32,946 nucleotides of DNA from Erysipelotrichaceae bacterium (GTDB lineage: Bacteria; Bacillota_I; Bacilli_A; RFN20; CAG-826), in assembly GCA_022777645.1 (NCBI GenBank), contig JALFFX010000053.1, positions 1-32,946 on the forward strand. The letters run 5' to 3'. A program made the position numbers and the translations under genes. The notes under the pieces are model-generated. The model saw only the letters and a program-made list of their open reading frames with translations. It was not told the DNA's origin and did not search any database. How positions within the stretch are numbered: the first letter of the stretch is position 1; the number at the start of each line of letters is the position of its first letter. This document shows positions 1 to 32,946 of the stretch, one piece after another.

Positions 1-183
1 GAAGAATTTTTCGCTGCAAATAAAGACAAAAATCTTGAAAATTTTGGCTTGCGATATTGGCTCACATCACTTGAAGGAATCAATCATTTAGAAGAACTTG
101 GATTTGATATAAATAAAAAACGTCTTATTCAAAAAGACGAAGTGAATAAAAAAATCGTTTTAATATCGATACTAAGATGGTAA
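1..183 (+). CDS. C-terminal 60 residues of an unidentified protein (partial)
   Basis: An open frame runs from the first base of the window to a TAA at 181-183, so only the last 60 residues are visible. The peptide is rich in Lys, Glu and Asn, contains the stretch LRYWLTSLEGINHLEELG, and ends in ILRW. I see no recognisable motif or membrane segment and do not assign a function. Its stop codon overlaps the presumed -10 box of prs (TAAAAT at 181-186), so the prs promoter lies within the end of this gene. That the frame is coding is inferred from its continuity and its composition, which is like that of its neighbours. Confidence 0.6.
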   Translation, partial: EEFFAANKDKNLENFGLRYWLTSLEGINHLEELGFDINKKRLIQKDEVNKKIVLISILRW

Positions 184-186
184 AAT
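178..186 (+). promoter_or_regulatory. Extended -10 promoter element for prs (leaderless start)
   Basis: TGGTAAAAT matches the extended -10 pattern TGnTATAAT in all but one base of the hexamer. The hexamer ends 7 nt before the prs ATG, so transcription should begin at or next to the start codon. No Shine-Dalgarno sequence precedes the ATG. The -35 region (TTTTAA at 158-163) is weak, as is usual with extended -10 promoters. Confidence 0.5.
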
Positions 187-193
187 CATAGCC

Positions 194-1096
194 ATGGAAA
201 AGACAATAATATTTCATTTATCTGCTAATAAAAAATTAGCAAATGAAGTTGCAAAAATTTTAAATGCTCCAGTCGGAGAAGTTGAAATTGAGCATTTTTT
301 AGATGGCGAAATTATGGCGAGAAACATGACAAATGTTCGTGGAAAAAATGCCATAATAATTCAATCAACCGGAAAGCCTGCCCAAGACAATATTATGGAA
401 ATATTATTGTTTGCAGATGCCTTGAAGAATTCAGAAGCTGCTTCTATTACTTTAGTAATTCCTTATTTTGGCTATTCTCGACAAGATAGAATTGCTCAAG
501 TTGGCGAACCAATTTCTGCCAAAGTTATGGCGCTTATATATCAAGTCGTAGGCATTGAAAAAATCATTACTTTCGATTTACATACTTCCCAAATTCAAGG
601 TTTCTTTTCCTGTCCTGTTATCAACATTGATACAAGTGAACTTTTTGGCGAATATTTAGCTAATTATTTTTTAGAATTAGGAATATCTCATCGCGATATT
701 GTTGTTGTCGCACCAGACCATGGAAGCGCTCTTCGCGCGAGAGACTTAGGCTCAATGTTTGATGGAGCAAGCATTGCTTTCATCGACAAAAGAAGACCAG
801 CTCCTAACAAAAGTGAAGTTATCAATGTTGTTGGTGATGTCAAAGGTAAAACGTGCCTTATTATTGATGATATTATCGATACATGCGGGACAATTAATAA
901 CGCTTATGATGAACTTATCAAGCACGGTGCAAAAGACGTCTATATTGCAGCAACGCATGGCGTTTTTTCCAGCGGAACACTTAATAAAAACATCAAAGGC
1001 GTATTCGTAACTGATACGATCGAAAAAGAATTTGGTAAGGATGTAGTCGTATTATCAGTTGCTAAACTTATCGCAGACGCGATTAAGAAAAATTAA
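194..1096 (+). CDS. prs: Ribose-phosphate pyrophosphokinase (PRPP synthetase)
   Basis: The enzyme makes PRPP from ribose 5-phosphate and ATP, feeding purine, pyrimidine, histidine and NAD synthesis in the cytoplasm. The 300-residue product has the class I landmarks: YFGYSRQDR (about 91-99), the metal-binding DLH at 128-130, PDHGSALRARDLG near 174-186, and the PRPP-binding loop DDIIDTCGT at 225-233. It is somewhat shorter than the usual 315-320 residues, mainly at the N-terminus. The ATG has no Shine-Dalgarno and follows a -10-like box by 7 nt, so a leaderless mRNA is likely. It is followed by the queuosine gene cluster, probably by chance. The family assignment is very secure. Confidence 0.96.
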   Translation: MEKTIIFHLSANKKLANEVAKILNAPVGEVEIEHFLDGEIMARNMTNVRGKNAIIIQSTGKPAQDNIMEILLFADALKNSEAASITLVIPYFGYSRQDRIAQVGEPISAKVMALIYQVVGIEKIITFDLHTSQIQGFFSCPVINIDTSELFGEYLANYFLELGISHRDIVVVAPDHGSALRARDLGSMFDGASIAFIDKRRPAPNKSEVINVVGDVKGKTCLIIDDIIDTCGTINNAYDELIKHGAKDVYIAATHGVFSSGTLNKNIKGVFVTDTIEKEFGKDVVVLSVAKLIADAIKKN

Positions 1097-1099
1097 ACA

Positions 1100-1142
1100 T
1101 CACAAAAGTGTTACCTTGCCTAACCACTAGAAAACAAGGAGG
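1100..1142 (+). promoter_or_regulatory. Candidate preQ1 riboswitch sequestering the queT ribosome binding site
   Basis: The 55 nt between prs and queT can form an H-type pseudoknot. P1 pairs AGTG (1107-1110) with CACT (1125-1128). The loop segment CCTTG (1114-1118) pairs with CAAGG (1135-1139), which overlaps the Shine-Dalgarno AAGGAGG (1136-1142). An A-rich linker (AGAAAA, 1129-1134) joins the two. This is the layout of the compact class I preQ1 riboswitch, and the 3' part (TAACCACTAG, then an A-rich run, then CAAGG) resembles the translational Thermoanaerobacter type. Placement before a queT-like transporter fits the role. P1 is only 4 bp here. The call rests on hand folding, not a covariance model. 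Confidence 0.5.
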
Positions 1143-1151
1143 ATGTTATTG

Positions 1152-1655
1152 ATGAATAATAACGTCATTAAGGCGATTACACGTAATGGATTAGTCGCCG
1201 CTATTTATTTTTTATTAACGTTCTTGCTCGGAGCAATATCTTATCGAGATATCCAAGTAAGAATTTCTGAAGTTTTATTGCTTCTTTGTTTCTTTAGAAG
1301 AGACTATGTAATCGGTTTATCAATCGGTTGCTTTTTTGCCAATATGGTTGGTGATATGGGAATTATTGACGCAGTTTTTGGCACGCTTGCAACATTTGTG
1401 TCCGGCCTTATTATTTCATATATGAAAAATCTTTTTGTGGCCACTTTATTTCCAGTTATTATCAATTCCTTTGTCGTCGGTGCAGAATTATATTTCTTAT
1501 TAGATTTACCATTTTGGTATAACGTTTTATTTGTTGGTATTGGCGAATTCATAGCTGTGTCGATATTAGGCTATGCAATATTCATGCTTATCGGCAAAAG
1601 AAAATCATTCCATGAAATCATTATGGCTAAGCAAAACTTCAATTTTAAATGGTAA
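1152..1655 (+). CDS. queT: QueT-family queuosine precursor transporter (ECF S-component)
   Basis: This is a 167-residue integral membrane protein with about five or six hydrophobic segments. The N-terminal part carries RISEVLLLLCFFRRDYVIGL followed by GCFFANMVG and DAVFGTLATF, the conserved pattern of the QueT family. QueT proteins are substrate-binding S-components of energy-coupling factor transporters that import queuosine precursors such as preQ1. I chose the ATG at 1152, because the upstream in-frame ATG at 1143 overlaps the Shine-Dalgarno AAGGAGG. The riboswitch candidate just upstream and tgt, queA and queH downstream support the substrate. No ECF ATPase or EcfT gene is in the window, so the energising module must be elsewhere. 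Confidence 0.85.
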   Translation: MNNNVIKAITRNGLVAAIYFLLTFLLGAISYRDIQVRISEVLLLLCFFRRDYVIGLSIGCFFANMVGDMGIIDAVFGTLATFVSGLIISYMKNLFVATLFPVIINSFVVGAELYFLLDLPFWYNVLFVGIGEFIAVSILGYAIFMLIGKRKSFHEIIMAKQNFNFKW

Positions 1656-1680
1656 AGGATTTCAAATATCGTTTGAATAG

Positions 1681-2823
<1,143 letters not shown>

Positions 2824-2824
2824 A

Positions 2825-3862
2825 ATGGACATTTCATTATTTGATTTTGAACTTCCTGAAGAGTTAATTGCCCAATCACCCGCAAAAGTCCGTGATGAAT
2901 CACGTCTTTTAGTGATTGATAAAGATAAAAAATGTTATGAAGATAAAATCTTTCATGACATTGTTGATTATTTTAAACCGGGCGATGTATTAGTAAGAAA
3001 TAATACTAAAGTATTACCGGCAAGATTATTCGGAGAAAAAGAAGAAACCCACGCCCATGTGGAAGTATTGCTTTTAAAAAATATTGAAGGTGATATTTGG
3101 GAATGTTTATGCGGGAACGCTAAACCAATAAAAGTTGGATCAATTATTTCTTTTAAAAATGGACTGTTAAAAGCGAAATGCCTTGAAGTAAAAGATGAAG
3201 GCATTCGCATAATGGAATTTTTATATGATGGTATTTTCCTTGAAATATTAAATGAAGTTGGCAATATGCCTCTTCCTCCTTATATTAAAAAACAATGCGA
3301 AGATAATTCTCGTTATCAAACTGTCTATGCAAAAACATTAGGAAGTGCTGCTGCCCCAACAGCGGGTTTTCATTTCACTGAACAACTTTTTGAAAAATTA
3401 AAAGCAAAGGGTGTTGAAGTGCTTGATATCACATTAAATATTGGTCTTGGCACTTTTAAACCTGTTAAAGAAAAAACAGTCGAAGAACATAAAATGCATT
3501 CTGAACATTTTATGATGGATGAAGAAACTGCGAACAAATTAAATAAAGCTAAAGAAGAAAAGCGACGCATTATTGCGCTTGGCACAACTGCGACAAGAAC
3601 TCTTGAAGCGATTATGCAAAAATATCATAAATTTGTTGCCTGCGAAGAAGACACTGCTATATTTATAAAACCTGGATATAAGTTTTTAGCAATCGATGCT
3701 TTAATTACTAATTTCCATCTCCCAAAATCTACTCTCATCATGCTTGTAAGTGCATTTATGGGTCGAGAATTCACTCTTGAATGCTATAAGCATGCGATAG
3801 ACAATAAATATCGTTTCTTCTCTTTTGGTGATTCAATGTTCATATATGGATCAAAAGATTAA
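2825..3862 (+). CDS. queA: S-adenosylmethionine:tRNA ribosyltransferase-isomerase
   Basis: QueA transfers and isomerises the ribosyl group of S-adenosylmethionine onto preQ1-34 in tRNA, making epoxyqueuosine. The 345-residue product starts [17 protein letters not shown] and contains [33 protein letters not shown] and LGTGTFKP-like LGLGTFKP, the family hallmarks. I take the ATG at 2825, one base after the tgt stop. An in-frame extension back into tgt is possible but lacks family similarity. The Shine-Dalgarno GAAAGG lies inside the end of tgt, so the two genes are translationally linked. Confidence 0.96.
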
Positions 3863-4484
3863 TTATTATAAAATATCAAGAATCGAGCTTGCTAAACTCG
3901 ATAAAAACAATAAAAAATCATTGCTTTTGCATGCTTGCTGCGGTCCCTGCGCTTGCTTTCCACTTCTTGATTTATGTCCATATTTTAATGTCACAATTTA
4001 TTTTAATAATTCAAATATTTATCCAAGCGAAGAATATTTTCGTCGTTTAGAAGAACTTAAAAAATTGCTAGAAATTTATAAGAAAGAATATGGCTATGAT
4101 ATCAAGATAATTGAAACAAATTATAACAATCATGATTACAATAAGTTTTTAGATATTTATGGTGATGTTAAAGAAGGTGGCATCCGTTGCTTTTCTTGCT
4201 ATGAAAAAAGAATGGATGAAGCATATCGTTTTGCTAATGAAAACAATTTTGATTATTTCACGACTGTGATGTCTATATCGCGACAAAAGAACAGCCAAAA
4301 ATTAAATGAAATTGGCGAAAAGTTATCGCAAAAATATCCAAATACAAAATATTTTTATTCTGACTTTAAGAAAAATAAGGGATTAGAAATTGGTACATCT
4401 TTACGAAAGAAATATAATTTATATAATCAGCAATACTGTGGTTGTATTTATTCATATAAAGAATATTTAACACGGAAAAAATGA
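3846..4484 (+). CDS. queH: Epoxyqueuosine reductase QueH (DUF208 family)
   Basis: QueH reduces epoxyqueuosine to queuosine in tRNA; it replaces the unrelated, cobalamin-dependent QueG. The 212-residue protein has the family signature LLHACCGPC (Cys 31, Cys 32 and Cys 35), a second pair RCFSC (Cys 116 and Cys 119), SISRQKN, and the C-terminal QQYCGC. Those cysteines hold the iron-sulfur and redox centres in this family. I chose the ATG at 3846, which overlaps the end of queA by 17 nt; upstream GTG and TTG codons in frame (3828, 3825) are less likely. It ends in TGA within an ATGA overlap with the next gene. Confidence 0.93.
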
Positions 4485-5785
4485 AATTCATTAAAGCAAT
4501 ACTTAGATTCTTCTTTAAATTCACAGGATTTCTTCCTTTATTTTTGCTTTTAAGACAAAGATATTATAAAGATAATGTAAAAAAGAAATCGCGAGCGATA
4601 AAAGGTAAAGCAATTTTGATTTCTAATCACACCCATATCATGGATTATTTTACTCTTTTATTTGCTCATGTTTTTCGCAAACAAAGATTTTTGGTGTCAG
4701 AAGCAGTATATGCTCATCCTATTTTAGGATTTTTAAATTCGATAATGGATAACATTTTGGTCCATCGTGAAAGAAGCGATTTATCGTTTATGTCTGATGC
4801 GGAAAACACTTTAAATCGTGGCGGAGTAATATCTATTTTTCCTGAAGGAAAATTATATAAAGATGGCTCAATTGGCGAATTTCGCCCTGCTTTTGTTTAT
4901 TTATCATTAAGGACTAATGCTCCAATTATTCCTCATTATATTGAAGGTAATTATTGCAAATGGAAAAGAACAAGAATCATTCAAGGCGATCCAATATACG
5001 CGAAAGATTATTTAAGCGATACGCCTACTGTTGATGAAATTAAATCTTTTTGCGAATTATTGCGAAAAAAGACTTTGGATTTAAAAAGGAAGATGACGCT
5101 TTACAAACGTTATAAAACCCAAAATATATTTAATTTAAAAGCTTGGTTTTTAGATTTAGCAAAAGTATTTTTATATATTCCAACCAAACTTGTTTTTCCT
5201 ACAAAATTCCATTATCTTGACGGTGCTTCAAGAAAAGATAGAAAGATAAAAGGAAGAGCGCTCATCTGCTCAAAACATTCCAGTTTTTCAGATGCTCCAA
5301 TTCTCGCTATGCATTATTTGTCAAGGCGAGTCCACATAGTTGTGGCCGAGGAACTTTACGATGTTATGGGCTGGATTTTAGACCACTTTTTATCAATAAA
5401 ATATAAGCGTGTAGGTGAAAAATCTGATCCAAAATGTTTTATGGAAATTATTTCACTTTTAAAAGCCGAAGGAGTAGTGGGTATTTATCCTGAAGGACAT
5501 ATCAAAAAAGATGAGCTTGGAACGATTCATGATGGTGTCGCATATTTTGCCTTAAATGGTGATGCCCCAATTCATTTCTATTACATGGCACGTCCATATC
5601 GCCCATTTCATTTCAATCATATAATGATTGGCAAAACAATTTATCCAAGTGATTTCTTCGATAAAAATGATTTGAAAAATAAAGAAAATATTCCAATTTT
5701 AACCTCGATAATTAAAGCGGAAATGGAGCGTCTTGACGAGGCTGCAGAACCGTATAAATTGAAACCAAAAAAAGCAAAAAATTAG
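4481..5785 (+). CDS. Tandem (two-domain) lysophosphatidic acid acyltransferase-like protein
   Basis: The 434-residue product contains two PlsC-type glycerophosphate acyltransferase domains in one chain. Domain 1 has the catalytic HX4D motif in NHTHIMD (His 50, Asp 55) and the substrate motif FPEGK (121-123). Domain 2 has KHSSFSD (His 266, Asp 271) and YPEGH (337-339). Both therefore look catalytically competent, whereas normal PlsC enzymes have a single domain of about 200-250 residues. A hydrophobic N-terminal stretch (about 7-24) suggests membrane attachment. The likely role is phospholipid acylation, but the acyl donor and acceptor cannot be read. The gene overlaps queH by 4 nt (ATGA) and ends just before a terminator. 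Confidence 0.85.
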   Translation: MKFIKAILRFFFKFTGFLPLFLLLRQRYYKDNVKKKSRAIKGKAILISNHTHIMDYFTLLFAHVFRKQRFLVSEAVYAHPILGFLNSIMDNILVHRERSDLSFMSDAENTLNRGGVISIFPEGKLYKDGSIGEFRPAFVYLSLRTNAPIIPHYIEGNYCKWKRTRIIQGDPIYAKDYLSDTPTVDEIKSFCELLRKKTLDLKRKMTLYKRYKTQNIFNLKAWFLDLAKVFLYIPTKLVFPTKFHYLDGASRKDRKIKGRALICSKHSSFSDAPILAMHYLSRRVHIVVAEELYDVMGWILDHFLSIKYKRVGEKSDPKCFMEIISLLKAEGVVGIYPEGHIKKDELGTIHDGVAYFALNGDAPIHFYYMARPYRPFHFNHIMIGKTIYPSDFFDKNDLKNKENIPILTSIIKAEMERLDEAAEPYKLKPKKAKN

Positions 5786-5818
5786 GCAAAAAAATTACAA
5801 AAACTTGCCTCTTTTTTT
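5784..5818 (+). terminator. Rho-independent terminator after the acyltransferase gene
   Basis: AGGCAA (5784-5789) pairs with TTGCCT (5805-5810) over a 15-nt loop and is followed by C and a run of seven T. The stem is short, so efficiency may be moderate. It separates the queuosine/acyltransferase unit from the ribosomal protein operon. Confidence 0.6.
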
Positions 5819-5861
5819 GTTTTTTGAAATTGAAAAAATCAAGAAAATAGCAAAAATTTAT

Positions 5862-5890
5862 TTGCCTTATATAAAATATAGTAGTATTAT
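5862..5890 (+). promoter_or_regulatory. Promoter of the S10-spc-alpha ribosomal protein operon
   Basis: TTGCCT (5862-5867) and TATTAT (5885-5890) are separated by exactly 17 bp, a good housekeeping sigma-factor promoter. The predicted start near 5897 gives an untranslated leader of about 125 nt before rpsJ. No other equally good promoter is seen before rpsJ. Confidence 0.65.
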
Positions 5891-5896
5891 TAAACA

Positions 5897-6021
5897 CGTT
5901 AGCATCTGCGTTGACATGCGAGGTTGCTGATACACTGACAGGCGTTGTCATGATACAGGTATCAGGTAATTCGCATCGAGCATTTGTTGAAAGCCTGAAG
6001 AAAGAAAAAAGGAGGAAAATC
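5897..6021 (+). promoter_or_regulatory. Structured 5' leader of the S10 operon (candidate autoregulatory RNA)
   Basis: The leader contains three nested helices: ATGCG (5916-5920) with CGCAT (5972-5976), TGATAC (5928-5933) with GTATCA (5959-5964), and TGACA (5936-5940) with TGTCA (5946-5950). The rpsJ Shine-Dalgarno GGAGG follows about 35 nt later. Ribosomal protein operons are often controlled by such leaders binding one of their products (L4 in E. coli; S10 leaders have been proposed in other Bacillota). Which protein would bind here cannot be read from the sequence. Confidence 0.45.
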
Positions 6022-6333
6022 ATGGCAAATGTAAAAACTATCAGAGTTCGTTTGCAAGCTTATGACCACAAGGTATTAGACGCTGCTGTCGCCAAGGTCG
6101 TCAAAGTTGCAAAAGACACTGGGGCCAAAGTTGTGGGTCCTATTCCGCTACCAACGGAAAAACAAGTTTATACGATTTTAAGAGCTGTTCACAAATACAA
6201 AGATTCCCGTGAACAATTCGAAATCAGAACACACAAGAGATTGATCGATATCATCAACCCAAAGAAAGAAACAGTCGATATGCTCAAACGTCTCGACTTA
6301 CCTAGTGGCGTTGATATCGATGCAAAGTTATAA
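6022..6333 (+). CDS. rpsJ: 30S ribosomal protein S10
   Basis: S10 belongs to the 30S head and, with NusB, to transcription antitermination complexes. The 103-residue protein has the family length and the signature [12 protein letters not shown], followed by [21 protein letters not shown] chose the ATG at 6022, preceded by a strong Shine-Dalgarno (AAAGGAGG); the open frame continues 37 codons upstream, but that part is the untranslated leader. It is the first gene of the operon and is followed by rplC after 14 nt. Confidence 0.97.
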
Positions 6334-6347
6334 GGAGGTAAGACGCT

Positions 6348-7043
6348 ATGAAACAAATAGTTGGTCGTAAAATGGGCATGACAGAAGTGTTCGCTGCTGA
6401 CGGCACTATGTATGCAGTTACCGTTGTTGAAGTCTTACCAAACGTTGTTACACAAGTCAAAACCGTCGAAAAAGATGGCTATGCTGCTCTTCAAGTTGGA
6501 TTTGAAGAAAAGAAAGAAAGCAAAGTCAATTCCGCTGAACGTGGTCACTTTGCTAAAGCTGGTGTTAAAGCAACAAAAGTTCTCGCTGAAGTTAAAGGTG
6601 ATGAACTCGCAGGTTACAAAGTTGGTGACGCAATCACTGCTGATATCTTCAAAGCAGGCGATGTCGTCGATGTAACTGGTACATCAAAAGGTCGTGGCTA
6701 TGCTGGCACAATCAAACGCTGGGGTCACAAGATTGGACCTAAAGGACATGGTTCAGGTTATCACCGTGGCCAAGGTTCATTCGCCAATAATGGTCGTAAC
6801 AACGCACGTGTTATTCCAGGTAAGAAAATGTCTGGTCACCACGGTAACTTATCAGCCACAATTCTCAACCTCAAAGTTGTTGAATCAAACGCTGAAAAGA
6901 ATTACATCTTAATCAAAGGTGCAGTTCCAGGTCCAAAGAAATCTCTCGTTACCATTAGAAGTGCTGTCAAAGCACAACTTGGTCAACCAGAAGTTATCAA
7001 GGAATTAGTTAGTTACGAAACTAACGAAGTGAAAGGAGAATAG
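6348..7043 (+). CDS. rplC: 50S ribosomal protein L3
   Basis: L3 is an early assembly protein whose central loop reaches toward the peptidyl transferase centre. The protein starts KQIVGRKMGMTEVF and has the family blocks GTSKGRGYAGTIKRW and LIKGAVPGPKKSLV. At 231 residues it is about 20 longer than typical, partly through a C-terminal tail. The loop near the catalytic centre (residues 141-158) is unusual: it reads GQGSFANNGRNNARVIPG and lacks the common PxRVFKG pattern. The start has a good Shine-Dalgarno (AAGGAGG). Confidence 0.96.
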   Translation: MKQIVGRKMGMTEVFAADGTMYAVTVVEVLPNVVTQVKTVEKDGYAALQVGFEEKKESKVNSAERGHFAKAGVKATKVLAEVKGDELAGYKVGDAITADIFKAGDVVDVTGTSKGRGYAGTIKRWGHKIGPKGHGSGYHRGQGSFANNGRNNARVIPGKKMSGHHGNLSATILNLKVVESNAEKNYILIKGAVPGPKKSLVTIRSAVKAQLGQPEVIKELVSYETNEVKGE

Positions 7044-7045
7044 TT

Positions 7046-7687
7046 ATGGCTTCCAAAAAATTATTAGTTAACGTCTATTCTCTTGCTGGTGAAAAGGTTA
7101 GCGAAGTTAACCTCGAACCAACAGTCTTCGGTGTCAAAGAAAATAAACAAGTAATGTATGACGCTGTTAAAGTCTATCAAGCTAACATGCGCCAAGATAC
7201 CGCTAAGACTAAAAAACGTGATGAAGTCAGTGGTGGTGGTAAAAAACCATGGAGACAAAAAGGAACAGGCCGTGCTAGAGCAGGTTCATCCCGTTCACCA
7301 ATCTGGGTTGGCGGTGGAACAGTGTTTGGTCCTACAGGTGTCCAAAACCACAAACTCTCACAAAATAGAAAAGAACATAAGTTAGCATTACGCTCAGCTT
7401 ATTCTTCAAAAGTTAAAGGCTTAGTCGTTGTTGATTCACTTCAAGTCGAAGCAATCTCAACAAAAGCAGTTGCTGCTTCTCTTAAAGCCCTTAACGCCAC
7501 TGGAAAAGTTCTCGTTGTTCTCTCTGACTTCAACGAAAAATTCATTCTCAGTGCCAATAACATTAACAACCTTGTCGTCACAAGTGTTAATAATGTTTCC
7601 GTCTATGACTTAATGTATTTCGATCACATTGTCATGGAAGAAAAGACCTTACACGAGGTTGAAAACTTACTCAAGGAGGGCAAATAA
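7046..7687 (+). CDS. rplD: 50S ribosomal protein L4
   Basis: L4 lines the upper peptide exit tunnel through an extended loop, here GGGKKPWRQKGTGRARAGSS (about residues 65-84), the diagnostic family motif. The length of 213 residues is normal. In E. coli L4 also represses its own operon by binding the S10 leader; whether that applies here is unknown. The gene lies 2 nt after the rplC stop, with GGAG inside the end of rplC as ribosome binding site. Confidence 0.96.
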   Translation: MASKKLLVNVYSLAGEKVSEVNLEPTVFGVKENKQVMYDAVKVYQANMRQDTAKTKKRDEVSGGGKKPWRQKGTGRARAGSSRSPIWVGGGTVFGPTGVQNHKLSQNRKEHKLALRSAYSSKVKGLVVVDSLQVEAISTKAVAASLKALNATGKVLVVLSDFNEKFILSANNINNLVVTSVNNVSVYDLMYFDHIVMEEKTLHEVENLLKEGK

Positions 7688-7690
7688 TTT

Positions 7691-8017
7691 ATGGCAAAGA
7701 AAGTCGCTGCTACTAAATCAAAAGCTACTGTCCATGACTTCGATTTAATTCTTGAACCAGTCATCACAGAAAAAACAATGTCCCTCATGCAAGAACAAAA
7801 TAAAGTTACATTACGCGTGAAACCAACTGCCAATCGTGCCGCTGTTAAAAAAGCATTCGAAGCAGTCTTCGGTGTCAAAGCAGTCGATGTTAACATCAGC
7901 AACGTTCCTAGCAAAACAACAACAAGAGGTGGTCGTTACAAAGGAGTCATCTCTGGTTACAAGAAAGCGGTCGTCACCATTGCTGAAGGTGAAGCCATCG
8001 ACCTCTTCAAAGAATAA
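7691..8017 (+). CDS. rplW: 50S ribosomal protein L23
   Basis: L23 sits at the exit-tunnel mouth and is the docking point for trigger factor and the signal recognition particle. The family core starts at LILEPVITEKT and includes KPTANRAAVKKAFEAVFGV and the TRGGRYKGVISGYKKAVV block. The 108-residue product carries about 18 extra N-terminal residues rich in Lys, Ala and Thr, in line with tails seen on L22 and L5 of this operon. Shine-Dalgarno AAGGAGG is in the end of rplD. Confidence 0.95.
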   Translation: MAKKVAATKSKATVHDFDLILEPVITEKTMSLMQEQNKVTLRVKPTANRAAVKKAFEAVFGVKAVDVNISNVPSKTTTRGGRYKGVISGYKKAVVTIAEGEAIDLFKE

Positions 8018-8052
8018 TCTGAAAAAGGATTACACATTATAGGAGAAAAAAC

Positions 8053-8886
8053 ATGTCAATCAGAACTTACAGACCGACATCACCGTCAAGACGTAATATG
8101 ACGAATTTGACGTTTGAAGAAATCACCAAATCAACTCCTGAAAAAAGTTTAACAGTTAAACTTAGCAAAACTGGCGGACGTAATAACCAAGGTGTTATCA
8201 CAACTCGTCATATTGGTGGTGGACATAAACGTCGCTACAGAATCGTCGACTTCAAACGTAACAAAGATGGAATCGTCGGAACAGTCAAAGCGGTCGAATA
8301 TGATCCAAACCGCAATGCTAACATCTTACTCGTCTTCTACGCAGATGGCGAAAAAAGATACATCCTTGCTCCAAGTGGAGTCAAGGTAGGAGATAAAGTT
8401 GTCTCCGGTGAAAACGTCGACATTAAAGTCGGAAACGCTCTTCCACTCAAAAACATTCCTGAAGGTACATTCGTTCACAACATTGAACTTTCACCTAAAA
8501 AAGGTGGTCAAATGTGCCGCGCTGCTGGAACAAGTGCTCAAGTACTTGGTTCAGAATCAGGCCATGTTATCCTTCGCCTTGCATCAGGTGAAGTTAGAAA
8601 AGTCTTAGAAGATTGCCGCGCCACCGTTGGTGTCGTTGGTAATGAAGACTTCGCTCTTGTTAACAAAGGTAAAGCTGGTAAAACCCGTTGGTTAGGCGTT
8701 CGTCCTACCGTTCGTGGTTCTGTCATGAACCCTAACGATCACCCACATGGTGGTGGTGAAGGTAAATGTCCAGTTGGTCGTGATGCACCACGTACTCCAT
8801 GGGGTAAACGTGCTCTCGGCGTTAAGACAAGACGCACCAAAAAAGCTTCTTCGAAATTAATCGTTCGTAGAATCAATGACAAATAA
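8053..8886 (+). CDS. rplB: 50S ribosomal protein L2
   Basis: L2 is a core 50S protein that supports subunit joining and the peptidyl transferase centre. The 277-residue product has normal length, the N-terminal pattern [34 protein letters not shown], and the highly conserved C-terminal [13 protein letters not shown] with the universally conserved histidine. It follows rplW after a 35-nt gap containing the Shine-Dalgarno AGGAG and no other feature. Confidence 0.98.
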
Positions 8887-8905
8887 TGAAAGGAGAAAAT
8901 GAATT

Positions 8906-9193
8906 ATGTCACGCAGTATTAAAAAAGGCCCATTCTGTGATGCATACCTTCTTAAAAAAGTTGACGCATTAAATGCCGCTAACAAAAAAGAAGTCATCAA
9001 GACCTGGTCCCGTCGTTCGACCATTTTCCCATCATTTGTCGAACATACATTCGCTGTCTATAATGGCCGCGAACACATTACCGTTTATGTCACAGAAGAC
9101 ATGGTCGGTCATAAACTTGGAGAATTTGCTCCAACAAGAACATTCAAAGGTCACCACGGCAATAACGCAGCAGATAAAGCCGCGGCTAAATAA
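8906..9193 (+). CDS. rpsS: 30S ribosomal protein S19
   Basis: S19 lies in the 30S head with S13 and contacts the A-site tRNA and bridge B1a. The family motifs [21 protein letters not shown], and [16 protein letters not shown] are all present in the 95-residue protein. The start has a Shine-Dalgarno (AAAGGAG) with normal spacing. It is in the standard position between rplB and rplV. Confidence 0.97.
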
Positions 9194-9204
9194 GGAGATT
9201 CGAT

Positions 9205-9651
9205 ATGGCAGAAACAACTAAAAAGGCCACAGCTAAAAAAGCTGTCAAAGCCACAAAAGCGAAAAAAGTAGAAGCCAAAAAGACTGAAAAAGTCGAAGCT
9301 CCTGCTAAACCTCTTATTACTAGTGCACGCGCTATCGCACATGACGTACGCGTCACTCCTAGAAAAGCTCGCCTTGTTATCGACTTAGTGAGAGGCAAAG
9401 ATGTCAATGTCGCTCTTGGCATTCTCGCAAACGTCAACAAAGCAGCATCTCCAATTGTTGCAAAAGTTATCAAATCAGCTGCTGCTAATGCGATTAATAA
9501 CTTCAACATGGAAGAAGATAGACTCTACGTTGCAGAGATCTATGCAAATGACGGTCTCCGTATGAAACGCTTCTTGCCACGTGCTAAAGGTAGCGCATCC
9601 GGTTTAGTAAAAAGAACAAGCCACATCACCGTCGTGGTTAAACAAAGATAA
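9205..9651 (+). CDS. rplV: 50S ribosomal protein L22 with a Lys/Ala-rich N-terminal tail
   Basis: L22 binds 23S rRNA and its beta-hairpin lines the exit tunnel. The core begins near residue 39 (SARAIAHDVRVTPRKARLV) and ends with MKRFLPRAKGSASGLVKR and the usual THITVVV-like strand. Total length is 148 residues against about 110-115 for the family, because of an N-terminal extension of about 37 residues composed almost entirely of Lys, Ala, Thr, Glu and Val. The ATG at 9205 has an excellent Shine-Dalgarno (AAGGAG), and no internal ATG with a better site exists before the core, so the tail is probably real. Confidence 0.95.
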   Translation: MAETTKKATAKKAVKATKAKKVEAKKTEKVEAPAKPLITSARAIAHDVRVTPRKARLVIDLVRGKDVNVALGILANVNKAASPIVAKVIKSAAANAINNFNMEEDRLYVAEIYANDGLRMKRFLPRAKGSASGLVKRTSHITVVVKQR

Positions 9652-9663
9652 GGAGGAGTCACA

Positions 9664-10347
9664 ATGGGTCAAAAAGTTAGTCCAGTAGGCATGCGTGTTG
9701 GTATCAACCGCGATTGGCATTCACGTTGGTTTGCCAATGATAAAGATTTCTCAAGATTCCTTCTTGAAGACGTTAAAGTTCGTAGATACGTCAACAAAAA
9801 TTTAAAAAGCGCATTGATTTCACACGTTGAAATCGAACGTCGCAAAGCCGATAACGGTTATAAAACAAGAGTTATGATCTTTGCTGCTCACCCAGCAATG
9901 CTCATCGGACAAGAAGGCGCCACAATCAATCGTGTTAAAGCCGATCTTGCCAAAATCTTAAAAGGTTCCGAAGTTAAAGTTGATGCAATCGAAGTCAAAA
10001 ATCCAGATTTGGATGCTACTCTTCTTGCTCAATGGATTGCTAGCGAACTTGAAAATCGTGCTTCATTTAGAACAGCCCAAAAGAAAGCCATCGCTCGTGC
10101 TCGTAAGGCCGGCGCAAAAGGTGTTAAAACAATGGTCTCTGGTCGTTTAGGTGGTGCTGATATCGCTCGTAGTGAAGGTTATAAAGATGGTATCGTCCCT
10201 CTTACCACACTTCGCAGCAACATCGACTTCGCTAACGCAGAAGCTGTTACTCCATATGGCCGTTTAGGTGTTAAAGTTTGGATTTGCCGTGGAAATAGCA
10301 ACGAAGTTGCTGCTCCAAGACAAGAATCCGTGAAGGGAGCAAAATAA
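9664..10347 (+). CDS. rpsC: 30S ribosomal protein S3
   Basis: S3 is part of the mRNA entry channel and its helicase activity. The 227-residue protein starts MGQKVSPVGMRVGINRDW, has a KH domain with the GQEG loop (about residues 81-84), and the C-terminal block SGRLGGADIARSE and TPYGRLGVKVWI. Shine-Dalgarno AAGGAGG is present 10 nt upstream. It overlaps none of its neighbours and precedes rplP by 1 nt. Confidence 0.97.
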   Translation: MGQKVSPVGMRVGINRDWHSRWFANDKDFSRFLLEDVKVRRYVNKNLKSALISHVEIERRKADNGYKTRVMIFAAHPAMLIGQEGATINRVKADLAKILKGSEVKVDAIEVKNPDLDATLLAQWIASELENRASFRTAQKKAIARARKAGAKGVKTMVSGRLGGADIARSEGYKDGIVPLTTLRSNIDFANAEAVTPYGRLGVKVWICRGNSNEVAAPRQESVKGAK

Positions 10348-10348
10348 T

Positions 10349-10765
10349 ATGTTGCAACCAAAAAGAGTTAAATTCCGTCGTCCACATGGAATCAAATATG
10401 AAGGCTTATCAAAAGGTGGAAACGAAGTTAGCTTCGGAGAATTCGGCCTTCAAGCAGTCGATGGTGCTTGGGTAACCGCTCGTCAAATCGAATCTGCTCG
10501 TATCGTTTTATCAAGATACACAAGAAAAGAAGGTAAGGTTTATGTCCGCATATTCCCTCACCTCGCCAAAACTAAAAAACCTGCTGAAGTTCGTATGGGT
10601 TCCGGTAAAGGTTCACCAGAAGAATGGGTAGCAGTTGTTAAAACTAACAGAGTCATGTTTGAAATGGGTGGAATCCCAGAAGCAACAGCTCGCGAAGCTC
10701 TCCGCTTAGCGTCTTACAAGCTTCCATGCCGCTGCAGAGTTATTAGCAAAAAGGAGGAAAAGTAG
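10349..10765 (+). CDS. rplP: 50S ribosomal protein L16
   Basis: L16 helps place the acceptor arm of A-site tRNA and completes the peptidyl transferase centre. The 138-residue product has the family start MLQPKRVKFRRPHG, the block ESARIVLSRYTRKEGKVYVRIF, and RMGSGKGSPEEWVAVV. The ribosome binding site GAAGGGAG lies in the end of rpsC. Its stop codon directly abuts the rpmC start, so translation of the two is likely coupled. Confidence 0.97.
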   Translation: MLQPKRVKFRRPHGIKYEGLSKGGNEVSFGEFGLQAVDGAWVTARQIESARIVLSRYTRKEGKVYVRIFPHLAKTKKPAEVRMGSGKGSPEEWVAVVKTNRVMFEMGGIPEATAREALRLASYKLPCRCRVISKKEEK

Positions 10766-10963
10766 ATGAAAGTTAAAGAATTACGTGAATTAACTAACGA
10801 AGAACTCAATAACAAAATTTACTCCCTCAAAGAAGAATTATTCAATCTTCGCCGTAAAAAAGCTGTTGGCCAATTAGAACACGGTGAAGAAGTTAGAAGA
10901 GTTCGCAAAGACATCGCTCGCGCTTACATGGTTCAACGTGAACGCGAACTTGGAATTAAATAG
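10766..10963 (+). CDS. rpmC: 50S ribosomal protein L29
   Basis: L29 is a two-helix protein near the exit-tunnel mouth, next to L23. The 65-residue product starts MKVKELRELTNEELNNKI and has the conserved EELFNLRRKKAVGQLE segment and the RRVRKDIARAYMVQRERE helix. Shine-Dalgarno AAGGAGG is embedded in the last codons of rplP. Confidence 0.96.
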   Translation: MKVKELRELTNEELNNKIYSLKEELFNLRRKKAVGQLEHGEEVRRVRKDIARAYMVQRERELGIK

Positions 10964-10975
10964 GAGGATTGACCG

Positions 10976-11296
10976 ATGGAAAGAAATAGAAGAACAAGCC
11001 TTCAAGGCGTCGTCGTTTCCGATAAAATGGCTAAAACCATTGTCGTCGAAGTCGAAACTCACAAAAGACACCCAAAATACGTCAAACGTGTTAAATATTC
11101 CAACAAATATTATGCACATGATGAAAATGGTGTGGCTCATGTTGGCGACACAGTCACAATCATGGCGTGCCGTCCATTAAGTGCTCTTAAACGCTTCAGA
11201 CTCGTCTCAGTCGATAAGAAAGCTCTCGAATCTGTTAAAGTTGCCGAAGCTGAATTAAAACTTGAAGAACAAGCTGAAGAAAAAGCCGCTGAATAA
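10976..11296 (+). CDS. rpsQ: 30S ribosomal protein S17 with an acidic/Ala-rich C-terminal tail
   Basis: S17 is a primary 16S rRNA binder of the 30S body with an OB fold. The core has [19 protein letters not shown], a [10 protein letters not shown] segment, and [20 protein letters not shown]. Beyond the usual end (about residue 84) there is a tail of about 22 residues rich in Glu, Ala, Leu and Lys, giving 106 residues against 80-90 for most bacteria. The Shine-Dalgarno is AGGAGG. Confidence 0.95.
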
Positions 11297-11310
11297 GGAG
11301 GAAATAAGAT

Positions 11311-11685
11311 ATGATACAAACAGAAACAAATCTTGTCGTCGCCGATAATTCAGGTGCTCGTTCAGTAAGAGTTTTCCGTCTCAAAGGCGGAAGCAATCGT
11401 AAATCTTGTAGTATTGGTGACGTCGTCACATGTGCTGTCAAGGTTGCAATCCCTAACGGACGTGTTAAAAAATCCGACATCGTCAAAGGCGTTATCGTTC
11501 GCACCAAACATGCGATCAATCGTCCAGACGGTTCAACCATCGCTTTCGATGACAACGCAGTTGTCTTAATCGATAATGATGGCGCACCAATCGGAACACG
11601 CGTCTTTGGCCCTGTAGCTAGAGAGCTCCGTGAATTAGGCGAAGGTTATATGAAAATTATTTCCCTTGCTACCGAAGTTCTATAA
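11311..11685 (+). CDS. rplN: 50S ribosomal protein L14
   Basis: L14 forms intersubunit bridges B5 and B8 and binds the silencing factor RsfS. The product starts [19 protein letters not shown] and has the conserved IKGVIVRT-like [10 protein letters not shown] block and [14 protein letters not shown]. Length is 124 residues, close to the usual 122. Shine-Dalgarno AAGGAGG precedes the ATG. It is the first gene of the classical spc segment, but no separate promoter is visible before it. Confidence 0.97.
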
Positions 11686-11700
11686 GGAGGTACATGACAT

Positions 11701-12009
11701 ATGAAGATTTTAAAAGGTGATAAAGTAGTCGTCATCGCTGGAAGCGACAAAGGCAAAGAAGGAACAGTTCAAGCTGTTTATCCAAAGCTTAATAAAGTTG
11801 TTGTCGAAGGCGTTAACGTCCACAAAAAACATAAAAAACCAACTCAAGCTAATCCAGAAGGATCAGTCGTTGAAATGTACGTCCCAATCGACGCTAGCAA
11901 TGTTGCTATCGTTGACCCAAAAACCAAAAAAGCTTCACGCGTGGGATATAAAATGGAAAAAGGCAAAAAAGTCCGTATTTCCAAAGCCAGCGGAAGCAAA
12001 CTTAACTAG
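11701..12009 (+). CDS. rplX: 50S ribosomal protein L24
   Basis: L24 initiates 50S assembly and binds the 5' domain of 23S rRNA. The KOW motif reads [19 protein letters not shown] at the N-terminus, followed by [20 protein letters not shown], both typical. The 102-residue length is normal. The ribosome binding site AAGGAGG lies 12 nt upstream of the ATG. Confidence 0.96.
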
Positions 12010-12020
12010 GAGGAAAGAAG

Positions 12021-12737
12021 ATGGCAGAAACAAAGAAACCTGCAGCAAAGTCTGCAGCAGTCAAGAAAACTGCAACTTCAAAAACTACTACTGCTAAAAA
12101 GACAACTACAAAGAAAGTAGTCGAAGCAGCCCCAGTTGTTGAAGAAAAGAAAGCTCCAGCTAAAAAAGTTTCAACAGGACGTAAAGTTCGCACTGAAACA
12201 ACAAGACTTCTCGAATACTATGAATCAACAGTTAAAGAAGCCTTAATCAAGAAATTTGGCTATAAGAACGTCATGCAAGCTCCAAGACTTGAAAAAATCG
12301 TTATCAATATTGGTGTTGGCGACGCTCTTACAAATGCTAAACTTCTCGAAGAAAGCGTTAACGAACTCGCCATGATTACTGGTCAACATCCAGTCATCAC
12401 AAGAGCTAGAAAATCAATCGCTACCTTCAAATTACGTGAAGGCCAAGCCATTGGTTGTAAAGTTACACTTCGTGGCGTTCGCATGTACGAATTCTTCGAT
12501 AAATTAGTCTCCATCGCTCTTCCACGCGTTAGAGACTTCCGTGGCGTAAGTAAGAATGCCTTTGATGGTCATGGTAACTACACTCTTGGCGTCAAAGAAC
12601 AACTTATCTTCCCTGAAATTGACTATGATAAAGTCAGCAAAATTCGTGGCATGGACATCGTTGTTGTTACAACTGCTAACACCGACGAAGAAGCTTATGG
12701 CTTACTTGAAGCCTTAGGTATGCCATTTAAGAAATAA
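12021..12737 (+). CDS. rplE: 50S ribosomal protein L5 with a long Lys/Ala/Thr-rich N-terminal tail
   Basis: L5 binds 5S rRNA in the central protuberance and contacts P-site tRNA. The family core begins around residue 62 and contains [40 protein letters not shown], and [11 protein letters not shown]. The protein has 238 residues against about 180, because of a 60-residue N-terminal tail made of Lys, Ala, Thr, Val and Glu, with PAAK- and APAKK-like repeats reminiscent of histone H1 tails. The ATG at 12021 has an AGGAGG site at 12008-12013. No ATG or GTG with a Shine-Dalgarno lies at the core boundary, so the tail is probably translated. Confidence 0.95.
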
Positions 12738-12751
12738 GGAGGAGAACTACA

Positions 12752-12937
12752 ATGGCTAAAACTAGTATGAAGGTCAAATGTGCAAGACCTAAAAAATTCA
12801 AAGTTCGTGAATATACTCGTTGTGAACGTTGTGGACGTCCTCATTCAGTTTATTCAAAATTTCATTTATGCCGTGTCTGCCTTCGTGAATTAGCCTACAA
12901 AGGTGAAATTCCAGGCATGAAGAAAGCATCTTGGTAA
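12752..12937 (+). CDS. rpsN: 30S ribosomal protein S14, zinc type
   Basis: S14 is a late-assembling 30S head protein. At 61 residues this is the short type Z form, with a complete zinc site: Cys 24, Cys 27, Cys 40 and Cys 43 (CERCG and CRVC). It ends in [11 protein letters not shown], the usual end of this form. Shine-Dalgarno AAGGAGG is present. No zinc-independent paralogue is seen in the window. Confidence 0.97.
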
Positions 12938-12955
12938 TAAGGGAGGAAAAATATT

Positions 12956-13348
12956 ATGATGACAGATCCAATTGCAGATATGCTCACCAGAATTCGCAAC
13001 GCAAATGCCCTTCGTTATGCTACAGTCAGTATGCCTTCAAGCAAAATGAAAACTGAAATTGCTCGCATTCTTCTCGATGAAGGATTCATCAGCGAATTCA
13101 AAGTTGAAGGAGATGTTAAGAAAACACTTACCATTTCCTTAAAATATGCTTCAAATGGCCAACGCGTCATTTCAGGCTTAAAGAAAATTTCAAAACCAGG
13201 TCTCCGCGTTAACGTTAAAGCTGACAAGCTTCCACGCGTTCTCGGTGGTCTTGGCATCGCCATTATTTCTACAAGTAAAGGAGTCGTAAGCGACAAAACA
13301 GCCCGTACATTAGGTGTCGGTGGTGAAGTTCTTGCTTACGTTTGGTAA
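12956..13348 (+). CDS. rpsH: 30S ribosomal protein S8
   Basis: S8 binds the central domain of 16S rRNA and in E. coli represses the spc operon. The product starts [17 protein letters not shown] and ends with the conserved [22 protein letters not shown] block. Length is 130 residues. Two adjacent ATG codons (12956, 12959) could serve as start; the Shine-Dalgarno GGGAGG is compatible with both. The stop is a double TAA TAA. Confidence 0.97.
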
Positions 13349-13353
13349 TAATT

Positions 13354-13893
13354 ATGTCTAGAATAGGTTTAAAAGTTATCAATGTCCCAGAAGGCGTTAC
13401 TCTTACAAGAAATAATGATGTCTTAACAGTCAAAGGTCCAAAAGGATCACTTGATGTTAAAATTCCAAGCGTTATCGAACTCAAAATTGAAGGTAATGCC
13501 ATTCATTGTGTTCGTCATAACGAAGAAAAACACACAAAACAATTACATGGTACAACACGCGCTAACTTAAATGATGCAATCGTTGGTGTCACCAAAGGAT
13601 TTGTAAAAGAATTAGTTATCGTTGGTATTGGTTATCGTGCAGCAATGAGAGGCGAAAACATTGTTATGAACGTCGGTTATTCTCACGAAATCGTTATCAA
13701 ACCAGAACCAAATTCAAAAATTACTTGCAAATCTGCTACTGAAATTATCGTCGAAGGTATTTCCAAACAAGCCGTCGGCCAAACAGCAGCCTTAATCCGT
13801 GGCACACGTGAACCAGAACCATACAATGGTAAAGGTGTCATGTACAAAGGTGAACACATCATTCGTAAAGAAGGCAAACGTGCTGGTAAATAG
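13354..13893 (+). CDS. rplF: 50S ribosomal protein L6
   Basis: L6 sits near the sarcin-ricin loop, where elongation factors bind. The 179-residue protein starts MSRIGLKVINVPEGVTL and has the C-terminal signature PEPYNGKGVMYKGEHI and RKEGKRAGK. I chose the ATG at 13354; an in-frame extension to 13342 runs into rpsH and adds nothing conserved. No Shine-Dalgarno precedes it. The junction reads TAATAATTATG, suggesting reinitiation by ribosomes finishing rpsH. Confidence 0.96.
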   Translation: MSRIGLKVINVPEGVTLTRNNDVLTVKGPKGSLDVKIPSVIELKIEGNAIHCVRHNEEKHTKQLHGTTRANLNDAIVGVTKGFVKELVIVGIGYRAAMRGENIVMNVGYSHEIVIKPEPNSKITCKSATEIIVEGISKQAVGQTAALIRGTREPEPYNGKGVMYKGEHIIRKEGKRAGK

Positions 13894-13911
13894 TAAAGGA
13901 GTATAAAAGAT

Positions 13912-14268
13912 ATGATTAAAAAAGAATCTAAAAACGCAATCCGCGTTCGCAAACATGCTCGTGTTCGCGCTAAAGTCTCTGGCACTGCTACTTGCCCACG
14001 TTTAGTCGTGTTCCGTTCAAACAAAAACATTGAAGCCCAAGTTATCGATGATACTAAAGGCTTCACCCTCGTCTCAGTTAGCTCATCTTCATTAAAACTT
14101 GAAAACGGAAGCAACATTGAAGCTGCTAAAGTTGTCGGTGCTGAAGTTGCTAAATTGTGCAAGGCGAAAAAGATTAGCAAAGTTGTCTTCGATCGTGGTG
14201 GTTATATCTATCATGGTCGTGTTGCTGCTTTAGCTGATGCAGCCCGTGAAGGCGGATTAGAATTCTAA
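13912..14268 (+). CDS. rplR: 50S ribosomal protein L18
   Basis: L18 binds 5S rRNA together with L5. The product has the N-terminal basic helix [37 protein letters not shown], and the C-terminal [20 protein letters not shown] block. The length of 118 residues is normal. Shine-Dalgarno AAAGGAG precedes the ATG by 10 nt. Confidence 0.97.
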
Positions 14269-14278
14269 GGAGAAAAAT

Positions 14279-14902
14279 ATGGAAGAAAAAGTAACAAATC
14301 CTGAGACAAAAGTCGAAGTTGAAAACAAAGCTACTCCTGAAGTTGCTCCTAAAAAAGAAGATGCTCGTCCACGCGGAAAAGGTCCACGTCGTGATGATCG
14401 CAGAGCCCGTCGCCCACGCGCTGAAGAAGTAAAAGAATACGAAGAAATCGTTGTCGATATCAACCGTGTTGCAAAAACAGTTAAAGGTGGTCGTAAGATG
14501 CGCTTCTCCGCTCTTATGGTCGTCGGTAACAAAAAAGGCAAATTCGGATTCGGTATGGGTAAAGCTGGCGAAGTCCCAGATGCGATTAAGAAAGCTCTCG
14601 AAGCTGCTAAACGCAACACCTTCGAAATCCACATTGTCAAAAAAGGTTCAACCATTGCACACGAAGTCGTTGGTGTCTATGGTGCAACAAAAGTATTAAT
14701 CAAACCAGCACCTGAAGGTACAGGTATTATCGCTGGTGGTGCGGTTCGTGCAGTTCTTGAACTTGCCGGAATTCGTAACGTCACTTCTAAGATTTATGGT
14801 TCACGTTCACGTATTAACGTTATCCGTGCAACTGTAAATGGTTTAGTTGGCCTTAAATCATATGATGAAGTTCAACTTCTCCGTGGTAAAGAAGCCAAAT
14901 AA
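14279..14902 (+). CDS. rpsE: 30S ribosomal protein S5 with a charged N-terminal tail
   Basis: S5 takes part in mRNA entry, decoding accuracy and 30S assembly. The core, starting about residue 50, contains [16 protein letters not shown], the S5 double-stranded RNA-binding domain ([19 protein letters not shown]), and [14 protein letters not shown] near the end. The product has 207 residues against about 165, the excess being an N-terminal tail of about 45 residues with an acidic/Pro/Ala part and then an Arg-rich part ([13 protein letters not shown]). The start has Shine-Dalgarno AAGGAG. The next gene is rplO; rpmD is absent. Confidence 0.96.
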
Positions 14903-14909
14903 ATAAAAA

Positions 14910-14935
14910 TTAAATTTCCCAAATATTAAATTTAA
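14910..14935 (+). repeat. AT-only inverted repeat in the gap where rpmD is normally found
   Basis: TTAAATTT (14910-14917) and AAATTTAA (14928-14935) are perfect inverted copies separated by 10 nt. The repeat abuts the rplO Shine-Dalgarno GGAGG (14936-14940). A weak RNA hairpin here could modulate rplO translation. It fills most of the 45-nt gap between rpsE and rplO, which contains no reading frame for L30. Confidence 0.5.
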
Positions 14936-14947
14936 GGAGGTGCAATT

Positions 14948-15388
14948 ATGAAACTTAATGAACTCGAACACGCCAAAGGCGCAACGACCAAAGGTTATCG
15001 TAAAGGTCGCGGCGTTGGATCTGGTAACGGTAAAAATGCCGGTACTGGTAATAAAGGACAAAAATCCCGTTCTGGTGGTTTAAAAGCCCCTGGATTTGAA
15101 GGCGGTCAAACTCCTTTATATCGCCGTTTACCAAAATTTGGTTTTACAAATGGTTCACGCGTTGAATATGCCATCGTCAACATTTCATCATTAAACAAAT
15201 TTGCTGATGGTACAGTTGTCACTCCAGCATTATTAGTTGAAAATCGTCTTGTCAGAAAAGAACTCGATGGAATTAAAATTCTTGGCAATGGTGAACTTAC
15301 TAAAAAGCTCACTGTCCAAGCTCATAAATTCTCAAAGAGTGCTGTAAAAGCAATTGAAAATGCCGGTGGCAAAGCTGAGGTGATCTAA
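14948..15388 (+). CDS. rplO: 50S ribosomal protein L15
   Basis: L15 is an early 50S assembly protein with a long extended N-terminal arm. The product starts [20 protein letters not shown], has the Gly-rich arm segment [19 protein letters not shown] and the [11 protein letters not shown] block. The length of 146 residues is normal. Shine-Dalgarno AAGGAGG lies 8 nt upstream. It is followed by secY after 3 nt. Confidence 0.97.
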
Positions 15389-15391
15389 TCT

Positions 15392-16759
15392 ATGAAAAAA
15401 ATCGCCTCTATCTTCAAAAACAAAGAAATCGTCAATCGTATTTTCTTTACGATTATGATTCTTCTTGTTATACGTATCGGTGCGGCGATTACCGTCCCGG
15501 GAGTTACACCTCAAGGTGAACTATCTAATGCCCTGAATGAAGCTGGGGCTGTCGCTCTTATGGATCTTCTAGGCGGTGGAGCATTATCAAATTTCTCCAT
15601 CTTTGCTCTAGGCGTTTCTCCATACATCACTGCTCAAATTATCGTCCAATTATTACAAAAAGACGTTCTTCCAGCATTGACTGAACTTTCTAAGCAAGGT
15701 CAATATGGTCGTAAGAAAACAGAGATGGCGACTCGTTATTTAACGCTTATGCTTGGTGCCGTTCAAGCATATGGCATTATCAAAACCATGGAAAACAGTG
15801 AATATATCGCTATTAACATGTCTTTAAACTTCTGGACCTACGCATATATTATTGTCATTATGCTTGCAGGCACAATGACAGTTATGTGGCTCGGTGACCA
15901 AATCACTGAAAAAGGTCTTGGTAACGGTATTTCTGTTGTTATCTTTGCTGGTTGTATCAGATCGCTTCCAATTCAAATCTCAACAGCTTTCAAGACATGG
16001 GTCGGACCTGATACATATAAAGTCCCGTCTGAACTTATCAAAGGTTCATTCCAATTTGCTTTATATGTCTTAGCGTTCTTACTCATCTTGGCATTTGTTG
16101 TCTTTGTTGAAAGATCGGTCAGAAAAATACCAGTCCAACATAGTGGAAAAAGCGGTGGTCAAACAGCCTCTATGGCAAAGGCCAGCTTCCTTCCAATTAA
16201 GCTTAATTCTGCTGGTGTTATTCCAGTTATCTTCGCTTCATCAATTTTGATGGCTCCAAGTGTTATTGCTAGCTTTATCACTAGCGATACAAGCGCAGAA
16301 TGGCTTAAGATATTCTCCATTTCCGAAACCGTCACGATGCCGTGGTTTGATGGTTCCACTTGGCAAATGCCGTGGGGATTAATCATCTATGTTGTTCTCA
16401 TCTTATTATTCACATTTTTCTATTCATCGATTCAAATCGATCCAGAAAAACTTGCTGAAAACTTCCGCAAAAATGGTTCATATATTCCAGGCGTTCGTCC
16501 AGGTAATGAAACCGAAAGATATGTCAAGAAAGTTGTTAACCGTGTAACATGCATCGGTGCTATAGCTCTTGCCTTTATCGCTGCTCTTCCAGTCGTCTTA
16601 ACATTAAGTGGTATCTTTGGAAGCAATTCCTCACTTGCCATTGGTGGTACTGGATTAATCATTGCAGTTGGCGTTTCAATTGAAATTATGAATCAAATTG
16701 ATGGTTTACTCGCTGGTAAAACATTTGATGAAGTTCAAGCAACAGCAGGAAGAGGATAA
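15392..16759 (+). CDS. secY: Protein translocase subunit SecY
   Basis: SecY is the pore-forming subunit of the SecYEG channel in the cytoplasmic membrane. The 455-residue protein has about ten hydrophobic segments, the plug/TM2 region GGGALSNFSIFALGVSPYIT, GLGNGISVVIFAG in the middle, and the cytoplasmic loop ending IPGVRPGNETERYVKKVVNR before the last segments. These match the family, and length is slightly above typical (430-440). It overlaps nothing and lies 3 nt after rplO in the standard spc position. Confidence 0.97.
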   Translation: MKKIASIFKNKEIVNRIFFTIMILLVIRIGAAITVPGVTPQGELSNALNEAGAVALMDLLGGGALSNFSIFALGVSPYITAQIIVQLLQKDVLPALTELSKQGQYGRKKTEMATRYLTLMLGAVQAYGIIKTMENSEYIAINMSLNFWTYAYIIVIMLAGTMTVMWLGDQITEKGLGNGISVVIFAGCIRSLPIQISTAFKTWVGPDTYKVPSELIKGSFQFALYVLAFLLILAFVVFVERSVRKIPVQHSGKSGGQTASMAKASFLPIKLNSAGVIPVIFASSILMAPSVIASFITSDTSAEWLKIFSISETVTMPWFDGSTWQMPWGLIIYVVLILLFTFFYSSIQIDPEKLAENFRKNGSYIPGVRPGNETERYVKKVVNRVTCIGAIALAFIAALPVVLTLSGIFGSNSSLAIGGTGLIIAVGVSIEIMNQIDGLLAGKTFDEVQATAGRG

Positions 16760-16764
16760 AAGAA

Positions 16765-17415
16765 ATGAAAAAGAATATGATTATTATGGGTCCTCCTGGT
16801 GCAGGAAAAGGAACCCAAGCCAAAAAAATTATTGCTTCTTATCACATCCCTCATATCTCAACAGGCGATATGTTTAGAGAAGCAATTGCAGAGGGAACTC
16901 CTCTCGGTTTACTTGCTAAACAATACATCAACGCTGGTAATTTAGTGCCTGATGATGTCACTATTGGATTAGTGAAAGAAAGATTATCAAAAGATGACTG
17001 TGCAAATGGTTATCTTCTCGATGGCTTCCCAAGAACTATTCCACAAGCTGAAGCATTAGAAAAATTAACTAAAGAAATCGGCCGTGAAATTAGTATTGTC
17101 ATTAGCATTGACACTCCTAAAGAAGAACTTATTCGTCGAATTACAGGTCGTCTCGTTTGCAAAAAATGTGGCGCCCCATTCCATAAAGAAAACCGTCGTC
17201 CATTAAAAGAAGGCGTTTGTGACTTATGTGGTGGTGAACTCGTTCAACGTCCAGACGATAACAAAGAAGCTTTAGAAGTTCGTCTTGCTCATTACGAACA
17301 AGAAACAAAACCTCTCCTCGATTTCTATCACAAATTAGGTTTATTACACACTCTCGACGGCATGAAAGGTGTAGATGCCTTGATGATTGATATCGATAAA
17401 TTATTGGAGGCTTAA
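16765..17415 (+). CDS. adk: Adenylate kinase (zinc-LID form)
   Basis: Adenylate kinase interconverts ATP plus AMP and two ADP. The 216-residue enzyme has the P-loop GPPGAGKGTQ (residues 8-17), the AMP-binding part STGDMFREAI, LLDGFPRT, and a long LID domain with a four-cysteine zinc site (CKKCG and CDLCG), the form common in Gram-positive bacteria. It lies in the conserved secY-adk-map-infA order. A weak Shine-Dalgarno (GAGGA within the secY end) precedes the ATG. Confidence 0.97.
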   Translation: MKKNMIIMGPPGAGKGTQAKKIIASYHIPHISTGDMFREAIAEGTPLGLLAKQYINAGNLVPDDVTIGLVKERLSKDDCANGYLLDGFPRTIPQAEALEKLTKEIGREISIVISIDTPKEELIRRITGRLVCKKCGAPFHKENRRPLKEGVCDLCGGELVQRPDDNKEALEVRLAHYEQETKPLLDFYHKLGLLHTLDGMKGVDALMIDIDKLLEA

Positions 17416-17420
17416 TCATT

Positions 17421-18167
17421 GTGATTACTATCAAATCACAAAGAGAAATAGAATTGATGGCCAAGGCCGGACATATCGTGGCTCTTGTCTTCGAGGGTCT
17501 TAAAGATAAAATCCGACCTGGCCTTTCAACCCAAGATATTGCCGATATCGCTGAAAAAATTATTCGCGATAATGGGGCATATCCAACATTTCTAAATTAT
17601 AGTGGTTATCCTGGCGCAGTATGTGTCTCAATCAATGAAGAATTAGTGCATGGAATTCCTTCCAAACATCGCATTCTTCGCGAAGGAGATATCGTCAGCG
17701 TCGATGTTGGTGCCACACTTAACGGTTATGTTGGCGATGCATGTCGAACATATCCGGTTGGAATTTGTTCGCCAAACGCTCTTCGCTTAATCAAAGTGAC
17801 TGAAGAAAGTTTCTTTGAAGGAGTGAAACATGCGCGTCCTGGCGCTCGTCTTGGTGATATTTCTCACGCAATACAAGAATATTGCGAAAAAAATGGCTAT
17901 TCATTGCCGAGAGAATATACGGGCCACGGCATTGGATCTCATCTTCATGAAGATCCATATATTCCAAATTATGGAGTTGCCGGAACTGGTCCAGTTCTCA
18001 AGGAAGGAATGTGCCTTGCTATCGAACCAATGGTAGCAGAAGGACATTTCGCAGTTCGCGTCTTAAAAGATGGCTGGACCGCGAAAATGAAAGATGGCAA
18101 ATTATCAAGCCATTATGAAAATACCATCGTAATCACGAAAGATGGTTACGAAATCTTAACAAAATAA
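17421..18167 (+). CDS. map: Methionine aminopeptidase, type I
   Basis: The enzyme removes the initiator methionine from nascent proteins. The metal ligands are visible: Asp pair in VDVGATLNGYVGDACRTY, His in YTGHGIGSHLHEDPY, Glu in AIEPMV, and Glu in SHYENTIVIT. The 248-residue length is typical of class Ia enzymes without N-terminal extension. The start is GTG at 17421, 10 nt after the GGAGG in the end of adk; there is no ATG nearby in frame. Confidence 0.96.
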   Translation: MITIKSQREIELMAKAGHIVALVFEGLKDKIRPGLSTQDIADIAEKIIRDNGAYPTFLNYSGYPGAVCVSINEELVHGIPSKHRILREGDIVSVDVGATLNGYVGDACRTYPVGICSPNALRLIKVTEESFFEGVKHARPGARLGDISHAIQEYCEKNGYSLPREYTGHGIGSHLHEDPYIPNYGVAGTGPVLKEGMCLAIEPMVAEGHFAVRVLKDGWTAKMKDGKLSSHYENTIVITKDGYEILTK

Positions 18168-18182
18168 GGAGGGATTCCATAT

Positions 18183-18404
18183 ATGGCAAAAGAAGGCGTC
18201 ATCGAGGTGGAAGCGACTGTCGTTGAAACATTACCAAATGCAATGTTTAGAGTTAAACTCGAAAACGGCGTCGTAATTCTGGCCTGCGTTTCTGGTAAAA
18301 TCCGTATGCATTACATTCGCATCTTACCAGGCGATAGAGTTACCGTCGAAATTTCACCGTATGATTTAACACGCGGGCGTATCACATTTAGATACAAAAA
18401 TTAA
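18183..18404 (+). CDS. infA: Translation initiation factor IF-1
   Basis: IF-1 occupies the 30S A site during initiation. The 73-residue OB-fold protein reads [20 protein letters not shown], then [24 protein letters not shown], and [12 protein letters not shown], which is the full family pattern at the usual length. Shine-Dalgarno AAGGAGGG precedes the ATG. It belongs to the adk-map-infA-rpmJ segment. Confidence 0.97.
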
Positions 18405-18407
18405 AAA

Positions 18408-18421
18408 ATGTAATATTACAT
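18408..18421 (+). repeat. Perfect 14-bp palindrome between infA and rpmJ
   Basis: ATGTAATATTACAT is a perfect palindrome filling half of the 29-nt gap between infA and rpmJ, directly before the rpmJ Shine-Dalgarno GGAGG. As DNA it could be an operator; as RNA it can form a 5-bp stem with a 4-nt loop. Neither role is shown. Confidence 0.4.
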
Positions 18422-18433
18422 GGAGGAATTATT

Positions 18434-18547
18434 ATGAAAGTTAGACCTTCAGTCAAACCTATGTGCGATAAGTGCAAGGTTATTAAACGCCACGGCAAAA
18501 TTATGGTTATTTGTGAAAATCCAAAACACAAACAACGCCAAGGCTAA
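18434..18547 (+). CDS. rpmJ: 50S ribosomal protein L36 (zinc form)
   Basis: This 37-residue gene encodes the smallest ribosomal protein, a 23S rRNA binder of the 50S subunit. It starts [19 protein letters not shown] and has the zinc ligands Cys 11, Cys 14, Cys 27 and His 32 (MCDKC and ICENPKH), ending KQRQG. The ATG at 18434 follows TGGAGG with normal spacing. Its place between infA and rpsM is the standard one. Confidence 0.97.
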
Positions 18548-18565
18548 TTTAGGAGGAATCAATAT

Positions 18566-18943
18566 ATGGCACGTATTGTCGGGGTTGATATCCCAAATGA
18601 TAAGCGCGTTGTCGTTTCCATCACCTATATTTACGGTATTGGTAACACAACAGCAAAAAAGATTTGTAAAGCCGCAAACGTTGACGAAGATATTCGTGTT
18701 AAAAATTTAACCGAAGAACAATTATCTGCTATTCGTCAAGAAATTGCTAAATACAAAGTCGAAGGTGACTTACGTCGTGAAGTCGCTTTAAACATTAAAC
18801 GTTTAACCGAAATCGGTTGCTACCGCGGTATGAGACATCGTAAAGGTTTACCAGTCAATGGTCAACGCACACGTACAAATGCTCGTACAAGAAAAGGTAA
18901 ACGTAAAACTATTGCCAACAAGAAAGTGGCATCTCAAGGTTAA
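18566..18943 (+). CDS. rpsM: 30S ribosomal protein S13
   Basis: S13 lies at the top of the 30S head and contacts the P-site tRNA. The protein starts [20 protein letters not shown] and has [30 protein letters not shown] and the basic tail [16 protein letters not shown]. The length of 125 residues is normal. Shine-Dalgarno AGGAGG precedes the ATG. Confidence 0.97.
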
Positions 18944-18961
18944 TGAAAGGAGCATAGTATC

Positions 18962-19351
18962 ATGGCAACTAAAACAACCTCACGTAAGAAAAAAATCAAA
19001 CGTTCATTTACTAAAGGTATGGCTCATGTTCACAGCACCTTTAATAACACAATCGTCACTATTACTGATGAAAAAGGTAATGTAATCTCTTGGTCCAGCG
19101 CTGGCGCATTAGGCTTCAAAGGTGCAAAGAAATCTACACCATTTGCCGCTCAACTCGCTGGTGAAGCAGCTGCTAAAGTTGCATTCGATCAAGGTTTACG
19201 CACTGTTGATGTCGACGTTAAAGGACCTGGCCCAGGTAGAGAAGGTGCAGTCAGAGCTCTTGCTACTGCTGGTCTTCAAGTCTTATCAATTACTGATAGC
19301 ACACCAGTTCCACACAACGGATGCCGTCCACCAAAGAGACCTCGTGGTTAA
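18962..19351 (+). CDS. rpsK: 30S ribosomal protein S11
   Basis: S11 is a platform protein near the mRNA exit and the E site. The product has [51 protein letters not shown], and the C-terminal [11 protein letters not shown], all diagnostic. The length of 129 residues is normal. The start has Shine-Dalgarno AAAGGAG. Confidence 0.97.
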
Positions 19352-19365
19352 TAGGAGGAAATAAT

Positions 19366-20349
19366 ATGTCTAATTTAGCAAAACCATTCGAACGTGCTTC
19401 ATTCGAAGTCGCCAAAGTTCTTGAAAAAGAAAATTATGGCAAATTTGTCATTAAACCACTCGAAAGAGGATTTGGCCTCACTATCGGAAATTCACTTCGT
19501 CGCATTCTTCTCGCTAGCCTTCCAGGCGCCAGCGTTTATGCTGTTCAAATCGAAGGCGCGCAACACGAATTCTCTGCCTTAGAAGGCATTGAAGAAGACG
19601 TCACCGCCATTATCTTAAATTTAAAAGATTTAGTTCTTCGCATTGACGATGATACAAATAAAGTATTATCAGTTTCTGTAAAAGGACCAAAAGTTGTTAA
19701 AGCAAGCGATCTTGTTTTACCAGACATGGTTACCATCGTCAATCCAGATCTTGAAATCGCTCATGTCGCAGAAGGCGGTTCTCTTAACATGACAATTTAT
19801 GCTCGTAATGGTCGAGGATATGTTACAAGCGATATGAACAAAGTCGAACAAGATGCTGCAAGTTTATTCAGCAGTGAAGGCGCAATCATCTCCACCGACT
19901 CAAATTATTCACCAGTTACACGCGCAAGCTACGCTGTTGAACCAACTCGTGTCGGTCATGATTCTCATTACGATATGCTCACATTAGAAGTTTGGACTGA
20001 TGGTTCAATTCTTCCACAAAGAGCAGTCGCATTAGCAGCCCAAATGCTTACAATTAACTTGCTTCCATTTGTCGAACTTGAAAAAACTGTTGAAGATATC
20101 AACATGATTAAAGAAGTTGTTGTCGAACAAGAAAACAAATTTGAAAATACACCAATTGAAGATTTAGACCTTTCTTGCCGTAGCTATAACTGCTTAAAAC
20201 GCGCTGGTATTTCAACCGTTGCAGAATTAACTCAAAAAACCGAAGATGAAATGATGAAAGTCAGAAATCTCGGTAAGAAATCACTTAAAGAAGTCAAAGA
20301 AAAATTACTTGAAAACAATTTAAGTTTCCGCGACTACAATCAAGAATAA
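19366..20349 (+). CDS. rpoA: DNA-directed RNA polymerase alpha subunit
   Basis: Alpha dimerises to nucleate RNA polymerase assembly, and its C-terminal domain binds UP elements and activators. The 327-residue protein has the N-terminal domain (GNSLRRILLASLPGASVYAV) and a complete C-terminal domain (IEDLDLSCRSYNCLKRAGI, then VRNLGKKSLKEVKEKL). I chose ATG 19366, after AGGAGG; the frame extends 15 codons further upstream but only into rpsK. Position between rpsK and rplQ is standard. Confidence 0.98.
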   Translation: MSNLAKPFERASFEVAKVLEKENYGKFVIKPLERGFGLTIGNSLRRILLASLPGASVYAVQIEGAQHEFSALEGIEEDVTAIILNLKDLVLRIDDDTNKVLSVSVKGPKVVKASDLVLPDMVTIVNPDLEIAHVAEGGSLNMTIYARNGRGYVTSDMNKVEQDAASLFSSEGAIISTDSNYSPVTRASYAVEPTRVGHDSHYDMLTLEVWTDGSILPQRAVALAAQMLTINLLPFVELEKTVEDINMIKEVVVEQENKFENTPIEDLDLSCRSYNCLKRAGISTVAELTQKTEDEMMKVRNLGKKSLKEVKEKLLENNLSFRDYNQE

Positions 20350-20358
20350 GGAGATAAT

Positions 20359-20739
20359 ATGGCAGCACAAGGACGTAAAAATGTTCATGGAAAAACCGGT
20401 GTTCGCTTCAAAGCAGCTTATACCAAATCCAAACATGAAAATAAATTAAGAACATTAGCTACCACAATGGTAGAACACGGAAGTGTTACTGTTACAAGCG
20501 GTATGGTTAAAGAATTAAAATCCTTAACCGATCACTTAATTACTCTTGCTAAACGTGGAGATTTACACGCTCGTCGTCAAGCCGCAGCGGTTCTTCGTTC
20601 AAAAGAAGCAGTTGTCAAACTCTTCGATGAATTAGCAAAACGCTTTGCCAGCCGTAATGGCGGATATACCCGTGCCCTCAAAGCCGGCTTCCGCAAAGGC
20701 GACAATGCTCAACTTGTATTAGTTTCACTTGTTGATTAA
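20359..20739 (+). CDS. rplQ: 50S ribosomal protein L17
   Basis: L17 sits near the exit tunnel on the solvent face of the 50S subunit. The family blocks LRTLATTMVEHGSVTVT and RKGDNAQLVLVSLVD are present in a 126-residue product. The segment KRGDLHARRQAAAVL is also conserved. It is the last gene of the operon and is followed by a strong terminator; the ECF transporter genes that follow rplQ in many Bacilli are absent. Confidence 0.97.
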   Translation: MAAQGRKNVHGKTGVRFKAAYTKSKHENKLRTLATTMVEHGSVTVTSGMVKELKSLTDHLITLAKRGDLHARRQAAAVLRSKEAVVKLFDELAKRFASRNGGYTRALKAGFRKGDNAQLVLVSLVD

Positions 20740-20754
20740 TATCTTAAACTTATT

Positions 20755-20782
20755 AGAGAGGTGTTTCACCTCTCTTTTTTTG
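20755..20782 (+). terminator. Strong Rho-independent terminator ending the ribosomal protein operon
   Basis: AGAGAGGTG (20755-20763) and CACCTCTCT (20767-20775) form a 9-bp stem closed by a TTT loop, followed by a run of T to 20781. This is a textbook intrinsic terminator 16 nt after the rplQ stop. Confidence 0.9.
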
Positions 20783-20837
20783 TTATTTAAATGTTTATAA
20801 AAACAATAATAAATTTGCAATAAAATATTTTATTATT

Positions 20838-20846
20838 TGCTATAAT
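20838..20846 (+). promoter_or_regulatory. Extended -10 promoter for lemA
   Basis: TGCTATAAT is a perfect extended -10 element (TGnTATAAT). The nearest -35-like hexamer, TTGCAA at 20815-20820, is 20 bp away, longer than ideal, so the extended -10 probably dominates. Transcription would start about 20853, leaving a leader with the Shine-Dalgarno AAGGAGG. Confidence 0.65.
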
Positions 20847-20877
20847 AAAAACATAATTATTTAAGGAGGAGCTAAAA

Positions 20878-21450
20878 ATGGAACCAATTTATATATTTTT
20901 AATCGTTTTGGCAGCCGTTTTAGTACTTTTAATTGTCATCGTTGTGAGTTGGTATATTCGCACCATGAACAAATTAAGACAAATGTGTGAAAAAGTCGAT
21001 GAATCAGAATCTGGAATTGATGTCGCTTTGACAAAAAGATTTGATTTATTAACAAAAGAAGTTGCCGTTGTTAAAGGCGTAGCAAAACATGAAGCAGAAA
21101 CTTTAGAAAAAGTTATTGCTATGCGTCAACCAAATAAAGGTGCTTCAATGCAAGAAAAATCTGAATTTGCAAGCCAAGTTACAAAAGCTTTTGATTCGAT
21201 CAATGTCGTTATGGAAAGATATCCAGAACTCAAAGCTACTGCTAACTTCTCTCAACTTCAAAACCAAGTATTTGATGTTGAAGAACAACTTCAAGCAGCG
21301 AGAAGAGTTTATAACGCTAATGTCCGTGAACTCAACCAACTCGTTGTTATGTTCCCTTCAAGTTTTGTTGCTAGACGTATCGGTGTTGAAAAACGTGAAT
21401 ATTTCGAAGCCGAAGCTAAAAAACGTGAAGACGTTAAAATTGAATTTTAA
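20878..21450 (+). CDS. lemA: LemA family membrane protein
   Basis: The 190-residue protein has one N-terminal membrane segment (about residues 4-26) followed by a helical, coiled-coil-like domain with the family pattern MNKLRQMCEKVDESESGIDV and RFDLLTKEVAVVKGVAKHE, and further on RVYNANVRELNQLVVMFPS. LemA proteins are widespread, predicted to have an outward N-terminus and cytoplasmic or periplasmic helical bundle; their biochemical role is not established. It is followed after 2 nt by a DUF3137 gene, a pairing seen in other bacteria. Strong Shine-Dalgarno and its own promoter. Confidence 0.92.
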   Translation: MEPIYIFLIVLAAVLVLLIVIVVSWYIRTMNKLRQMCEKVDESESGIDVALTKRFDLLTKEVAVVKGVAKHEAETLEKVIAMRQPNKGASMQEKSEFASQVTKAFDSINVVMERYPELKATANFSQLQNQVFDVEEQLQAARRVYNANVRELNQLVVMFPSSFVARRIGVEKREYFEAEAKKREDVKIEF

Positions 21451-21452
21451 TT

Positions 21453-22364
21453 ATGGACGAAATTATTGAAAAATACGAAGCTCTCCGCTTAAGTAGAGTT
21501 AAACGTGCCCGCATTTTTCAAATTATTTTTATTGCCGCGATTGTGGTGACAACTATATGTTTTATTACCACAATAATCATGGGTGGAAATACTTTAGTTA
21601 GCATCTTTGCTGGAATCAATATTGTATTATTTATCATTTTTATCAGCTTATTTCTTACTGAAAAAAGAAAATGGTATCGCTTTTTCAAAACAACAATTGT
21701 TAAAGATTTGATTCAAGCTAAATATCCTGGAAGTGTATTTAATCCAGATGCTGGTATTGATCTTAATACGTTGATGAAGCCAGAATTCTTCGCTCGTCCA
21801 GATCGATATTATAGCAATGACTTGCTTGTGGCCGGCATTGATTCTACTTCCTTTACAATGTCTGATTATGTTTTGCAAAAACGTCACGAAGATAAAGACG
21901 GACATATCACATATCAAACATACGCTGAAGGAAGATTCTTCGATTTCCATTTCAACCGTGATTTTAAAAACACAGTGCGTGTTATTGAAAAACAAGGATT
22001 TTTCACTTTTGGTGATAAATCAAAAAGAGTTGAACTTGAATCAGTAGATTTCAATAAGAAATTCAATACTTTTGCTACTGATGAACTAACAGCGTTTTAT
22101 ATTCTTACTCCACAAGTGCAAGAAGAAATGCTTCGTCTTGAATCTTGTTTTAAAGGCAATATTATGTTTTGCTTCAATGTCGATCATTTATATATTGCGG
22201 TAAATGATGGTAAAGACTCTTTTGTCAGCGATTTATTTAAACCAGTTTCAAAAGAAAATATCTCTAAATTAGTGGAAGAAATTGAAATTCCTTTAAATTT
22301 CATTAACGCTTTAAAACTTAATCGCGAAAAATATTCACGCGATATTGATAACGACGCGATTTAA
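21453..22364 (+). CDS. DUF3137-type membrane protein paired with LemA
   Basis: The 303-residue product has two hydrophobic segments near the N-terminus (about 21-43 and 48-68) followed by a soluble domain. The latter carries the DUF3137 pattern: EGRFFDFHFNRDFKNTVRV, then ELESVDFNKKFNTFATD, AFYILTPQVQEEMLRLE and CFNVDHLYIAVND. The function of this family is unknown. It starts 2 nt after lemA (TAATTATG) without a Shine-Dalgarno, so it probably depends on lemA translation. The stop codon lies in the loop of a terminator hairpin. Confidence 0.8.
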   Translation: MDEIIEKYEALRLSRVKRARIFQIIFIAAIVVTTICFITTIIMGGNTLVSIFAGINIVLFIIFISLFLTEKRKWYRFFKTTIVKDLIQAKYPGSVFNPDAGIDLNTLMKPEFFARPDRYYSNDLLVAGIDSTSFTMSDYVLQKRHEDKDGHITYQTYAEGRFFDFHFNRDFKNTVRVIEKQGFFTFGDKSKRVELESVDFNKKFNTFATDELTAFYILTPQVQEEMLRLESCFKGNIMFCFNVDHLYIAVNDGKDSFVSDLFKPVSKENISKLVEEIEIPLNFINALKLNREKYSRDIDNDAI

Positions 22365-22377
22365 TTCGCGTCTTTTC
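22353..22377 (+). terminator. Terminator overlapping the end of the DUF3137 gene
   Basis: GACGCGA (22353-22359) pairs with TCGCGTC (22366-22372) over a 6-nt loop that holds the gene's TAA stop codon; TTTT follows shortly after. The hairpin ends about 10 nt before the next start codon, leaving no room for a downstream promoter with a leader. Confidence 0.65.
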
Positions 22378-22382
22378 TGTTT

Positions 22383-23744
22383 ATGATGAAAAAAATATTA
22401 TTAAGTATTATTTGTTTATTATCTCTTGGATCTTGCTCTATTTTGGTTACACAAAATTCATCTACTAGTAGCAACGATTCAACATCAACTGATATTTCAA
22501 CATCCTCTGGTGAAGATGTTTCATCTGATGATTCAACTTTAGTTGATGATTCTTCTTATGAGATAATAACAAGTGAAAATTATCAACCACCTATTTCATC
22601 ATCTTTTCCAAGTGAAGAAGCTACATCTTATAAAGTAATTGATAATACATATTCAAGTGCATTTTCATTTAAATATACTACGGGCAATTATTCAAACCAA
22701 TATGGCGTAGATGCTTCTATTAATATCCTTGATATTGATTTTCAATATTATCGCGCGGTTCAAGCTCCTGATGGATATTTAATCAAAATGCTTGATCTTG
22801 ATGCGGCATTAGCTTTTTCTAATCAGCTCGGCGGAGCTTTGATGAATGTTTCAGAAATTAACCACTTAGCGAATATTGAAATTACATATTATAACGAATC
22901 ATCATCTATTAGTGGTGGATATGTTAGATTTGGCAAAAATCTTACTTGTGCTTATGGCTATGAATTAACTTATTCAGAAAGTGATATTACATTATCATTT
23001 AATATTCCTGAATCAAAATATTTCCGCATTGAAACTAATGGGGCAAATCTTGTTATCAAAAGCATCAAATTAGGAATTGCTCAAGGAAATGTCGCTGATG
23101 ATGGATATGGTTATTATACAAAACAAGAATATCGCATTAATCCAATCAAATTTAGCGGTGAACTTCAAAGCGGTGTCTCTTTTGTTGATGTTCCTACATC
23201 TATTTCAGTTAATAAAAATAGTTCAACATATATCGTAAACGAAACAAAAAGACTAACTTATTATGATTATGATTATGTCACTTCAAATAATCTTGAACCT
23301 AGTGAAGTAAGTATTATCGATCCTCTTGAAGTCGCTCTTTATTATGCGGCATTTAATAAGGCACCGGTGAATTATAATGAAAGCGGAAGCAGCAATCATT
23401 CATATTTTGGTGATTATGCTCGACGTATATCTTCTGAATATTCTAGAACTGATGGTTATGTTAATGCTTTATCTGGCATTACACCAACAGATGGTTATAT
23501 CGAATTAGATATTGGAGTTAATGGTAATTACGCAATAAGAAGTCGTGGAGTTGGCCGAATCGTTGTCTTTTATAGCGGTTCTTCGTCTTCAGGTTATGAT
23601 AATTCTCCACTTCTTGTTTATACCGATGATCACTATGCAACATTTCGTGAATTTTTAGGCTATGATTTTTCACTTCCATTTGATGCTCAAAATCAGAGAA
23701 CCGGTAATACATATAAGCCATATAATGTCTTATCGCCTAAATAA
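22383..23744 (+). CDS. Lipoprotein with a barnase-like ribonuclease domain at the C-terminus
   Basis: This 453-residue product begins with a lipoprotein signal peptide (lipobox LGSC, Cys 18; two adjacent ATGs possible). A Ser/Thr/Asp linker (about 19-80) and a middle beta-rich region (about 85-235) follow. Residues about 312-425 resemble guanyl-specific ribonucleases of the barnase type: EVALYYAAFNKAPVNY matches the N-terminal helix, YIELDI places Glu 374 at the catalytic glutamate, the RSRGVGRIVVF segment gives Arg 386-392, and YTDDHYATF places His 417 at the catalytic histidine. It would therefore act on RNA outside the cell, tethered to the membrane. No barstar-like inhibitor is next to it. 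No Shine-Dalgarno precedes the start, which lies just after a terminator. Confidence 0.7.
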   Translation: MMKKILLSIICLLSLGSCSILVTQNSSTSSNDSTSTDISTSSGEDVSSDDSTLVDDSSYEIITSENYQPPISSSFPSEEATSYKVIDNTYSSAFSFKYTTGNYSNQYGVDASINILDIDFQYYRAVQAPDGYLIKMLDLDAALAFSNQLGGALMNVSEINHLANIEITYYNESSSISGGYVRFGKNLTCAYGYELTYSESDITLSFNIPESKYFRIETNGANLVIKSIKLGIAQGNVADDGYGYYTKQEYRINPIKFSGELQSGVSFVDVPTSISVNKNSSTYIVNETKRLTYYDYDYVTSNNLEPSEVSIIDPLEVALYYAAFNKAPVNYNESGSSNHSYFGDYARRISSEYSRTDGYVNALSGITPTDGYIELDIGVNGNYAIRSRGVGRIVVFYSGSSSSGYDNSPLLVYTDDHYATFREFLGYDFSLPFDAQNQRTGNTYKPYNVLSPK

Positions 23745-23755
23745 ATAAAATAGAG

Positions 23756-23773
23756 TAAAATATATTTGAAAGG
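23756..23773 (+). promoter_or_regulatory. Possible -10 box and ribosome binding site before preT
   Basis: TAAAAT (23756-23761) could be a -10 box, with no clear -35, and GAAAGG (23768-23773) could be the ribosome binding site, although its 12-nt distance to the ATG is long. No terminator is visible between the lipoprotein gene and preT, so readthrough is also possible. Confidence 0.3.
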
Positions 23774-23785
23774 TAACAATAATAT

Positions 23786-25018
23786 ATGAACGAAAAATAT
23801 TGTAAAGATTTCGAAAATGCTTTTTCGCCTTTAACAGTGTGCGAAGAAGCGTCAAGATGTCTTCTTTGTCTTGATGCTCCTTGTTCAAAAGCATGTCCTG
23901 CTGGAACAAATCCAGACAAATTCATCCGTTCAGTGCGCTTCCGCAACTTCAAAGGCGCAGCTGAAACAATTAGAGAAAACAATGCATTAGGTGCGATATG
24001 TGCCCGTGTATGTCCAACCGAAAAATATTGTCAAAAAGGTTGCTCAAGAAGTGGAATTGATCATCCAATTGATATTGGTCGTATTCAACGTTATGTCACT
24101 GATTTTGAAGAAGCAACAAAAATGCAAATATTAAAAGCAGACAAACATAACGGCAAATCAGTTGCTATTGTTGGTTCTGGTCCAAGCGCCCTTCAAGCAA
24201 GTGTGTCTCTCCGCCTTTTAGGATATGATGTCACTATTTATGAAAAAGAAAATGTTCTTGGTGGCATGCTTCGCTTAATTCCTGAATATCGTCTTCCTGA
24301 TAGAGTAGTTGATCACGAAATTAAGCGAATTGAAGATTTAGGTGTTAAATTTATTACCAATACAAAAGTTGGTGAAGATGTCACTATTGAACAATTAAAA
24401 GAAAAACATGATGCAGTCTTACTCGCAGTTGGTTATTCATATGGCAAAATTTTACCAATGTTTAAAGATAACAAATATGTGGTTTCTGCTGTCGATTTAT
24501 TAAGAAAAATCAAAGCTAATAAAGGTGATGTTAAATTACCTGATAATGTCTTGGTTATCGGTGGTGGCGATGTCGCTATGGACGTTGTGACTTCATTAAA
24601 ATTAATTGGTGTTAAACATGTAAGTGATGTTGTCTATGAAATGTTTAGCGAATTTAAAGCCAGTAAGAAAGAACTTGAAGGCGCTCAAAAGATGGGTGTA
24701 ACAATCATCGATGGTTATGTGCCAAGCGAAGTCAAAGATAACGAAGTGACATTTACACATCGTGAAATTCAAAGCAAATTAACACTTAAAGCTGACATGA
24801 TTGTTCTTGCAGTTGGTCAATATCCAGATGTTACAAATCTTGGTGTTGAATTAGTCAAAAACGAAGTCGATGTTGGAAAACCATATTTCACAAATGATCC
24901 AAAAGTATTCGTATGTGGTGATATTGCTCATTCTCGTTTTGATAAAACAGTTGTCGGCGGTGTTCGCACTGCTAAAGAAGTCGCATTATATATCGACATG
25001 ATGATTGGAGGAAAATAA
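23786..25018 (+). CDS. preT: NAD-dependent dihydropyrimidine dehydrogenase, subunit PreT
   Basis: With PreA, this flavoprotein reduces uracil and thymine to their dihydro forms using NADH. The 410-residue protein has an N-terminal iron-sulfur domain (Cys 25, 28, 33, 37 in [13 protein letters not shown]; Cys 72, 76, 82, 86 in [14 protein letters not shown]), an FAD-binding loop [11 protein letters not shown] (126-136), and an NAD-binding loop [11 protein letters not shown]. Family features such as [18 protein letters not shown] are nearly identical to E. coli PreT (YeiT). It is followed by preA with 1 nt between them, the conserved operon. A glutamate synthase small subunit is excluded by the preA partner and the length. 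Confidence 0.94.
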
Positions 25019-25019
25019 G

Positions 25020-26267
25020 ATGATTAAAAAAGATTTATCAATTGATTTCCTTGGTGTTCATTTTGAAAACCCATTCTGCTTATCAAGTTCTCCAGTTGGC
25101 AACTGCTATGAAATGTGCAAAAAAGCTTATGAAGTTGGTTGGGGTGGCGTTGTCTTTAAAACTATTGGTCCAAAATCATATTTTATTGACGAAGTATCTC
25201 CTCGTTTTGACAAATTAAATAAAGAATCAACTCCATTTGTTGGTTTTAAAAACATGGAGCAAATCGCCGAACATTCTTTAGAAGAAAATCTTCGCGATTT
25301 ACGTAAACTTAAAGATGAATTCCCAGATAAAGTTTTAATTGCTTCCATCATGGGCAACGATGAAGAAACATGGGAAGATTTAGCAGCCAAAGTTGAAGAA
25401 GCTGGCGCTGATATGATTGAAATGAATTTATCATGTCCACAAATGACATCTCATGCGATGGGAAGTGATGTTGGCACTAACGCTGAACTTTGTAAAAAAT
25501 ATTGCCAAGCTGTTAAACGCGGCAGCAAACTTCCAATGATGGCAAAGATGACACCAAATATCACCGATATGGTTCCTGTTGCTCTCGCCTGTCTTGAAGG
25601 TGGTGCAGATGGTATTGCAGCTATCAACACAATCAAATCGATTTGTAATATTGATTTAGATAAAAAGGTTGGTCTTCCAATTGTTGATGGAAAATCATCA
25701 ATAAGTGGATATTCTGGCAAAGCTGTTAAACCTGTTGCTCTTCGTTTTATTCAACAAATGAGACAAGATCCACACTTAAAAGATTTAGCAATTTCTGGTA
25801 TTGGTGGAATTGAAACATGGGAAGATGCTGCTGAATTCATTCTTGTTGGTGCATCAACTCTTCAAGTTACAACATCAATTATGCAATATGGCTATCGTGT
25901 TGTTGAAGACATGAAAAACGGCTTAATGCATTATATGGAAGAACAAGGTGTTGATCATCTTTCTGATTTAGTAGGACTTGCTAATAAAAATATCATTCCT
26001 GCTGAGAATTTAAATCGTGATTATATCGTTCGTCCAAAATTTGATTTAGATAAATGTGTCAAATGTGGAAGATGCTATATTTCTTGTTTTGATGGTGGTC
26101 ACCAAGCCATTGTTTGGGACAAAGAAAAACGCGAACCAAGCTGTGACACTAATAAATGTGTTGGCTGTCTCCTCTGCGGTCATGTTTGCCCAGTCGGTGC
26201 AATCTCAAAAGGCGAAATTACGATAAAGAAAAATCGTAAAACTAAAGTCGAAGATATCAAATTATAA
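25020..26267 (+). CDS. preA: NAD-dependent dihydropyrimidine dehydrogenase, catalytic subunit PreA
   Basis: PreA is the FMN-containing half that binds the pyrimidine. The 415-residue protein has a TIM-barrel dihydroorotate-dehydrogenase-like domain ([62 protein letters not shown]) and a C-terminal ferredoxin domain with two 4Fe-4S motifs ([11 protein letters not shown] and [16 protein letters not shown]). These match the bacterial PreA family closely. I chose the ATG at 25020; five upstream codons belong to the end of preT. Ribosome binding site TTGGAGG lies inside preT. The same enzyme in gut bacteria is known to inactivate 5-fluorouracil. No dihydropyrimidinase gene is nearby. Confidence 0.95.
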
Positions 26268-26272
26268 TTAAT

Positions 26273-26303
26273 ATCGGTTATCGAAAGGTAACCGATTTTA
26301 TTT
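26273..26303 (+). terminator. Terminator after preA
   Basis: ATCGGTTA (26273-26280) pairs with TAACCGAT (26289-26296) over an 8-nt loop; the downstream tract TTTTATTT is imperfect. Moderately convincing intrinsic terminator 5 nt after the preA stop. Confidence 0.65.
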
Positions 26304-26330
26304 GGAAATGTTATAGCTTTGCTTTATCAT
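26302..26330 (+). promoter_or_regulatory. Promoter for the 26339 membrane protein gene (leaderless)
   Basis: TTGGAA (26302-26307) and TATCAT (26325-26330) are separated by 17 bp. The -10 box ends 8 nt before the ATG and no Shine-Dalgarno is present, so a leaderless mRNA is expected. Confidence 0.5.
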
Positions 26331-26338
26331 TATTTCAT

Positions 26339-26845
26339 ATGGAAAAGAAAAAGAAATTAGATTATTACACAAAATCAAAATTACTTATTCAAGGTGAATA
26401 TCTTCTTATCGCTATTGTCTTTTTAGTATTAGCGATCCTTCGCCTTGTTGGAGTTATTTCAGTCAATGAAATTCGTTCGAGAATATTTGTATTTATCACA
26501 ACTGCAGGATCTTGCTGGATAATTTTTGATTTTTTCTGGTCAACATTTTCAAAAAAGCATCGTGCGAAAGTTACTTATCTAGACAAGATTATTATGTTTC
26601 CTGTTGGTTTAGGCATATTAACATATGATCTTATCTCATTAATTAAATGGAGTAATAGTGATGAATGGTATCGCATTGGTATCGCCATTATTTTCCTTGT
26701 GATATTCTGTGTTTATACATTTCAAGCTATTTATCATTGGTTTTATCCAACAAAAGCTTTTCTTGCAGCAGTTGAAGCGGACTTAAAAGAAAAAGAAGAA
26801 AGCAAAAAAGAAAACGAAGAAAATGAAAAAGGTGATGGCGAATAA
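26339..26845 (+). CDS. Small four-helix membrane protein of unknown function
   Basis: The 168-residue product has four hydrophobic segments (about 20-40, 49-67, 84-103 and 112-131) and a highly charged Lys/Glu tail (about 141-168) that should face the cytoplasm. I do not recognise the family and see no catalytic motif. The gene appears monocistronic, with its own leaderless-type promoter and a bidirectional terminator that begins inside its last codons. It is convergent with the lipoprotein gene downstream. Confidence 0.7.
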   Translation: MEKKKKLDYYTKSKLLIQGEYLLIAIVFLVLAILRLVGVISVNEIRSRIFVFITTAGSCWIIFDFFWSTFSKKHRAKVTYLDKIIMFPVGLGILTYDLISLIKWSNSDEWYRIGIAIIFLVIFCVYTFQAIYHWFYPTKAFLAAVEADLKEKEESKKENEENEKGDGE

Positions 26846-26859
26846 AACCATCACCTTTT
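26827..26859. terminator. Bidirectional terminator between convergent genes
   Basis: AAAAGGTGATGG (26827-26838) and CCATCACCTTTT (26848-26859) form a 12-bp perfect stem with a 9-nt loop. The symmetric A and T ends give T-runs on both strands, so it can end transcription of the membrane protein gene (+) and of the lipoprotein gene (-). On the + strand the stem includes the last codons and the loop includes the stop. Confidence 0.85.
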
Positions 26860-26862
26860 AAA

Positions 26863-27657
26863 TTATGCATATAGCCAAGATTTATAACTAATATAATCTA
26901 TTCCAAAATTGTAACATTGCGAACCTTTATAAGGTTTTTCGTTTAATCTTATATCAAAATAGCAAACATCTTTTGTATAACTTTCAGTTAAATATACTTT
27001 AATATAATTGCCTGCAGATGAAACCGTAATAGAACCTTCACTTATTTTTGAATAGCCAAGTTTATTGCCATCTTTATCAAAATAATAAATGTGCATTGTA
27101 TCTTTGTTTTCAACTGGCTTATCTGTGGCGTTATTAACTTGACTGATACCAATTCGAATTTCAAGTTTTTCGCCATCGTGCTTAAACATATTTGATTGCA
27201 CTCCAATACCTTTTTCAGTGACTTTAAGTCCGCCTGGAGCGTTATTGTTCACACTATAAAAGCTTGGATTAGTTTTATGATATTTTGGACCATCATCACA
27301 AGCATTTTTATAAATATATCTAAAATCAGAAGGAAGAGTTTCTTTTAAAGAATAATTATTCCATGTAGTTGATGATGTATCGGCTTTTATTGATAACGGA
27401 TTATTATAATTTTTTGGTAAATCCATTTCATAATAACCACATTCTAATAATTCGCGATTATTAGTCCAATCTTCTTCACTGTCAACTGAACTGGTGGAAG
27501 AAGATGAAGACTCTATTGTTGAAGTTATATCTTCGTTACTTGACGTTTCAGTAGTTGAAGTAGAATCTATAACATCACTTGATGAAATATCTTCTTTTTG
27601 ATTGCAAGAAGTTAAAAGTAAAGGAATAAATAATAATAAATAATTAATCTTTTTCAT
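26863..27657 (-). CDS. Lipoprotein of unknown function with Ser/Thr-rich linker
   Basis: The 264-residue product, the only clear minus-strand gene, has a lipoprotein signal peptide with lipobox LLTSC (Cys 18) and a Ser/Thr/Glu/Asp linker (about 20-62). The rest is beta-rich, with the elements GLKVTEKGIGVQSNMFKHDG, KLEIRIG, ITVSSAGNYIKVYL and a closing FGIDYISYKSW strand, suggestive of a beta-sandwich. I see no catalytic motif. Similar lipoproteins lie at 22383 and 28169. No Shine-Dalgarno is present; a -10-like box lies 8 nt before the ATG. Confidence 0.75.
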   Translation of the reverse strand: MKKINYLLLFIPLLLTSCNQKEDISSSDVIDSTSTTETSSNEDITSTIESSSSSTSSVDSEEDWTNNRELLECGYYEMDLPKNYNNPLSIKADTSSTTWNNYSLKETLPSDFRYIYKNACDDGPKYHKTNPSFYSVNNNAPGGLKVTEKGIGVQSNMFKHDGEKLEIRIGISQVNNATDKPVENKDTMHIYYFDKDGNKLGYSKISEGSITVSSAGNYIKVYLTESYTKDVCYFDIRLNEKPYKGSQCYNFGIDYISYKSWLYA

Positions 27658-27665
27658 ATATGTAT

Positions 27666-27694
27666 ATTATTGCTAATCTATTCTATATTGAAAA
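27666..27694 (-). promoter_or_regulatory. Promoter for the minus-strand lipoprotein gene (leaderless)
   Basis: On the minus strand, TTTTCA (27689-27694) and AATAAT (27666-27671) are 17 bp apart. The -10 box ends 8 nt before the ATG with no Shine-Dalgarno between them. Confidence 0.4.
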
Positions 27695-27772
27695 GATAAT
27701 AATACTTAATAATTGTATTAGTAGCTACAAATTCAAAATTATTTTTTTTCATTATTCGGAAAAAAGTGCTTG

Positions 27773-27786
27773 TAAAAGCGCTTACA
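27773..27786 (+). promoter_or_regulatory. Candidate cre operator (CcpA-type, catabolite repression)
   Basis: TAAAAGCGCTTACA agrees with the cre consensus TGWAARCGYTWWCA at 13 of 14 positions (only the second base differs) and has the expected central symmetry (AAGCGCTT). It lies where the -35 region of the downstream promoter is expected, a position that would give repression. A related LacI-family operator is an alternative. Confidence 0.5.
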
Positions 27787-27795
27787 TAATGCTAA

Positions 27796-27801
27796 TATAA
27801 T
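27796..27801 (+). promoter_or_regulatory. -10 box of the structured RNA locus
   Basis: A perfect TATAAT lies 10 bp downstream of the cre-like site. The best -35 hexamer, TTGTAA (27770-27775), is 20 bp away, longer than ideal, so activation or another -35 may be involved. A transcript start near 27805-27810 is expected. Confidence 0.5.
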
Positions 27802-27803
27802 AC

Positions 27804-28090
27804 TTGCTGATAGAGCAACTGTACTCTTAAGCATATAACCAAGAGAATATATATTTGGTTTCTGTCTAAATTATATTCTTGGCAAAAGCCCGTTGGAATG
27901 AGACATATTGTTGTCAAAATAAGAGGGTATCTGATTAATTGCTTCTAGTGAAGGAGCAAATAGTAGCGATCCACTTTGCTGAAAGTGATAGTCGCTTACT
28001 TGTTGATCGGATTCATCTTATTTCATTCCCAGCATTGGTTTATCATCTCGATTTATGAAAGACGCTAAAAACCCTCCAGAGCGTCTTTTT
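27804..28090 (+). ncRNA. Candidate structured non-coding RNA or riboswitch-like leader of unknown type
   Basis: The gene-free stretch 27658-28168 holds a promoter, a cre-like site and a run of stable helices: TTGCT/AGCAA (27804-27808, 27814-27818); CCAAG+AATATA / TATATT+CTTGG (27839-27851, 27872-27882; 11 bp with a 2-nt bulge); a long-range helix GGAATGA/TCATTCC (27895-27901, 28023-28029) extended by GTT/AGC; inside it TTGCTTC/GGAGCAA (27939-27945, 27953-27959), and AGTAGCGA/TCGC(T)TACT (27962-27969, 27992-28000) capped by CACTTT/AAAGTG (27972-27977, 27982-27987). A terminator closes it. No long reading frame fits. I compared it with 6S, tmRNA, RNase P, SRP and T-box signatures and found none. 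It may be a free RNA or a terminating leader for the lipoprotein gene at 28169. Confidence 0.55.
28058..28090 (+). terminator. Terminator closing the structured RNA
   Basis: AAAGACGCT (28058-28066) pairs with AGCGTCTTT (28080-28088) over a 13-nt loop, and the T-run continues to 28090. The loop contains ACCCTC (28071-28076), the complement of GAGGGT at 27923-27928 in the RNA upstream, so a loop contact is possible. It lies 78 nt before the next start codon. Confidence 0.8.
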
Positions 28091-28168
28091 CTATATTGTT
28101 ATAGCTCTATATTGAATAAATATATAAATATATTAGAATTAATATATCTATTAGGGGGAATTTCATTA

Positions 28169-28744
28169 ATGAAAAAATCTTTATTCTTAATACCACTTAT
28201 GGCCTTTTTACTTTGCGGTTGTAATGAAGGCGCAGGAGGAGAAGGAGGCGGTGGAACAGGAACTGCTCATCGCTATGACTTTTCTACATTAACTGCAAAA
28301 GGTACAGCTTTTAAAACTGAATCTGCTTACTCCGCATTCTTAAGTTCTGCTGTTAATGGAGCATCTATTGTTACTGGTGTAACAGAAGTAACCAATGTTT
28401 ATGATGGCGCTGGTGAAGGTGGAGCTTATGGAAATACAGCCGGTCTTGTTAAATTTGGTAAATCAAAAGCTAATGGCAAATTAGTGCTCACACTTGCATC
28501 AAATGCCAAAAAGGTAACAATCAATTGTTTTGACTTTTACACAAAATCTGAAGCTTATCCAACTAACAGCAATTATTTAAGTGTTAATGGCGATTCAAAA
28601 TTATTGCCATATGCTGAAACAGCAGGAAAAGGTGATTTAGTTTATAATTTAGCATCACCATCAAGCACTTTAACAATTGAAACATCAAATTCTGTGGCTG
28701 ATAAATTCGGACGTTGCTTCGTCTTCTCAATCACAATTGAATAA
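28169..28744 (+). CDS. Small lipoprotein of unknown function with Gly-rich linker
   Basis: The 191-residue product starts MKKSLFLIPLMAFLLCGC, a lipoprotein signal peptide with the lipidated Cys at 18. A Gly/Glu linker (NEGAGGEGGGGTGT) follows, then a beta-sandwich-like domain with GLVKFGKSKANGKLVLTLA, KKVTINCFDFY, SNYLSVNGDSKLL, and TLTIETSN before FGRCFVFSITIE. This looks like a carbohydrate-binding-module-like fold, but the family is not recognised. I chose ATG 28169, which follows an AGGGGG ribosome binding site and gives a signal peptide; the open frame runs upstream through the terminator to 28055, which is not credible. Confidence 0.75.
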   Translation: MKKSLFLIPLMAFLLCGCNEGAGGEGGGGTGTAHRYDFSTLTAKGTAFKTESAYSAFLSSAVNGASIVTGVTEVTNVYDGAGEGGAYGNTAGLVKFGKSKANGKLVLTLASNAKKVTINCFDFYTKSEAYPTNSNYLSVNGDSKLLPYAETAGKGDLVYNLASPSSTLTIETSNSVADKFGRCFVFSITIE

Positions 28745-28762
28745 AAATTAATTAATTCAAAG

Positions 28763-28787
28763 AATTGCCTATAAACGGCAATTTTTT
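28763..28787 (+). terminator. Terminator after the small lipoprotein gene
   Basis: AATTGCC (28763-28769) pairs with GGCAATT (28777-28783) over a 7-nt loop, with a run of six T (28782-28787). Clear intrinsic terminator 18 nt after the stop codon. Confidence 0.8.
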
Positions 28788-28828
28788 GATTGAATATATA
28801 ATTATTAATTATAAAAGTTTTATAAACA

Positions 28829-28837
28829 TGCAATAAT
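28829..28837 (+). promoter_or_regulatory. Extended -10 promoter for sdaA (leaderless)
   Basis: TGCAATAAT fits TGnTATAAT with one mismatch in the hexamer and ends 7 nt before the ATG. No Shine-Dalgarno is present. The -35 (TTATAA, 28809-28814) is weak. Confidence 0.4.
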
Positions 28838-28844
28838 TATTAAT

Positions 28845-30041
28845 ATGAAAAGCCTTAAATATCTTTATCGAATTGGACGTGGACCTTCTTCATCTCATAC
28901 GATGGGGCCGGAAAAAGCAATCAAGCATATTAAGAAAAAATATAGTGATATTAAAAATGCTAAAGTGATTTTATATGGCTCTCTTGCTTTTACTGGTAAA
29001 GGTCATTTAACGGATAAAATAATTAAGGAAACATTTCTTCCAATTCCATGTGAAATAATATTTGATTATAAAAATAGAGTTGAGTTCCCTAATACTTTTG
29101 ATGTTGAATTAACACTTAACAACGAAAAGATAATCAAAGAAAGAATTTATTCTATTGGTGGTGGAGCAATCCACTTCGACAACGAGAAAGAAGATTTTGA
29201 AAAAGAAATTTATCAAGAAAAAAACTTTAACGAAATTAAAAAATATCTTGAAGAAAAAAATGTTTCTCTTCCTCAATATGTCTATATTCATGAAGGCGAC
29301 GAAATCAAAAATCATCTAAAAAGAGTATGGGAAACAATGGTAAATGAAATCAATAATGGCCTTAAAAATGTTGGTGATTTGCCTGGAAATCTTCATATCA
29401 AAAGAAGAGCGTCATCTTTTAAAACTGCCAATAAACATGAAACTAACGAAGCCAAAACATTTCGTCTTTTATCATCTTATGCATTTGCCGCAAGTGAAGA
29501 AAATGCAAGCGGGGGAATTGTAGTTACTGCTCCAACATGTGGCAGTGCTGGTGTTGTTCCAAGTGTCTTATATTTTTGCAAAAAGAAATATCATTATAAT
29601 GACGATGATATTATTGATGCCTTATCTGTTGCTGGTGTTATTGGCAATATTGTCAAACAAAACGCTTCTATCTCCGGAGCAGAAGCAGGATGTCAAGCTG
29701 AGATTGGAACTGCTTGTTCTATGGCAGCCGCTGCTTTATCATATTTAAAAGGGTTTGATATCGATCAAATCGAATGTGCTGCCGAAGCAGCGATGGAACA
29801 TTGTCTTGGTTTAACATGTGATCCAGTCGATGGATATGTTCAAATCCCTTGTATTGAAAGAAATGCAGTTGCAGCTATTAAAGCAATATCTGCTGTCACG
29901 TTAGCGCAATATGCAAGCAACACTCATCGCGTAAGTTTTGATACAATAGTGAACACGATGTTTGAAACCGGAAAAGATTTGAAAAATAAATATCGTGAAA
30001 CGAGTAAAGGTGGACTGGCCGTCCATTTAAAAAATAAATAG
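28845..30041 (+). CDS. sdaA: L-serine dehydratase, iron-sulfur dependent, single chain
   Basis: The enzyme deaminates L-serine to pyruvate and ammonia. The N-terminal beta domain starts YRIGRGPSSSHTMGPEKA and has the YSIGGGAI block; the C-terminal alpha domain has TAPTCGSAGVVPSVL and the presumed cluster ligands Cys 283 (EAGCQ), Cys 325 (LTCDP) and Cys 336 (IPCIE). The 42- and 11-residue spacing equals that of the Legionella enzyme's ligands. At 398 residues the chain is shorter than E. coli SdaA (about 454), the loss being mainly in the beta domain. It precedes cysS by 12 nt. Leaderless-type start. Confidence 0.93.
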   Translation: MKSLKYLYRIGRGPSSSHTMGPEKAIKHIKKKYSDIKNAKVILYGSLAFTGKGHLTDKIIKETFLPIPCEIIFDYKNRVEFPNTFDVELTLNNEKIIKERIYSIGGGAIHFDNEKEDFEKEIYQEKNFNEIKKYLEEKNVSLPQYVYIHEGDEIKNHLKRVWETMVNEINNGLKNVGDLPGNLHIKRRASSFKTANKHETNEAKTFRLLSSYAFAASEENASGGIVVTAPTCGSAGVVPSVLYFCKKKYHYNDDDIIDALSVAGVIGNIVKQNASISGAEAGCQAEIGTACSMAAAALSYLKGFDIDQIECAAEAAMEHCLGLTCDPVDGYVQIPCIERNAVAAIKAISAVTLAQYASNTHRVSFDTIVNTMFETGKDLKNKYRETSKGGLAVHLKNK

Positions 30042-30053
30042 AAGGAGAAAGGT

Positions 30054-31382
30054 ATGGAAATAAAATTATTTAATTCCTTAACTAACAAGGTTGAAGTATT
30101 CAAGCCAATTAAAGAAGGCGAAGTATCTTTATATTGTTGTGGTCCGACTGTTTATAATGATCCTCATATTGGCAATGTTCGCCCACCTATTGTTTTTGAT
30201 ACATTATCACGTTTTTTAAAATATCTTGGCTATAATGTCAAATATGTTTCTAATTTTACTGATGTCGATGACAAGATTATCGCTAAAGCAATAAAAGAAA
30301 ATGCGACTGAAAAAGAAATTACTGATAAATATATTGCCGCTTATAAAAAAGTATTAGCAGATTTACATTGCGAGCCACATTATAAAAATCCTCGTGTCAC
30401 CGAATATATGAATGACATTATTCAATATATTGCGGATTTAGAAAAAGCCGGAGCAGCTTATGAAAAAGATGGCGATGTCTTTTTTAAAGTTTCTTCTGTT
30501 CCAAATTATGGTGTTTTAAGCAATGTTAAAACTGATGATTTAGTAGTAGGTGCAAGAATTGATGAAAATTCCAAAAAAGAATCACCACTTGATTTTGCGT
30601 TGTGGAAAAAAACAAACGAAGGCATAAAATGGGATTCGCCATGGGGCAAAGGTCGTCCAGGTTGGCATACTGAATGTTGCGTTATGATTAATTCAATTTT
30701 TGGTGGACAAATTGATATTCATGGTGGTGGTTTTGATCTAAAATTCCCACACCATGAAAATGAGATTGCCCAAGAAGAAGCTCATGACCATCGCAATATT
30801 GCCAATATATGGATGCACAACGGCTTCATCAATTTAGATAATCAAAAGATGTCAAAATCACTTGGCAATGTTGTTCTTGCTAAAGACTTAATTGAAAAAT
30901 TTGGTGGCAACTTAATTCGCCTTTTGATTTTATCTACACATTATCGTAGTCCTGTTAATTTAACCGAAGAGACAATCACATCATCTAAAAACGAATTGAT
31001 GAAGATTGAAAAAACATACAACATGGCATCAGTGAAAATGCAACTTGAAGGCTTAAAAATAAAAAAAGATGTGGATATTGCAGATTTTTTAAATGCTTTA
31101 GCCGATGATTTAAATACTTCTAATGCTTTAGCAGAAGTATACAAAACAATAAAGGATTTAAACATGTTATTACGTGTTAATCCAATTGATAAAGAAAAAT
31201 TACGTGATACGTTCTCATCTCTTGACGCCATGCTTAATATCTTGGGAATTATTATTGATGCGCCTAAGTTAACAGATGAATTAAAAAACATTTATATTGA
31301 ATATTTAAATCTAAAAAAAGAAAAAAGATTTGAAGAAAGTGATAAGTTGCGCGATGTTTTGATTGCGAACAAGATTATCTAA
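30054..31382 (+). CDS. cysS: Cysteinyl-tRNA synthetase
   Basis: CysRS charges tRNA-Cys. The 442-residue class I synthetase has the catalytic zinc cysteine and HIGH-type motif in YCCGPTVYNDPHIGN, the FTDVDDKII block, WHTECCVM, FPHHENEIAQ, and the second signature KMSKSLGN. It is slightly shorter than the common 460-470 residues, at the C-terminus. Shine-Dalgarno GAAGGAG precedes the ATG. It is coupled to rlmB with a 2-nt gap. The mini-RNase III gene usually found between cysS and rlmB in Bacillota is absent. Confidence 0.97.
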   Translation: MEIKLFNSLTNKVEVFKPIKEGEVSLYCCGPTVYNDPHIGNVRPPIVFDTLSRFLKYLGYNVKYVSNFTDVDDKIIAKAIKENATEKEITDKYIAAYKKVLADLHCEPHYKNPRVTEYMNDIIQYIADLEKAGAAYEKDGDVFFKVSSVPNYGVLSNVKTDDLVVGARIDENSKKESPLDFALWKKTNEGIKWDSPWGKGRPGWHTECCVMINSIFGGQIDIHGGGFDLKFPHHENEIAQEEAHDHRNIANIWMHNGFINLDNQKMSKSLGNVVLAKDLIEKFGGNLIRLLILSTHYRSPVNLTEETITSSKNELMKIEKTYNMASVKMQLEGLKIKKDVDIADFLNALADDLNTSNALAEVYKTIKDLNMLLRVNPIDKEKLRDTFSSLDAMLNILGIIIDAPKLTDELKNIYIEYLNLKKEKRFEESDKLRDVLIANKII

Positions 31383-31384
31383 TT

Positions 31385-32128
31385 ATGAAATTTGAGACTA
31401 ATTTTAAAAACGAGATGCGAAACTATTTATATGGGAGGAATCCGTTACTTAGCTTTGTTTCTAGCGGTGACATAACAAAAATATTCCTCCAAAATGGTTT
31501 TAAGAATGAAGTGATATTAAAAAATCTTGAAAAATATCATCTCAAGCCAATTTATGTTGATGTAAAAGAACTTGATCGAATGACTGGTGGCGCGAATCAC
31601 CAAGGTGTTGTCTTCACTATAAAGCCATATCAATATTCAAGTCTTGATGAGATTATTAAATGCGCCAAAAACAAAGAAAGACCAATTATTTTATTAATTG
31701 ATGAAGTTAATGATCCAGCAAATTTTGGAGCGATGATTCGAAGCGCTGATGCTTTTGGTGTTGACGGAATCGTTATAAAATCTAAAAATCAAGTTCTTGT
31801 TACTCCAGCAACTGTTAAATCTTCAACCGGAGCGACAAGATTTGTAAAGATTGCAGTTGTTAATAATTTGTCCAATGCGATTAAAAAATTAAAAGATAAT
31901 GGTTATTGGATTTATGCCGCCGACGGAAGTGCAAAAGATAATTATCTGGATTTAAAATATGATCGACCAACGGGACTGATATTAGGTTCTGAAGGTTTTG
32001 GTATTTCTCGCCTTGTCTTAGAAAATTCAGATTTCATCATCAAAATCCCGATGTGTGGGCATGTTAATTCACTGAATGTGAGTGTTGCCTGCGGTATATT
32101 GCTATCCTACATTAGAAACAACAAATAA
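31385..32128 (+). CDS. rlmB: 23S rRNA 2'-O-methyltransferase of the SpoU family (RlmB-like)
   Basis: SpoU-type enzymes 2'-O-methylate RNA with a knotted SAM site. The 247-residue protein has an N-terminal substrate-binding domain (about 10-80) and the three family motifs: DEVNDPANFGAMIRSADAFG, LILGSEGFGISRLV, and IPMCGHVNSLNVSVACGIL. Its location right after cysS is that of rlmB (trmH3, yacO) in Bacillota, which methylates G2251 of 23S rRNA; the target is inferred from this. The junction to cysS is TAATTATG, without Shine-Dalgarno. Confidence 0.93.
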   Translation: MKFETNFKNEMRNYLYGRNPLLSFVSSGDITKIFLQNGFKNEVILKNLEKYHLKPIYVDVKELDRMTGGANHQGVVFTIKPYQYSSLDEIIKCAKNKERPIILLIDEVNDPANFGAMIRSADAFGVDGIVIKSKNQVLVTPATVKSSTGATRFVKIAVVNNLSNAIKKLKDNGYWIYAADGSAKDNYLDLKYDRPTGLILGSEGFGISRLVLENSDFIIKIPMCGHVNSLNVSVACGILLSYIRNNK

Positions 32129-32134
32129 ACGGAG

Positions 32135-32155
32135 CCCTCCAAAAGGAGGGTTTTT
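32135..32155 (+). terminator. Terminator-like hairpin whose 3' arm is the Shine-Dalgarno of the sigma gene
   Basis: CCCTCC (32135-32140) pairs with GGAGGG (32145-32150) across an AAAA loop and is followed by TTTTT (32151-32155), the form of an intrinsic terminator. The 3' arm GGAGGG is also the only ribosome binding site of the GTG at 32158, at normal spacing. Thus the same hairpin can both end transcription and hide the site. Confidence 0.7.
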
Positions 32156-32157
32156 GA

Positions 32158-32745
32158 GTGCAAAAAATCGACGATGAGATATTGGTTTATCAAATCGAAG
32201 AAGCCAATGATTATTTTTATAATTTATTAATTAAGAAATATACGCCAATATTTAAAAGATTTGCAAATCGCATATTGTTAGAATTCAACATCAAACGTTA
32301 TGAACCAGATGATTTTATGGTTGAATTTATCGAATCAATTAATATTGCGATTAGAAAATATAATTATGAAAAAGGAACGAGTTTTCGCAACTACTTTTTA
32401 AAAATATTGGATCATAAAATAAGACGATCGATTATGGAAGAGAAAAATTCAAATGATGCTTTTCATCGAGCAATATCTTTAGACCATTTTATATGTGATG
32501 GTGTAGCCTTAATTGATTCAGTAAGCGATGAAAGAGATAATGCAGATGCTCCATATTTAGACGATTCGCTTGACCTTATTGTTTCATCAATTGATAAAGA
32601 TAAAGACAGCTTAGCTATGGATATCATTTTGGCCCGTTATAAAGGATATACTTATAAAGAAATATCAATAATATATAATGTTCCTGTTCATCAAGTGAGA
32701 AGAACATATCTTCATTTTGCTGAATGTCAAAAAAGAAAAAGATAA
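32158..32745 (+). CDS. Sigma-70 family sigma factor, SigH-like
   Basis: The 195-residue protein has the region 2-like segment KKYTPIFKRFANRILLEFNI, YEPDDFMVEFIESINIAIRK and FRNYFLKILDHKIRR (about 25-95), then a C-terminal helix-turn-helix (region 4; GYTYKEISIIYNVPVHQVRR, about 162-181). Length and the position after cysS-rlmB correspond to sigH (sigma-30) of Bacillus, although mrnC and yacP are missing here, and identity to SigH looks low. In other Bacillota it controls competence or sporulation start; what it controls here is unknown. The GTG start is inferred from the GGAGGG site 7 nt upstream, which is inside a terminator-like hairpin. Confidence 0.75.
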   Translation: MQKIDDEILVYQIEEANDYFYNLLIKKYTPIFKRFANRILLEFNIKRYEPDDFMVEFIESINIAIRKYNYEKGTSFRNYFLKILDHKIRRSIMEEKNSNDAFHRAISLDHFICDGVALIDSVSDERDNADAPYLDDSLDLIVSSIDKDKDSLAMDIILARYKGYTYKEISIIYNVPVHQVRRTYLHFAECQKRKR

Positions 32746-32755
32746 ATCATATTAT

Positions 32756-32784
32756 TTGTAAAAAATAACTAATGTTGTCATAAT
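32756..32784 (+). promoter_or_regulatory. Promoter for the mrp-like gene
   Basis: TTGTAA (32756-32761) and CATAAT (32779-32784) are 17 bp apart, and TG one base before the -10 box (32776-32777) gives an extended -10. A start near 32791 leaves a short leader with GAGG (32793-32796) as ribosome binding site. Confidence 0.6.
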
Positions 32785-32805
32785 TTATAAGCGAGGTTAA
32801 TTAAA

Positions 32806-32946
32806 ATGTCAGATTGTAATCACGATTGTTCTTCATGCGGAGTTGAAAATTGCAGCTCACGCGAAATCCAAAAACTTACTCCCCATCCTTTATCAAATAT
32901 TAAAAAGATTTACGCGATTATAAGCGGTAAAGGTGGTGTTGGAAAA
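32806..32946 (+). CDS. mrp: Mrp/NBP35-type Fe-S cluster carrier ATPase (partial, 5' end only)
   Basis: Only the first 47 residues lie in the window. They show a cysteine-rich N-terminus (MSDCNHDCSSCGVENCSS), as in the Mrp proteins of many clostridia and Bacilli, followed by LSNIKKIYAIISGKGGVGK, the deviant Walker A motif of this P-loop family. Mrp proteins carry and deliver 4Fe-4S clusters to client proteins. The promoter and ribosome binding site are visible just upstream. A MinD- or ParA-like protein is a less likely alternative because of the cysteines. Confidence 0.88.
   Translation, partial: MSDCNHDCSSCGVENCSSREIQKLTPHPLSNIKKIYAIISGKGGVGK

Follow-up and report, generated by a model that had tools for sequence, protein, structure and literature searches.

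Which task a ribonuclease tethered to the outside of a cell might fulfil is the question raised by a single gene of an uncultured gut-type bacterium with a genome of 1.3 Mb that is 99.6% complete. The gene is located in a DNA stretch of 32,946 nucleotides, which as a whole is termed the window here. In a first-pass annotation, its product had been described as a lipid-anchored barnase-like ribonuclease of use either in nucleotide scavenging or in contact-dependent competition.

Architecture and predicted export of the ribonuclease

The whole gene (22383..23744, plus strand, as are all its parts) is an open reading frame for an exported lipoprotein of 453 amino acids. The lipoprotein signal peptide (22383..22436), with the sequence MMKKILLSIICLLSLGSC, contains the lipobox LGSC (residues 15-18), and from this signal with its lipobox export of the ribonuclease and a lipid anchor on Cys18 are predicted. 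The subsequent linker (residues 19-84; 22437..22634) is rich in serine and threonine (43% over residues 19-85) and probably disordered, as judged from its composition and from a pLDDT below 50 at the first residues of an AlphaFold model spanning residues 80-453. A middle domain (residues ~85-290; 22635..23249), by AlphaFold and Foldseek a jelly-roll-like beta-sandwich resembling carbohydrate-binding modules (CBMs), precedes the C-terminal catalytic domain, which is assigned to the barnase family by sequence homology (residues ~290-453 with the core at 300-440; 23250..23741). Reading frame, lipoprotein signal, linker and the beta-rich character of the middle domain (AlphaFold DSSP) had all been annotated in this way initially and were confirmed.

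Among 55 distinct open reading frames of the family, a clear lipobox is recognized by a regular expression in 32, while the others mostly possess an ordinary signal peptide or have a cut or out-of-frame start. Lipidation is plausible, since the genome encodes the lipoprotein diacylglyceryl transferase Lgt (PF01790, E 5e-42). A terminator-like hairpin, GACGCGA-TTTAAT-TCGCGTC followed by TTTTCTGTTT, lies across the upstream gene's stop codon (22353-22372) and directly adjoins the ribonuclease start codon (22383), a start without the Shine-Dalgarno sequence that most window genes examined display.

Upstream are a gene for a DUF3137 protein, according to Pfam, and a presumably LemA-like gene, for which the search gave only a distant match to MamQ. 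Downstream, a preT-preA operon had been annotated and its role in pyrimidine metabolism tentatively connected with scavenging. PreA is well recognized (NCBIfam NF006183, 624 bits versus a cut-off of 335), while the PreT-like product scores below the curated cut-off of each family listed and can be classified only broadly, as an NAD(P)-binding oxidoreductase. As neither a preT nor a preA neighbour was found at any of 31 related loci, this adjacency is probably due to chance. The window encodes a second Ser/Thr-rich lipoprotein of 264 amino acids (26863-27657, minus strand), which has no family match above curated cut-offs.

A divergent branch of the barnase family

The match of the window protein to the RNase N1/T1 family PF00545 (E 0.004, 18.1 bits) stays below the Pfam cut-off of 24 bits, although the protein is the sole place matched when the whole genome is searched with this model. 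Of ten relatives scanned first, two surpass the cut-off (L014 with 26.3 and L003 with 26.4 bits, E ~1e-5). A profile of the C-terminal domain of the relatives retrieves 31 PDB sequences at E<=10, all of them barnase/binase-type ribonucleases and each match individually weak; a single-sequence phmmer search of the PDB gave chance matches only. The family profile also reaches short barnases with a lipoprotein signal in other members of the class, which in turn match PF00545 at E 1e-16 to 1e-20 and barnase structures at E ~1e-35, and hhalign aligns the window family to canonical lipoprotein barnases with a probability of 98.4% (E 1e-14).

Homology is argued on the basis of the domain profile against the PDB, the PF00545 and PDB matches of the short barnases and the hhalign comparison, and it can be considered settled because relatives pass the cut-off and the profile matches and hhalign concur. 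As judged from sequence, the C-terminal domain (~300-440) is homologous to barnase and the window protein is an exported, lipid-anchored protein of the barnase family that has diverged from the canonical members. Within this well-known enzyme family the lineage forms an unusual and new branch, and a literature search for earlier accounts of lipoprotein barnases in these lineages showed nothing relevant among the papers listed. The resemblance to barnase recognized at the outset therefore holds, while the extension of 110 residues assigned to the domain then has to be revised to approximately 140.

In direct comparison with barnase and binase, the family shares, besides equivalents of the catalytic Glu73, Arg83, Arg87 and His102, the N-terminal helix motif VAxYxxxFxxxPxNY and the C-terminal DHYxxF motif. 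Its domain is, however, about 30 residues longer with insertions and follows a CBM-like domain within a lipoprotein, without a barstar. The short lipoprotein barnases of other Bacilli (for example L095, L096, L097, L102, L103) equally combine a lipid anchor with a barnase domain but, in contrast to the window family, have retained Lys27 together with most of the guanine loop, and they possess no middle domain. A second divergent barnase-like group has been observed in the class (L089, L090, L091, L093, L098, L101, L104), whose members have longer insertions, share a preceding FYxxYExAxSYxDSxxRTxHNFMSG segment and show FYTYNHYNDFQEYLNY in the histidine motif.

Catalytic residues and substrate recognition

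Residue conservation was counted in 40 distinct members, 13 loci having first been retrieved by searching genome contigs. Invariant in 40/40 are Glu374 at the general-base position (23502..23504; barnase Glu73), Asp376 (23508-23510; Asp75), Arg388 (23544..23546; Arg83), Arg392 (23556..23558; Arg87) and, within TDDHYATF, His417 at the general-acid position (23631..23633; His102), as well as Tyr418 (Tyr103); these equivalences are presumed, with the barnase row of the alignment taken as a guide only. Arg388 and Arg392 are spaced by four residues, as are Arg83 and Arg87 of barnase. Of the catalytic positions proposed initially, namely Glu374, the arginines at 386-392 and His417, only Arg386 has to be dismissed (conserved in just 2/40 members).

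Conservation does not extend to the guanine-recognition residues of barnase. The position of barnase Lys27 is occupied by Ser334 in the window protein and by lysine in 17/40 members, and the barnase loop GGDxFxNRExLP is replaced by FGxxxRxxSxYSRTDGY...P, with SRTDGY where barnase has SNRE and with an own set of invariant residues, Arg347, Gly358 and Tyr359. Barnase Arg59 is likewise not conserved; Lys27, Arg59, Arg83 and Arg87 are the residues of barnase in contact with barstar (PMC8837141). As Lys27 and the SNRE guanine loop are traits of barnase itself and not of every PF00545 member, their loss marks a divergent branch and lowers the case for a guanyl-preferring barnase, not for membership in the wider family. 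Catalysis seems to have been retained, whereas the recognition of bases and the binding of barstar have presumably changed: with the guanine loop and Lys27 replaced, the base preference is probably unlike that of barnase and barstar should not inhibit the enzyme.

Predicted structure

AlphaFold modelled residues 80-453 with a pTM of 0.73 and the C-terminal domain alone with a pTM of 0.80. From a shallow alignment of 15 sequences, the latter is predicted to consist of helices followed by five strands, the order expected of barnase, with Glu374 placed on strand two, Arg392 on strand three and His417 between strands four and five. These presumably correspond to the elements that hold the respective residues in barnase. 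In a Foldseek search with this model, built from 15 sequences and with insertions in the domain, barnase was absent among the best 50 PDB matches. The top matches of the barnase domain alone were meaningless in the PDB and nothing meaningful was retrieved among viral models, while the two-domain model retrieved relatives of the middle domain only. The structural matches do not bear out the barnase fold that the first-pass annotation had asked for; only the order of the elements and the placement of the residues agree with it.

Together with the loss of the guanine loop and of Lys27 and the insertions in the core, the failure of Foldseek to retrieve barnase could be taken to indicate a catalytically changed or inactive surface protein that binds RNA or another ligand on a barnase scaffold. 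This reading is most improbable, as the invariance of glutamate, aspartate, both arginines and histidine in 40/40 divergent members is expected only if catalysis is under selection.

The best PDB matches of the middle domain are mostly CBMs, CBM29 foremost but also CBM6/16/35, at E 1e-4 to 1e-3 and with a TM score by target length of up to 0.57. The Pfam scan of the window protein gave no CBM match, and further copies of the domain were not found in the window's genome. An Endonuclease I protein of a congener (G115; L085, 134-3499, minus strand) contains Ig-like repeats and a stretch of the middle domain, so that the module is common to ribonuclease and DNase.

Distribution and genomic partners

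Matches were found in 60/279 genomes of the order, in 57/279 extending past signal peptide and linker. The distribution is patchy, with three genomes of the window's own genus carrying the gene and most lacking it. The barnase domain is often found beside Ig-like, CBM-like or nucleotidase modules and the N-terminal parts vary. In one relative (L014), 5'-nucleotidase, middle domain and barnase domain are united in a single protein; in another (L004), a 5'-nucleotidase lipoprotein gene is located directly upstream of the ribonuclease gene, and at L054 a pyrimidine nucleoside phosphorylase is encoded nearby. An Endonuclease I gene directly precedes the ribonuclease gene at L046-L049 and L052, with its stop overlapping the ribonuclease start or separated from it by a few bases where examined (nearly touching at L046 and L052), and is located 66 bp upstream at L002. 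These six arrangements are not independent events, since five of the six come from one genus. Apparent Endonuclease I neighbours at L004 and L058 were discounted, because Pfam detected no Endonuclease I and only accessory domains are in common.

Long members of about 735-960 amino acids (L009 at 4861-7065, L020, L033, L036 and others) possess an extra N-terminal region, DCxRYFN...YTSLY...TWGTV...QSTDKNG, which has no Pfam match in L009 and by eye appears OB-fold-like. Just upstream of Endonuclease I and ribonuclease, L052 (1897-3213) and L046 (1013-2281) encode a protein of the metallo-beta-lactamase fold that has a hydrophobic segment at its N terminus and in this one genus is possibly another nuclease or phosphodiesterase.

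Nucleotide scavenging as the probable role, and its alternatives

In the 99.6%-complete genome, neither PurD nor PyrB was found, with the search controls positive in 13/14 and 14/14. The absence of these markers implies, short of proof, purine and pyrimidine auxotrophy. The genome contains eight Endonuclease I matches, which represent six or seven genes and mostly carry export signals, and two 5'-nucleotidase genes with export signals. Two of its Endonuclease I genes are arranged in tandem (G000, contig C8, 119-1670; L067, L072) and adjoin an apparent methionyl-tRNA synthetase gene. Across the order, a PurD match occurs in 3/57 genomes with the ribonuclease and 14/222 without (Fisher p = 1.0); the presence of the ribonuclease does not track PurD status because nearly all genomes (262/279) lack a PurD match.

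The scavenging role considered from the beginning thus gains support from the absence of PurD and PyrB, the exported DNases and nucleotidases, the 5'-nucleotidase fusion and the coupling to Endonuclease I. Probably, the window protein is a surface-tethered, metal-independent endoribonuclease that scavenges RNA for salvage; what its sequence shows is the export signal with lipobox and a barnase-homologous domain in which the catalytic set is intact. Lipid and flexible linker would hold the enzyme at the membrane surface and RNA would be cut by transesterification to leave 2',3'-cyclic phosphate ends, both as expected from the family. The CBM-like middle domain, to go by its fold, may keep the enzyme on a polymer, which could be a glycan or else the very nucleic acid that is cut. 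The genomic context suggests that the RNA fragments would be passed to exported 5'-nucleotidase-type phosphoesterases and that the resulting nucleosides would feed salvage, as the cell seemingly lacks its own synthesis of purines and pyrimidines.

The surface location, the glycan-binding-like middle domain and the exported DNases beside the ribonuclease in relatives, which could equally degrade a matrix, would also agree with an enzyme that serves mainly to clear RNA, not to feed the cell, whether by loosening RNA-rich biofilm or mucus or by destroying RNA phages or RNA signals outside the cell. That role is rather unlikely, as the 5'-nucleotidase fusion and the absence of PurD and PyrB point to use of the products.

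The second role considered initially, competition, would make the protein a contact-dependent or diffusible antibacterial toxin with the barnase domain delivered into neighbouring cells. Barnase-type domains are indeed known as C-terminal toxin domains of polymorphic toxins with barstar-type immunity (PMC3482391), and here, too, the domain is C-terminal on an exported protein behind variable N-terminal parts, in a gene of patchy distribution. In contrast to such Tox-Barnase toxins, the window protein is not accompanied by an immunity gene: barstar (PF01337), sought elsewhere in the genome as had been suggested, is absent and is present in only 1/41 genomes of relatives, and the gaps of 18 bp upstream and about 42 bp downstream leave no room for one. 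A delivery or pre-toxin module was not found by Pfam, conservation is lacking at the barstar-contacting positions Lys27 and Arg59, and the domain is often combined with Ig-like, CBM-like and nucleotidase modules and coupled to DNases. Competition has consequently found no support, and a toxin is very unlikely.

The mycoplasma nuclease MnuA, a functional counterpart of the proposed scavenging enzyme, belongs to a nuclease family other than barnase. As a surface nuclease together with 5'-nucleotidase lipoproteins, MnuA, which has been assayed on DNA, feeds salvage in cells without de novo synthesis (PMC11729948). The succession of surface lipoprotein nuclease and nucleotidase predicted here is alike, but the window enzyme is a barnase-type ribonuclease beside Endonuclease I DNases.

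Implications

Taken further, the family may represent an undescribed barnase branch of uncultured gut Bacilli that has kept catalysis, swapped guanine recognition, escaped barstar, become modular with a CBM-like domain and been integrated into an exported DNase-RNase-nucleotidase chain that feeds auxotrophs, a composite picture that is put forward tentatively. To enzymologists, such a relative of barnase from nature, in which substrate recognition is altered, would be of use. Small genomes and apparent nucleotide auxotrophy are common among uncultured gut Bacilli, and their nucleotide supply routes are largely inferred. A surface ribonuclease family that occurs in roughly one fifth of the genomes sampled from the order, in some cases fused or coupled to nucleotidases and DNases, suggests a way, open to testing, in which nucleosides could be gained from external RNA, and RNA or nucleosides might be a possible culture-medium ingredient for such Bacilli.
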